Assembly (NCBI GenBank): GCA_029865345.1
Contig: JAOUHD010000006.1
Span: 1-50,882, forward strand
DNA: 50,882 nucleotides
Reading direction: 5' to 3'
DNA from: Nitrospira sp.
Lineage (GTDB): Bacteria > Nitrospirota > Nitrospiria > Nitrospirales > Nitrospiraceae
A program made the position numbers and the translations under genes. The notes under the pieces were generated by a model, which ran no database searches, was not told the origin of the DNA, and saw nothing but the letters and a program-made list of their open reading frames with translations. Positions 1-50,882 of this stretch are shown here, piece by piece (the first letter of the stretch is position 1; the number at the start of each line of letters is the position of its first letter).

Positions 1-657
1 ATGGAGGAGCGAGGCAGGAACGCAGGTGGCCTCGGCTTTCGGAGACATCCCGACCGGAGTGCAATGAATGAGTATGTGCGCAGCAGGAAGAACCCGACGA
101 AGGGTGGACTCATCCAGATACGAATCCTCTACCGTCACCGCTGTCGTAGAACGAATATCCTGAGCCAAGCGAGTCCGCTCTGCATCCTCGATCCCCAGCA
201 AGGTCAATTTCTCTGTGCCGGACTCAGCGGCCAGCGCAACAGCGATCGCTCGGGCAGCGCCTCCGGATCCAAGCACAACGATGCGTCGTCCCTTGAGCTC
301 AACTCCGCCCTCCCGTAAGGCCCGCAGCGCACCGGTCGCGTCCGTGTTGTACCCGGTGAGTTCACCTTTTTCAGCAACGATTGTGTTGATCGCACCGATC
401 TTTTGGGCCGTCGTCTCCACATGATCAAGAAATGGTATGGCGGCCACTTTGTGAGGAATCGTGACGCTCGCTCCGCGAAAGTTTCCCAGTGCACGGAGCC
501 CTTTGATGGCCTCACCGATCGCTTCCACTTGCCAGGCGAGATAGACAAAATTGAGCCCCAATTTGCGGAACGCCGCATTGTGGATAGCTGGCGACAGTGA
601 ATGCCCGACCGGATTGCCAATCACCCCGCAAAACTGTGTTCGAGCATCAATGTCCAT
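1..657 (-). CDS. aroE: Shikimate dehydrogenase, 3' end cut by window edge
   Basis: NADPH-dependent reduction of 3-dehydroshikimate to shikimate in the cytoplasmic shikimate pathway. The 219 residues present show the substrate-binding GNPVGHSLSP (residues 14-23), the catalytic-lysine motif VTIPHK (K70), GAINT (88-92), GYNTDxxG (102-109, D106) and the start of the Rossmann nucleotide site GSGGAAR (130-136). The family is usually about 270-290 residues, so roughly the last 60 lie outside the window. The ATG at 657 is preceded by AGGTG at good spacing. It lies 45 bp after the SDR gene and is probably the third gene of a trmI-SDR-aroE operon. Identification is firm; completeness cannot be judged. 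Confidence 0.95.
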   Translation of the reverse strand, partial: MDIDARTQFCGVIGNPVGHSLSPAIHNAAFRKLGLNFVYLAWQVEAIGEAIKGLRALGNFRGASVTIPHKVAAIPFLDHVETTAQKIGAINTIVAEKGELTGYNTDATGALRALREGGVELKGRRIVVLGSGGAARAIAVALAAESGTEKLTLLGIEDAERTRLAQDIRSTTAVTVEDSYLDESTLRRVLPAAHILIHCTPVGMSPKAEATCVPASLLH

Positions 658-702
658 TTCTTCACCTAGCACGGAAGCTACTATCCCTCGTTGCCGCAAC
701 CA

Positions 703-1464
703 CTACCCTTTATAAACGGTCATACCCCCATCAATAGGAATGGTCGCCCCAGTCATCCAGGCTGCTTCATCCGAAGCCAGATACAGAACTAGATTCGCCA
801 CTTCTTCTGGTGTCCCAGGACGACGTATCGCATATTGGGCCAGAATGGGCTGAAGCATATCCGGATTAGCCATCAAGGGGGCCGCCATAGGCGTATCAAT
901 GAGACCAGGGTTCACCACATTACAGCGAATTCCTTCCTTCGCATATTCGACAGCCAGTGCGCGCGTCAAGGCGTCAAGCGCCCCTTTGGATGCCGTATAG
1001 GCAGCTAGGCCGGAGAGACCGACTAAGCTGGCAATGGACGAGATATTCACGATCGAGCCTCGTCCTTGTTTCAGCATGTGAGGAATGACGGCTCGTGTCA
1101 TGCGGAAGACCCCGGTCAAGTTGATGTCGAGCACGTTCGCCCAGACAGCATCATCGGTTTCGTGGAGGCGCTTTCCAAATTCACCGATCCCCGCGTTGTT
1201 GACTAGAATGTCGATCCGCCCAAAGCTATCGATCGTTCGACGGACGACATCCAGTACATGGGCTTCGTCCGTCACTGAACCGGCAACTCCGAGTACTTTC
1301 CCCTTGTTATGTCGGATCACACTGGCCACACGATCCACTTCCTGTTGCCGACGTCCCGTGATGACAACCGATGCTCCCTCCTCGGCAAAACGTTTTGCGA
1401 TTGCTTCGCCAATTCCGGCATTACCTCCCGTCACCACGGCTACCTTGCCTTCTAACCTATTCAT
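703..1464 (-). CDS. SDR-family oxidoreductase (FabG-like)
   Basis: A classical short-chain dehydrogenase/reductase of 253 residues, the usual length. Visible are the cofactor motif TGGNAGIG (12-19), NNAG (89-92), the catalytic Ser143 and the YxxxK pair Tyr156/Lys160 (YTASK), followed by a PG-type segment near 187. It should oxidise or reduce an alcohol/carbonyl with NAD(P)H in the cytoplasm. The substrate cannot be told from sequence; 3-oxoacyl-ACP reductase and sugar-dehydrogenase relatives look alike. Its start overlaps the trmI stop by 4 bases (ATGA), so the two are translationally coupled. Neighbouring aroE does not establish a role in aromatic synthesis. Confidence 0.9.
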   Translation of the reverse strand: MNRLEGKVAVVTGGNAGIGEAIAKRFAEEGASVVITGRRQQEVDRVASVIRHNKGKVLGVAGSVTDEAHVLDVVRRTIDSFGRIDILVNNAGIGEFGKRLHETDDAVWANVLDINLTGVFRMTRAVIPHMLKQGRGSIVNISSIASLVGLSGLAAYTASKGALDALTRALAVEYAKEGIRCNVVNPGLIDTPMAAPLMANPDMLQPILAQYAIRRPGTPEEVANLVLYLASDEAAWMTGATIPIDGGMTVYKG

Positions 1465-2339
1465 GCGTTCAGCTCCTCTTCTGCTTCATCGGACAGACCT
1501 TCCCGGTCTCCGTCTGGAGGAGCCTCTCTCCCAACCATCGAACGGAGCAGCCCTGGCTCCACCTTTCGGGCTACGGTGATGAATCCAGAATGGGCGACCA
1601 TGCGATGATCAGGCCGCACGCTCCTGCCCTGCACAGACCAGGTTCGGAGCAGCGTTTCAAACGTTTCGATCATCCCGAATACAGTTGCCCGTTCAAGCGC
1701 CTCAACCGTTTGTATAACTTGTGGCACGGTGGGGACAAAGCTCAGATAGATCCCACCGGATCGCAGCGCGGTGGCTGCATGGGGGACCACCTGCCAGGGC
1801 TCAGGTAAATCGAGCACGACACGGTCGAAGGGAATTCCATCGTCAAGCAGATCAATACCTTCATAGGTATTCTTCCGCAATGCCGACAGATTCGGCACGG
1901 GTCCCATATAGCGATCAATATTCAAGAGTGCGGTGCGGGCAAAATCCTCCCGCATCTCATAGGTCACCACCAACCCTCGTGGCCCTACCGCTCGCAACAG
2001 CGCCATGGTCAACGCGCCTGAGCCGGTTCCGGACTCGAACACCCGCGCACCCGGATAGACATCCGCCCACATGGGAATCAGCGCGAGGTCTTTCGGATAG
2101 AGCACTTGAGCGCCTCGCGGCATTTTCAGCACGTAGTCTCCAAAAGTAGGCCGGACAGCCAACATCTTTTTCCCGCCCGAGAGAACGACAATGGTCCCAT
2201 CCGGCCGCCCGATAATCGCGTCGTGAGCGATCTTCTGACCGCTGAATTGATAGGTGTCGCCAGCCTTCAACGTAAGGGCATACTGGCGCCTTTTGTGATC
2301 GACAAGATGGATGCGTTCGCCGCTTGATAATTGAGACAT
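1461..2339 (-). CDS. trmI: tRNA (adenine-58-N1)-methyltransferase TrmI
   Basis: SAM-dependent methylation of A58 in the T-loop of tRNA. From the chosen start the SAM-binding ESGTGSG is at residues 102-108 and the DLPEPW active-site loop at about 177-182, both typical of the TrmI/Trm61 family; length about 292 aa fits. The N-terminal beta-barrel segment (GERIHLVD onward) begins immediately after the ATG at 2339. The frame stays open to 2387, but the extra 16 residues have no family counterpart. Neither start has a clear Shine-Dalgarno, so the start is moderately sure. First gene of the run with the SDR gene and aroE. Confidence 0.93.
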   Translation of the reverse strand: MSQLSSGERIHLVDHKRRQYALTLKAGDTYQFSGQKIAHDAIIGRPDGTIVVLSGGKKMLAVRPTFGDYVLKMPRGAQVLYPKDLALIPMWADVYPGARVFESGTGSGALTMALLRAVGPRGLVVTYEMREDFARTALLNIDRYMGPVPNLSALRKNTYEGIDLLDDGIPFDRVVLDLPEPWQVVPHAATALRSGGIYLSFVPTVPQVIQTVEALERATVFGMIETFETLLRTWSVQGRSVRPDHRMVAHSGFITVARKVEPGLLRSMVGREAPPDGDREGLSDEAEEELNA

Positions 2340-2434
2340 GCCGCGCATTCTAGGGGGTTCGTTCCGGAGTTTGCAACCAACGGCCATTTCGTGACAGCAT
2401 AAGAAAGTAGAATTCCTCGATCTACTCGCTGTTC

Positions 2435-2467
2435 ATACCTTCGGCGCTTTTAGCGCCTTGCGGGTAT
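2435..2467. other. Hairpin between trmI and the nfeD remnant
   Basis: An inverted repeat with a perfect GGCGCT/AGCGCC core around a TTT loop and outer ATACC/GGTAT arms, separated by unpaired TTC and TTGC. It lies in the divergent gap 138-96 bases upstream of trmI and just ahead of the nfeD remnant. There is no T-run, so it is not an obvious terminator. It could be an old operator or a relic of the decayed locus. Confidence 0.4.
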
Positions 2468-2477
2468 AGAGTTCACA

Positions 2478-2750
2478 ATGCGTGGCATCGTAATTCTGTA
2501 CAGAGCTCTACGCAGACAGATTCTCGCAGCGGCGATGGGAGTTGTCGTCATCTCCCTGTACCTGATGCTCATAGGCAGTCCGACCTATGCCAGTGACATC
2601 GTCGTTGCCAGTTATGAAGGAGTGATCAACCCGGTAGCTGCGGAGTAGCTGCACGACGCTATGGTGGCTGAGAACATTCCTGCGCTCTTAAAGCAGCTGA
2701 ACGGGAGAGAGATCGTCCTTTCTACGGGGTTAATCACGTTCTCAAGCTAG
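2478..2750 (+). pseudogene. Remnant of an NfeD-type membrane serine protease
   Basis: The ATG at 2478 opens 56 codons with a signal-peptide-like segment (hydrophobic stretch ending near YAS) and then EGVINPVAAE, the hallmark beginning of the NfeD ClpP-like domain. A TAG follows at 2646-2648. In the same frame after the stop the sequence reads MVAENIPALLKQLNGRE, which resembles the END of the NfeD protease domain (the segment with a DGR-type turn), then a second stop. The central catalytic part of roughly 170 residues is missing. This is best read as an internal deletion plus stop codons. NfeD normally forms a pair with the slipin/stomatin that follows, and that gene is broken too. Confidence 0.72.
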
Positions 2751-2763
2751 GCCGTAACGCTTC

Positions 2764-3367
2764 GTGAATTCCCGATGGGAACGCGTCAACTTGCAGACCG
2801 TCACCATGGAAGTCCCCTCGCAAGATGTCATCACACGGGATAACATTTCCGTGGAAGTGAACGCCGTCATCTTTCTCAGGGTGGTCGATTCCCAGCGTGC
2901 CGTGGTCGCCGTTCAAGATTACCTCTATATCGACGTCGCAAGTAGCTCAAACTACGCTACGAAGTGTGCTCGGTCAAAGCCAGTTCGACGACCTGCTGTC
3001 GAAGCGCGACGACATCAATGCCGAGCTGCAGCAAATTATCGATCAACAGACCGAACCATGGGGAGTCAAGGTTACTGCCGTCGAGGTAAAGAATGTGGAT
3101 ATTCCTCAAGACATGCAACGTGCGATTGCCCGGCGAGCGGAAGCCGAGCGGGAACGTCGAGCCAAAATCATCCATGCGGAAGGGGAATTTCAAGCCGCGC
3201 AGAAACTGGCGGAAGCGGCGGATGTCATCAGCCGTAATCCTGCCGCGCTGCAGCTGCGATATCTCCAAACACTCGTCGAGATCGTGGCTGAGAAGAACTC
3301 GACTACGATCTTCCCAATTCCGATCGATACTCTTGCCCCGTTCATAAAGGGATTGCTACCGAAATAG
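2764..3367 (+). pseudogene. Slipin/stomatin-like (SPFH) gene, N-truncated and frameshifted
   Basis: Two frames together spell a bacterial slipin. Frame 1 (2764 to about 2928) gives VTMEVPSQDVITRDNISV and [17 protein letters not shown]. One surplus base at about 2929 moves the match to frame 2, which continues [15 protein letters not shown], then [39 protein letters not shown] and [12 protein letters not shown], ending at 3367. The N-terminal membrane hairpin (about 50-60 residues) is absent. Slipins scaffold membrane microdomains and partner with NfeD proteases. The downstream 156-codon frame (2897-3367) has no slipin start and is probably not a gene. If the extra base were an assembly error the gene would still lack its anchor. 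Confidence 0.8.
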
Positions 3368-3628
3368 TGTGGCATTTCAGCCAGATCATTGATGCCGATC
3401 CTACATAAGATGCCGCATAAGTGCTACAGTTCTTCCTTTGCTTTCTCATTAGCCAGCACTAATCTTTCTGATTTTTCGGGCTGATCACACCGACTGTTTC
3501 TCATCTTCAATCCAGCATCCCTTTTGCTTCGTAGAAAGATTACATGGGTAATGATTCGGCGAATCTTCTTGGCTTAATAGGACTCTAACCAAAGTGAGCG
3601 ATGTTCAACCAGAGCAAGGGGTGATGTG

Positions 3629-4879
3629 ATGAAAGAAGAACTTCGATCCTCTGAGGGACTGGATATACGGACAAGGTTTGCCCCCGATGCCGATGATGCC
3701 AAAGCGAGTGGCATATTGGGGATGATCAGTCGTGTTGAAACTGAGGAATCCGGAGCGGATGAGAAGCCTCAACCGGTCATGCGTCCAAGCCCGGGGGCCA
3801 GCCCATTCCTATTGGAATCGTTGTACTTCCGGTCCTTCGACAAACGGGGACTCTTGACTCGAGAAGAAGAGGTCACGATTGCCAGGCGCGTAGACCATGG
3901 GACACGACGCATTCGGACCACGCTGCGGCAAGCGGTGAAGGTGCTGCTCAAGTCTAAGCGTACGTCTATCTGTACAGACACCGTGAAAATGCTCCAAGTC
4001 GTCAGACGATTGAGTGGGTTTTCAGCCACCGCATTGGACAATGCGGAGAAGGCTTTAGGTACCGCCTTGAGTCCGTCAGACCCAGATCTCAGACCTGCCG
4101 CAACGACGGCAACGCAACTGAAGGCATCGCTTGATGAAATCAGATCCGCCAGGATCATCCTGGAGCAAGGGAAGGATGAGCTCGTACGGCATAACTTGCG
4201 TTTGGTCGTCGATGTTGCCAAGCATTACACCGGACGGGGATTGAGCTTGCTGGATCTCGTGCAGGAGGGCAACATCGGCCTGATGAAAGCGGCCGAACGA
4301 TATCAGTATCGGAAAGGATTCAAATTCAGCACCTACGCGACGTGGTGGATTCGACAAGGCATCACCCGCGCAATTGCGGATCAATCGAGAACGATTCGGA
4401 TTCCAGTGCACCAGACCGAAGCGTCACATCGAGTCCTCCGCGTCATGCGGAAACTCGGGCAGCAATTCGGGCGGCCCGCTCGGTTAGAAGAGATCGCTCA
4501 TGTGCTGCGCATGAGGCCAGAAAGGCTCCGCGAGACCATGCAGGCGTTTCAGGAACCAATAGCCTTAGAATCTCCAATTGGTGACGGAGAGACACAGTTT
4601 GGCGACATGATTCCGGACCAGCAGGCCGTTCCACCCGATGCCCATGTCCATCGGGGCGAGTTGACCGATCAACTCGACCGAATTCTAAGCACCTTGACGC
4701 CCCGCGAGCAAACCGTCATCAGACTCCGGTTCGGGATCGGCTACGATGAAGCCAGCACCCTGGAGCAAGTTGGTCAAAGTTTGTCCGTGACACGCGAGCG
4801 TATCCGCCAAATCGAAGCCAAAGCGCTGAAGAAACTGAAGACCCCGGAAATTAAAGAACTCTTCGTCGCCATCAAGTAA
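3629..4879 (+). CDS. RNA polymerase sigma factor, sigma-70 family (RpoD/RpoS-like)
   Basis: Directs core RNA polymerase to promoters. Region 1.2 is near residues 58-92, and region 2 at about 183-255 carries LVQEGNIGLMKAAERY and STYATWWIRQGITRAI. Region 3 follows, and region 4 at about 355-415 holds the helix-turn-helix and RERIRQIEAKALKKLK. At 416 residues it lacks the long acidic region 1.1 of a primary sigma factor but has about 90 residues between regions 1.2 and 2. It may therefore be a group 2 (RpoS-like) factor or a compact RpoD. ATG at 3629 is preferred because AAGGGG lies 7 bases upstream; a GTG at 3626 is adjacent. Monocistronic, with a hairpin after the stop. Confidence 0.93.
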   Translation: MKEELRSSEGLDIRTRFAPDADDAKASGILGMISRVETEESGADEKPQPVMRPSPGASPFLLESLYFRSFDKRGLLTREEEVTIARRVDHGTRRIRTTLRQAVKVLLKSKRTSICTDTVKMLQVVRRLSGFSATALDNAEKALGTALSPSDPDLRPAATTATQLKASLDEIRSARIILEQGKDELVRHNLRLVVDVAKHYTGRGLSLLDLVQEGNIGLMKAAERYQYRKGFKFSTYATWWIRQGITRAIADQSRTIRIPVHQTEASHRVLRVMRKLGQQFGRPARLEEIAHVLRMRPERLRETMQAFQEPIALESPIGDGETQFGDMIPDQQAVPPDAHVHRGELTDQLDRILSTLTPREQTVIRLRFGIGYDEASTLEQVGQSLSVTRERIRQIEAKALKKLKTPEIKELFVAIK

Positions 4880-4896
4880 CGCCTGATTACTCTCCT

Positions 4897-4930
4897 CGTG
4901 TCGACGGCCAGATTCATGACCGTCGACACG
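4897..4930 (+). terminator. Hairpin terminator after the sigma factor gene
   Basis: Perfect 11-bp inverted repeat CGTGTCGACGG / CCGTCGACACG with a 12-base loop, starting 18 bases after the stop. Only a weak T-tract (CTTTCC) follows, so termination may be partial or Rho-assisted. Confidence 0.6.
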
Positions 4931-5023
4931 CAACTTTCCACCGTATGGGTCGTTATGCGACAATGTGCACCCCATGCACACATGTCTTCTCCTTAGTCCA
5001 GCTGCCCCCCTTAGTGACAGACC

Positions 5024-5806
5024 ATGGGACAGGCTTTCGTTTCTCCTTGGTCAACCGACCTGTCGCTTCCAACGGGTGCCCCAGTGAACCTTCCCACTGC
5101 TATCCCCACTCTGGCTCTGGATATTCTCTCTCCACACAGAGAAGCCGTTCGAGTTTTTTCAGATCCAGTTCCCTATCTTCATGCATGGAAACTGCAGTCT
5201 CGCTTACACCAAGAGCGAATCCGTAATCAGGTACCTGATACCGTCTTGATCCTTGAACATCGCCCTGTTTATACCTTGGGGCGAAGTACCGCCGCATCGC
5301 ACTGGGGCGGCAATGTCTCGCTCTTATGTGAACACGGAACGGAACTCCACCATGTCAATCGCGGGGGGTCCATTACGTTTCACGGCCCAGGACAGATTGT
5401 GGTCTACCCCGTGCTCAAGCTTGATCGGCATGCCACGGGTCCAAGGCAATTGGTCTGGTTACTCGAAGAAATCATCGTTCAATTGCTGAGCCGCTGGAAT
5501 ATCACCGGCCACCGCATCCCCGGCAAGCCCGGCATTTGGGTCATGACTCCAACCCCTGAAAAAATTGCTTTTGTCGGCATCCGCATCGAGCGCGGTGTGA
5601 CGCTCCATGGGTGTGCACTCAACGTGGATCTGGATGTGACACCGTTCCATCGAATCCATCCCTGTGGGTTGTCGGACTGCCGAATCACATCCATCGCAGC
5701 AGTGTGCCAAAAGGCGATCTCTCTCAATCCCGTTAAACAGGAACTCGCTCAGCTCTGTCGCATGATGCTCAAACTCCATGGGCCTGCTGTACTCGATACA
5801 GACTGA
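5024..5806 (+). CDS. lipB: Octanoyl-[ACP]:protein N-octanoyltransferase LipB
   Basis: Transfers octanoyl from acyl carrier protein to lipoyl domains, the first step of lipoate assembly. Motifs seen are RGGSITFHGPGQ (113-124), the catalytic lysine in EKIAFVGI (K180), HGCALNVD (195-202) and the catalytic cysteine in HPCG (C214). At 260 residues it carries about 40 more N-terminal residues than common LipB proteins. No good ribosome site precedes the ATG at 5024, so a later start such as GTG at 5084 is possible. It ends 33 bases before glutamate dehydrogenase and is probably co-transcribed with it. Lipoylated 2-oxoacid dehydrogenases and the glycine cleavage system would be the targets. Confidence 0.94.
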   Translation: MGQAFVSPWSTDLSLPTGAPVNLPTAIPTLALDILSPHREAVRVFSDPVPYLHAWKLQSRLHQERIRNQVPDTVLILEHRPVYTLGRSTAASHWGGNVSLLCEHGTELHHVNRGGSITFHGPGQIVVYPVLKLDRHATGPRQLVWLLEEIIVQLLSRWNITGHRIPGKPGIWVMTPTPEKIAFVGIRIERGVTLHGCALNVDLDVTPFHRIHPCGLSDCRITSIAAVCQKAISLNPVKQELAQLCRMMLKLHGPAVLDTD

Positions 5807-5839
5807 TGGACATCTATCCGATAACTAGGAAGGACCACG

Positions 5840-7090
5840 ATGCAAGAACTCGACACCCCGACGTTTCGTTTGGCGGTTGCTCAGTTCGATCAAGCCGCGG
5901 AAGCGATGGGACTTGACCCAAACCTCCGCGAACGACTGAAACTACCCCAACGCTCGCTCGTCGTCAGCCTGCCAGTCCGAATGGACGATGGACGGGTCGA
6001 GGTCTTTACCGGCTATCGCGTTCAACACGATTCATCCCGTGGCCCCTCCAAAGGCGGCGTACGTTACCATCCCGATGTAAACCTCGGTGAGGTGGCCGCT
6101 CTTGCAATGTGGATGACATGGAAATGTGCGCTGGCCGGATTACCGTACGGCGGCGCAAAAGGGGGAGTCGCAGTCGCACCGAAACAACTATCCCCGGCTG
6201 AATTACAGCGGCTGACACGACGATACGCCGCGGAGATTTTCCCACTGATTGGCCCGGACAAGGATGTCCCGGCCCCCGATGTCGGGACCGATGCTCAGAT
6301 CATGGCATGGATGATGGACACATACAGCCAGCAAGTTGGCTACGCCGTTCCTGGCGTCGTGACCGGCAAACCGCTGTCGATCGGGGGGAGCCTGGGCCGT
6401 GAAGAAGCGACAGGACGCGGAGTCGTCTATGTGACGCACGAGGTGCTGCGTCACCTCAAGTTGTCACTTGACGGTGCCTCCGTGGCGATTCAAGGATTCG
6501 GAAATGTCGGTTCACACACGGCCCGCATCATGCGCGAGCATGGTGCACGGATCATTGCTGTGAGTGACGTCAACGGGGGTATCTACAGCAACAAGGGATT
6601 GGATATCATGGCGCTCCTTCGACGCGACCCCAGCCAGCCGCTGCATGAAAGCAAACTTGGGGACGCCATCACGAATGAAGAATTACTCCAATTAGACTGC
6701 ACTGTACTCGTGCCCGCCGCCCTATCCGAGCAGATCACGGCTAAAAATGCGAATTCTTTGAGATGTCGAATCTTGTCTGAAGGGGCAAACGGTCCGACAA
6801 CTTTGGAAGCCGACCGCATCCTCGCGGACAAAGGTATTTTTGTGATCCCCGATATTCTCGCGAACTCCGGCGGCGTCATCGTCTCGTACTTCGAATGGGT
6901 GCAGGACCTGCAGCGTTTTTTCTGGAGCGCAACAGACATCCAGAATCGACTGCAAGACATCATCACGTCTGCGTTTCAGCGCACCCTTCACTTTTCGACT
7001 GAACGCCGAGTGTCCATGCGCATGGCCGCGCTCATGAGCGGCATTGACCAGGTCGCCCAAGCACATCTCCAACGGGGGCTATACCCCTGA
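5840..7090 (+). CDS. gdhA: Glutamate dehydrogenase (Glu/Leu/Phe/Val family)
   Basis: Interconverts glutamate and 2-oxoglutarate plus ammonia, linking nitrogen and carbon metabolism in the cytoplasm. The 416 residues match the hexameric bacterial length. KGGVRYHP (71-78), the catalytic lysine in PYGGAKGG (K107), the aspartate in PAPDVGT (D147) and the dinucleotide motif GFGNVG (219-224) are all present. AGGAAGGA sits 5 bases before the ATG. The coenzyme (NAD or NADP) and strict preference for glutamate over leucine cannot be read with certainty; overall similarity favours glutamate. It follows lipB by 33 bases. Confidence 0.93.
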   Translation: MQELDTPTFRLAVAQFDQAAEAMGLDPNLRERLKLPQRSLVVSLPVRMDDGRVEVFTGYRVQHDSSRGPSKGGVRYHPDVNLGEVAALAMWMTWKCALAGLPYGGAKGGVAVAPKQLSPAELQRLTRRYAAEIFPLIGPDKDVPAPDVGTDAQIMAWMMDTYSQQVGYAVPGVVTGKPLSIGGSLGREEATGRGVVYVTHEVLRHLKLSLDGASVAIQGFGNVGSHTARIMREHGARIIAVSDVNGGIYSNKGLDIMALLRRDPSQPLHESKLGDAITNEELLQLDCTVLVPAALSEQITAKNANSLRCRILSEGANGPTTLEADRILADKGIFVIPDILANSGGVIVSYFEWVQDLQRFFWSATDIQNRLQDIITSAFQRTLHFSTERRVSMRMAALMSGIDQVAQAHLQRGLYP

Positions 7091-7204
7091 TCCGCAATAC
7101 TTCCATCAACGTTCCATCATAATCTTGGGGCGAGATACTTGCTCCTCGCTAACCACGTACGCTAGGCTAGCTGCTATCAGACAGAGACGGAATAGGCGGA
7201 CCTC

Positions 7205-7498
7205 ATGGATCGGAGCATGGTTGCAACAGCGTGGGAACAGCACTGTGCCATCGGTTGGCCTCAGTTTGCGAGTCCCGATCAAGGGCAATTGATGACGATC
7301 GACACGGTCATTAGTGGCTGTGTGGTCTTCTACCTCGATAGTTCAGACGGTCTCGACGACCAGCGGGTTGCCATCGTGAAAGACTGCTTGGAAGATCTCG
7401 ACGAACTGACGGAAACACTGGACGCCGAACCCCAAACTTACTTTTTCCGGCTTCGCGAACTCGGCGCGATGTTGCTGGGCGATGAGTCACGGTCATGA
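7205..7498 (+). CDS. Small acidic protein of unknown function
   Basis: A 97-residue acidic, soluble protein with no recognised family. The middle (residues 40-75) is rich in Asp/Glu and Leu and looks helical. AGGCGGA lies a few bases before the ATG, which supports translation. It stands 114 bases after glutamate dehydrogenase with no clear terminator between, so it could be read from the same transcript. Function unknown. Confidence 0.6.
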   Translation: MDRSMVATAWEQHCAIGWPQFASPDQGQLMTIDTVISGCVVFYLDSSDGLDDQRVAIVKDCLEDLDELTETLDAEPQTYFFRLRELGAMLLGDESRS

Positions 7499-7669
7499 GC
7501 AAGCGTACCGCCTCCACCCAACGAGTCCCTATCCAGTGACTGCTCACGTGTCCCATTTCTTGCAGGTCCGACCGCTCTTGGCTACAATGAGCCCTATGCT
7601 TTCCTGGATTCCACTGGTTCACCCATTCTGATCAATCGCGAACCCATACAGAAGAAACGCCACACACCA

Positions 7670-8200
7670 ATGACGAAAGAGCGTGTCGTGCAAAGAGTCA
7701 TCATCCTGCTGGCGAGCGTCCTCGTAGCGCTTGGCTCAGCTCATGCTGAGCCGTACGAGTTGAGTAAGAACGATGTCATGGAGCCAAAGGCCATTTCGAG
7801 CACTGAGATCTCGCTGTTCGGCGTCAAACTCGGCGACTCGGAATCCAAGGTCGTTGAAACGCTTGTCACTGAAAAGATTGCCGGAGTCAAGGTTGAGCAA
7901 GAAGCGACGTTCATCTTCCTGCTCGATCAACGAAAGCCAACCGGTCCAATGGCTGGGGTGCGTATTCAGGACGGGAGAGTTGATCTCCTGTTCATTAATA
8001 ATCGATTCACGTATAAGACCAGAGGCATCTTTCGTAACGTGCTCAATAGTGAGAGCCCTGAAGAGATCCGAAAGGTGTTAGGCCAAGAAGAGTATGGTGA
8101 CGAAAACGTCATGGGCGCCGTCATGGCCTACGATAAGCAGGGTTTCCAAGTGAACTACCTCGGGAAAGATATCAACATCGAGTTTTCCGCCCCTCGGTAA
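7670..8200 (+). CDS. Exported protein of unknown function
   Basis: A 176-residue protein with a clear N-terminal signal peptide (positively charged start, hydrophobic residues 10-22, cleavage expected after SAHA near residue 26). The mature part is a charged, mixed alpha/beta-looking domain with no cysteines and no recognised motif; FGVKLGDSESKVVETL and EEIRKVLGQEEYG recall small periplasmic domains in which two similar halves pack together. The ribosome site is weak. It converges on the D,D-carboxypeptidase. Periplasmic location is inferred from the signal; the role is unknown. Confidence 0.7.
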   Translation: MTKERVVQRVIILLASVLVALGSAHAEPYELSKNDVMEPKAISSTEISLFGVKLGDSESKVVETLVTEKIAGVKVEQEATFIFLLDQRKPTGPMAGVRIQDGRVDLLFINNRFTYKTRGIFRNVLNSESPEEIRKVLGQEEYGDENVMGAVMAYDKQGFQVNYLGKDINIEFSAPR

Positions 8201-8377
8201 TTCACCCAAAACGTGGAGTCAGGCCTAGGGAGATCCATCTTGAATCTTCGATAAGAAGTCCTCACCTGCAAACTCTGAAACAGGGTCACCAGCACAGGCC
8301 GATAAGCTGAATGGGTACACGCCGCTATCCCTGCTCACTCGGTGAGTAGATATGCCAAGGATGAGAGCTGGAGGCTG

Positions 8378-9310
8378 CTATTGATGGGTATTTGTGAGGC
8401 GAAACCCGTAATCGATGAGGCTTTTTGCGGTATTCCACCGACGATTGGAGTTTAGGATTACGAGAAGCAGATCGTTGCCATTTTGAGAAACTTTGGCAAT
8501 AAGGCATCGGCCTGCTTTGGAAGTGAATCCCGTCTTCACCCCTACCACACCGGGAATGCGGCCAAGTAAGCGATTCGTGTTATGCAGGACGTAGGCGCGA
8601 TATCCACTGACCGGCGTGATAATCTCGCGCTCCTCTTTGACGAGGTCTCGGAACACCGCATTTCGCATCGCCACCTCGCTGAGTGTCGCGAGATCTTCAG
8701 CCGTCGAGTAATGGTCAGGGCCGTCGAACCCGCACCCGTTGCTGAAATGCGTGTCGGATAATCCAAGCGCCACAGCCTTGGCATTCATCAATTTCACAAA
8801 CTGCTCTTCATCGCCGCCGACATGCTCGACAGCCGCCAGGCAGGCGTCATTGGCTGAGACCATCATCATCGCCTTGAGCAAATCCCCAAGGCGAAAGACT
8901 TCTCCAACCTTGAGTCGCAAGTGAGTCTTGGGAGCCTTCGCCGCATTACGGCTCACGGTGGCCAGATCATCAAGGCGACCTTTCTCAAGGATGATCAGCG
9001 TCGACATAATCTTGGTGAGACTGGCCGGAGACAGACGTTTCCCCACCTCGTACTCGAACAGAATGCGACCTGATCGCAATTCCTTTAGGAGAATACTGTG
9101 CGCCGGAATTCGTTTCCAGGGGAGGGGTTGTGGAACATAGCTGACAGGATGGGTGGCCCGCGTCCTAGAATGGTCCTCCATCCCTGAAGCCGGACATATG
9201 GTGAGTATGAGCAACGAAAGAAAGACGGCCGAACTTAGCGCAAGGCGAGGAAGGATCCGACCCCAACTCCGTCTATGATCATCGGGCGAGATAGGGTCGT
9301 GTTGCGCCAC
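8378..9310 (-). CDS. D-alanyl-D-alanine carboxypeptidase (PBP5-like, peptidase S11)
   Basis: Trims the terminal D-alanine from peptidoglycan stem peptides in the periplasm. The three penicillin-binding motifs are complete: SxxK at S97-K100 (SLTK), SxN at 152-154 (SAN) and KTG at 259-261. An N-terminal basic segment and hydrophobic helix (about 22-42) form a signal sequence. At 310 residues it is shorter than E. coli PBP5 (about 400): it stops shortly after the transpeptidase-like domain and lacks the C-terminal beta domain and membrane-anchoring helix, so it resembles the compact DacF-like or secreted S11 enzymes. Transcribed toward 7670-8200. Confidence 0.92.
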   Translation of the reverse strand: MAQHDPISPDDHRRSWGRILPRLALSSAVFLSLLILTICPASGMEDHSRTRATHPVSYVPQPLPWKRIPAHSILLKELRSGRILFEYEVGKRLSPASLTKIMSTLIILEKGRLDDLATVSRNAAKAPKTHLRLKVGEVFRLGDLLKAMMMVSANDACLAAVEHVGGDEEQFVKLMNAKAVALGLSDTHFSNGCGFDGPDHYSTAEDLATLSEVAMRNAVFRDLVKEEREIITPVSGYRAYVLHNTNRLLGRIPGVVGVKTGFTSKAGRCLIAKVSQNGNDLLLVILNSNRRWNTAKSLIDYGFRLTNTHQ

Positions 9311-9325
9311 AAAAGACCGCCTCTT

Positions 9326-9514
9326 CTAGAAAATGAAGTATTCACGCACTTTATCACCTTTCCGCCCACTATCAATCACTTTATGGAAAAACCGGAGGAG
9401 GTCCGCCAGATCAATCCAGAACCCGCAATTGAGACAGCGTGCGTATATCCGACGATTGACGAGGGTATAATGGCGCTCCACCAGCATAAATCCCTTGCAC
9501 TTGAGGCACTCCAT
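9326..9514 (-). CDS. Small zinc-ribbon-like protein
   Basis: A 62-residue protein with two CxxC pairs (C3/C6 and C27/C30), spaced as in a one-zinc ribbon, followed by a helical tail with FFHKVIDSGRK. The longer frame extends to 9721, but its N-terminal part overlaps the membrane-protein gene. The ATG at 9514 has AGGA 5 bases upstream and follows the neighbour's stop by 20 bases, so this start is preferred. The protein family is not recognised; a nucleic-acid- or protein-binding adaptor is possible but unproven. Confidence 0.6.
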   Translation of the reverse strand: MECLKCKGFMLVERHYTLVNRRIYARCLNCGFWIDLADLLRFFHKVIDSGRKGDKVREYFIF

Positions 9515-9534
9515 ACATGTCCTGTTCTCTCCGA

Positions 9535-9741
9535 TTACCGAATGCGATTCATGATGAGCGCGACGCATCCGGCGAGCAAGCCACCGCCCATGAGCGTCGT
9601 GCCAAAATACACCAAGACATTGGTGCCCCCAGCCGGTTGAGTCCCTTCCCACAAATCCCGAACCCCACCCTGCACCATCAGGACGGAAAGGGTCAATAGA
9701 GCCCCAATCATGAACCACCATGCAAAGGATCGAAACGCCAT
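9535..9741 (-). CDS. Small two-helix inner-membrane protein
   Basis: A 68-residue protein from the ATG at 9741, with two hydrophobic segments (about 5-24 and 42-62) and a short polar loop containing a Gly-Gly pair. The frame is open to 9810, but the extra residues are not hydrophobic and look untranslated. The ribosome site is weak. It precedes the zinc-ribbon gene by 20 bases and probably shares its transcript. No function can be assigned. Confidence 0.55.
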   Translation of the reverse strand: MAFRSFAWWFMIGALLTLSVLMVQGGVRDLWEGTQPAGGTNVLVYFGTTLMGGGLLAGCVALIMNRIR

Positions 9742-9816
9742 CGTAATGCCTGATAATCGCGGGCAGTTTTCCTCACCGGCAACTCTAGCGAAGGCCCCCC
9801 TGGCTGTCAAGAATAG

Positions 9817-11031
9817 TCAGCGATTGCTCGCGTCCGACTCTCGTGCCTTCGACGTGGCAACGGATTTGAGTCCACGGTGAAGAAAGATCGAGACGCTGCC
9901 ACTCCCGTTATCGGCGACGGCCAGTCCCGGTTCTTCCAGCGCAGAGGTTATGACATGAAAGGACGAAAGAGCAAACGGACCGGACTTCGTGCGGTAATTT
10001 CTCGGTGGGTAATGGAAGGTCCCATCGCCTTTCCCGAACAAGATCGACAGATCATTGGACTGGAGATTGACGATCGCGACATCCTCGATCCTATCGCCAT
10101 TGAAATCCCTCGCCAACCCAAAGTTTGGACCGGCATCAGCCCCGGAATCCTTACCGGATCGGAATGTCGCGTTGCCGTTTCCAAGAAATGTCGTGAAGCT
10201 GTCCTGCTCTCCGTTGATGACCAGTAGATCTCGGTGATGATCATTATTGAAGTCGGCAAAACTTACGCCAAGAGGTCGACGGCCTGTCGAATAGTCCGTG
10301 GGCTCCCGAAAAGAACCGTCGCCATTCCCGAGCCAAATGGAGACGGCATTCGACATAGGTCCTCCATTGGTCACCACCATGTCTAATTTTCCATCGGTAT
10401 TGAGATCAGAGAGGGCAACGGATGTGGGAGTATCTCCATGTTCGTACTGAACTCCGTGTCGAAATTCACCGGTCCCGTTCCCTAGAAAGATTTTGACTTT
10501 GTCGTTCCGTAGAGCAACGACAAGATCAGTATGATGATCGCGGTTGATATCGTTGGCGGCCAGTGCAATGGGTGCACGATGGACCGGATAACGCGGTCCC
10601 TCTTCAAACTTTCCATCTCCATGCCCGAGCAAGATCATGATTTCGTCCCCACCGGAGCACGCCAAGGCCACATCGGCATGTCGGTCCTGATTGAAGTTGC
10701 CCATCACGAGGGAACGCGGTTCCTGGCAGACATTGAGCTGAATCTGATCTCTGAATGTCCCATCTCCATTCCCTAGCAGTATCGAGAGGGTATTACTCGC
10801 AATATTGGTGGTGACGAGATCGGTGAATGAGTCATGATTGAGGTCCTCGGCGACAATCGTGGTCGGATTCTTACCGACCTTGTAGCTGGCAAAATAATAA
10901 AAAGGATCAGGGGGGTTATACGGCTCGCTTTTGGAACAGGCCCACAGACCATGACCAATGAGAAGAAACAGCCATAGCAGGGAAAGAAGCGGCCTGGCTG
11001 CATAGGATTTCCGCTCGATACCAATCTTCAC
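9817..11031 (-). CDS. FG-GAP/VCBS repeat lipoprotein
   Basis: A secreted beta-propeller-type protein of about 404 residues. From the GTG at 11031 (GGAG 5 bases upstream) a basic stretch and hydrophobic helix end in a lipobox-like LWAC, so a lipoprotein anchored after the cysteine is likely. About seven repeats follow, each with a Ca-loop-like DxNxDxxxD (for example DLNTDGKLD, DFNNDHHRD, DFNGDRIED) and an LGNGDGTF-type strand. Such proteins are often surface or periplasmic scaffolds, and metal ions probably stabilise the loops. The frame extends upstream to 11124 without a plausible signal. Role unknown. Confidence 0.85.
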   Translation of the reverse strand: MKIGIERKSYAARPLLSLLWLFLLIGHGLWACSKSEPYNPPDPFYYFASYKVGKNPTTIVAEDLNHDSFTDLVTTNIASNTLSILLGNGDGTFRDQIQLNVCQEPRSLVMGNFNQDRHADVALACSGGDEIMILLGHGDGKFEEGPRYPVHRAPIALAANDINRDHHTDLVVALRNDKVKIFLGNGTGEFRHGVQYEHGDTPTSVALSDLNTDGKLDMVVTNGGPMSNAVSIWLGNGDGSFREPTDYSTGRRPLGVSFADFNNDHHRDLLVINGEQDSFTTFLGNGNATFRSGKDSGADAGPNFGLARDFNGDRIEDVAIVNLQSNDLSILFGKGDGTFHYPPRNYRTKSGPFALSSFHVITSALEEPGLAVADNGSGSVSIFLHRGLKSVATSKARESDASNR

Positions 11032-11148
11032 ACCGTCTCCGACACCCCAACCCTGCTCGACCAATGGGCCTATGATGATGGAATCAGAAGGCCCAGTATA
11101 CAGAGGCCGTCTTCCCACTCGCAATCTTCAGCAAGACCTTATCAGCCT

Positions 11149-11178
11149 TTGAATTTTGCCTGCCGCTTACGTTATGAT
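11149..11178 (+). promoter_or_regulatory. Sigma-70-type promoter for the 11205 gene
   Basis: TTGAAT (11149-11154) and TATGAT (11173-11178) are separated by 18 bases. They stand 26 bases before an ATG that carries a strong AGGAGGAAGG ribosome site. Confidence 0.55.
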
Positions 11179-11204
11179 GCGACGTTACTTTTAGGAGGAA
11201 GGTT

Positions 11205-11525
11205 ATGAGCAAAATTGTGAACGTTGATATCACGATGTACGGGATTGCCGAAGTTCTTACCTGGTGTCATGATCGAAACAAGGGGCGTATCCCTGGCGTT
11301 GATACCCCGGGCTTCAAAAAAATGCAGGAGCTGTTGGCGGAGAAGCCGCAATCGGCGGATTATTTTACGCTTGATCAGTTCTGGAAGAAGAAAGTGACGC
11401 TGCCATTAACCGAAGACGAAGTTTCGATGATTGATCGTTGTCTATACGACATTCCCAATTTAGACAACGAACCGCTCCCACAAATTCGGCACAAGTTTTG
11501 GCCCCAGCAGGTGGAAGCCCACTAG
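11205..11525 (+). CDS. Small conserved-looking protein of unknown function
   Basis: A 106-residue soluble protein with no signal or membrane segment. It has its own promoter-like sequence and one of the best ribosome sites in the window (AGGAGGAAGG), so it is probably well expressed. The sequence is mixed and charged with several aromatic residues (TWCH near 19-22, QFWKKK near 58-63, KFWPQ near 97-101). No family was recognised. It converges on the four-repeat PCP_red gene with about 80 bases between them. Confidence 0.7.
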   Translation: MSKIVNVDITMYGIAEVLTWCHDRNKGRIPGVDTPGFKKMQELLAEKPQSADYFTLDQFWKKKVTLPLTEDEVSMIDRCLYDIPNLDNEPLPQIRHKFWPQQVEAH

Positions 11526-11586
11526 AAGAGAATCTCCGATCCAAAGTAGTTGGGTGGGCATTTTCGGGGAACACGTTGGAATTGAT

Positions 11587-11604
11587 GGACGAGAAGCTTC
11601 GTCC
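11587..11604. other. Small hairpin between convergent genes
   Basis: GGACGA / TCGTCC with a 6-base loop lies 3 bases beyond the stop of the minus-strand PCP_red gene. No T-tract on either side, so it is a weak terminator candidate at most. Confidence 0.35.
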
Positions 11605-11606
11605 GA

Positions 11607-12608
11607 TTAGAGTGTTCCCTCGCCTTTGAGATAGTTGCGGAAACGATCCATTAGCTCGGCTCCCAGAGTCCCGCCGTCAGGTTTCTTTGTCGACGGGTCG
11701 GCAAAGTGTCCACGGATTTCCTGAAGACGTTTCTCCGCCTGATCATTACCCTGCAAACGCTTGGTTTTCTGGAGAGCGGTTTCAAAGGCATCGAACGTTA
11801 ATTCATGATAGCCGAATGAGCGGATCCGCTTGACGGCTTTCATCATCGCCTGATTCCGAAACGTCGTCAGATGGTCTGAGTCAACTTCTTTCAACCCCAG
11901 CTTGCGTGCACGCCGTTCGGCTGCTTTGCGGATACCGCTACGGACAAAATCAGGAGACGTTTGAAGCCGCTTCCAGGCTTCATCCGTCCATGCCATTCGT
12001 TCCTGCGGTGCTTCCCAGAGTTTATGCAGGATCTGTTCATCGATGCGGGTGAGGCCTCGTTCTCTGGCCAGATCCTCACTATCTCGTTTCAGCATATCCG
12101 TCACAAAGTCCATTGCGATGGGCGGCGAGTGCTTTAACTTGTCTTGCAGTAACGCCACAGCTTCCTCGGTCCATTCCATCGGGGGGCCGCTCTCCTCGCG
12201 GAGGTCACCAAGCGCTTCCACTTTTTCAAACAACTCGACATTCACCTCGAGATGCCCCCGCTCTTTCGCAATTTCCTCCGCAATCTGCTTGATCATCGCG
12301 CGCATGAACTCGGGTACCATACACAACCGTTCCTTCGCAGCGGCAGTCCATGGCAGGCGTCCATTGGCCATCTCATCGACAGCGGAGGCCATGCCGGCCT
12401 CACCGCCCATGCGACCCATCATCTGTCCCTTAAACTGCTCAAGAATCTCCTCGGTGATTTCCTCGTACCCCAATTCTCGCGCTTTTGTTTCAGCCAAGCG
12501 ACGGACCATGCCACGCAGAAATATTGGGGCGCGCTCCATGCGTTTGAGAGCACCCTCGGTCCAGCGGACGTCCGTGGTATTCGCCTGCGAAGAATCTGGT
12601 ACCGACAT
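11607..12608 (-). CDS. Protein with four tandem PCP_red-like domains
   Basis: A 333-residue soluble protein built from four copies of a roughly 50-residue unit of the kind found at the C-terminus of the light-independent protochlorophyllide reductase B subunit. Each opens with a WT box (W16, W87, W146, W207), followed by a P-x-F(V/M/L)R helix (altered in unit 3) and an E-x-x-A+-x-x-G turn. Units 1, 2 and 4 are the closest to each other. The ATG at 12608 has AAAGGGG 5 bases upstream and is preferred over TTG at 12623. It is the last gene of the run rpsA-sppA-ihf-this gene, 26 bases after ihf. No chlorophyll genes are present, so the unit must serve another purpose, perhaps protein or cofactor binding. 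Function unknown. Confidence 0.8.
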   Translation of the reverse strand: MSVPDSSQANTTDVRWTEGALKRMERAPIFLRGMVRRLAETKARELGYEEITEEILEQFKGQMMGRMGGEAGMASAVDEMANGRLPWTAAAKERLCMVPEFMRAMIKQIAEEIAKERGHLEVNVELFEKVEALGDLREESGPPMEWTEEAVALLQDKLKHSPPIAMDFVTDMLKRDSEDLARERGLTRIDEQILHKLWEAPQERMAWTDEAWKRLQTSPDFVRSGIRKAAERRARKLGLKEVDSDHLTTFRNQAMMKAVKRIRSFGYHELTFDAFETALQKTKRLQGNDQAEKRLQEIRGHFADPSTKKPDGGTLGAELMDRFRNYLKGEGTL

Positions 12609-12634
12609 GGATTCCCCTTTCAACCAGACAATCG

Positions 12635-12916
12635 CTACTGTTGGTTGAGCAATTCCTTCAGCTCTTTGCCGGCCTTGAAAAATGGGACTCGCTTGGCCGG
12701 TACCGCAACCGTCTCTCCGGTCTTTGGATTGCGCCCTTCTTTCATTCGACGAGCCCGCAGACGAAAGCTGCCGAAGCCACGAATCTCAGTTTTATCGCCA
12801 TTTTTCAGCGAATCCCTGACACAATCGAAAATGGTGTTGATCACTACTTCGGCCTGTCGCTTCGTCAGCGTGGTGACTTGCTCAGAAACTTTTTCAATGA
12901 TCTGCGCCTTAGTCAT
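12635..12916 (-). CDS. Integration host factor/HU-family DNA-bending protein
   Basis: A 93-residue member of the IHF/HU family, with GFGSFRLR at about 49-56, the DNA-minor-groove arm containing RNPKTGE, and the C-terminal FKAGKELKELL. It bends DNA and shapes the nucleoid as a dimer. Position after rpsA recalls the rpsA-ihfB order of many proteobacteria, which suggests the IhfB subunit. The ATG at 12916 has AGGGAGG 6 bases upstream; a GTG at 12922 would abut that site and is rejected. Lies 48 bases after sppA. Confidence 0.92.
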   Translation of the reverse strand: MTKAQIIEKVSEQVTTLTKRQAEVVINTIFDCVRDSLKNGDKTEIRGFGSFRLRARRMKEGRNPKTGETVAVPAKRVPFFKAGKELKELLNQQ

Positions 12917-12964
12917 ATCCACCCTCCCTTCGCCGCGATAACCGCCACACCTTCATGGCCACAG

Positions 12965-13867
12965 CTAGAAGGCCATAAGATACTTTAAATTCACACCCGG
13001 CTGAACATCCAACTTGGGGAACAGCATGCTGAGTTTCGAGTCCAGAACTTCGCGAAGAGAAAAACGGCGGCGAGGCTCGATGACCTTCGGTTCCCCTTCG
13101 ATCCCGACAACCTCTGCAGCCAGTTGAATGGCATCTTCCAAATCGCCGAGTTCGTCGACCAGCTTTGCTTCCTTAGCCTGGCGTCCGGTAAAGATTCGCC
13201 CATCGGCCAGCGCTTGAGCAGCCCGGAGTTCGAGTGAACGGCCTTCCGCTACCGCCTCAATAAACTGCTTATGGACATCATCCATCACGCCCTGCAACAA
13301 GCCTCTTTCATCCGTACTCATCTTCCGAAGTGGAGAACCGACATCCTTATACTTTCCGCTCTTAATGACAACCCCCTCCACACCAATCTTCTGGAGTAAC
13401 CCTTCGACATTGGCCGTTTCCATGATGACGCCGATACTACCGGTCAGAGTCCCAGGATTGGCCACAATCCGATCCGTTGCGGCAGCGATGTAATATCCTC
13501 CCGATGCGGCGACACTTCCCATTGACGCGATCACCGCCTTGTTGTGCTTACTTCTGACCCGCTTGACGGCATTATAAATCTCTTGTGATGGCACAACGCC
13601 GCCTCCAGGACTATCAATTCTAATGACGATGGCCTTGATGGAAGGATTTTCGCTGAATCGCTTCAGCTCCCCAATGGCCGTCTGAGAATCCAAAATGACT
13701 CCCTCAACTCGAATCAGAGCGATGCGGTCCTCAGTGGATAAATCGAGGTCGGGGAAGAAGAGATTGATCAGAATCAGCACCCCCAGCCCCACTGCGAAAA
13801 GCCAAAAGGCTTTCCGCAGTATATGGCGCTTGGGAGGCTGTTCCGCCGATGTCACTTCATCCGCCAT
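12965..13867 (-). CDS. sppA: Signal peptide peptidase SppA
   Basis: Membrane-bound serine protease that clears cleaved signal peptides. An N-terminal transmembrane helix (about 19-38) is followed by a ClpP-like fold: RIDSPGGG (83-90), the nucleophile in AASGGYY (S122), GTLTGSIGV (139-147) and the general-base lysine in SGKYKD (K174). At 300 residues it is the short, single-domain type seen in Gram-positives and many others, which works as an oligomer. It follows rpsA by 36 bases and precedes ihf by 48. Confidence 0.95.
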   Translation of the reverse strand: MADEVTSAEQPPKRHILRKAFWLFAVGLGVLILINLFFPDLDLSTEDRIALIRVEGVILDSQTAIGELKRFSENPSIKAIVIRIDSPGGGVVPSQEIYNAVKRVRSKHNKAVIASMGSVAASGGYYIAAATDRIVANPGTLTGSIGVIMETANVEGLLQKIGVEGVVIKSGKYKDVGSPLRKMSTDERGLLQGVMDDVHKQFIEAVAEGRSLELRAAQALADGRIFTGRQAKEAKLVDELGDLEDAIQLAAEVVGIEGEPKVIEPRRRFSLREVLDSKLSMLFPKLDVQPGVNLKYLMAF

Positions 13868-13903
13868 TGACCATATCCCACACCATTCCCAAAACCGATC
13901 GAC

Positions 13904-15619
13904 TTAGTTTTGATCGTCCGGTTGTGACCGTTTCCGGCTCTGTTTGGCCGCCCGTCCCAGGCTCTGGTCCAGCACACCTTGTGTCGAGTGATAGTCGTCA
14001 ACCTGCTTACGCTCCCAGTCCTGTTGATGGTCCCGAAGGCTGAGTGCGATCTTGCGTTCCTCTCGATCGACCTTGATTATCTTCGCCGTCACGTCATCCT
14101 GCAACTTAAACTTTTCTTCGAGCTTCGCAGAGGGTTCAAGACCAGATTCGCTGACATGGATTAAGCCTTCCACCCCAGCGTCCAACTCGATGAAGATTCC
14201 AAAATCAGCGACTTTCGACACCTTGCCGGTTACTGAATCCCCAATGTGATAGCGCGCTGGAATCGCCTCATCCCACGGATCACGCGCCAACTGTTTATAG
14301 CCCAACGAGAGCCGTTCTTTTTCTTTGTCGATACGTAACACAACCGCTTCCACTTTTTGTCCTTTTTTGAACAACTCAGAGGGATGCTTGATGTGCTTCG
14401 TCCACGACATGTCGGAAATATGAATGAGCCCGTCAATCCCCTCTTCAAGTCCAATGAAGGCACCGAAATCAGTCAGGCTCTTTACCTTCCCCTCAATACG
14501 AGTCCCGACCGGATATTTGCCTTCGATCATGTCCCAGGGGTTGGGCGCCGTTTGTTTCATGCCTAATGAGATCTTGCGGCTCGCGGGGTCGACATTGAGC
14601 ACCGCGGCTTCCACTTGATCACCAACCGCTACGACTCTCGATGGATGCCGGACTTCGTGCGTCCACGACATCTCGGAAACGTGCACCAATCCCTCGACAC
14701 CCGGCTCGAGCTCTACGAACGCTCCGTAATCGGTCAAACTGACCACCCGACCACGGACTCTGGTGCCAATCGGATACTTACCGGCAACATTGGTCCAGGG
14801 GTCCGCACTCTTCTGCTTGAGCCCGAGAGAAATGCGACCGGTTTCGCGATCGTACTTCAGGACGGTGACTTCGGCCTTATCTCCCACCGTAAACAGTTCC
14901 GATGGGTGTCCAACTCGCCCCCACGACATGTCGGTGATGTGCAGCAACCCGTCAATCCCGCCGAGATCAATGAACGATCCGTAGTCGGTGATGTTTTTGA
15001 CGGTCCCCTGGATGAGTTGTCCTTCCTTGAGCGTAGCCAGCGTCGTCTGCCTCTTTTTATCCCTGGTTTCTTCCAACAACACACGCCTTGACACAACCAC
15101 ATTCCCTCGCCGGTGGTTGATCTTGATGATCTTCAGGGGGAAGGTCTTTCCAACGAGCCCATCCAGATCACGAACCGGATGAAGATCGATTTGCGAGCCA
15201 GGCAAGAACGCTTTAACACCAATATCGACCATCATACCGCCTTTGATGCGTGAGACAATCTTCCCTTCTATACTCTTCTCTTCCTTGTAGAGAGTCTCGA
15301 GTTCCTCCCAAATTTTCATCTTGTCGGCTTTTTCCTTAGAAAGGACAAGATTGCCGTCTGCGTCTTCACATTCTTCGATATAGACTTGGACCCGGTCACT
15401 GATCTTAAGATTCTGAAGCTCCTCGGAAGAGAACTGATCAGTCGGAATCATACCCTCTGATTTGTACCCGATATCGATGACGACCTTGTCCTTGGTCAGG
15501 GCCACGACCCGACCCTCGGTAATCGTGCCTTCTTCAAGGTTCCGAAAAGTTTCTTCGTATAACGCAGCCAATGCATCGCGGTCTAACTGAGCGTCACTAC
15601 TGTTGGATACCGTACTCAT
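13904..15619 (-). CDS. rpsA: 30S ribosomal protein S1
   Basis: Binds mRNA and helps place it on the small subunit. The 571 residues hold six S1 (OB-fold) domains; the last four are clear repeats with the pattern GxxVxGKVxxLTDFGAFIxLxxGxxGLIHxSxMSW. The two N-terminal ones are diverged, as expected for the ribosome-docking domains. AGGTAGGA precedes the ATG. It lies between plsC (56 bases upstream) and sppA. The cmk-rpsA-ihf neighbourhood is also known in proteobacteria; here plsC and sppA are interposed. Confidence 0.97.
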   Translation of the reverse strand: MSTVSNSSDAQLDRDALAALYEETFRNLEEGTITEGRVVALTKDKVVIDIGYKSEGMIPTDQFSSEELQNLKISDRVQVYIEECEDADGNLVLSKEKADKMKIWEELETLYKEEKSIEGKIVSRIKGGMMVDIGVKAFLPGSQIDLHPVRDLDGLVGKTFPLKIIKINHRRGNVVVSRRVLLEETRDKKRQTTLATLKEGQLIQGTVKNITDYGSFIDLGGIDGLLHITDMSWGRVGHPSELFTVGDKAEVTVLKYDRETGRISLGLKQKSADPWTNVAGKYPIGTRVRGRVVSLTDYGAFVELEPGVEGLVHVSEMSWTHEVRHPSRVVAVGDQVEAAVLNVDPASRKISLGMKQTAPNPWDMIEGKYPVGTRIEGKVKSLTDFGAFIGLEEGIDGLIHISDMSWTKHIKHPSELFKKGQKVEAVVLRIDKEKERLSLGYKQLARDPWDEAIPARYHIGDSVTGKVSKVADFGIFIELDAGVEGLIHVSESGLEPSAKLEEKFKLQDDVTAKIIKVDREERKIALSLRDHQQDWERKQVDDYHSTQGVLDQSLGRAAKQSRKRSQPDDQN

Positions 15620-15675
15620 ATGAACGTCCTACCTCTTCCGACTATTGTCGGGTGCTGATGGTGAAGTCACCGGGC

Positions 15676-16368
15676 TCACTCAGCGTTGTGAGCGTCGGTG
15701 GTTGGCCTGTTTGGTGTGTCGGAAGCCAGATCATCCTTCCCCTTTGGAGCGGGAACTTGACCTAAAGCTGCAATGTGCTCGATCACCGTACGGCTGACCT
15801 GTTGATAGAACTGTTTCGTTTCTGCTCTCTCTTTTTGATGCCCCGTTTCGAACTGAATAGGATCCCCGAATCGTACCGTGACCTGACGCAACCGAGGCCA
15901 GCGAGCCCTGATGGGTAGCACGTCGAAGGTCCCCTTCAAGTATGCTGGGACGACCAGACACCCGGTCTGGGACACAATCACTCCGATACCTGCTTTCGGA
16001 GGCCGGAGGTGGCCATCATGGCTGCGACCGCCTTCCGGGAAAATGACCACCACATGACCTGCTCGAATCAGGTTGATCGCCTTCCCAAACGCCTCTCGGT
16101 CGAGACGTCCCAGCCTCACCGGTATCCAGCCCAACGCCTGCAACAGACCGTTCAACACCGGGATCGGAAACAAGTCGTTCCGTCCCAAATACCAGGCCCT
16201 CCGACGCATCCCACAGCCCAGTAGCGGAATATCAAGGTAGCTGGCATGGTTTGCCGCGATCAGCATCCCTCCGGTCTGAGGAACCTGACCTTCGACACGA
16301 TACCGAAAGCACATCCAGCTGACGGCGCGCGCCAACACCCACAGAAATCCGTAGATAACCCCACTCAC
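15676..16368 (-). CDS. plsC: 1-acyl-sn-glycerol-3-phosphate acyltransferase
   Basis: Acylates lysophosphatidic acid to phosphatidic acid at the inner face of the membrane. The HxxxxD catalytic motif is H41-D46 (NHASYLD) and the glycerophosphate-binding motif FPEGGRS is at 110-116. A hydrophobic N-terminal helix (about 4-20) serves as anchor. At 230 residues it has the usual length. The start overlaps the cmk stop by 4 bases. Confidence 0.94.
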   Translation of the reverse strand: MSGVIYGFLWVLARAVSWMCFRYRVEGQVPQTGGMLIAANHASYLDIPLLGCGMRRRAWYLGRNDLFPIPVLNGLLQALGWIPVRLGRLDREAFGKAINLIRAGHVVVIFPEGGRSHDGHLRPPKAGIGVIVSQTGCLVVPAYLKGTFDVLPIRARWPRLRQVTVRFGDPIQFETGHQKERAETKQFYQQVSRTVIEHIAALGQVPAPKGKDDLASDTPNRPTTDAHNAE

Positions 16369-17024
16369 GACCCGGTCGACATAGCCGCGATCATCTGCTC
16401 CACTACTTGATCAGGGCTCAGGGTAGACGTATCGATGAATCGTGCGTCATCTGCTGGAACCAGTGGATCAACCGAACGGGTCCGATCGCGCCGGTCTCGG
16501 TCCGACAGATCTTGGGAGGTTGCTTCAAACGTCTCCCCACGGCCCACGGCGACCAATTCACGGTGTCGTCGCGCGACTCGTACTGTCGCATCTGCCTCTA
16601 AGAAAAACTTGAACGGTGCAGAGGGAAACACCTTTGTGCCGATATCCCGTCCCTCCGCAACCACTGATCCCCGTTGGCTGATCTGACGCTGGATCGGTAA
16701 CAGCCATTCACGGACGGCGGGGATAGCGGACACAATAGAAGCTGCCGTCGTGACTTCGGGCGTACGAAGGTCCCTTGTCACCTCCAGGCCATCGACCAAG
16801 ACCTGCACCAGGCCATGTTGAAACTGCATGTGAATCGAGGTGGCCGGGAGAAGTGTCGTCACCTGCGCCTGATCAGTCGGATGGATCCTCGACTTCAAGA
16901 TTTTCCATGCGAGGGCTCGGTACAGTGCCCCTGTATCAAGATAGAGGTAGCCAAGACGAGCCGCCAATAATTTGGCTACTGTACTCTTGCCCACCCCTGC
17001 TGGTCCATCAATGGCGATAATCAC
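16365..17024 (-). CDS. cmk: Cytidylate kinase
   Basis: Phosphorylates CMP/dCMP with ATP. The P-loop GPAGVGKST is at residues 7-15, DTGALYRALA at about 31-40, and the nucleotide-binding and lid segment GRDIGTKVFPSA lies in the middle. At 219 residues it has the typical length. It follows aroA by 44 bases and overlaps plsC by 4; the aroA-cmk-rpsA order is an old and frequent bacterial arrangement. Confidence 0.96.
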   Translation of the reverse strand: MIIAIDGPAGVGKSTVAKLLAARLGYLYLDTGALYRALAWKILKSRIHPTDQAQVTTLLPATSIHMQFQHGLVQVLVDGLEVTRDLRTPEVTTAASIVSAIPAVREWLLPIQRQISQRGSVVAEGRDIGTKVFPSAPFKFFLEADATVRVARRHRELVAVGRGETFEATSQDLSDRDRRDRTRSVDPLVPADDARFIDTSTLSPDQVVEQMIAAMSTGS

Positions 17025-17068
17025 TCAGTCCCCTCACTTCTCAAACCCTATCCTCTATCCCACCACTC

Positions 17069-18391
17069 TCACCCAGGTTGGGTCAACAAATCGGTGAGTG
17101 TTTTTTCAAAATTTGGAAATGACGTATCTACGCAGCTCGTATCAGCAATCCTCATACTCTGCTCCGCCGTCAGCCCACCGATGGCGAGAGCCATGGCCAC
17201 ACGATGGTCTCCATGGCTTTGGGCCTTGCCCGCCGCGTTCAGCCTGCCGTTCTCTCCTCCTTGGCCTAATCCACGGATGATCATCCCGTCGGGCCGTTCC
17301 TCGATGAGCGCTCCCATGGCCTTCAACTCGCGGCTCATAGTCGCGATCCGATCACTCTCTTTGACCCGCAGTTCCTCGGCTCCTGAAATCACCGTATCCC
17401 CCTCCGCCACAGAAGCAGCCACACACAGCACGGGAAATTCATCGATCGTCTTCGGGATAAGATCATGACCGATGGTCACGCCTTTCAATGCGGATGACTT
17501 CACGCGGAGATCCGCGACCGGTTCGCCTGCCGCTTCTCGCAGACCCAGAACCTGAATGTCGGCTCCCATCTTTCTCATGACATCAATGAGACCGGTTCTG
17601 GTTGGATTCATGCCGACATTGTAAATGGTGATATCAGATCCTTGTACAATCGTCGCGCCGACGATGAAAAATGCGGCTGCCGAGAAATCACCGGGAATGG
17701 CCACGTGAACGCCTCGCCATCCGACCGATGGTCGCCCATGCAAGACCAGTACACCATCTTCTTTTGCAAGAGGAATTCCAAAGAACTGAAACATCCGCTC
17801 AGTATGGTCTCGTGAGAGACGTGGTTCCCGATACCGAGTCGTCCCTTGAGCAAAGAGGCCCGCGAGCAGGATCGACGACTTAATCTGTGCGCTGGCCACG
17901 GGGGAGGCGTACTCAATGGCGCGGAGGGCTGCCCCTGTAATCGCCAATGGCGCCAGCTCTCCTCCCTTACGGCCTCCAATAGCCGCCCCCATCTCGCGCA
18001 GCGGCTTGACGACCCGTCCCATAGGACGCCTTCTGATCGATTCATCGCCCGTGAGGATCGAGAAAAAATCTTGTCCGGCCAGGAGTCCCGTGAGCAGACG
18101 GATGCCGGTCCCAGAATTGCCGCAATCAATCGGGCCAGTTGGTTCAGAGAGCCCCCAAAACCCCTTCCCGCAGACGGTTAATTCGGTCGGAGTCTGGGTA
18201 ATAGGAATCCCCATTCCCTGAAGAGCCCTCATCGTGTTCAGACAATCCTCTCCCTGGCAGTAGCCCGTAACCGTGCTCGTCCCTTCTCCCAGTGCGGTGA
18301 GGATGATAGCCCGATGGGTGAGCGACTTGTCGCCAGGAACGGTGGTTGTTCCCTTAAGTGGCCGGCCCGGGGTGATCGTCAATGATGTCAT
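17069..18391 (-). CDS. aroA: 3-phosphoshikimate 1-carboxyvinyltransferase (EPSP synthase)
   Basis: Joins phosphoenolpyruvate to shikimate 3-phosphate, the sixth shikimate step. Signature segments seen are PGDKSLTHRA (19-28, with the catalytic Lys-Ser), GNSGTGIRLL (near 90-99) and RVKESDRIA (near 343-351). At 440 residues it has the normal length. The NSGTG(I)R form differs from the common GNAGTAMRPL (class I) loop, so it looks like a class II-type enzyme, but glyphosate response cannot be inferred safely. Start overlaps the tyrA stop by 4 bases. Confidence 0.96.
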   Translation of the reverse strand: MTSLTITPGRPLKGTTTVPGDKSLTHRAIILTALGEGTSTVTGYCQGEDCLNTMRALQGMGIPITQTPTELTVCGKGFWGLSEPTGPIDCGNSGTGIRLLTGLLAGQDFFSILTGDESIRRRPMGRVVKPLREMGAAIGGRKGGELAPLAITGAALRAIEYASPVASAQIKSSILLAGLFAQGTTRYREPRLSRDHTERMFQFFGIPLAKEDGVLVLHGRPSVGWRGVHVAIPGDFSAAAFFIVGATIVQGSDITIYNVGMNPTRTGLIDVMRKMGADIQVLGLREAAGEPVADLRVKSSALKGVTIGHDLIPKTIDEFPVLCVAASVAEGDTVISGAEELRVKESDRIATMSRELKAMGALIEERPDGMIIRGLGQGGENGRLNAAGKAQSHGDHRVAMALAIGGLTAEQSMRIADTSCVDTSFPNFEKTLTDLLTQPG

Positions 18392-19281
18392 GAGTGGCCC
18401 AGAGAGGGACGATTCAACTTCTCACGTTCGCCTTTGGCCCGTTCGAGCAACTTCTCGATTCCAGCAGCATCCCCAGCTTTAATCAGTTGCTTCACTTCTT
18501 CCAGGGCCCGTACATATCTGTCGATATAGGACACCACATTATCCCGATTCCACAAGAAAATGTCTCGCCACATTTCCGGAGAACTCGCGGCGATCCTGGT
18601 CGTATCCCGTAAGCCTCCTCCGGAGTGGCCGGCAAGATCCAATGAGGGGACCTGCTGATCGCGAAGCTCGGCCAGGGCGTTCATCAGTGCAAAGGCGGCC
18701 ACATGGGGCAGATGACTGACGGCTCCCAGGATTTGGTCGTGCAAATGCGGATCCATCGTTAAGACAATCGAACCGGCTTCTTCCCACAGTTGCCTCACCC
18801 GATCAAGTGCCGCCGAATCTGTTCGTATTGTTGGCGTCAGAATACAGCGTGCGCCCTTGAATAGTTGATCGGACCCGGCCGCGACTCCCGTCTTTTCTTT
18901 TCCCGCGATGGGATGAGCCCCGACAAAGTGCACGCCTGCCGGCATCGCCGCTTCCGACCGTTCAACCAAGGTGCCTTTCACACTGCCCACATCACTGACG
19001 ATCGCAGCGGGAGCAAGGCAATGGGCCCATTCATGGAGGTGTCGCTCATAAGTATCGACCGGTGTCGCAAGCACCACCAAATCCGCTCCACGCACACCCT
19101 CTTGAGGATCAGCCACGTATCGATCGATCGCACCTAAAGCAACCGCGGTCTTGAGGTTTTCGACACGACGGCCGACGCCGACGACGTGATCAGCCAAGGA
19201 TTTCCTCCGGAGAATCATCCCGAGTGATCCACCGATCAGCCCCACACCAATGATGGCAACCTGCTTGAAATGAACGGCCAT
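18388..19281 (-). CDS. tyrA: Prephenate dehydrogenase
   Basis: NAD(P)-dependent oxidative decarboxylation of prephenate to 4-hydroxyphenylpyruvate (or of arogenate to tyrosine). The nucleotide site GVGLIGGSLG is at residues 12-21, GSVKGT near 97-102, HPIAGKEKTGV near 121-131, and HLPHVAAFALMN near 196-207. At 297 residues it is the monofunctional form, without chorismate mutase or ACT domain; the mutase is fused to PheA in this operon. It follows aroF by 7 bases. Confidence 0.94.
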   Translation of the reverse strand: MAVHFKQVAIIGVGLIGGSLGMILRRKSLADHVVGVGRRVENLKTAVALGAIDRYVADPQEGVRGADLVVLATPVDTYERHLHEWAHCLAPAAIVSDVGSVKGTLVERSEAAMPAGVHFVGAHPIAGKEKTGVAAGSDQLFKGARCILTPTIRTDSAALDRVRQLWEEAGSIVLTMDPHLHDQILGAVSHLPHVAAFALMNALAELRDQQVPSLDLAGHSGGGLRDTTRIAASSPEMWRDIFLWNRDNVVSYIDRYVRALEEVKQLIKAGDAAGIEKLLERAKGEREKLNRPSLGHS

Positions 19282-19288
19282 ACTGGCT

Positions 19289-20302
19289 TTACAGCTCTCT
19301 GTCTACAGCTTTCGCGATTTTCCTGAGATCAGCCATCAAGGCTTTGAACTTCGAGGGCTTGATGGATTCTTCACCATCACAGAGCGCACACTCAGGGTTC
19401 GAGTGAACTTCGATGAGCAGGCCATCGGCACCGGCCGCGACCGCCGCTTTTGACATCGGGGCCACTAGATCCCACTTTCCCGTAGCATGGCTGGGGTCAA
19501 CGATGACCGGGAGATGCGAGAGCTCTTTTAATGTAGGAATAGCCGCGAGATCCAGCGTATTGCGATATTGCGTTTCGAACGTACGGATGCCCCGTTCGCA
19601 CAACATCACGTTCTGGTTACCGCGGGACATGATGTATTCGGCCGACAGCAGAAACTCCTTGATTGTCGCCGACAGGCCCCGCTTTAAGAGCACCGGCTTG
19701 TCGTACGCGCCGACCTCCTTGAGGAGCTCGAAGTTCTGCATGTTCCGCGCGCCGATCTGAATAATGTCCGCCTTCTCGAGAAAGAGCTCAATGTCCCTGG
19801 TGTCAAGAATCTCACTGACAACCGGCAACCCCGTTTGCTTCCTGGCTTCAACCAAATAGTCGAGCCCTTCACGACCCAACCCTTGAAAGGAATACGGTGA
19901 CGTTCTAGGCTTATAGGCTCCACCACGAAGAATCGTGGCTCCAGAAGCCTTCACTTCATGTGCGATCCCCACCGTGAGCTCCAGTCGCTCGACCGCGCAG
20001 GGTCCCGCCATGATGACAAGTTGCTTGGCGCCGATTTTGACACCACCGACATCAATGATCGTCGATTCCTTCTTAAACTCACGGCTGACCAGTTTCCACG
20101 GTGCCAAGATCGGCAGGACACTTTCTACCCCGGGGAGCGCCGTCAAGGGCTGATTGTGCAGGATTCGATCATCACCGATGACACCGATAATGGTGCGTTC
20201 CTGGCCCGTGGATATTTGCGATTTTAAGCCCAGATCCCGCAGTCGGTCGATAATGTGGTCAACTTCACTTTCCGAAGCTTCTGGTTTCAACACGATGATC
20301 AT
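19289..20302 (-). CDS. aroF: 3-deoxy-7-phosphoheptulonate synthase, type I-beta
   Basis: Condenses phosphoenolpyruvate and erythrose 4-phosphate, the entry step of the shikimate pathway. Residues 1-70 form a ferredoxin-like N-terminal domain (as in the Thermotoga enzyme, where it mediates feedback by Tyr/Phe). The TIM-barrel then shows AGPCAVE (99-105), [27 protein letters not shown] and DPSHATGKW, with the metal ligands in the Cys and DPSHA motifs. At 337 residues this is the I-beta length. It follows hisC by 19 bases. Confidence 0.95.
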
Positions 20303-20321
20303 AATTCCCTCACTCTATTTC

Positions 20322-21407
20322 TTACCTGCCTCCATCCAAGACGTTCTTGAGAGCCTGGAGGAAGGCAACATTTTCGTCCGGTTGACCGATGGTGACGCGA
20401 ATCATCGCTCCTTCGATATGCCGCACGATGATCCCCTTTCGCAGCAGTGCGTCGAACACCAATCGCCCATCCTGTTTCGCATCAAAGTAGAGAAAGTTTG
20501 CTTCACTCGGGATCGAAATTATTCCGAACGCGCGCAGCCCTTGTTCCATCTGCGCCATCCCAGCCTCGTTGACGGCCCGGCTCTTAGCCACATGCTCGTC
20601 ATCGCCCAAGGCAGCCAGCGCGGCCTTCTGGGCCAGACTGTTGGCATTGAATGGCGGCCGAATCCTGTTCAGAAAGTCGATCACCTCGGTTGTGCTGATG
20701 CCGTATCCAATTCGTAGCCCCGCCAGTCCATAGATCTTGGAGAAGGTCCGCAAGACAATCGCGTTCCGCCCCTGCTTCACATACGCCAGCGCATCGGGGA
20801 ATTGCGGATTGCGGACATACTCGAAATAGGCTTCGTCGAACACCACGATGACATCCTTAGGCACGTTGGCCATGAGGCGATCGACCGCGTCCGCCGAGAC
20901 CATTGTCCCAGTGGGATTGTTGGGATTGCAGAGAAAGAGCAATCGAGTCCGCGGCGTGACGGCCCGTACCATCGACTCAAGGTCATGAGTCCAATTGGCA
21001 AGAGGCACGACCACCGGCTTGCCGTGGACAGCGGTAACCTCCATCTTATAGATCACGAACGTGTGATCGGCCATGATGGCTTCATCGCCAGGCGTCAAGA
21101 ACGTCCTCGCCAACAACCCGAGGATCTCGTCCGAGCCATTGCCCAAAATGACTTGCTCGCGCCCCACTTTCCAACGGTCAGCAAGGGCCTGCCGAAGCTG
21201 ATAGGCACCACCGTCCGGATATCGATGCAGCATATCCTGCGCACCGGTTAACGCGGCCAAGGCCTTCGATGAAGGGCCGATCGGGTTCTCGTTGGAAGCC
21301 AGTTTGATCACACGGGTGAGCCCAAGCTCACGCTGAAGCTCATCGATTGGTTTACCAGGAACGTAAGGGCTCAGAGATCGGATATCGGGATGGACGTGCA
21401 GTGCCAT
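20322..21407 (-). CDS. hisC: Histidinol-phosphate aminotransferase-family enzyme
   Basis: PLP-dependent class I/II aminotransferase. NENPIGPS (39-46), NPNNPTG (near 161-167), DEAYFEY (191-197) and the PLP lysine in TFSKIYGLAGLRIGYG (K224) are present. The ATG at 21407 begins the usual MxLxVxPxI segment; a TTG six bases earlier would overlap pheA. Lying between pheA and aroF rather than in a his operon, it may well transaminate phenylpyruvate or hydroxyphenylpyruvate (HisH-type dual activity) as well as, or instead of, imidazole-acetol phosphate. Enzyme class is certain; physiological substrate is inferred. Confidence 0.9.
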   Translation of the reverse strand: MALHVHPDIRSLSPYVPGKPIDELQRELGLTRVIKLASNENPIGPSSKALAALTGAQDMLHRYPDGGAYQLRQALADRWKVGREQVILGNGSDEILGLLARTFLTPGDEAIMADHTFVIYKMEVTAVHGKPVVVPLANWTHDLESMVRAVTPRTRLLFLCNPNNPTGTMVSADAVDRLMANVPKDVIVVFDEAYFEYVRNPQFPDALAYVKQGRNAIVLRTFSKIYGLAGLRIGYGISTTEVIDFLNRIRPPFNANSLAQKAALAALGDDEHVAKSRAVNEAGMAQMEQGLRAFGIISIPSEANFLYFDAKQDGRLVFDALLRKGIIVRHIEGAMIRVTIGQPDENVAFLQALKNVLDGGR

Positions 21408-21409
21408 GG

Positions 21410-22486
21410 TCAATCGTGAACCGGGTAGGAGCCTAAAATCTTCATAAAGAGGCAGCGGGCCTTCACCTCTTCAATCGCCCTATTCACGCGCTCCTCATTC
21501 CTATGCCCCTCAACATCCACAAAGAAAATATACTCCCACGCTTTGCGCTGGGAGGGACGGGATTCTATCTTGGTCATATTGAGTCCGTGGGAAGCGAACG
21601 GGCGGAGCAGATCATAGAGTGCGCCAACTTTATCCTTCACCGATAACATCACCGACGTCTTATCTTTCCCTGTTCGCTCTGACGGCTTCTGCGACAGGAC
21701 CAGAAAGCGGGTGAAATTATTGAGGTTATCCTCAATACGGGCCTTAATCACTTTCAGCCCATAGAGCTGGCTGGCCAATTCCGATGCAATAGCTGCCGAG
21801 GCGGGCTCATCGATGCACAGCTCGGCAGCCCGCGCCGTGCTTGCCACTTCAACCGCTGGCACATGCGGAAGATTGGTTTCGAGCCAGTTTCGGCATTGAG
21901 CAAGGGCATGTGGATGAGAATTGATTTTCTTCACATCCTCGATAAGACCAGACTTCGATAGAAGGTGGTGTGAGACCTCCTGAAGAATCTCTCCATAGAT
22001 CAGCAGGTTGGAATCGATAAACATGTCGAGGGTGTGATTCACGACACCCTCCGTGGTGTTTTCGATTGGCACTACCCCGAAATTGGCCCGGCCTCGCTCA
22101 ACCTCGCTGAAGACCTCTTTAATACTATAGACGGGCACATACTGGACGGACGACCCGAATTTCTGCATGCAGGCCATGTGCGTAAAGGTGGCTCGCGGCC
22201 CCAAATACGCGACCTTCTGGGGAGCCTCAAGCGACAAGGAAGCCGACATGATTTCTCGATAGACTGATCGGATGGCCTCGCTGGGAAAAGGGCCGCTGTT
22301 GAGTTTCGTGAGTCGTTCGATGATCTCAGCCTCCCGCCCAGCAGTATGGAGGTTGGCATCAGCATTTTTTTCTTTCTTGATTCTTCCAATTTCGATGACG
22401 CTCTTCGACCGCTCATTGAGCAGTCGAATAATTTCGTCATCGATCCGATCGATTTCCTTACGATATTCAGGCATATCTTTGGGCAT
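21410..22486 (-). CDS. pheA: Chorismate mutase/prephenate dehydratase (P-protein)
   Basis: Bifunctional entry to phenylalanine. Residues 1-85 are an AroQ chorismate mutase (YRKEIDRIDDEIIRLLNERS at the start). The prephenate dehydratase follows, with VAYLGPRATFTHMA and the NFTRFLVLS segment containing the essential Thr. A C-terminal ACT domain (TSVMLSVKDKVGALYDLL, ESRPSQRKAWEYIFFVD) binds Phe for feedback. ATG at 22486 is chosen; the frame is open to 22507 (GTG), and both starts have weak ribosome sites. First gene of the long aromatic run, with a promoter about 85 bases upstream. Confidence 0.95.
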   Translation of the reverse strand: MPKDMPEYRKEIDRIDDEIIRLLNERSKSVIEIGRIKKEKNADANLHTAGREAEIIERLTKLNSGPFPSEAIRSVYREIMSASLSLEAPQKVAYLGPRATFTHMACMQKFGSSVQYVPVYSIKEVFSEVERGRANFGVVPIENTTEGVVNHTLDMFIDSNLLIYGEILQEVSHHLLSKSGLIEDVKKINSHPHALAQCRNWLETNLPHVPAVEVASTARAAELCIDEPASAAIASELASQLYGLKVIKARIEDNLNNFTRFLVLSQKPSERTGKDKTSVMLSVKDKVGALYDLLRPFASHGLNMTKIESRPSQRKAWEYIFFVDVEGHRNEERVNRAIEEVKARCLFMKILGSYPVHD

Positions 22487-22570
22487 GCTGGGTCTCGCCT
22501 CGGGCACCTACTTGCAGGAGGGATTTCCCATCCCCGTCAGGGATAGTAGATCATGGAAACAAGTGAGGAA

Positions 22571-22600
22571 TTCTACAGGAACGATTGAATCTATTGCAAG
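22571..22600 (-). promoter_or_regulatory. Probable promoter of the pheA operon
   Basis: On the minus strand TTGCAA (22600-22595) and TAGAAT (22576-22571) are 18 bases apart, leaving a leader of about 80 bases. Within the leader short complementary GGGGATGGGA/ATCCC runs could fold. I saw no leader peptide rich in Phe codons. Confidence 0.5.
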
Positions 22601-22647
22601 GATAGCGCTTGGATATCAGGAGCTTGAAACGTTAGAACGCCCGAGGT

Positions 22648-23652
22648 TTACATCAGCAATTGAGAAGGACGCTTAAAGTGATCGTAGGCCAAGCGAGTTA
22701 CTTGCCGGCCACGACCGGTACGATCCAGGAAGCCAGCTTGGATCAGGTAGGGCTCATACACATCCTCGATTGTGCCCTTGTCTTCCTGGACAGCGGCTGC
22801 CAGGGACTCCACTCCGACCGGTCCCCCATTGAACTTCTCGATGATCGTGAGAAGGATTTTACGGTCCATATCGTCGAAACCCGCCTCATCGATCCCGACC
22901 CAGGCTAATCCCTCCTTGGCCACCTGTTCGGTAATATGCCCGTCCGCCTTAATTTGGGCATAGTCTCTGATGCGCTTAATCAGCCGATTGACAATCCGAG
23001 GTGTTCCACGGGCACGACGTGATATTTCCGCAGCACCTGCCCGATCAATCCCAACCCCTAAGACTCCAGCCGAGCGCGTCACAATCAACTCCAGCTCAGA
23101 CGGCCCATAGAACTCCAGCCGATAGACTAAGCCGAATCGGTCCCGCAGTGGGGAGGTAAGGGAACCGGCCCTGGTCGTCGCGCCCACAAGCGTAAAGGGC
23201 GGCAGATCAAGCTTGACGGTCCTCGTGGCAGGCCCCTGTCCAATGACCAGATCAAGCTGAAAGTCCTCCATCGCCGGATAGAGCGCCTCTTCAACAGACG
23301 CAGGCAGGCGATGAATCTCATCGATAAAGAGCACATCATATTCCTGAAGATTGGTTAGAATCGCCGCCAAGTCACCGGCATGGGCTAGGACCAGCCCTGA
23401 CGTCGAGCGCAAGGCCGCGCCCATTTCTTTTGCAATAATGTGCGCGATGGTCGTCTTCCCGAGACCAGGTGGTCCGTAGAAGATGGCGTGGTCGAGCGCC
23501 TCACCCCGCTGCTTGGCCGCTTCGATACAGACTCGCAGCGACCCCTTCATTTTCTCTTGGCCGACATACTCATCCAGCGTCTGAGGTCGAAGAACATTCT
23601 CCTGACCCCGCTCTTCATCCGTGGCGCGATTGGTCACGACCCGCTCGGTCAT
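22648..23652 (-). CDS. ruvB: Holliday junction branch-migration helicase RuvB
   Basis: AAA+ motor that drives branch migration with RuvA. From the ATG at 23652 the Walker [10 protein letters not shown] is at residues 60-68 and Walker B LFIDEIH ends near 113; [18 protein letters not shown] (sensor 1/arginine finger) and a C-terminal winged helix follow. At 334 residues it has the normal length. The open frame continues to 23739, but the extra 29 residues are basic and unlike the family. It lies 16 bases after the small cysteine-rich gene and is separated from ruvA by it. Confidence 0.96.
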
Positions 23653-23668
23653 GATACGAGACCCATGC

Positions 23669-24157
23669 CTATTTGCCCTCCGGCATCTGTTGATACTTTG
23701 GCGGGGGCGGAAGCGTCCCTTGACCAGGCTGGGCCGCACTGCCGCAATCGGGAGGACACCGTTTATATCCCTGGGTCGAGTCTGGAAAATTTTGCTCCAT
23801 TTTCCTTAACTGGCATTGCGACAACCGGCCACCATCCTTGGTCCCGCACCGAGCAGGCACTGAAGAACCACCGATTTCGGCATACCCGTCGGGGCAGGAT
23901 CCGCACACAGCCAGCATGTTGGCTCCCAACGGAACACATTGCACGAGCGTCGGATCGCCGTCTTTGCAGATTTCCGGAGCCTGGGTGACGCCGGTCGTCG
24001 CATACCCATCAGGACAGCTTCCACAGGTCATTCTGATGCTCTTAGGCTCTGAGGCCTCTTCTGCCAGCCCCGCGGATGACACCATGACCACGAGTGCAAT
24101 CCCCATTAAGCCGTTGTACAGAAACAGTTTGGCACCATTCTTTGCGTTGAATGACAT
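23669..24157 (-). CDS. Exported cysteine-rich protein with CGSCPDGYA repeats
   Basis: A 162-residue protein: signal peptide (about 1-32, ending LAEEA), then two copies of CGSCPDGYA with conserved surroundings ([13 protein letters not shown] and [12 protein letters not shown]), further paired cysteines, and a proline-rich tail. About eleven cysteines lie in the mature part, so disulfide-bonded periplasmic or outer location is expected. The ATG at 24157 has GGGGG 7 bases upstream. It is placed 4 bases after ruvA and 16 before ruvB, clearly inside the transcript, although an exported protein has no evident part in recombination. Function unknown. Confidence 0.78.
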
Positions 24158-24161
24158 CAGC

Positions 24162-24770
24162 TTACCCCCTTCCAAGCTCCTTGAGCCCTTCACGAATGAG
24201 CTCCTTCAACGCCAACGAGCCTGTCGCAGCCTTTGTGGCCCGCTTTAAGGCTTCCTTGGCATCCTGGGCACGATAGCCCAAGTTTATCAGAGCGGAGAGG
24301 GCGTCCTCATACGGGCCATCCACGGCGGAGGTGTCAGCAGTCGCAAGCCGCGACGAACCACCCTGGATTTTGCCGACCTTATCCTTCAGTTCAAGCACAA
24401 TGCGGCCCGCGGATTTCTTGCCGATGCCTGGAACAGTCGCCAGCTTCTCAACATCCTCGGTTTGGATCGCATGGACCAGATCCGTGATCGGCAAACTCGA
24501 GAGCACGCTAAGCGCCAGCTTCGGTCCGATCCCCGACACACTGGTCAGCAGCAAAAACGACTCCTTCTCACTTTGCGAAAGAAAGCCGAAGAGCTGGATC
24601 GCATCTTCCCGGAGATGCGTGTGAATATTCAGTGCGGTGACTTCGTCAAGATTCGGCAGGGCGTAATAGGTGCTGAGTGGAATATGAACTTCGTACCCAA
24701 CCCCTTGCACATCGAGCGTGAGGTGGGTAGGTGCCTTGAATACCAACCGCCCCGTGAGAAAGGCGATCAT
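24162..24770 (-). CDS. ruvA: Holliday junction-binding protein RuvA
   Basis: Tetrameric protein that holds the Holliday junction and loads RuvB. At 202 residues it is full length: the N-terminal OB fold opens MIAFLTGRLV, tandem helix-hairpin-helix motifs are at about 70-125 (SVSGIGPKLAL and TVPGIGKKSAGRI), and the C-terminal RuvB-contact domain contains ALINLGYRAQDA. It follows yebC by 48 bases. No ruvC is found next to it or elsewhere in the window, although yebC-ruvC-ruvA-ruvB is common. Confidence 0.96.
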   Translation of the reverse strand: MIAFLTGRLVFKAPTHLTLDVQGVGYEVHIPLSTYYALPNLDEVTALNIHTHLREDAIQLFGFLSQSEKESFLLLTSVSGIGPKLALSVLSSLPITDLVHAIQTEDVEKLATVPGIGKKSAGRIVLELKDKVGKIQGGSSRLATADTSAVDGPYEDALSALINLGYRAQDAKEALKRATKAATGSLALKELIREGLKELGRG

Positions 24771-24818
24771 GTCGTCTGATTATCCGAGTGCCATGACGGT
24801 GTTGGTTGGCCGACCTTG

Positions 24819-25577
24819 TTATCCTGCTGCGGTCGCGGCCACTTTCTCCATGATTTCGTCCGGGATGTCAAAATTCGCGTGAACCTTCTGCACGTCATCA
24901 TGCTCGTCCAAGATCTCCATCAACTTGAGCATTTGTTCGGCTGACTTTTCGTCCAAACGGATTGTGTTCTGCGGAATAAAGGTGATTTCGGCCAGGGCTG
25001 TGTCGATCTTGGCATCGACCAGTGCCTTCTTCACCGTTTCAAAATCGTGGGGGGTGGTGAGTACCTCATAACTCTTTTCACCGACCTTCACGTCTTCCGC
25101 CCCGGCGTCGAGGGCCAACGACAGAAGCGCATCTTCCTCGACCTTTCCCTTCTCAATTGCCACGAGCCCCTTCTTATGAAACTGCCAGGCGACGGCGCCC
25201 GCTTCCGACATATTGCCATGATTTTTCGTCAGGAGACTGCGAATTTCCGCGACGGTCCGGTTCCGGTTGTCGCTCGTAATCTCGAGAAGTACGGCGGTCC
25301 CTCCGGGGCCATATCCTTCCAACTGAAATTCCTCGTACATCACACCAGGCAATTCCCCCGTCCCTCGCTGAACGGCCTTCTTCATCGTATCGCCAGGCAT
25401 GTTGGCTTCCTTCGCCTTGGCGATCGCCAGGCGCAGTCGAGGATTAGACTCAGGGTCACCACCGGACCGAGCCGCAATGGTCATCTCCCGGATGATTCGC
25501 GTGAAGATCTTCCCGCGCTTCGCATCCTGGGCGCCCTTATGCCGTTTGATCGTGGACCAGTGACTATGTCCACCCAT
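24819..25577 (-). CDS. YebC/PmpR (TACO1) family regulatory protein
   Basis: A 252-residue member of the YebC family with the invariant start MGGHSHWSTIKRHKGAQDAK, and GPGGTAVLLEITSDNRNRT in the middle domain. Members act as DNA-binding transcription regulators in some bacteria, and as translation factors that relieve stalling on proline-rich mRNAs in others and in mitochondria. AGAGGAGG lies 6 bases before the ATG. It leads the ruvA-ruvB run, a usual place for the gene. Confidence 0.95.
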   Translation of the reverse strand: MGGHSHWSTIKRHKGAQDAKRGKIFTRIIREMTIAARSGGDPESNPRLRLAIAKAKEANMPGDTMKKAVQRGTGELPGVMYEEFQLEGYGPGGTAVLLEITSDNRNRTVAEIRSLLTKNHGNMSEAGAVAWQFHKKGLVAIEKGKVEEDALLSLALDAGAEDVKVGEKSYEVLTTPHDFETVKKALVDAKIDTALAEITFIPQNTIRLDEKSAEQMLKLMEILDEHDDVQKVHANFDIPDEIMEKVAATAAG

Positions 25578-25659
25578 GTGATCCTCCTCTACGCCGGCCC
25601 GAACTTTGTGAGCTGGTTAGAGATGCGTACGAAGACACTACCACCTCGTGAGAGCCTAG

Positions 25660-25688
25660 ACGTAACACAGGCCTCAGAAAGGTGTCAA
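25660..25688 (-). promoter_or_regulatory. Probable promoter of yebC-ruvAB
   Basis: Minus-strand TTGACA (25688-25683), 17-base spacer, TTACGT (25665-25660), about 83 bases ahead of yebC. The -10 is imperfect but resembles that of the mrp promoter (TTACGG), which also has a 17-base spacer. Confidence 0.45.
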
Positions 25689-25715
25689 TTATGACGCAAC
25701 CACCGAGTGAAGGGG

Positions 25716-26465
25716 CTATTCGAAATACAGAAGCAGCTGAATACCTATGAGGATCACGAATACCGCCCAGGCCAGGTCCCATTTTTCCACTGGAAGACTC
25801 GACGCTCCAGACCCCCACGACACCATCGCGCTAGACAAGGCAGCCCCAACGCCAAGACTTCCGAGAAGCGCATGATGAAGTTCAATGGTCTGATTCGCTG
25901 GATGATTCCCATGCGAGTGCCAGAACAGCAACAGTCCGCTTATCATGGCACCAACCACTAATGGAGCCGCCCAGGCAGGGTGGCGCGCCCAGCCGATTCG
26001 GCGAAGCGTCTCGCTGGCCGCAGCGGTAGCAGCGAAAATTCCGTAAAATTTATGCTGAATGATTTCCGGGTCTTGTCCAGAAAATGTCTGTTCCAAAGTC
26101 AAGGAGCCGATCGGCCAGGCCTCGTGGTCACTCCAGACCAACAGGTACGCCCCGATAACACTGAGGGCACTCGGCAACACGAGTCGAATCCAGGAGGGTA
26201 GCGGGTACCGTAACGCATGCCCTAACTCAGCAAGCCCAAACAGGAACACGAAGAGACCGGCAAACCGATGGTTGAATTCCGAGTAGGCCACCCCTCGGGC
26301 TGACCCTTCCCAACCTCCTCCGTCATGCTCGCCGTGGAAACCTTGCGTTATGCCCGTGACGAGGGAGACTTGATGATGTTCTGAAGATACCTGTGCGGTC
26401 AGGTTGGAGAACCAGAGAAACAGCACCAGCAGCAGAACAGATAGCAGGGAAATACACCACTTCAT
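25716..26465 (-). CDS. Histidine-rich polytopic membrane protein
   Basis: About 249 residues with a signal-like first helix and five to six further hydrophobic segments. Histidines sit in or beside membrane segments in motifs such as SEHHQ, GFHGEHD, FNHRFAG, WSDHEAWP, IQHKFYG, WHSHGNH and ELHHALLG. Such regular histidines suggest metal or heme binding, and the layout recalls CopD/cytochrome-b561-like membrane proteins, but no family is firmly recognised. The ATG at 26465 lacks a clear ribosome site; the frame is open to 26534, across the palindromic terminator, which argues against the earlier start. Separated from the PCP_red gene upstream by that terminator. Confidence 0.7.
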   Translation of the reverse strand: MKWCISLLSVLLLVLFLWFSNLTAQVSSEHHQVSLVTGITQGFHGEHDGGGWEGSARGVAYSEFNHRFAGLFVFLFGLAELGHALRYPLPSWIRLVLPSALSVIGAYLLVWSDHEAWPIGSLTLEQTFSGQDPEIIQHKFYGIFAATAAASETLRRIGWARHPAWAAPLVVGAMISGLLLFWHSHGNHPANQTIELHHALLGSLGVGAALSSAMVSWGSGASSLPVEKWDLAWAVFVILIGIQLLLYFE

Positions 26466-26504
26466 CGTAACAGCCGTAACATGAATGCGCGTCGAGAATG
26501 GAAA

Positions 26505-26530
26505 GGCCCATCCAGTCGACTGGATGGGCC
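26505..26530 (-). terminator. Perfect 26-bp palindrome, terminator of the mrp operon
   Basis: GGCCCATCCAGTC and its exact complement adjoin without a loop; in RNA the central few bases would form it. On the minus strand TTTCC follows, 28 bases after the stop of the zinc-ribbon/PCP_red gene. On the plus strand the hairpin is followed by TCACG, so it works best for the minus strand. Confidence 0.7.
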
Positions 26531-26558
26531 TCACGACACCAGACTCATGTGGCTCTCA

Positions 26559-27311
26559 CTACATAAACTTCATGAACTTCTCTTTGGTCTCGTCCATCAC
26601 TTGCGCGGTAATGGACGATAACCCACGTCCCTTGGCCAGGCGTTCCACTTCTTTGCGAGCCATGGGGCGGATGAAGTCTGGAATATTTTCCAGCCGCTGT
26701 TCCGCCTCGCGTGACCAGGTCATCCCGTCAGGCGAATCATTCTTTGAATCGTCCATCACTTGCAGCGTGATAGTCTTGAATCCCTGTTTGCGCGCGTAGG
26801 TCTCAACACTGCCCTGAACCATCGGCTTCACGAAGGCCGGAAGCCGGTCGAGCTTCTCCTTCGCATCGGCCGTCCAGGTGAATTCAGACGCAGCAGATCC
26901 GCCGTTCGCAGGTTTGCCACTGGCTGTCAGCCCCATCTCGGCCACCATGGCGGAGAATGGACAGCCACTCGCTTTTTCAGGCGCCTTGGCAGGCGACGCA
27001 GCAGCGACAGAAACAGCCGGCTGACCTCCTTGAATTTTCTCATTCAAATAGGCCGCCATCTGACCAGGGGCTGGGGTGGCTTCGGTCTTCAACGTACCCT
27101 TCGTCATCTCGAATGGTTCAGCCTCAACGGTGCGCCCCCCCAGCTTTACTCCGAGGGAACTGACCATCTGGGTTTCACCAGGATTCGTCACCATGGAGAA
27201 CTTGGCATTGCAAGACGGACAGCCGAAAAACACGCCCAGCGTGCCCTCCCCTGGTTTTTCCACCTTTTCGAAGTTCATGTATGTTTCACAGTTGAGGCAT
27301 ACGAATTTCAT
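26559..27311 (-). CDS. Zinc-ribbon protein with two PCP_red-like domains
   Basis: A 250-residue soluble protein. The N-terminus is a zinc ribbon (C5/C8 and C31/C34), followed by a long low-complexity Ala/Pro/Lys linker with a lone CPF motif (C117). Two PCP_red-like units complete it, opening at W146 (FTWTADAKEKLDRLP) and W199 (MTWSREAEQRLENIP), each with a P-x-F(V/I)(K/R)P helix and an ITxQVMD ending. It is the second gene after the Mrp ATPase, 24 bases behind it. The PCP_red unit is known from protochlorophyllide reductase; here the partner is an Fe-S carrier ATPase, so a part in cofactor handling is a reasonable guess, not shown. Confidence 0.8.
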   Translation of the reverse strand: MKFVCLNCETYMNFEKVEKPGEGTLGVFFGCPSCNAKFSMVTNPGETQMVSSLGVKLGGRTVEAEPFEMTKGTLKTEATPAPGQMAAYLNEKIQGGQPAVSVAAASPAKAPEKASGCPFSAMVAEMGLTASGKPANGGSAASEFTWTADAKEKLDRLPAFVKPMVQGSVETYARKQGFKTITLQVMDDSKNDSPDGMTWSREAEQRLENIPDFIRPMARKEVERLAKGRGLSSITAQVMDETKEKFMKFM

Positions 27312-27335
27312 GGGTCTCCTCTTCAGTGCATCGTG

Positions 27336-28256
27336 TTACAGTTGTTCGGCCAACACCTTCTTGTAATCGATGAGCGTCCTGATGCGCCCAGCTATTTCCT
27401 GGTACCGTTGAATGGTCGGATAGGTTTCGTCGAGCAACGGCTCCCCCTTGTCGAAGGTACGGGCGAGGATCCGGTCGAAGGGAATACGTCCGAGCAGCGG
27501 CAAATCCAGCATCTCACACATCGCCTCGGTATTGCCTTCGAACAACTCGTTCACCTCCCCACAAGAAGGGCAGCGATACTCACTCATATTTTCGACAATG
27601 CCCATGACCTTGATACCTATGTCGCGAGCATAGGTCACCGACTTCTGCACCACATCCGATGCCACTTCTGATGGTGTCGTCACGACAATCGCTCCTGCCA
27701 GGTCAGGAATAAACCCGGCAATGACCGGCGGTTTGTCCGCTGCGGCCCCCGGAGGGAGATCGACCAGTAGATAATCGAGCTCACCCCAGACGACATCGGC
27801 CAGAAACTCTCGAATGACATTCATTTCCATCAACCCTAACCAGACCGGGCTGACATCCATCGGCCCTTTCCAACGAACCGGCGATGCATCATCCAAGAAG
27901 AAGTCCATCGATGCGACTTTTACCCCGAGCGGCCCGATCGGGGGAATCGCCCCCTCAGGCGTCATCGTCAATGATCGACCGTGCAATCCCAACATGCGAG
28001 GCACACAAGGCCCGTTCAAATCCACGTCTAAGAGTCCGACCTTTGCGCCTTGGCGCGCAAAGGCCAACGCCAAGTTGACCGTGGTCATACTCTTACCCAC
28101 GCCGCCTTTTCCGCTCATGACCACCAGCTTGTGCGTGATACCGGCCATGCGTGCATGGACCAGTTTGGTATTTTCTGAAATCTGCGCGCGCACTTTGGCG
28201 TCGTCTGAATACTTCAAATTGCGAAGAATGGCTTTCAGATCTTTTTCGACCGCCAT
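27336..28256 (-). CDS. Mrp/ApbC-type iron-sulfur carrier P-loop ATPase
   Basis: ATP-dependent scaffold that passes iron-sulfur clusters to client proteins. The deviant Walker A SGKGGVGKSMTT is at about 48-59, DVDLNGP near 78-83, VDLPPG near 165-170, and the cluster-binding CPSC (C229/C232) near the C-terminus. At 306 residues it has the normal length and carries no N-terminal MIP18/DUF59 domain beyond a short helical lead. AAGGGA precedes the ATG. It heads a two-gene operon with the zinc-ribbon/PCP_red protein. Confidence 0.93.
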   Translation of the reverse strand: MAVEKDLKAILRNLKYSDDAKVRAQISENTKLVHARMAGITHKLVVMSGKGGVGKSMTTVNLALAFARQGAKVGLLDVDLNGPCVPRMLGLHGRSLTMTPEGAIPPIGPLGVKVASMDFFLDDASPVRWKGPMDVSPVWLGLMEMNVIREFLADVVWGELDYLLVDLPPGAAADKPPVIAGFIPDLAGAIVVTTPSEVASDVVQKSVTYARDIGIKVMGIVENMSEYRCPSCGEVNELFEGNTEAMCEMLDLPLLGRIPFDRILARTFDKGEPLLDETYPTIQRYQEIAGRIRTLIDYKKVLAEQL

Positions 28257-28298
28257 AACGAAAATCCCTTGCTAACTGTGCGAATTGACAGAGGTTGA

Positions 28299-28327
28299 CC
28301 GTAACACATGGATTTCTGGTGAGTCAA
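28299..28327 (-). promoter_or_regulatory. Probable promoter of the mrp operon
   Basis: Minus-strand TTGACT (28327-28322), 17-base spacer, TTACGG (28304-28299), about 40 bases before the Mrp start. Confidence 0.45.
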
Positions 28328-28346
28328 ACTCACACATCCAGTCCAC

Positions 28347-28372
28347 CAGATGGCACAGACAGATGGCACAGA
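28347..28372. repeat. Tandem duplication of 13 bp in a 312-bp gene-free stretch
   Basis: CAGATGGCACAGA occurs twice head to tail. The surrounding gap 28257-28568 otherwise holds the mrp promoter and a short GC hairpin (GGAGGC/GCCTCC near 28525-28540) that could end transcription of the helix-hairpin-helix gene. An ATG at 28421 has an AGGAG 8 bases upstream, but its frame soon runs antisense into the neighbouring gene. I see no convincing gene there. Confidence 0.5.
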
Positions 28373-28568
28373 TTCCGGTGGCTAACGTCACCGCTCAGCT
28401 GACGCCGGAGGAGTGAAGCAATGGAAGAGACCAAAAACACTCGTACTCTGGGCGGTCGGCTGGGATGGCTTGTCATGCAGGCGACCCTGGATTCCAATAT
28501 GGGAGGGGTGAATCCCCTGGGTACGGAGGCCCAGCCTCCTCCAATGGCTTTCGCAATGAAGAGCCATC

Positions 28569-30110
28569 TTAGTGTGTATCCGGCGTCGTACCCGTGGGCC
28601 CATCGTCGCCGAGCCGCTTCTTATACTTTTTGTAGTACTCGACCTGCGCATTCTGCACCCAATTCTCTCGTTGGATACGCCCCCCAAAGTTGGGTAATAA
28701 GAACTCGAATTTGTCGATGTCCGCCTGACTCCAGGTTGCCACCTGACGGAACCAGAAGACGCCCCGCTTGTGGAGAAACCGTTCTAACGCCGGCCCAACC
28801 CCACGGATGTGTTTCAGGTCATCAAGCGACTCCCCGGCCGCTTGACTCTCATCTGACGGCGCAGCGTCACCGGCATGGGTGAGGTCCACCGCCTGCTCAC
28901 GAACGGTTTCAATCGGTATCTCTCCATTCGTTTCAGCAGCGGTCTCGCTCCGCTGCACGGTACCGTTCTCTCCAACCTGGGAATACGCGGCTTGGAGCTG
29001 ATCGATCTGCGCACGAAGGTCAGGACTCTCACTCGGGGGCTCGCCGTCACCGAGCCACTGCTTATGCTTCTTGTAGTGCTCAACCCTAGCACTCTGCACC
29101 CAGCGTTCTCGTTGAATACGCCCTGAAAAGTTGGGTAAGAGGAACTCGAATTTGTCGATGTCCGCCTGGCCCCAGGTTGCCACCTGACGGAACCAGAAAA
29201 CGCCCCGCTTGTGGAGGAACCGCTCTAACGCCGGCCCGACCCCGCGGATGTGCTTCAGATCGTCGGGCGACTCCCCGGCCGCTTGGCCCTCATCCGACGG
29301 CGCACTAGTACTGGTATGGGCCAGATCTCCTGCAGGCTCGCTGATCGTCTCAACCAGCACTTCCCCATTCTGCACGACAATCTGCTCAGCGGGAGTCTCA
29401 ATCCGCGTCTCGACAACCTTCTCATTGGCCTGTAACGACGTGGCCAGGAGTTCAGCAATCCGTGCCCGAAGTTCGGCGATCACGGCCACTTCGCTTTCTA
29501 CGGCCTTGATCCGGGCTAGCTTCTCTGGATTGTCGAGTGGCACCTCCCCATTCTGTTCCGTGGGAGTTACGATCCGCTTCTCAACGACCCCTTCACAGGC
29601 CTCCAACACCGCGGCCCGGAGCTCAGTCATCTGCGCACGAAGATCGGTGATCACAGCGACCTTGTCTTCTAACACCTTGATCCGGGCCAGCTGCTCCGGA
29701 TTGTCGACCGGCACCAACACCCGCCCTTCGCGACGCCTCTCCCCGGCCTGTGAAGAAAAGGGTTTGAGCTGAGCGATCTGCGTAAACAGCCCAGCGATCA
29801 TGGCAACCTCGCCTTCCAACGCCTTGATCCGAGCCAGCTGCTCCGGATTGTCGACTGGCCGATCTACGACCTTCTCCACCGGTACTTCGACACGTTTCAG
29901 CACCACACGTTCCACCGGCACCTCGACCCGCTTCTCAACCGTTCGAACCTCTGGCGGTTGACTCGCGAGCATGGTGACCTTACCCATAAGGCGCTCCACC
30001 TCACGACGCTTGTCATCTATCACTGGTCCCAGCACCATCCCCTTGATCCCCCACCCCAGGAAACCAGCTCCCACCATCGTCCAAAGCCAGCATGTCCAGT
30101 GCGCAAACAT
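28569..30110 (-). CDS. Membrane-anchored coiled-coil protein with two helix-hairpin-helix modules
   Basis: A 513-residue protein. One transmembrane helix (about 7-29) is followed by a long helical region with repeats: VEVPVERVV/VEVPVEKVV near 63-83, and three units beginning DNPE(Q/K)LARIK near 88, 137 and 194. Two nearly identical 86-residue modules follow (about 271-356 and 418-503), each with DDLKHIRGVGPALERFLH, FRQVATWxQADIDKFEFLLP and GRIQRExWVQ. The module matches the helix-hairpin-helix domain of predicted flap-endonuclease-like proteins (H3TH type) that binds DNA without known catalysis. TGATG couples the start to the OmpA gene (a GTG at 30113 is the alternative). Membrane topology places the modules in the cytoplasm if the N-terminus is outside. 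Role unknown. Confidence 0.85.
   Translation of the reverse strand: MFAHWTCWLWTMVGAGFLGWGIKGMVLGPVIDDKRREVERLMGKVTMLASQPPEVRTVEKRVEVPVERVVLKRVEVPVEKVVDRPVDNPEQLARIKALEGEVAMIAGLFTQIAQLKPFSSQAGERRREGRVLVPVDNPEQLARIKVLEDKVAVITDLRAQMTELRAAVLEACEGVVEKRIVTPTEQNGEVPLDNPEKLARIKAVESEVAVIAELRARIAELLATSLQANEKVVETRIETPAEQIVVQNGEVLVETISEPAGDLAHTSTSAPSDEGQAAGESPDDLKHIRGVGPALERFLHKRGVFWFRQVATWGQADIDKFEFLLPNFSGRIQRERWVQSARVEHYKKHKQWLGDGEPPSESPDLRAQIDQLQAAYSQVGENGTVQRSETAAETNGEIPIETVREQAVDLTHAGDAAPSDESQAAGESLDDLKHIRGVGPALERFLHKRGVFWFRQVATWSQADIDKFEFLLPNFGGRIQRENWVQNAQVEYYKKYKKRLGDDGPTGTTPDTH
28605..28862 (-). repeat. Helix-hairpin-helix module, copy 2
   Basis: A 258-base direct repeat of 29046-29303 within the same gene. 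The two differ at scattered, often third-codon, positions and stay in frame, which points to a fairly recent internal duplication followed by selection on the protein. Confidence 0.85.
29046..29303 (-). repeat. Helix-hairpin-helix module, copy 1
   Basis: Partner of the repeat at 28605-28862. The stretch AACTCGAATTTGTCGATGTC and much of its surroundings are shared exactly on the plus strand. Confidence 0.85.
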
Positions 30111-30688
30111 CACGGCTGCTCTCCCTTGGTTCCGATGGAGAATTCGATCTGCCGGTTTTGCTGGCGCCCCTCCTCGGTAGAATTCTCGGTGATCAGTCGC
30201 GACGCTCCATACCCTTTGGGAGTCAGACGATCAGTAACGATCCCTTTTGAGACCAGATAGTCGACGACGGCCTTGGCCCGCTGTTCCGAGAGAACCCGAT
30301 TCGTGGGCTCCGGTCCGACATTGTCTGTATGGCCGCCAACTTCAAAGGCAGCCGTGGGATCTTCTTGTAAAATCGTGGCCACACCATTCAGGACAGCTTT
30401 CCCCTCCGGCAGTAGCGTAGCGCTATTGATTCGGAACATCATCGTTGTCCCCATCAGCAGCTCATCAATCTTCTTTTTGAGCACAGCTGATGCTGGTACT
30501 AATGGCACTGGTGGCGGTGCTAGTAATGGCCGTGACTCGATGATTTTCGGAGTCGGCAGAGAAGTTTCTACTGGTTTTTCAAATGCGACCGGTGGAGACG
30601 ACGTGACTGATCCTTCGCCACAGAAGAGGAACACGGTGCCAAGAATGAATAATCCGAGGAGTGCGAAGAACGGGTCCTTGCCCTGCAT
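30110..30688 (-). CDS. OmpA-family peptidoglycan-binding membrane protein
   Basis: About 192 residues: one hydrophobic helix (about 6-25), a proline-rich linker, then an OmpA-like domain (about 80-185) with FRINSATLLPEGKAVL, GGHTDNVGPEPTN, LSEQRAKAVVDYL and RQNRQIEF. The domain binds diaminopimelate in peptidoglycan. The cysteine at the end of the helix is not in a lipobox context, so it is probably an inner-membrane-anchored protein spanning to the wall. The ATG at 30688 has AGAGGA 5 bases upstream; the frame is open to 30715. Its stop is fused to the start of the helix-hairpin-helix gene, so both are made together. Confidence 0.9.
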   Translation of the reverse strand: MQGKDPFFALLGLFILGTVFLFCGEGSVTSSPPVAFEKPVETSLPTPKIIESRPLLAPPPVPLVPASAVLKKKIDELLMGTTMMFRINSATLLPEGKAVLNGVATILQEDPTAAFEVGGHTDNVGPEPTNRVLSEQRAKAVVDYLVSKGIVTDRLTPKGYGASRLITENSTEEGRQQNRQIEFSIGTKGEQP

Positions 30689-30812
30689 AACAGTCCTCTT
30701 CGCTAAGGAGAGCAACCTAGCACACCGGAGCAGAATATTGCTGAATGGGGAAATCCGTCAAGGGGTTGGTCTTGCGCCATCGTCTTCTGAGGGGTTCGAA
30801 CTGATGGGCTTG

Positions 30813-32657
30813 CTAGATGGAATATTGAAAGACCGGCTTCGCCCCAATCGCCTGAGCCAGGACGCCTCGGCGTTTCAATTCATCGATGATGCGAGCGGTA
30901 GCACCATCGAAATCAGTAGGACCGCTGAGGACGACGTCGGTATTTGGCGGAGGCTCTTCTTCTGTCTTACTCATGTGGACGGCAATGACCGGTGCGGGGT
31001 GGACGAGTGTCCTAATCGCCTGTGCGGCTTCTTGGTAGGCGAGGCCGAAGGGATTGGTGGTAGACACCACGATGAGGCCCGTGTCGGTCAGGAGACGCGC
31101 AACTTCGCCATAGCGTCGAGCCATTTCCGTTGTCTGTCCCCGCTCTTCCTCGTTCAGATCCGCATCCAACCCACGACGCAGATTTTCTCCGTCCAATAGG
31201 TAGGCATGGCGTCCGTCCGCGACGAGACGGCCTTCAAGCTTTCTGGCCAGGAATGATTTGCCAGTATGTCGTCCCCCGGTAATCAGGACCACTGCGGCTC
31301 GATGGCCATACTGTTGTGCTCGGTCTTCAACTGTGACCTCGCCCTTGACCCACGCAAAATCACGCCGCCTGGCTTCTTCGCGGAGAAATTCCTGATCGTC
31401 ATGGACCAGTTCGGTAATGATGCCCCCGCCCGCAATATCGTATTCGTCTACTAAAACAAACCGGCCCGTAGCCTCGAACGACGCCGAAAGGTCGAACGCC
31501 ACCGGCGTTTTAGTGCGCAAGGTCAATTCAGCTACCTGATTCTTATTCACCGTATTGCTGCCCTGTTGCTGAGCCAAGTCCATCGTATCGATAATCCGAT
31601 GGATCGACGCCACCTCGCAGTCCACTTCTTTAGTCGCCACGCGCAAGAGATATTTGCGCTCTTTTTCGAGGGGTCTCTTGCCGAGCCAAAACAGGTTAGC
31701 CCGAAAGGCCGTGGAGACGGACGGAAGGTGCTCCTGGTGCGAGGCGATCTCCCCGCGCTCCACAAAGATCTGGTCATCGAGCGTCACACCGATCGATTGC
31801 CCTGCCTGGCCCTCTGCCGGTTGCGGCTCAATATTGAAAGCCTCCACCGTCCGGATATTGGCCCGTTTGTTCGAGGGCGAGAACACGAGATGGTCGCCGA
31901 CCTTCAGACGCCCAGCAGCAATACGACCGGTGATAATGCGGCGCGCATCAAACTTATAGACGTCCTGTACCGGCATTCGGAGAGGTTGTTCCGAACGAGC
32001 TGCTTCTTTCTGGAACCCACCGAGCGTTTCCAGGACGGTCGCGCCGGTATACCAGGGCATCTGCTTGCTGCGATTGGCGATGTTGTCGCCGAGCTTGGCA
32101 CTCACTGGTATGAACTGCGACGGCACAGCCTTGAACTGCCCCAGAAATTCACGATACTCTTTTTCAATCCCCTCGAACACGTCTTGCCGGTAACCCACCA
32201 AATCCATCTTGTTGACCACCACCGCAAACTGTCGGACACCCAGCAACGACAAGAGATAGCCGTGTTTCTTGGACTGCTCCTTCACGCCTTCCAACGCATC
32301 AATGAGCAACAGTGCCGCCTCGGCCCGCGCTGCACCGGAAATCATGTTCTTGAGAAACTCTTTGTGCCCGGGCGCATCGATGATGATGTATTGCCGACCC
32401 TTCCACATGAAAAACGTGCGAGCCGTATCGATCGTAATCCCCTGCTCCTGCTCTTCGAGAAAGGCGTCGAAGAGGAAAGCATATTCGAAGTCCTTCCCCT
32501 GTTGCTTGCAGATAGCCTGCACTTTTTCCAACTTACCGTCGGGAAGGGAGTCGGTATCGGCATACAGTCGGCCGAGTAATGTGGACTTGCCATGATCCAC
32601 ATGGCCAACGATCACAATATTCAAATTTTCAGACGGCTTTGTTTCGATCAGTGTCAT
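30813..32657 (-). CDS. cysN: Sulfate adenylyltransferase subunit CysN fused to a degenerate APS-kinase-like domain
   Basis: The GTPase subunit of ATP sulfurylase: G1 GHVDHGKST (18-26), DAPGHKE (94-100), NKMD (149-152), then two beta barrels. Residues about 450-614 form a CysC-like tail with a P-loop GGRHTGKS (461-468) and LDGEN (488-492). The usual FISP is TTNP (531-534), and the segment that normally contains KGLYxKA and FTGI is missing, leaving the tail about 30 residues short. APS kinase activity is therefore doubtful, which agrees with an APS-type reductase in the same operon. Last gene of the sulfate operon, 51 bases after cysD. Confidence 0.93.
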
Positions 32658-32708
32658 ATTTCATTACTCTCCAGAATGCTCAAACGGACAGACCCGTCAG
32701 CATTCTGC

Positions 32709-33506
32709 CTACATGTATCCATCCTTGCGGAGAAGCTCCATTCCCCGACCTTCGTCCTGCGCTCGGCCTGACCGCTCGGCCACGGTGGTGTGGCGAAGCT
32801 CTTCGATGATCTCGTCCACCGTCTTAGCCGTGGACTTGATCGGTGTAGTGCAGGGAGCACACCCAAGGCTGCGGTAACGTATCCCCTCACCTTTATCGAG
32901 GTACAAGTCGATGAAGGGAATATTTTCGAGCTTGATGTATTCCCAAATATTGATTTCAGTCCAGTCCAAAAGAGGATGAATCCGAATGTGCGTACCGGGC
33001 GGAAATGTGGTCTTGTACTGGTCCCAGAGCTCAGGCGGCTGATCCCGAAAATCCCAATCTCCGTGTTTATCGCGCGGGGAAAAGTATCGCTCCTTGGCCC
33101 TCGTGCCCTCTTCGTCTGCGCGGACACCGAGGATGACGCCGGTGTATCCCTTGTGCTCCAAGAGTTGCTTGAGACCGTTCGTTTTTAAGGCGGTGCAACA
33201 GACGACGCGGCCCATCGTGTGGTTCATACCCGCCGCCAGGGCCTCTTTGTTCTGGCCAACGACCAAATTCAATCGCCATTCCCGAGCGAGACGGTCACGA
33301 TACTCGATCATTGCCGGAATTTTGTAACTGGTATCGACATGCAGGAGCGGGAACGGGACATGCCCGAAAAAGGCCTTGCGGGCCAGCCACAATAGCACCG
33401 TCGAGTCCTTCCCCATGGACCAGAGCATGGCGAGATTATTGAAATGCTTGTAGGCTTCTCGGAGAATATAGACGCTTTGATCTTCCAGTTGCCGCAGGTG
33501 TTTCAT
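32709..33506 (-). CDS. cysD: Sulfate adenylyltransferase subunit 2
   Basis: Catalytic subunit of ATP sulfurylase, making APS from sulfate and ATP with CysN. It is a 265-residue PP-loop enzyme with SMGKDST (near 30-36), [24 protein letters not shown] and [11 protein letters not shown]. The ATG at 33506 opens the typical MxHLxQLExxSVxILREAY. The frame extends to 33593, but the extra part overlaps the preceding gene. It lies 25 bases after the glycosyltransferase-like gene. Confidence 0.95.
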
Positions 33507-33531
33507 ACCCCAAATCCTTCCGCCTTTCGTC

Positions 33532-34572
33532 CTACACTGCGACCTGCTGTCGCACCAAGTCATCAAGCTTACGCACCGCCGCGCCACTCTCAATGGCTTC
33601 GCGCGCCGCCGGGAAGCAGGTCGAAAACGACGTCCCTTTCCCCGCTGCGTACAGTAACATCGCGGCGTTCATGAGGACCCACTCTTTTGGCCCGCCCTGC
33701 ACTCGATTCTGAAGAATATGGCGGAGCAGATCCGCCTCCTTTTCTCGCTGATCGGGGGGAAACCCGGCCATCTCCCGTGATGGGATAAAGGTCAGTCCAA
33801 AATCTTTCGGAGTTATCTCCAACGGTCTGATGCGTTCATCGCGAAGCTCCAGAACTCTCGTCGCCATCGAGGCAGACAACTCCGGATCGCCCTCGACGCC
33901 ACGAATCACCATCCCCCGCGGACACCCAAGCATTCGTAACGCTTCAGCCGTTTTCTCGAAGTGCGGTGGATGCGACAATCCCACCACCTGCACTTTAGCC
34001 CGAGCAGGGTTCAATAACCTGGCAATCGGATGAAACACGTTCCTGACACCAAGCTCTTGGCGCATCTCCAAGAATCGGTACACAGGTGGATGATAGAGTC
34101 CGATATCGAGATAGGCGAAACCGTTCCTGTGTACTTGTTCACTCACCCGCTTAGGGTCTGCATCCACCGAAATACCTAAGGCCTTCAGTACCCCAGCAGT
34201 ACCTGGTCGCCCAGGAATGCCGTCATACCCGTGCATCAACACTGCGGCTCCAGCTGAAACCGCAACGATCGAGGCGGCAACGATGGCATGAAATGTATCC
34301 TGCTTCCCGGCATAACTCGGCACATCGACGAGTGCTAAATCTTTCGAAACTGCAAGGGGTGGCACATACTGACGTGCCGCAGCCGTCAATGCCGCAAGTT
34401 CAGTGACTGACTCTGACTTAAACCGCATGGCGATGAGAAAAGCCCCGACCTGTGCCGGCGTGGCCTCCCCTTCAATCAACGCCTTCATCGCCTGCTTACA
34501 CTCATCCCATGTCAGGTCTTTGGAAGCCTTTGGCCCTTTGGCGATCTTGGCAAGAATCTCTTGAATCGGCAT
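33532..34572 (-). CDS. Glycosyltransferase family 3 protein, TrpD2/anthranilate phosphoribosyltransferase-like
   Basis: A 346-residue protein with the fold of anthranilate phosphoribosyltransferase. The helical N-terminal domain ([35 protein letters not shown]) is clear, as is the nucleoside-phosphorylase-like core. The PRPP loop is not the usual GTGGD but [13 protein letters not shown], and MHGYDG replaces the normal H-G region, as in TrpD2/YbiB proteins, some of which bind nucleic acids and lack phosphoribosyl transfer. The ATG at 34572 follows the cysH stop by one base (TAACATG), so it is tightly coupled to sulfur genes and unlinked to trp genes. A tryptophan role is unlikely. Confidence 0.85.
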
Positions 34573-34573
34573 G

Positions 34574-35290
34574 TTACGCCTTATGTAATCCACACTCGGT
34601 TTTGGTAAAGCTCTTCCAGCGCCCGGCGCGCGGATCATCGCCAAGCGCCACGGGTGCTGTGCAGTACGTGCACCCAATACTGGGATAGTTGTGATCGTGG
34701 AGCGGATTGTAGGGAACTTCGTAGACCTTGATGTAGCTCCACACATCGGCCCACGTCCATCGAGCCAGTGGGTTCACCTTGATCAATTTAAATTTCTCGT
34801 CCCACTCGATCAAACCGGCATTCGCACGGGACGGTGCTTGATCCCGCCTGATGCCCGTAATCCAGGCGTCATAGCCTTTGAGGACGCGAGTCAGTGGCTC
34901 GACCTTCCGCAATTGACAGCACTGATCTGGATGGCTAGCCCACAGGGCGTCGCCATGGGATTCTGCTTGTTGTTGAGGTGTCAGCAATGACTTCACTTGG
35001 ATCACTTGCGCTGGTTTCAACTGGTACCTTTCGATGATCCGATCCCGCGTGGCATAAGTCTCGGGAAACAAAAAATCGGTATCGAGATAAAACAACGGCA
35101 CGGAGGGGTTGATGCGATGCACCATGTCGACGAGAACCACGTCTTCCGCCCCAAAACTACAGGCGAGAACCATCTTCTGCCCGTATCGCTCGATAGCAGC
35201 CGCCAGCACATCTTGAGGCGGCTTCGTCTCAAAAGATGCGCTCCAGGCTTTGAGCTCTTCGACCAGTTCAGAACGGCCAGTTACAGTCAT
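34574..35290 (-). CDS. cysH: Adenylylsulfate (APS) reductase, CysH family
   Basis: Reduces activated sulfate to sulfite with thioredoxin or glutaredoxin. Of the 238 residues, the cysteine pair C124/C125 (DQCCQLRK) and C207/C210 (GCTYC) form the 4Fe-4S site that marks APS-specific reductases, and ECGLH (C233) near the C-terminus is the catalytic cysteine. SFGAED (45-50) is the PP-loop. PAPS-specific enzymes lack the CC...CxxC set, so this one should use APS directly. It is 15 bases after the sulfite reductase gene. Confidence 0.95.
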   Translation of the reverse strand: MTVTGRSELVEELKAWSASFETKPPQDVLAAAIERYGQKMVLACSFGAEDVVLVDMVHRINPSVPLFYLDTDFLFPETYATRDRIIERYQLKPAQVIQVKSLLTPQQQAESHGDALWASHPDQCCQLRKVEPLTRVLKGYDAWITGIRRDQAPSRANAGLIEWDEKFKLIKVNPLARWTWADVWSYIKVYEVPYNPLHDHNYPSIGCTYCTAPVALGDDPRAGRWKSFTKTECGLHKA

Positions 35291-35305
35291 GGCAATCCGA
35301 TCCCT

Positions 35306-37816
35306 TTACCCTTCGACCTTTTCCACCAGAATCCGATAATGCGATGCTTCCGGTTCCAGGGCCTCTTGGATCAGCACCTTGTGTCCGTCGTTCTTGAGGC
35401 TCATCGGCACATTCTTGATCGGCTCGCCCGCATCGAGCCACACTTCTAGCGTCTCACCTGCATCCATCATTTCCAGCTTCAACTTGGTCTTCACATAGTT
35501 CATGGGGCAGGCGACGCCACGGAGATCGTAGACCGGTGCGCCGGTCGGAGCCGGAGCCGAAGGTTTCACCTCGGTGACGACCGGCGTGACCTGCGCTGCA
35601 ACGTCCTTCACTGGAACTGCCGCCTCTTGGACCGGAGCAAGCTTCAAATCTTTCCCCATCTGTTCTGTTGCAGCTCGGCATGCTTCAACGAAACCCTTGG
35701 CAAACACCATCTTTTCACGTGCCGACTCGGCGGTCGTATCCTTTGGACCGAGATCGCCGACCTTCTTATTGAGCTCTCGATATTGCGCAGGGATGACCCC
35801 TTTCTGCGCAATCCGGCTGTCAAATTCAATGAACGTTTCCGAGTCGGTCGACGGCTCAAGCCCTTCGGTCACCAACATCGCCTTCGCCGCGGCCAACACC
35901 GCGCGATAGGATTTGTTCACCGACACGGAATACTGGTGGTTCTCGACCAGCAACTTAGCTTGATACAGTTCTTGATCGGCTTCCAGGATGCCATTTTCGA
36001 TCATCTCCAGCGCGCCACCGGCACATTCCCCGGGGCCAAGATCTTCAAGGATAAATTCGTCCTCCCCTTCCCAGTCATAGTAGAAGGTGGAATCCTCCTT
36101 GAAGGTTGGAACGATCGTGTACGGAATCAGCTCATCCTTCAACTTACTCTTACCCATGCGGGTGATGAAATTCGGCAAATTCTCATTTGGTTGACGATCA
36201 CGCCGGTACACATCGATCAAATGGGAAAGCGCGGCCGGTACAGCTTTCGCCGGCAGCTTCACGATCATCTGCCCGATCTTGGCCGTGCCGTTCACTGACC
36301 CACCAAGATGGAGCTCGTAGTGTGGGGCCACGTGGTCACCAAGTCGTTTGCCGACTCCATGCAGTCCAATCGTTGAAATGTGATGCTGCGCGCAGGAGTT
36401 ATGACAGCCGCTGATTTTGATATCGACGCCTGCCAGATCTTCCAGCACACGACCAGGGGGAAACACTTCAGCCAACGCCCTCGCAAGTCCCTTGGACGAC
36501 GTAATACCGAGTCCGCAGGTATCAGTACCGGGGCACGCAATAATGTCTTCGACCAGCTCAGCACCAGGATCCGCCAACCCGCGAGATGCCAAATCCTCGT
36601 ACAGATCGGCAATCCGATCGCCAGGAATCCATCGAATCACCATATTTTGATTGATGGTGGTGCGGAGATTTCCGTTTGAATAACGCTCAGCCAGATCAGC
36701 GACGAAGAGCATCTGTTCAGCCGTAAGATCCCCCATGAACAGCTTGATGGCGGCTGTGACGTAGCCCTCCTGCTTCTGTTTCACAACATTGGTCCGTTTC
36801 CACATCTCAAACGGTGTCTCATGACCGATTGTGATGGCCCCATTGCCATTACCGTTCCCGTTTCCAGATACCAGACCATTTTTCGTGGGCATGAGGAGCG
36901 GAGGGGGCTCATCCTGATACTGAAGCAGGGTCAACGGTCCGTTCTTGGGAAGCGTGTGTCCCATGCCGACATAGGCTGCTTCCCAGCGTCGTTTGAATTC
37001 CTCAAAACCCAGCTTGTCGATGACGAACTTCATCCGGGCCTTGTTTCTATTTTTTCGATTGCCGAGGGTATCGAAGACTTTAATCACGGCTTCGATACTG
37101 GGAATCAGTTCCTCCATCGGTGTGAACTCACGGAGCAGTTGGGCAATCCGTGGAGCAGAACCCAAGCCGCCACCTGCCACCATTCGAAAACCGACGACTC
37201 CGTCAGCTCGTTTGACGGCCAGTAGGCCGATATCGTGAATCGGGGTCAGCGCACAATCATGTTTGCAGCCGGAAAACGCAATTTTGAACTTTCGCGGCAG
37301 ACTTTGGTTCAAGGGGTTCCGTAGCAGGTGGTATGCGACCGTCTTTGCATACGGAGTCACATCAAACACCTCGCCTTGGCACACACCAGCTAAGTGGCAG
37401 GCCGTCACATTCCTCACAGTATTGGCGCAAGCCTCTCTGGTAGTCAGTCCAACCTCGGCTAACCCTCGCATGATGGTCGGCACGTCCTTCAATTCCACGA
37501 AGTGCAGCTGGACATCTTGTCTCGTCGTGACATGACCGACTCCGGTCGCATAGCGGTCGGTGAGCTCCGCCACACGTCGCAGCTGATTCGCATTGAACCC
37601 GCCGAACGGAATCTTGATCCGCACCATCTGCACACCAGGTTGGCGCTGCCCGTAAATGCCATACTGCAGGCGGAAAGGCCTGAAGAGATCAGTAGAAATC
37701 TCCCCAGCCAATGTTCGCAGCGCTTCGGCCTCAAAGGTTTCTATTTCCTCCAGAATGGCGGGAGGGATCGGACTCGTGACAATTTGAGGGCTCGTGACGG
37801 CTTTAATGTGGTTCAT
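35306..37816 (-). CDS. Siroheme sulfite/nitrite reductase fused to a TusA-like domain
   Basis: Six-electron reduction of sulfite to sulfide (by context; nitrite possible). The 836 residues begin with a half-repeat (FGGFNANQLRRVAEL near 71-85) holding Cx5C and Cx3C at C140/C146 and C184/C188. A Gly-Asn linker (318-326) leads to a second half with the same spacing at C428/C434 and C471/C475, the usual siroheme/4Fe-4S ligands. Residues about 590-720 are helical and resemble a HEPN-type segment. From 760 a TusA-like domain has its cysteine at 770 (RGVACPMN). The ATG has AGGAGA 8 bases upstream. It is the second gene of the rrf2-led operon; cysH follows it by 15 bases. Confidence 0.92.
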   Translation of the reverse strand: MNHIKAVTSPQIVTSPIPPAILEEIETFEAEALRTLAGEISTDLFRPFRLQYGIYGQRQPGVQMVRIKIPFGGFNANQLRRVAELTDRYATGVGHVTTRQDVQLHFVELKDVPTIMRGLAEVGLTTREACANTVRNVTACHLAGVCQGEVFDVTPYAKTVAYHLLRNPLNQSLPRKFKIAFSGCKHDCALTPIHDIGLLAVKRADGVVGFRMVAGGGLGSAPRIAQLLREFTPMEELIPSIEAVIKVFDTLGNRKNRNKARMKFVIDKLGFEEFKRRWEAAYVGMGHTLPKNGPLTLLQYQDEPPPLLMPTKNGLVSGNGNGNGNGAITIGHETPFEMWKRTNVVKQKQEGYVTAAIKLFMGDLTAEQMLFVADLAERYSNGNLRTTINQNMVIRWIPGDRIADLYEDLASRGLADPGAELVEDIIACPGTDTCGLGITSSKGLARALAEVFPPGRVLEDLAGVDIKISGCHNSCAQHHISTIGLHGVGKRLGDHVAPHYELHLGGSVNGTAKIGQMIVKLPAKAVPAALSHLIDVYRRDRQPNENLPNFITRMGKSKLKDELIPYTIVPTFKEDSTFYYDWEGEDEFILEDLGPGECAGGALEMIENGILEADQELYQAKLLVENHQYSVSVNKSYRAVLAAAKAMLVTEGLEPSTDSETFIEFDSRIAQKGVIPAQYRELNKKVGDLGPKDTTAESAREKMVFAKGFVEACRAATEQMGKDLKLAPVQEAAVPVKDVAAQVTPVVTEVKPSAPAPTGAPVYDLRGVACPMNYVKTKLKLEMMDAGETLEVWLDAGEPIKNVPMSLKNDGHKVLIQEALEPEASHYRILVEKVEG

Positions 37817-37824
37817 AATACCGC

Positions 37825-37859
37825 TCTCCTATATCTCCTCTATCTCCTCTGGAGAGGAG
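37825..37859 (-). promoter_or_regulatory. Triple Shine-Dalgarno repeat and hairpin ahead of the sulfite reductase gene
   Basis: AGGAGA occurs three times at exact 9-base steps (37825-37830, 37834-37839, 37843-37848, minus strand). The outermost copy lies in a short stem CTCCTC/GAGGAG with a 4-base loop (37844-37859). The nearest copy is at correct distance from the start codon. Alternative pairing of CTCCTC with any of the three copies could mask or free the start, so translational control is possible. Confidence 0.5.
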
Positions 37860-37868
37860 CCTCATAAG

Positions 37869-38318
37869 TCAGATGTGGTACATCGGACTGCGCTGGGCAT
37901 CGATCGTTCGTAACCGCATTGCCAAATGTTCGACCGTAACGTTTTCGAGAACTTTTCGCTCTGCCTGCTGAACCTGCTCCCAGACGTCACCGAGCAGCAG
38001 TTCCGGCTTGGTCGCTTGACGATCGCGTGTTCGCTGACCGACAAATGACCGATGAAAGACCGGCCCTTCCAATGCCTCGAAAATATCGGCGATCGACATT
38101 GCTGCTGGCTCATGCGTGAGGAGATAGCCTCCTTGGGCACCCCGTTGGCTTTCGACTAAACCGGCCTTCTTCATCGCATGGAGAATCTGTTCGAGAAAAC
38201 GGGCTGGAATCCCATGACGCCTCGCGATAGCCCGCGCTTGAATTGGGGCTTCTTTTGCATATGTGGCAAGATCAACGGCTACCATAATTCCGTATGTGGC
38301 GCGCATAGACACTTTCAT
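37869..38318 (-). CDS. Rrf2-family transcription regulator without cysteines (CymR-like)
   Basis: A 149-residue winged-helix repressor of the Rrf2 family: KVSMRATYGIMVAVDLA at the start, recognition region ARRHGIPARFLEQIL, wing SQRGAQGGYLL. It has no cysteine at all, so it cannot bind an Fe-S cluster as IscR or NsrR do. It resembles CymR/CysR types that sense sulfur status through a partner enzyme. It lies first in the sulfate-assimilation operon, 52 bases before the sulfite reductase gene, and its own promoter contains an inverted repeat, so self-regulated control of the whole operon is the simplest reading. Confidence 0.9.
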   Translation of the reverse strand: MKVSMRATYGIMVAVDLATYAKEAPIQARAIARRHGIPARFLEQILHAMKKAGLVESQRGAQGGYLLTHEPAAMSIADIFEALEGPVFHRSFVGQRTRDRQATKPELLLGDVWEQVQQAERKVLENVTVEHLAMRLRTIDAQRSPMYHI

Positions 38319-38326
38319 TCTTTATT

Positions 38327-38340
38327 ATTCCTGTCGGAAT
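38327..38340 (-). promoter_or_regulatory. Candidate Rrf2 operator
   Basis: Inverted repeat ATTCC-TGTC-GGAAT at the expected transcription start and overlapping the AGGA ribosome site of the rrf2 gene. GGAAT half sites are reminiscent of CymR-type boxes. Binding by the adjacent regulator is an inference. Confidence 0.5.
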
Positions 38341-38347
38341 TGAGATA

Positions 38348-38377
38348 CATATACCTTCTCCCATCTTGACCTGTCAA
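38348..38377 (-). promoter_or_regulatory. Promoter of the rrf2-sulfur operon
   Basis: Minus-strand TTGACA (38377-38372), 18-base spacer, TATATG (38353-38348). The -35 is inside a perfect palindrome CTTGAC-CT-GTCAAG (38365-38378). The rest of the 300-base gap to 38618 holds the Fis-type gene's promoter and AT-rich sequence without a visible gene. Confidence 0.6.
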
Positions 38378-38561
38378 GGCACCAGAAACTTCCTTGATAA
38401 AGGTCGACATAATATCCTGACATTTAGTATGCCGAGCTATATTGTTAGTGGAATTGTGAAAATCGAGAGAGCACCATAAGTCCATATATTTACTATTCAT
38501 TTCATACCTGCAAAGCCGCACAGGAAGTAGGCCAGAAGGCTATCGCATCTATAAAATCAGA

Positions 38562-38590
38562 TTGACATCGTGTACGCCCTAAGCAATAAT
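38562..38590 (+). promoter_or_regulatory. Promoter of the Fis-type regulator gene
   Basis: TTGACA (38562-38567), 17-base spacer, AATAAT (38585-38590). A start of transcription near 38597 leaves a short leader before the ATG at 38619. Confidence 0.6.
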
Positions 38591-38618
38591 CCGACCTCTT
38601 CTTCGGGTGGTACCTTTC

Positions 38619-39200
38619 ATGTCTGTGGCAGCATCTTCATTTACTATTCTGTTATTCACAAACGATACGGCCATACAAGCCCTGGTGGGACAGGTATTCA
38701 AGGGCGCTTCCGTGATGATCGCTCGGGATGTTTTGACCTTTCAAAAGGAGTCGTCGCGACATCGGTTTGATGCTGTCGTGGTGGAATCGCATGGCGGGCA
38801 GGAACAGATTGGGACGCTTCGTGATCACCTCGACCCGACTCACACTCTTTGTATCAGCGGATCTAAGGCTGTCTTGAAAAAAATGCTGAAAGTAATCCAA
38901 CTGATAAATCAGCCAGACAGCCCCCAGCAGAACAAATCCCACGACACCTCCCTGGAGAGTTATCTGGAGGTGAAAATGGGGGAATTCGTCAAGGGGATGC
39001 GAAACGGATCAGCTAAAAACCTTCACCCGATTCTGATTTCCGCCGTAGAACGCCCTCTCATTACTTCAGCGCTGCGTGAGACCAAGGGTAATCAAATACA
39101 GGCTGCTGCACTTCTCGGTCTCAACCGTAATACCTTGCGGAAAAAAATCGTGAATCTTCACATCCCCATCAAACAGACAAAAGCGAGAGCTACTCAATAG
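38619..39200 (+). CDS. Fis-type helix-turn-helix regulator with a degenerate receiver-like domain
   Basis: A 193-residue protein. The C-terminal 55 residues match the Fis/NtrC DNA-binding domain (VERPLITSALRETKGNQIQA, ALLGLNRNTLRKKI). The N-terminal 100 residues alternate hydrophobic strands and helices like a response-regulator receiver (FTILLFTNDTAIQALV, FDAVVVESHG), but the phospho-acceptor aspartate and acidic cluster are absent. It may respond to something other than phosphorylation. ATG at 38619 fits the promoter better than the in-frame GTG at 38607. It stands 81 bases before an HU gene; targets are unknown. Confidence 0.8.
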   Translation: MSVAASSFTILLFTNDTAIQALVGQVFKGASVMIARDVLTFQKESSRHRFDAVVVESHGGQEQIGTLRDHLDPTHTLCISGSKAVLKKMLKVIQLINQPDSPQQNKSHDTSLESYLEVKMGEFVKGMRNGSAKNLHPILISAVERPLITSALRETKGNQIQAAALLGLNRNTLRKKIVNLHIPIKQTKARATQ

Positions 39201-39281
39201 TGGTTGAACAGAACTGCCACAGGTGTGCTACGGGGCTCACTTCCCATAACCATCTCTCACCACTCGTGAAGGAGGGACATC

Positions 39282-39554
39282 ATGACAAAGGAAGAACTGA
39301 TCGCAAAGATGGCGGCTTCAGCTGGAATCACGAAGGTCGCAGCCGGAACTGCCCTTGAGGCACTCACCGGGGCGGTGACTTCCTCATTGAAAAAAGGGAA
39401 GCGCGTCTCTCTCGTCAATTTCGGCACCTTTACGATTTCAAAACGAAAAGCACGAATGGGAAGAAATCCACGGACAGGAGAATCACTCCGAATTCCGGCA
39501 GCTAAGGTCCCGAAGTTTTCAGCTGGGAAAGAGCTTCGCTCGGCCGTGAAGTAA
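39282..39554 (+). CDS. HU-family DNA-binding protein
   Basis: A 90-residue histone-like protein, with NFGTFTISKRKARMGRNP including the DNA-intercalating RNPRTGE arm, and AAKVPKFSAGKELRSAVK at the end. It binds and bends DNA without strong sequence preference as a homo- or heterodimer. AAGGAGGG precedes the ATG. It is the second member of this family in the window; the other (12635-12916) is IHF-like. Confidence 0.95.
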   Translation: MTKEELIAKMAASAGITKVAAGTALEALTGAVTSSLKKGKRVSLVNFGTFTISKRKARMGRNPRTGESLRIPAAKVPKFSAGKELRSAVK

Positions 39555-39662
39555 CCGTCCGTAAGCTGTAGGGTGTCTGTATCCTGCCTCAAGAGATGAT
39601 TGAAAGAGACGGTCCAATGTCTTTCAGCTAGCTAAGGGAATGCGACCTGCTCTTTCGTTTTC

Positions 39663-39691
39663 TTGACAGTGTCAGTGAGGCTATATTAGCA
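39663..39691 (+). promoter_or_regulatory. Promoter of tRNA-Val
   Basis: Consensus TTGACA (39663-39668) with the AT-rich TATATTAG around 39682-39689 as -10; the exact spacing is ambiguous (15-17). About 20 bases before the tRNA. Confidence 0.5.
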
Positions 39692-39707
39692 TGCCCCCTC
39701 TCTTGAT

Positions 39708-39782
39708 AGGCGCGTAGCTCAGGGGGAGAGCGCTACCTTGACACGGTAGAGGTCGACGGTTCAAGACCGTCCGCGCCTACCA
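39708..39782 (+). tRNA. tRNA-Val (anticodon GAC)
   Basis: The 75-base gene folds completely: acceptor AGGCGCG/CGCGCCT, D arm GCTC/GAGC, anticodon stem CTACC/GGTAG around TTGACAC, five-base variable loop, T arm GACGG-TTCAAGA-CCGTC, discriminator A and an encoded CCA. The GAC anticodon reads GUC and GUU valine codons. Confidence 0.95.
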
Positions 39783-39792
39783 TATCAGGCCG

Positions 39793-39831
39793 AGGCACTG
39801 GCTTGCCTCTTAGAGGCTCGGTGCCTTTTTT
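39793..39831 (+). terminator. Intrinsic terminator between tRNA-Val and thrS
   Basis: Stem AGGCAC/GTGCCT with inner GCCTC-TTA-GAGGC and a run of six T, then TGTTTTTG. It separates the tRNA from thrS. Confidence 0.8.
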
Positions 39832-39863
39832 GTTTTTGCACTAGTGGGTCAAGTCCGTACGTC

Positions 39864-41792
39864 ATGAAGATATCGATCAAAGACGGTCCAAGCGGTGACA
39901 TTCAGGCTGGGGTGACAGTGGGTGGCGCTCTGTCTGGCCTAGGTGTCGTTGACCGGGATATTCTAGCAGCTAAAGTAGACGGAGCGGTTGTTGATTTGTC
40001 GTCCGCACTGTCTGGAAATTCAGTCGTCGAAACACTGCGGTTCGACAGTGCAGAAGGCCGTGAGGTGTACCGTCACAGCAGTACCCACCTCATGGCCCAG
40101 GCAGTCAAGGAACTCTTCCCGTCGGCACAACTGACCATCGGCCCAGCCCTGGAAGATAGTTTCTATTACGACTTCGCCTTCGAACGCCCCTTTACTCCCG
40201 AAGACTTGCAGAGAATCGAAGAACGCGCTGCTGAAATTATTAAGCGTAACCTCGCTATCACAAGGCGGGAGTTTTCAAAACAGGATGCGATAGATTTTTT
40301 CACGTCCCGTGGAGAGCACTATAAGGTCGAGCTAATTCAAGGCTTCCCCGATGGAGAGCCAATCACCGCCTACACACAGGGTGACTTCGTGGATCTCTGT
40401 CGTGGCCCCCATCTTCCTACTACCGGTGTCATCGGAGCTATAAAATTGCTCACCACAGGAGGGGCCTATTGGCGTGGCGATGAACGTAATCCGATGTTAC
40501 AGCGGATCTACGGAACATCCTTTCCGACACAAGCGGAAGTGGATGCCTACATGGCCAGGCTTGAGGAAATTAAGCGACGTGACCACAGAAAAGTTGGAAA
40601 AGATTTGGATCTGATCAGCATTCAGGATGAAATTGGACCCGGGCTGGTCCTGTGGCATCCAAAAGGTGCGACAGTCCGCCTGTTGATTGAAAATTTCTGG
40701 CGAGAACAACATATTCGAGACGGATACCAGCTGGTCTATTCACCGCATACCGCACGCCTCGATCTCTGGAAAACCAGCGGGCACCTCGATTACTACCGGG
40801 AAAACATGTTCCCATCGATGAAGCTGGAAGGCAGTGAGTACCAGCTGAAACCGATGAACTGTCCGTACCACATCATGATCTACCAATCTCACCTGCGTAG
40901 CTATCGAGACCTCCCTATTCGCTATGGGGAACTCGGAACGGTCTACCGCTATGAACGGACCGGTGTGCTGCACGGGCTCATGCGGGTACGCGGATTCACG
41001 CAGGATGATGCCCATCTCTTCTGCCGCCCGGATCAAATGGAACACGAGGTCAGCCGGGTCCTGGACTTTACATTTTTCGTCTTGCAGACATTCGGGTTTC
41101 ACCAATTTGACGTCTTTTTGTCGACGCGGCCCAAAGAGTCTGTGGGCAGTGATGAACATTGGACCTTAGCCACCAGTGCATTGGAAGCAGCCCTGAAGAG
41201 TCGAAACATCTCCTTCCACCTCGATTCTGGCGGGGGGGCATTTTACGGCCCGAAGATCGACATTAAGATCAAAGATGCGTTGGGCCGCTCGTGGCAATGT
41301 TCCACGGTCCAGGTGGATTTCAACAATCCAGAGCGGTTTGAGTTAAATTATATTGGAGAAGACGGAAAAGCGCATCGCCCAATCATGATTCATCGCGCCT
41401 TGATGGGATCCATCGAGCGTTTTTTCGGTATCCTGATTGAACATTACGGAGGTGCGTTCCCAGCCTGGCTGGCTCCGGTGCAGGCCGTCGTCATGAACAT
41501 CACCGATCATCAGCACGACTACGTGGCGGCCGTCGTGGCGCAATTGAAGGCGGCTGGCTTTCGTGTCGAGCCTGATCTCCGGAACGAAAAGATCGGATTC
41601 AAGATTCGCGAAGCGGAAAAGGCGAAAGTCCCATTCATGTTGGTCGCGGGGAATCGTGAAATGCAGGATGGGACTCTCTCGGTACGAGGCCGAAGTGGGG
41701 CAAATTTAGGGAGCAAGACAGTGGCTGAAGTGTTGGATCTCCTGCAAGCCGAGGTCACGCACACACAGCGAGAACTTCAACCCGCACATTAA
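39864..41792 (+). CDS. thrS: Threonyl-tRNA synthetase
   Basis: Charges tRNA-Thr. The 642 residues carry the TGS domain (1-60), the editing domain with HSSTHLMAQAV (about 71-81) and its zinc-like site, and a class II catalytic core with motif 2 RYGELGTVYRYERTGVLHGL, zinc ligands in PMNCPYH and motif 3 near PIMIHRALMGSIERF. A C-terminal anticodon-binding domain completes it. The length is typical. The ATG at 39864 has a poor ribosome site. First gene of thrS-infC-rpmI-rplT. Confidence 0.97.
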   Translation: MKISIKDGPSGDIQAGVTVGGALSGLGVVDRDILAAKVDGAVVDLSSALSGNSVVETLRFDSAEGREVYRHSSTHLMAQAVKELFPSAQLTIGPALEDSFYYDFAFERPFTPEDLQRIEERAAEIIKRNLAITRREFSKQDAIDFFTSRGEHYKVELIQGFPDGEPITAYTQGDFVDLCRGPHLPTTGVIGAIKLLTTGGAYWRGDERNPMLQRIYGTSFPTQAEVDAYMARLEEIKRRDHRKVGKDLDLISIQDEIGPGLVLWHPKGATVRLLIENFWREQHIRDGYQLVYSPHTARLDLWKTSGHLDYYRENMFPSMKLEGSEYQLKPMNCPYHIMIYQSHLRSYRDLPIRYGELGTVYRYERTGVLHGLMRVRGFTQDDAHLFCRPDQMEHEVSRVLDFTFFVLQTFGFHQFDVFLSTRPKESVGSDEHWTLATSALEAALKSRNISFHLDSGGGAFYGPKIDIKIKDALGRSWQCSTVQVDFNNPERFELNYIGEDGKAHRPIMIHRALMGSIERFFGILIEHYGGAFPAWLAPVQAVVMNITDHQHDYVAAVVAQLKAAGFRVEPDLRNEKIGFKIREAEKAKVPFMLVAGNREMQDGTLSVRGRSGANLGSKTVAEVLDLLQAEVTHTQRELQPAH

Positions 41793-41806
41793 AAAAGAGG
41801 TGGCCT

Positions 41807-42313
41807 ATCGTTCCCAAATTGCGTGTGAATCGTGAGATCCGAGTCCGAGAAATTCGTGTCATTGGCCCGGAAGGAGAACAACTCGGCATCCTTCAGACGC
41901 CGGACGCCTTTCGACAGGCTCAGGAAGGGGGCTATGACTTGGTGGAAGTAGCTCCTAACTCCACCCCCCCGGTCTGTAGAATTATGGACTTTGGGAAGTA
42001 TAAGTATGAGTTGAGCAAAAAGGACCATCAAAGTCGGCGCCATCAAAAGTCCACGCAGGTGAAGGAAATCAAGTTGCGGCCACGGACCGATAAACATGAC
42101 CTTGAAATTAAAGTTCGGCAGATGAAAACATTCCTCGAAGAGGGTAATAAAACCAAAGTCACCCTCACGTATCGCGGGCGGGAGATGGCCAATCAGGAAA
42201 TGGGGCGAGCCGTGATGAATTCCGTCATTGAACAATTGGCGCAAGCCGGCACCATCGAGTATGCCCCCCGCATGGAGGGACGAAGTTTGATTATGATTGT
42301 GGCGCCCAAATAA
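41807..42313 (+). CDS. infC: Translation initiation factor IF-3, probable ATC start
   Basis: Prevents premature subunit joining and checks the initiator tRNA and start codon. About 168 residues: N-domain (VNREIRVREIRVIGPEGEQ), linker rich in Lys, C-domain (VKEIKLRPRTDKHDLEIKV, MAGRS-like EGRSLIMIVAPK). No ATG, GTG or CTG lies in frame near the beginning. ATC at 41807 stands 3-5 bases after AAGAGGTGG, whereas the TTG at 41819 is about 16 bases away. An AUU or AUC start is the known means by which IF-3 represses its own synthesis. Lies 14 bases after thrS. Confidence 0.93.
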   Translation: MVPKLRVNREIRVREIRVIGPEGEQLGILQTPDAFRQAQEGGYDLVEVAPNSTPPVCRIMDFGKYKYELSKKDHQSRRHQKSTQVKEIKLRPRTDKHDLEIKVRQMKTFLEEGNKTKVTLTYRGREMANQEMGRAVMNSVIEQLAQAGTIEYAPRMEGRSLIMIVAPK

Positions 42314-42355
42314 TTGACGTGCGATGCGGTGATCGATCAACCAAAGGAATCCCCG

Positions 42356-42550
42356 ATGAAGATGAAAACGCATAAAGGGACAAGCAAGCGATTTGCCAAG
42401 ACCGGAAGTGGGAAAATCGTCCGCCGCAAGGCGGGCAAGCGGCACATACTGACCAGCAAGCGGCACGACCGAAAGCGCCGCCTGAGCGGGTCCACGGTCG
42501 TCGACCCGACAGTCACCGCGTCGTTGAACCGGCTGCTCCCGTACGCATAG
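42356..42550 (+). CDS. rpmI: 50S ribosomal protein L35
   Basis: A 64-residue, very basic large-subunit protein beginning MKMKTHKGTSKRF, with GKRHILTSKRHDRKRRL in the middle. ATG at 42356 has AAAGGA 7 bases upstream. The classic position between infC and rplT confirms it. Confidence 0.97.
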   Translation: MKMKTHKGTSKRFAKTGSGKIVRRKAGKRHILTSKRHDRKRRLSGSTVVDPTVTASLNRLLPYA

Positions 42551-42603
42551 AACGACAATGATTTCATGGCAGGAGTCTCAGGACCTTAAAGGAGTAATGA
42601 ATT

Positions 42604-42972
42604 ATGCCTCGCGCTAAGGGTGGGCCAAAAACTCGGCAACGGAGAAAGAAGCGGATTAAGCTGGCGTCAGGCCAGTACGGCGGAAAGAGTCGGCTCTTCC
42701 GTTCAGCGACAGAAAGCGTCGACAAGGGGCAGACATATGCCTATACGGGCCGCAAGAATCGGAAGCGAGATTTCCGGCAATTGTGGATTGCCCGCATCAG
42801 CGCCGGCGTTCGGGCCCAAGGGCTAACCTACGGACGGTTCATCAACGCGCTCAAGAAAGCCAATGTGTTGTTGGATCGGAAGGTCTTGTCGGATATGGCC
42901 ATCAAGGATGCGGCGGGCTTTGAAAAGTTGTGCGGCCTTGCCAAGCAACACCTGACTCCTGTCGCTGCATAA
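42604..42972 (+). CDS. rplT: 50S ribosomal protein L20
   Basis: A 122-residue early-assembly 23S rRNA-binding protein. It has the basic N-terminal extension (RQRRKKRIKLASGQYGG), RKRDFRQLWIARISAGVR and LSDMAIKDAAGFEKL. AAAGGAG precedes the ATG. In other bacteria L20 represses the infC-rpmI-rplT transcript; I could not pick out such a site here. Converges on pheT. Confidence 0.97.
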   Translation: MPRAKGGPKTRQRRKKRIKLASGQYGGKSRLFRSATESVDKGQTYAYTGRKNRKRDFRQLWIARISAGVRAQGLTYGRFINALKKANVLLDRKVLSDMAIKDAAGFEKLCGLAKQHLTPVAA

Positions 42973-42998
42973 CTCTACGCTCTAGTCGAATATCGTTT

Positions 42999-43034
42999 GA
43001 AAGGGGAGCCGGCAATGTGTCGTCTCCCCCTTTC
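42999..43034. terminator. Bidirectional terminator between rplT and pheT
   Basis: GAAAGGGGAG pairs with CTCCCCCTTTC (one bulged C) around a 15-base loop. The AAA/TTT at the base of the stem is suitable for both strands. Confidence 0.65.
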
Positions 43035-43059
43035 ACGACCCTCGCTCAGAGAACGATTT

Positions 43060-44778
43060 CTACCCAAGCCCAATCAGCTGCGAGAGGTTCAGGTCGAACG
43101 CCACGACCGGCATGGAGATCTGCCAACGCTCGAGGACTTCTGGATGGACTTCGCCGATGACGCCGACCGGCTTGCCCGAAACGAGAATGCGGCCAGCACG
43201 CCCTTCCAGAAAGGATGGATGCTGCACTGGCTCAAGGCTATAGTCCTTGCCGAGGTAGTAACACAGCACATCCAGACAGGAATGGATTTCTGAGAAATGG
43301 GTGGTGGCGTGCGCGATCAAGGCGCCTATCATGGTTTCAGTTCGAGACCCCAACTCGTGGGTCCCATCGGGAATCGCCACATCACCGGCCTCGAAGAGGC
43401 GATGGGGGTAGAACGCCCGACTCGAGGCGGCTTCGATACGCAGCAGTGATGGCAGCATCCATTGTCGGAGGCAAGAGAAGCTGAGCGACATGACGTTATT
43501 GACCTCGACTGTCCTCCCCCATTCCGTTCCTTCCAGACGCATAGCACGGCAATACTGGTCCGGTGAGCCGAGAATGTTCGAAATGATTTCCTGAAAGCCG
43601 AGTCCCACCATCAATTCTCTGGATCGATCGGACAGCTGCTCAATGGCAGATAATCCTCCCACTGTAAATTGAGCCGGCATGACAGGGGTAAACTCGGCAT
43701 ATCCACGACTCATGGCGACGTCTTCAACCACATCCATCGTATGCATGAGATCATGGCGGTATGGTGGGAGCTTGGCCTTCACCGACCCCTTTTCTGCCGA
43801 CACGTCATACCCATAGGCCTCAAGAGCCTGCTTCACCATTGCCTCGCCGAGCTCCTGGCCCAATGCCTGTTCAATCGCTTTCATCTGAATGGTCACTGGC
43901 TTCCCGAAATCTTGAGGTGTTGTGACCCGTGTGCCCAGTACCGTGCTCGTTGGATATCGTACTTCCACCGGCTCGATGGTTGCGCCGCGGTCGGCCAAAT
44001 TTGCCGCGAAGATGTTCAGCGACAGAATCACCATGCGCAGGTCTGTCCCGGTCACTTCGACGAAGAGCTCATCATCACCCACCCGTACCTCTCCGATTTC
44101 CCGGCTATTGATAATCGGGGGAAAGGACAACGGTTGAGCCTTCGCATCTCGAAGGATGGGGAGCAAACTTTGGACGGCCAAGATAGGCCCATACTCCAAC
44201 CCCTTGGGATGAACCATGAGAATTTCCGATAGGGTCATCGCCGTTTCCATACCCAGCGGGGTAAACCGCACTTCGTCCGGTTTCACCAGCTCATAGGTCA
44301 CGGGAAAGGTAATATTGCGCAGTTGGTAGATTCCGATGGAGACGGTCTTGCGCTTCCGCCCAAAGATGTCGGCCAATTTCTCCTGCGTTTGAATCAGCTG
44401 AGCCAACCCCTTCTCAGTCACCCGATATCCCTTGGCCGTACAGGCTGCCACATAGGGGCGCACCTGCTCCATGCCGGGCTTCACGATCAGATGATGCGGC
44501 GACTTCGGTGTTTTGGCGAAGAAGGCATACGGCTTCAACCGGCCTTGCTGCTTGATGCGAATTTGTCGGGCAATCCCCTCGCAACACCAGAGATCCGGCC
44601 GATTACTGTCTTGCAGTTCGATACGCAACTCTCCGGTTTCCGGATTGTGCCCCTTCAGCTCGCCTTTCACGAGCATCAGCCACTCTTCCAACTGAGCCAT
44701 CGGAATGCCACGGTCGATACCGTCCCCACCCGTCAGAAGCGACTCTAAATCGTCCTTGAAAATCGTGATGGTAGGCAT
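43060..44778 (-). CDS. pheT: Phenylalanyl-tRNA synthetase beta subunit, archaeal/eukaryotic type
   Basis: With PheS charges tRNA-Phe. At 572 residues it is far shorter than bacterial PheT (about 800) and has the archaeal/cytosolic plan: a short N-domain (EEWLMLVKGELKG, DSNRPDLWCCEGIARQI), a B3/B4-like editing core (VRPYVAACTAKG), B5 (LGQELGEAMVKQALEAYGYDV) and a catalytic-like C-domain with RLFEAGDVAIPD. The N-terminal tRNA-binding OB domain and the C-terminal anticodon-binding fold of bacterial PheT are missing. It lies 8 bases after pheS and ends the fmt-rsmB-rpe-pheS-pheT run. Confidence 0.93.
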   Translation of the reverse strand: MPTITIFKDDLESLLTGGDGIDRGIPMAQLEEWLMLVKGELKGHNPETGELRIELQDSNRPDLWCCEGIARQIRIKQQGRLKPYAFFAKTPKSPHHLIVKPGMEQVRPYVAACTAKGYRVTEKGLAQLIQTQEKLADIFGRKRKTVSIGIYQLRNITFPVTYELVKPDEVRFTPLGMETAMTLSEILMVHPKGLEYGPILAVQSLLPILRDAKAQPLSFPPIINSREIGEVRVGDDELFVEVTGTDLRMVILSLNIFAANLADRGATIEPVEVRYPTSTVLGTRVTTPQDFGKPVTIQMKAIEQALGQELGEAMVKQALEAYGYDVSAEKGSVKAKLPPYRHDLMHTMDVVEDVAMSRGYAEFTPVMPAQFTVGGLSAIEQLSDRSRELMVGLGFQEIISNILGSPDQYCRAMRLEGTEWGRTVEVNNVMSLSFSCLRQWMLPSLLRIEAASSRAFYPHRLFEAGDVAIPDGTHELGSRTETMIGALIAHATTHFSEIHSCLDVLCYYLGKDYSLEPVQHPSFLEGRAGRILVSGKPVGVIGEVHPEVLERWQISMPVVAFDLNLSQLIGLG

Positions 44779-44786
44779 ACGTGGAG

Positions 44787-46352
44787 TTAGAACAGCCCTC
44801 TGGTCGTGCGGATCAATTCCAGATTGTCGGTGAAAAGTTCGCGGATGTCATGGATGCCCAACGCCACCATCGCCATACGATCAAGCCCCAACCCCCAGGC
44901 AATGACCGGCACAGTGACGCCGAGCGGCAACGTCACTTCGGAACGAAAGAGACCCGCGCCGCCGAGTTCCATCCATCCCAAGCGTGGATGCCGCACATGC
45001 ATCTCGACCGACGGTTCGGTAAACGGGAAATAGGCTGGCAAGAACTTCACTTCCTTCGCTTGGGCCACTTCCCGGGCAAACAAATTCAGGAGCCCCAACA
45101 GCGTCCGAAAGTTGATGTCTTCTCCCAGCACAATCCCCTCCACCTGGAAGAAATCGGTGGCGTGGGTGGCGTCGACTTGGTCATAGCGAAAACACCGGGC
45201 GATCGAGAAATACTTCCCGGGGATCTGTGGCGAGGCGGCAAGCGTTCGAGCCGACACCGCCGTACCCTGGCTCCGCAACACCAACCGTTTAGCCCGATGC
45301 ACATCAAACGAATAGCCCCAGCCTGTGGAACCAGTCTCTGCGCCGTTCTCATGCACCTTGGCCACACGCGACAAGAACGGCTCATCCACGGCGGTGGTAT
45401 GGCTGGGCTCCTTGATAAAATAGACGTCGTGAATGTCCCGAGCCGGATGGAATTGCGGCATGAACAGGGCATCCATATCCCAGAACTCGGTTTCGACCAG
45501 CGCCCCCCGCATCTCCTGGAACCCCATGCTCACAAGTTTAGTTTTGACCGTATCGAGAAATTCGCGATAGGGATGTTTCTTTCCTGTTCCGATACGAGGC
45601 GGGCGCAGACTGATCGTGTACTTTCTCAAGCGCGTCTGACGCCAACTCCCATCCTTCAACAAGTCTGGAGTCAACTGCGAGACTTCTTCAGCAACCCCCT
45701 GCGTCAACAACTGCGCCGCTGCACCGGCTCCGTCCGGTGACAACATAAATGAGCGAGCCACCCGCTCATCCACACGAAACGGTTCCTTGGCATTGCCACG
45801 CTTCACGGCAAAGTCTTCGATGATCTGCCGATGGGCTTCCGTGAAGCTCTTCAGCTCTTTCGGTGAGTCATGCATGTCCCCCAGGAGGGTTCGGAGTGCC
45901 TCGGCAGTCGGGCTCGGGCGTCCAGTTGTTTCGATGCACCCTCCCTGGATGATCAGCACCACCCCTTCCTTTTTCAGTCGTCCGACAGCTTTGCTGACAT
46001 CCGAAGGGTCCAGTCCGCCTTGCGACTGAAGGTCGGGAATAGTCAGTCTCTTCCCGGTGCTCGTAGCTTCCCGCGCAACCTCCAAGACTCGCTCGATGGG
46101 CGAGGTGGTTTGGTGATACTCCTCCCCGATCTTCGTCAGCGAGACGATGGGCGTCACCGTTTCCGTCTGGACCGTGATGAGAGACTTGGCCAATAACCAC
46201 TCGACCGCCATGCTGAGTTGAGACGCCTCCAACTCAGCTGCGCCGGCCAACTGTTCGCTGCCCAGAGCGGTTTCCGACGGACGAAGCCCTAAGGTTGTGA
46301 GTACTTTAATTTCAAGAGGGTGCAGACTGTCGATGAGTGCGGAGATGTCCAC
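44787..46352 (-). CDS. pheS: Phenylalanyl-tRNA synthetase alpha subunit, archaeal/eukaryotic type
   Basis: Catalytic subunit, 521 residues against about 330-350 in bacteria. The first 150-200 residues are winged-helix units as in archaeal and cytosolic PheS (LHPLEIKVLTTLG; DPSDVSKAVGRLKKEGVV). The class II core shows FHPARDIHDVYF, FRYDQVDATHATDFFQVEG and VIAWGLGLDRMAM, all of the archaeal form. It starts 9 bases after rpe. Transfer from, or shared ancestry with, archaea is likely; firm proof needs a tree. Confidence 0.93.
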   Translation of the reverse strand: MDISALIDSLHPLEIKVLTTLGLRPSETALGSEQLAGAAELEASQLSMAVEWLLAKSLITVQTETVTPIVSLTKIGEEYHQTTSPIERVLEVAREATSTGKRLTIPDLQSQGGLDPSDVSKAVGRLKKEGVVLIIQGGCIETTGRPSPTAEALRTLLGDMHDSPKELKSFTEAHRQIIEDFAVKRGNAKEPFRVDERVARSFMLSPDGAGAAAQLLTQGVAEEVSQLTPDLLKDGSWRQTRLRKYTISLRPPRIGTGKKHPYREFLDTVKTKLVSMGFQEMRGALVETEFWDMDALFMPQFHPARDIHDVYFIKEPSHTTAVDEPFLSRVAKVHENGAETGSTGWGYSFDVHRAKRLVLRSQGTAVSARTLAASPQIPGKYFSIARCFRYDQVDATHATDFFQVEGIVLGEDINFRTLLGLLNLFAREVAQAKEVKFLPAYFPFTEPSVEMHVRHPRLGWMELGGAGLFRSEVTLPLGVTVPVIAWGLGLDRMAMVALGIHDIRELFTDNLELIRTTRGLF

Positions 46353-46361
46353 CTAAGCCGC

Positions 46362-47063
46362 CTATTGATGGACCGCGGCGCGTGACGCCGGCGAGATGGC
46401 CATTGATCCAGCCGCCCGCATGGCCGCAATGGTCGCTGTATAGTCGCGTTGGGAGAAAATCGCGGACCCTGCCACGAGGACCGTCGCTCCGGCGGCCACA
46501 ATCTCTCGAGCATTCTCCACTTTGACGCCGCCGTCGACTTCCAGCAGTGCCTGGCTTTTAATCTTGTCCAACAGTGCCCGCGTATCGGCGATTTTCCTAA
46601 GCACCGATGGAATAAACTTTTGCCCGCCGAATCCAGGATTCACCGACATGATCAACACCAGATCGACATCTCCCAAGATCTCCTGAAGCAACGAAAGTGG
46701 CGTCGCAGGATTTAAGGTGACTCCAGCCTTGATCCCCCGTTCCTTAATCGATTGAATGGTGCGATGGAGATGCGGGCAGGCCTCGACATGCACAGTCAAA
46801 TAGTCGGCTCCGGCATCGACAAACTCAGGAATGAACGCATCGGCGTTGGTGATCATCAAATGAACGTCGAGCGGAAGCTTGGTGACTTTTTTGAGACTTT
46901 CGACAATAGGTGGCCCCACTGTCAGGTTCGGCACGAAATGGCCGTCCATCACATCCACATGCAGCAGGTCGGCACCCGCTCGCTCCAATGCGGATACTTC
47001 ATCGGCCAATCGAGCGAAGTCCGCGGAAAGAATTGAGGGGGCGATCTGAATCGAATGACCCAT
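46362..47063 (-). CDS. rpe: Ribulose-phosphate 3-epimerase
   Basis: Interconverts ribulose 5-phosphate and xylulose 5-phosphate (pentose phosphate and Calvin-type routes). It is a TIM barrel of 233 residues with APSILSADF (8-16), the metal-site DVMDGHFVPN, HLMI, MSVNPGFGGQKFI and EVDGGV. The ATG at 47063 overlaps the rsmB stop (TAATG), which fixes the start. A C-terminal tail of about 12 residues, rich in Ala and Ser, goes beyond the usual end. Confidence 0.96.
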   Translation of the reverse strand: MGHSIQIAPSILSADFARLADEVSALERAGADLLHVDVMDGHFVPNLTVGPPIVESLKKVTKLPLDVHLMITNADAFIPEFVDAGADYLTVHVEACPHLHRTIQSIKERGIKAGVTLNPATPLSLLQEILGDVDLVLIMSVNPGFGGQKFIPSVLRKIADTRALLDKIKSQALLEVDGGVKVENAREIVAAGATVLVAGSAIFSQRDYTATIAAMRAAGSMAISPASRAAVHQ

Positions 47064-48481
47064 TATTTCTTCCGTAGGCGGGCGGCATAAAAGCCATCCA
47101 TCCCGCACTCGTTACCTATAGTCGAGAACGCGCCGCAGATGGTCACAAAGGGGAGAGCAGTGGTGGGAAGCCACGGCGCCACAGATTCACGCATCCACCC
47201 AGGATAGGCTTCAAAAAAAGAGGTAATGACCTCTTCCGTCTCTTCCGTCTCCGTTGAGCAGGTACTATAGACCAGCACCCCACCGGGTCGCAAGCAGGAA
47301 GCCACTGAGGCAAGGATTTCAGCTTGAAGTTTCTGGTGCCTGGTGAACGTCGAACTGTCCTTCCGCCATTTCGCTTCAGGGTGTCGGCGCAACACACCCA
47401 ACCCACTGCACGGGGCATCCACGAGTATCCGATCGAATAGCGGCGGTTCCTTATGGAGGTTCGGCCCGCGGGCAATCACCCCGGCCCATTCGGATGGTGT
47501 TCTCACGTCGCCGACGATCGGCACGACACTCCTCACGCCCAACCGTCCACAATTTTGTCGGAGGAGGTCCATACGAAAACTCTTCCGATCAACCGCGTAG
47601 ATCGTTCCACGATCACCCATGCGTTCGGCAAGATGCGTTGTCTTGCCGCCTGGAGCGGCACAGGCGTCCAGCACGGTTTCGCCAGGTTGCGGATCAAGGA
47701 TCCAAGGAATGAGTTGAGCCGCCTCATCTTCCACATAGAAATCGCCAGACTGAAACCCTGGCAACGCCGTGACAGCCTGGCCTTTTTCCAACACCACCCC
47801 AACAGGACTGACGGCGGTCGGATGTGCCGCAATACCTGCCTGCCTCAACTTCTCCAAAAACTCTTCCCTGGTGAGTCGATTGGCGTTCACTCGCAGGGTG
47901 ACACCTGGGGCCGTACTGCTTGCTCGACAAGCCAATTCTGCTTGTTCAAGTCCCATTCGGCCGAACCACCGCTCTGTCAGCCATATTGGGATTCCATACC
48001 GAATAGATAACGATTGAGCCGGATAACTTGCTGGGTCTGGGAAAGGTGGCGCCGGCACACGAACAAGATTGCGCAGGACTCCGTTCACCAACCCGCTCCA
48101 ATCGCGGCCTAATTGTTTCGCGTAGGACTTCGCCAAGAGGACGGTTTCGTTCACCGCTGCGGAAGCAGGGATACGATCGAGAAACAGCAGCTGGTAGGCG
48201 CCAAGCCGCAATAACATTTGGACGACCATCGGCAATCTGTGGAGAGGTTTGGCGAGAACCGCATCAAGCCTCCAATCAACCGTCTCCTGTCGCCGTAAGG
48301 TCCCGTACACCAGTTCCATTACCAGCGAACGGTCACGGGGCTGTGGAATTGATGTGGCTCGTTGTTCGGTCAGCTCATCGAGTGTGTCATCAGTTCGTTG
48401 ACAAGACAGGAGGATAGAGAGCGCGATAGATCGTGGAGAGAGCCCCCGCACATCCGTACCCACCGGTCTTTCGTCACTCAT
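47063..48481 (-). CDS. rsmB: 16S rRNA (cytosine-967-C5)-methyltransferase
   Basis: Methylates C967 of 16S rRNA. Of about 472 residues, the NusB-like N-domain (about 15-150) precedes a Rossmann SAM domain with DACAAPGGKT, VDAPCSGLG and the catalytic YSTCSTETEE. The ATG at 48481 is preferred to TTG at 48493; neither has a good ribosome site. It follows fmt by 41 bases, the standard fmt-rsmB pairing. Confidence 0.95.
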   Translation of the reverse strand: MSDERPVGTDVRGLSPRSIALSILLSCQRTDDTLDELTEQRATSIPQPRDRSLVMELVYGTLRRQETVDWRLDAVLAKPLHRLPMVVQMLLRLGAYQLLFLDRIPASAAVNETVLLAKSYAKQLGRDWSGLVNGVLRNLVRVPAPPFPDPASYPAQSLSIRYGIPIWLTERWFGRMGLEQAELACRASSTAPGVTLRVNANRLTREEFLEKLRQAGIAAHPTAVSPVGVVLEKGQAVTALPGFQSGDFYVEDEAAQLIPWILDPQPGETVLDACAAPGGKTTHLAERMGDRGTIYAVDRKSFRMDLLRQNCGRLGVRSVVPIVGDVRTPSEWAGVIARGPNLHKEPPLFDRILVDAPCSGLGVLRRHPEAKWRKDSSTFTRHQKLQAEILASVASCLRPGGVLVYSTCSTETEETEEVITSFFEAYPGWMRESVAPWLPTTALPFVTICGAFSTIGNECGMDGFYAARLRKK

Positions 48482-48522
48482 ATGTTGGAACAAGGAGATG
48501 GCGACTGTTGTGAAAAGAAGAG

Positions 48523-49464
48523 TTATGCAGCCGGTGAACCCAATTGCATACCGGCCGTGACTCGGTGCCCAGCCAGGAATTGGACTACCGACATGCGTTT
48601 CGAATTGGCCGTTTGGATTTCATGAATCTCAAGAATGCCCTCGCCTGTCGCCACCAGAATCACCTGCTTATTCACCGTGACTATCGTTCCAGGTCTCTCG
48701 GTCGTCGCACCCATAATCGAGACTGCTTTCCATATATTCCAACGCTCCTCACCGAAAAATGTATACGCCCCTGGCCAGGGAGAAAGCCCTCGTGCTCGAT
48801 TGGCAAGCGACGTGGCACTCCTAGTCCAATCGATCAGGCCATCTTCCTTCTTTAAAAGCGGAGCCATGGTTGACCCCGCATCGTCTTGCTTCGTCGGCGC
48901 TATGCTCCCCGCCTTCAGTTGAGCGATCGTTTTGACCAATAACCTCCCACCCAACTCTGCCAGACGTGGTGCCAATGTCCCAGTCGTATCATCAGGCAAG
49001 ATCTCCAGCTGTTCTTGAAGCAACATTGGCCCTGTATCCATCCCCTCATCCATCAACATCGTCGTGATACCCGTTTTGGTCTCCCCATTGATGATGGCCC
49101 ATTGCACTGGAGCCGCACCACGGTATTTGGGCAACAGCGAACCATGCACATTCACGCAGCCCATCGCTGGGAGCCGAAGAATCGGCGTGTGCAGAATCCG
49201 CCCGAAGGCTGTCACGGCGATGAGATCAGGCTGCCAGGCAGAAAGGGCCTGCAAGAACTCGGGTGTACGAATTTTGAGCGGCTGTAGAATAGGAATACCA
49301 GCACGCTCCGCAACCAGTTTCACGGGCGGCGCGACGAGCTGATGACCTCTCCCCTTCGGTCGATCCGGCTGCGTGACGACTCCGACCACTTGATCCTCGG
49401 ATCCAAGGAGCGCCTCGAGCGATGGCACGGCAAATTCGGGTGTGCCCATAAAGACAATCCGCAT
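48523..49464 (-). CDS. fmt: Methionyl-tRNA formyltransferase
   Basis: Formylates Met-tRNA-fMet with 10-formyl-tetrahydrofolate. The 313 residues start MRIVFMGTPEFAVPSLEALL and contain the folate/catalytic region NVHGSLLPKYRGAAP and the substrate loop GMDTGPMLLQ, then a C-terminal tRNA-binding barrel. No def gene is adjacent. The initiator tRNA gene is divergent, 87 bases away. It heads the fmt-rsmB-rpe-pheS-pheT run. Confidence 0.97.
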   Translation of the reverse strand: MRIVFMGTPEFAVPSLEALLGSEDQVVGVVTQPDRPKGRGHQLVAPPVKLVAERAGIPILQPLKIRTPEFLQALSAWQPDLIAVTAFGRILHTPILRLPAMGCVNVHGSLLPKYRGAAPVQWAIINGETKTGITTMLMDEGMDTGPMLLQEQLEILPDDTTGTLAPRLAELGGRLLVKTIAQLKAGSIAPTKQDDAGSTMAPLLKKEDGLIDWTRSATSLANRARGLSPWPGAYTFFGEERWNIWKAVSIMGATTERPGTIVTVNKQVILVATGEGILEIHEIQTANSKRMSVVQFLAGHRVTAGMQLGSPAA

Positions 49465-49551
49465 GCTATCGCTTTAGCATCGTGGTTCCGATAATGCAAT
49501 CCGGCAACACCTCAACTTGACTTGTCATTCAGCGCTTTGTTAGTCTCCGGC

Positions 49552-49628
<77 letters not shown>

Positions 49629-50017
49629 ACCTTTTCCATCTTTCCTTTCAATAGCTTACAGCAAATTCTCTCATGGCTTCCGACACAGTGAATTAGCCGA
49701 TTGTGCTAAAACTGTGCTGCCTTCGTCCGGAACTCGATTAAGAATCTCGATGCCAGCAGGTAAACCTCCGGATGGTGATGTGCATATCGCATGGCCATCG
49801 AAATTGCCTGCGATCACATTGCGATGAGGGAGCATCAAGGCAACCATCTGGCAAAATATCAGTGAGAAGCGATCTTTCTTCCCAACGCCCTTTTCTGGGC
49901 CGTTCAAGGATCAATCCGGAGGGTGGCGCAACGGCACCTCATTCGGTCTCACTGACTTGGAGGCGCTCATGCCCTAAAGTGCTGAGATGCTTCCCTCTCT
50001 CGTAAATCAGGTTATTG
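49629..50017. other. Gene-poor stretch between tRNA-fMet and the response regulator
   Basis: I see no convincing gene here. A minus-strand frame at 49671-49907 (TTG start, 78 codons) reads as plausible protein sequence (for example LPHRNVIAGNFDGHAICTS) but has no ribosome site, and it may be an eroded fragment. The plus strand holds only a frame with no features. Confidence 0.4.
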
Positions 50018-50045
50018 TTGAAACTCGACACATTTCACGTAGACT
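50018..50045 (+). promoter_or_regulatory. Promoter of the response regulator gene
   Basis: TTGAAA (50018-50023), 16-base spacer, TAGACT (50040-50045), about 45 bases before the ATG. Confidence 0.5.
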
Positions 50046-50089
50046 TCGACAGGCTTCTTGTTCAGTGTGATGTTCTTCGAAGGGGATGT

Positions 50090-50452
50090 ATGGCCAGCAT
50101 ATTAGTGATTGATGATGAAGCTCCCATTCGCGCGTTGTTGTCCACGGCTCTTCAATCGGCAGGATACGCTGTAGTCGAAGCAGCTAACGGGCGCGAGGGC
50201 CTAGGGTCGTACCGTCAGAGGCCGGCGGATTTGGTGATCGTGGATCTTATGATGCCTGAATTGAATGGATCCGATACAATCATCGAGCTCACACGCGAAT
50301 TCTTGGACATCAAGGTCATTGCCATCTCAGGAGTATTCGGCGAGGAATACCTTCGGAAGACGGCCCGGCTGTTGGGCGCACGACAGACGTTGCGTAAGCC
50401 CTTTGGAATTGAGGAACTGCTGAGCGCCGTCCGATATGAGTTGGCGCACTAA
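50090..50452 (+). CDS. Single-domain response regulator (CheY/Spo0F-like)
   Basis: A 120-residue receiver with no output domain: acidic pair in VIDDE (8-10), phospho-acceptor D52 in VDLMMPE, conserved Ser in AISG and Lys in LRKPFG (about 103). AAGGGG is 4 bases before the ATG at 50090. The frame is open to 50015, but that lies upstream of the likely transcript start. It would act by protein contact, for example as a phosphorelay intermediate. No histidine kinase is nearby, so its partner is unknown. Confidence 0.93.
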   Translation: MASILVIDDEAPIRALLSTALQSAGYAVVEAANGREGLGSYRQRPADLVIVDLMMPELNGSDTIIELTREFLDIKVIAISGVFGEEYLRKTARLLGARQTLRKPFGIEELLSAVRYELAH

Positions 50453-50541
50453 CCCACATCATTCATGAACATTTCTGCTGCAATCGCCAATCCGCTGTTG
50501 CGACAAGCCTACGGTCGATAGACTCGCCCCTCGAACCCTCG

Positions 50542-50560
50542 GCGTACTGCACGAGTACGC
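50542..50560. repeat. Palindromic hairpin of possible repeat origin
   Basis: GCGTACT / AGTACGC with a 5-base loop in the non-coding stretch after the response regulator; no T-run. The surrounding 50453-50640 contains no gene I can support. Short GC-rich palindromes like this are often dispersed genomic repeats; only one copy is in the window. Confidence 0.4.
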
Positions 50561-50645
50561 TTCAAGTCCGCCGCGTTGTCGCGCATCGTGAGTTTCCGTT
50601 CAGCGACCTTCCGGAAGTTGGAGAATTCCCCGACCATCTCTCCTG

Positions 50646-50688
50646 CAAAAACCAGAGGGCTGGTCCGGATACCCGAACCAGCCCTCTG
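50646..50688 (-). terminator. Strong intrinsic terminator of the right-edge gene
   Basis: CAGAGGGCTGGT pairs perfectly with ACCAGCCCTCTG (50653-50688), the inner part also pairs, and GTTTTTG follows on the minus strand. It lies 43 bases after the stop at 50731. Confidence 0.9.
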
Positions 50689-50730
50689 ACTGTAAACCCT
50701 CTCTAAGGGTCACAGGTTGAATCGTCTGTC

Positions 50731-50882
50731 TTAGTACCCGGCCTTGGCGTTGGGATTCACCTGGCTGGGGAACGGATCCAGAATGGCCTTGGGCGCGTTG
50801 TTCCAGACCACGTCCGCCAGATTCGACATCCGGCTCACGATCTGCGCCGCCACACCACCCGCCGCTCCGAATAACCCGCACC
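50731..50882 (-). CDS. 3' end of an unknown gene running off the right edge
   Basis: Fifty codons in one open frame end in TAA at 50731-50733. The visible end is Gly/Ala-rich, then contains SNLADVVWNN and finishes PNAKAGY. The beginning looks like the end of a membrane helix. A strong terminator follows directly, which supports it being a real and probably well-expressed gene. Too little is present to name it. Another minus-strand frame across the same bases (50600-50881) runs through the terminator and is rejected. Confidence 0.65.
   Translation of the reverse strand, partial: CGLFGAAGGVAAQIVSRMSNLADVVWNNAPKAILDPFPSQVNPNAKAGY

Follow-up and report, generated by a model that had tools for sequence, protein, structure and literature searches.

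Gene Organization at the Locus

The window analyzed here is a stretch of 50,882 nucleotides from Nitrospira sp., in which both subunit genes of a phenylalanyl-tRNA synthetase (PheRS) lie on the minus strand, namely pheT at 43060-44778 (572 aa) and pheS at 44787-46352 (521 aa, with a GTG start), with the coordinates and strands of the original prediction confirmed. On the same strand, rpe (46362-47108; TIGR01163, 314 bits) lies upstream of pheS, preceded by rsmB (47063-48493; above cut-off for NF011494/TIGR00563) and fmt (48523-49464; TIGR00460, 309 bits); 8 nt separate pheS from pheT and 9 nt separate rpe from pheS, while rpe abuts rsmB. The resulting series fmt-rsmB-rpe-pheS-pheT meets head-on a second series on the plus strand, which consists of thrS (39864-41792; TIGR00418) as the operon's first gene, infC (41819-42313; TIGR00168), rpmI (42356-42550), whose position between infC and rplT is kept phylum-wide, and rplT (42604-42972; TIGR01032), which is convergent with pheT. 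The thrS-infC-rpmI-rplT operon normally runs on into bacterial pheS-pheT; the proposal that pheST is instead co-directional behind fmt-rsmB-rpe and convergent with rplT agrees with the gene order found.

Within the 87-nt gap between the stop codons of rplT and pheT, an inverted repeat (GAAAGGGGAG...CTCCCCCTTTC) occupies positions 42999-43034 and is assigned to no strand. The hairpin has folding z-scores of -3.2 on the plus strand and -2.8 on the minus strand, beating nearly all shuffles on both; a simple terminator scan did not list the repeat, which is likely a terminator common to both operons. The GC and GC3 values of pheS and pheT are similar to those of the neighboring genes, so that a recent transfer, as judged by composition, was ruled out. 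Elsewhere in the window, positions 35306-37816 encode a protein of 836 aa in which a duplicated nitrite/sulfite reductase is joined to a TusA sulfurtransferase domain at the C-terminus; its gene adjoins an Rrf2 regulator and is found near the operon in other Nitrospira too.

Type of Synthetase and Copy Number

Both subunits are of the archaeal/eukaryotic type, as had been read from their lengths and build. PheS scores 563.8 bits against NF003210 (cut-off 350), and PheT scores 462.6 bits against the archaeal model TIGR00471 (pheT_arch; cut-off 282.65) and 117.9 bits against its bacterial counterpart TIGR00472 (pheT_bact; cut-off 402.65), which it fails. In PheT, Pfam detects B5 and CLM but no tRNA-binding domain and no FDX-ACB, in accordance with the predicted absence of both bacterial domains; the overall plan is B1, B3/B4, B5, and CLM (B6/B7), without the B2 OB domain and without the anticodon-binding FDX-ACB (B8). 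Residues 1-360 of PheT superpose on Pyrococcus horikoshii PheT (2cxi) with a TM score of 0.93, an rmsd of 2.1 Å, and 36% identity, and the superposition shows that the B3/B4 fold is present. The class II catalytic core of PheS aligns with human and Candida PheS, and the predicted FHPARD motif is real, occurring as PQFHPARD. Ahead of this core, the AlphaFold model upholds the proposed winged-helix N-domain, in that residues ~1-220 are predicted to form three winged-helix domains (helix-helix-helix-wing units) with pLDDT mostly 80-93 and human cytosolic PheS as the closest fold; for the catalytic half, the model is of low quality and unusable. From family membership, the two genes are inferred to encode a functional PheRS; an α2β2 enzyme of this kind would charge a bacterial tRNA-Phe without the B2 and B8 RNA-binding domains, having instead three predicted winged-helix domains on the α subunit.

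That the genes encode an ordinary bacterial PheRS that was misread, or that they stem from assembly contamination, found no support and is extremely improbable: the HMM scores are archaeal-type, the gene order is conserved in 80 public Nitrospira/Nitrospirales loci, and the GC content is like that of the neighbors, which together refute it. Neither subunit falls within ordinary bacterial PheRS, and the archaeal-type identity stands.

A search of the whole genome with the PF01409 profile returns a single match, and FDX-ACB (PF03147), present in 11 of 14 control genomes, is absent across the genome; by these searches there is no second PheRS, and hence no bacterial-type pheST elsewhere, a point that the original prediction had raised. 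Because the assembly is 94.8% complete and consists of 227 contigs, this absence is strong, not absolute, and the archaeal-type pair is apparently the cell's working and sole PheRS.

Distribution across Nitrospirota

Archaeal-type PheS exceeds its cut-off in 162 of 296 Nitrospirota genomes and bacterial PheT in 119, and no genome among the 296 is above both cut-offs when the two lists are compared by inspection. Several genomes have neither type, and in these the general PF01409 model likewise detects no PheS, which most likely reflects assembly gaps. The archaeal type occurs in families f1-f11, which make up the window's class, and in f12, f13, f16, f19, f20, and f37; the bacterial type occurs in f14, f15, f17, f18, f21-f23, f25-f36, f38, and f39, with f24 being represented by one fragment only. 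Family f20 looks Leptospirillum-like, and the group of f15, f21, f26, and the like looks Thermodesulfovibrionia-like. Among the matches listed, the closest public PheS sequences are 98% identical and belong to Nitrospira MAGs, and the best 80 public-contig matches to PheS are from Nitrospirota only; a search of plasmids and viral contigs for archaeal, spirochaete, or viral relatives yields only bacterial-type or distant matches.

The general pheS model TIGR00468 takes in both kinds (337 bits vs. 237), so that phylogenies built on this marker would combine genes that are not orthologous; in practice, pheT_bact will also appear missing in archaeal-type Nitrospirota genomes.

The bacterial-type enzymes of the phylum are themselves diverse. 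In the Thermodesulfovibrionia-like families (loci L164, L167-L170, and L172-L177) and f18 (L166), PheT is ~680-720 aa long, starts at model position ~157, and is missing the N-terminal B2 OB tRNA-binding domain; PheT without B2 has been reported for many CPR bacteria (PMC5370408). PheT is full, at ~800 aa, in f14, f17, and genome G154. The PheRS of the last of these (L171, f27) is bacterial, full-length, and on a very long branch, and it differs from that of its same-family relative G083, possibly through a separate bacterial exchange. In f14 (L162, L163), a conserved gene of ~152 aa lies between the bacterial-type pheS and pheT, and in Monoglobus (L311) a hypothetical gene also lies between the two.

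Gene Order in Relatives

Gene order was surveyed in 40 genomes and in the 80 public Nitrospira/Nitrospirales loci. The head-on layout of pheST and rplT occurs in f1-f5, f8, f9, and f20, in f19 too with a gap of ~3.5 kb, and generally in the public loci where the contig is long enough. Thus, the arrangement put forward as a special case at one locus is real, but it is common to the class and its neighboring families. In f12, fmt-rsmB-rpe-pheST is intact and rplT does not adjoin it; in the sampled genomes of f6, f7, f10, and f11, rplT is on another contig or in another region. The flanks of pheST in f16 and f14 share no genes that could be seen.

Bacterial pheS lies directly behind rplT, in collinear order, in f17, in f18, and in the Thermodesulfovibrionia-like f15, f21, and relatives. 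Since this order is found on both sides of the organism tree, it argues for being the old state. In f37 (L161, L181), the order thrS-infC-rpmI-rplT-pheS-pheT is likewise collinear, and there the pheST genes are archaeal-type, which makes f37 an in-place replacement at the rplT-pheST slot. The original prediction had envisaged a replacement at the native locus followed by a flip; archaeal-type genes right behind rplT do exist, unflipped, in f37, but the window's genes are convergent with rplT, and the flip there is a matter of interpretation. A flip of the Nitrospira pheST at the native locus is plausible, and an inversion would explain the head-on layout but is not required by it; flipping at the slot and translocation beside it are indistinguishable, because in f12, f6, f7, f10, and f11 rplT lies apart from pheST.

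The tRNA-Phe Genes

All 39 tRNA-Phe genes surveyed have a bacterial body, with A73, the anticodon GAA, and either U or C at position 20. The archaeal signature G20, reported as an element in Aeropyrum pernix and yeast (PMC9976931), is absent among them, the lone apparent G being a shifted reading of genome G271. The pair 27-43 is G-C in all bacterial-type genomes read and C-G, G-U, or G-C in archaeal-type genomes; this pair and position 20 are variable only in the latter, which, for the few lineages concerned, may reflect relaxed constraint at 27-43. The acceptor stem GGGCAGU is common to f37 and the Thermodesulfovibrionia-like families. A pattern search did not recover the tRNA-Phe of the genome to which the window belongs, probably because of an assembly gap.

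Phylogeny and Number of Changes in PheRS Type

An unrooted rpoB+rpoC tree clusters f1-f13, f19, and f20 (though not f14), and places f16 beside the bacterial-type f14 and f37 beside the bacterial-type Thermodesulfovibrionia-like clade, both with support 100; the deep nodes and rooting of this tree are weak, and the branches of f12 and f20 are long. In f20 (L302, L303), the rpoB frame is ~1720 aa, ~400 aa beyond that of the rest of the phylum. Mapped onto the tree, PheRS type requires at least three changes, and a single clade of all archaeal-type lineages is rejected (AU p=1.6e-5, 18 taxa). In the archaeal-type PheS+PheT tree, the 39 Nitrospirota rows group together (99/97), with human, Candida, and a single fragment from P. 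horikoshii as the sole outgroup sequences, and f16+f37 (93/82) stand opposite the remaining Nitrospirota; single-subunit trees are concordant in their main groups, with PheS alone poorly rooted. In the bacterial-type tree, which roughly tracks the organism tree, f14+f17+f18 form one group (83/81) and the Thermodesulfovibrionia-like families another (98/92).

The reading considered probable, with good confidence, is that the archaeal-type pair, now apparently the sole PheRS, was gained on the Nitrospiria side of the phylum, that the bacterial pair was lost, and that f16 and f37 underwent replacement likewise. In this sequence of events, the ancestor of Nitrospiria and neighboring families would have acquired an archaeal-type pheS-pheT pair, the bacterial pair first located behind rplT would then have been lost, and the acquired pair would have ended up as the last genes behind fmt-rsmB-rpe, oriented towards rplT; PheRS of this type would also have displaced the bacterial one in f16 and, within the exact rplT-pheST slot, in f37. 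Several observations count against this order: f16 and f37 fall outside the rest in the PheRS tree, which fits an archaeal-type ancestor with later bacterial regain too; the deep rpoBC nodes are weak; and f12 has no rplT neighbor, so the slot scenario is not forced for Nitrospira.

It is accordingly conceivable, but unlikely, that the archaeal type is ancestral to all Nitrospirota and that bacterial PheRS was regained several times, in f14, f17, f18, and the Thermodesulfovibrionia-like clade. Among carriers only, the archaeal-type gene tree does fit the organism tree (f16+f37 versus the rest, in the same rpoBC half), and the archaeal-type lineages are basal on the weakly rooted rpoBC tree; however, f17, f18, and the Thermodesulfovibrionia-like families have the classical rplT-pheS order, it is improbable that bacterial genes returned several times to precisely this position, and the bacterial-type gene tree roughly tracks the organism tree. 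Similarly doubtful is a phylum ancestor that had both kinds, of which each lineage then lost one (homeoallele sorting): vertical descent is roughly consistent with either gene tree and PheRS type is patchy across the tree, but dual carriers are seen in 0 of 296 genomes.

In a broader proposal, offered tentatively and somewhat less likely than not, the two PheRS kinds act as interchangeable alleles; the archaeal-type pair would have entered Nitrospirota once and then passed from lineage to lineage, displacing the bacterial pair on at least three occasions (cleanly in the native operon slot in the case of f37) and meeting on each occasion a tRNA-Phe whose body is bacterial.

Comparison with Known PheRS Systems

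Archaeal-type PheRS, with both subunits together, is known from Spirochaetaceae (Borrelia, Treponema, Spirochaeta), in which α is 513-528 and β 514-573 in length and whose sister group keeps the bacterial kind (Andam & Gogarten 2011, PMC3191353), so the spirochaete precedent invoked for the locus is sound. A published account of archaeal-type PheRS in Nitrospirota was not found in the open-access literature, subscription papers being beyond the scope of the search. Nitrospirota are a second, larger, and patchier case of archaeal-type PheRS in bacteria after Spirochaetaceae, extending it from one spirochaete family to a large group of ecological importance that includes nitrite oxidizers, comammox Nitrospira, and their kin, and showing the PheRS swap recurring within one phylum. 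Moreover, f37 and its bacterial-type neighbors provide a natural before/after pair in which an essential enzyme was exchanged without co-transfer of the tRNA.

The Nitrospirota case resembles that of Spirochaetaceae in having archaeal/eukaryotic α and β subunits in a bacterium, in their lengths, and in a sister group with the bacterial kind; it differs in belonging to another phylum, in covering one class and several further families through multiple switches, and in the presence of archaeal-type genes in the rplT slot of f37. With archaeal/eukaryotic cytosolic PheRS (P. horikoshii 2cxi, human 3l4g, Candida 8s8b) it shares the domain plan, catalytic motifs, and PheT fold, but its host is bacterial and its tRNA-Phe is bacterial, without G20. 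In common with bacterial PheRS (Escherichia coli, Thermus thermophilus) it has the presumed reaction, the α2β2 plan, B5 and CLM, and the vicinity of rplT; unlike them, the Nitrospira enzyme is without B2 and B8, winged helices replace the coiled coil of α, and pheST is reversed.
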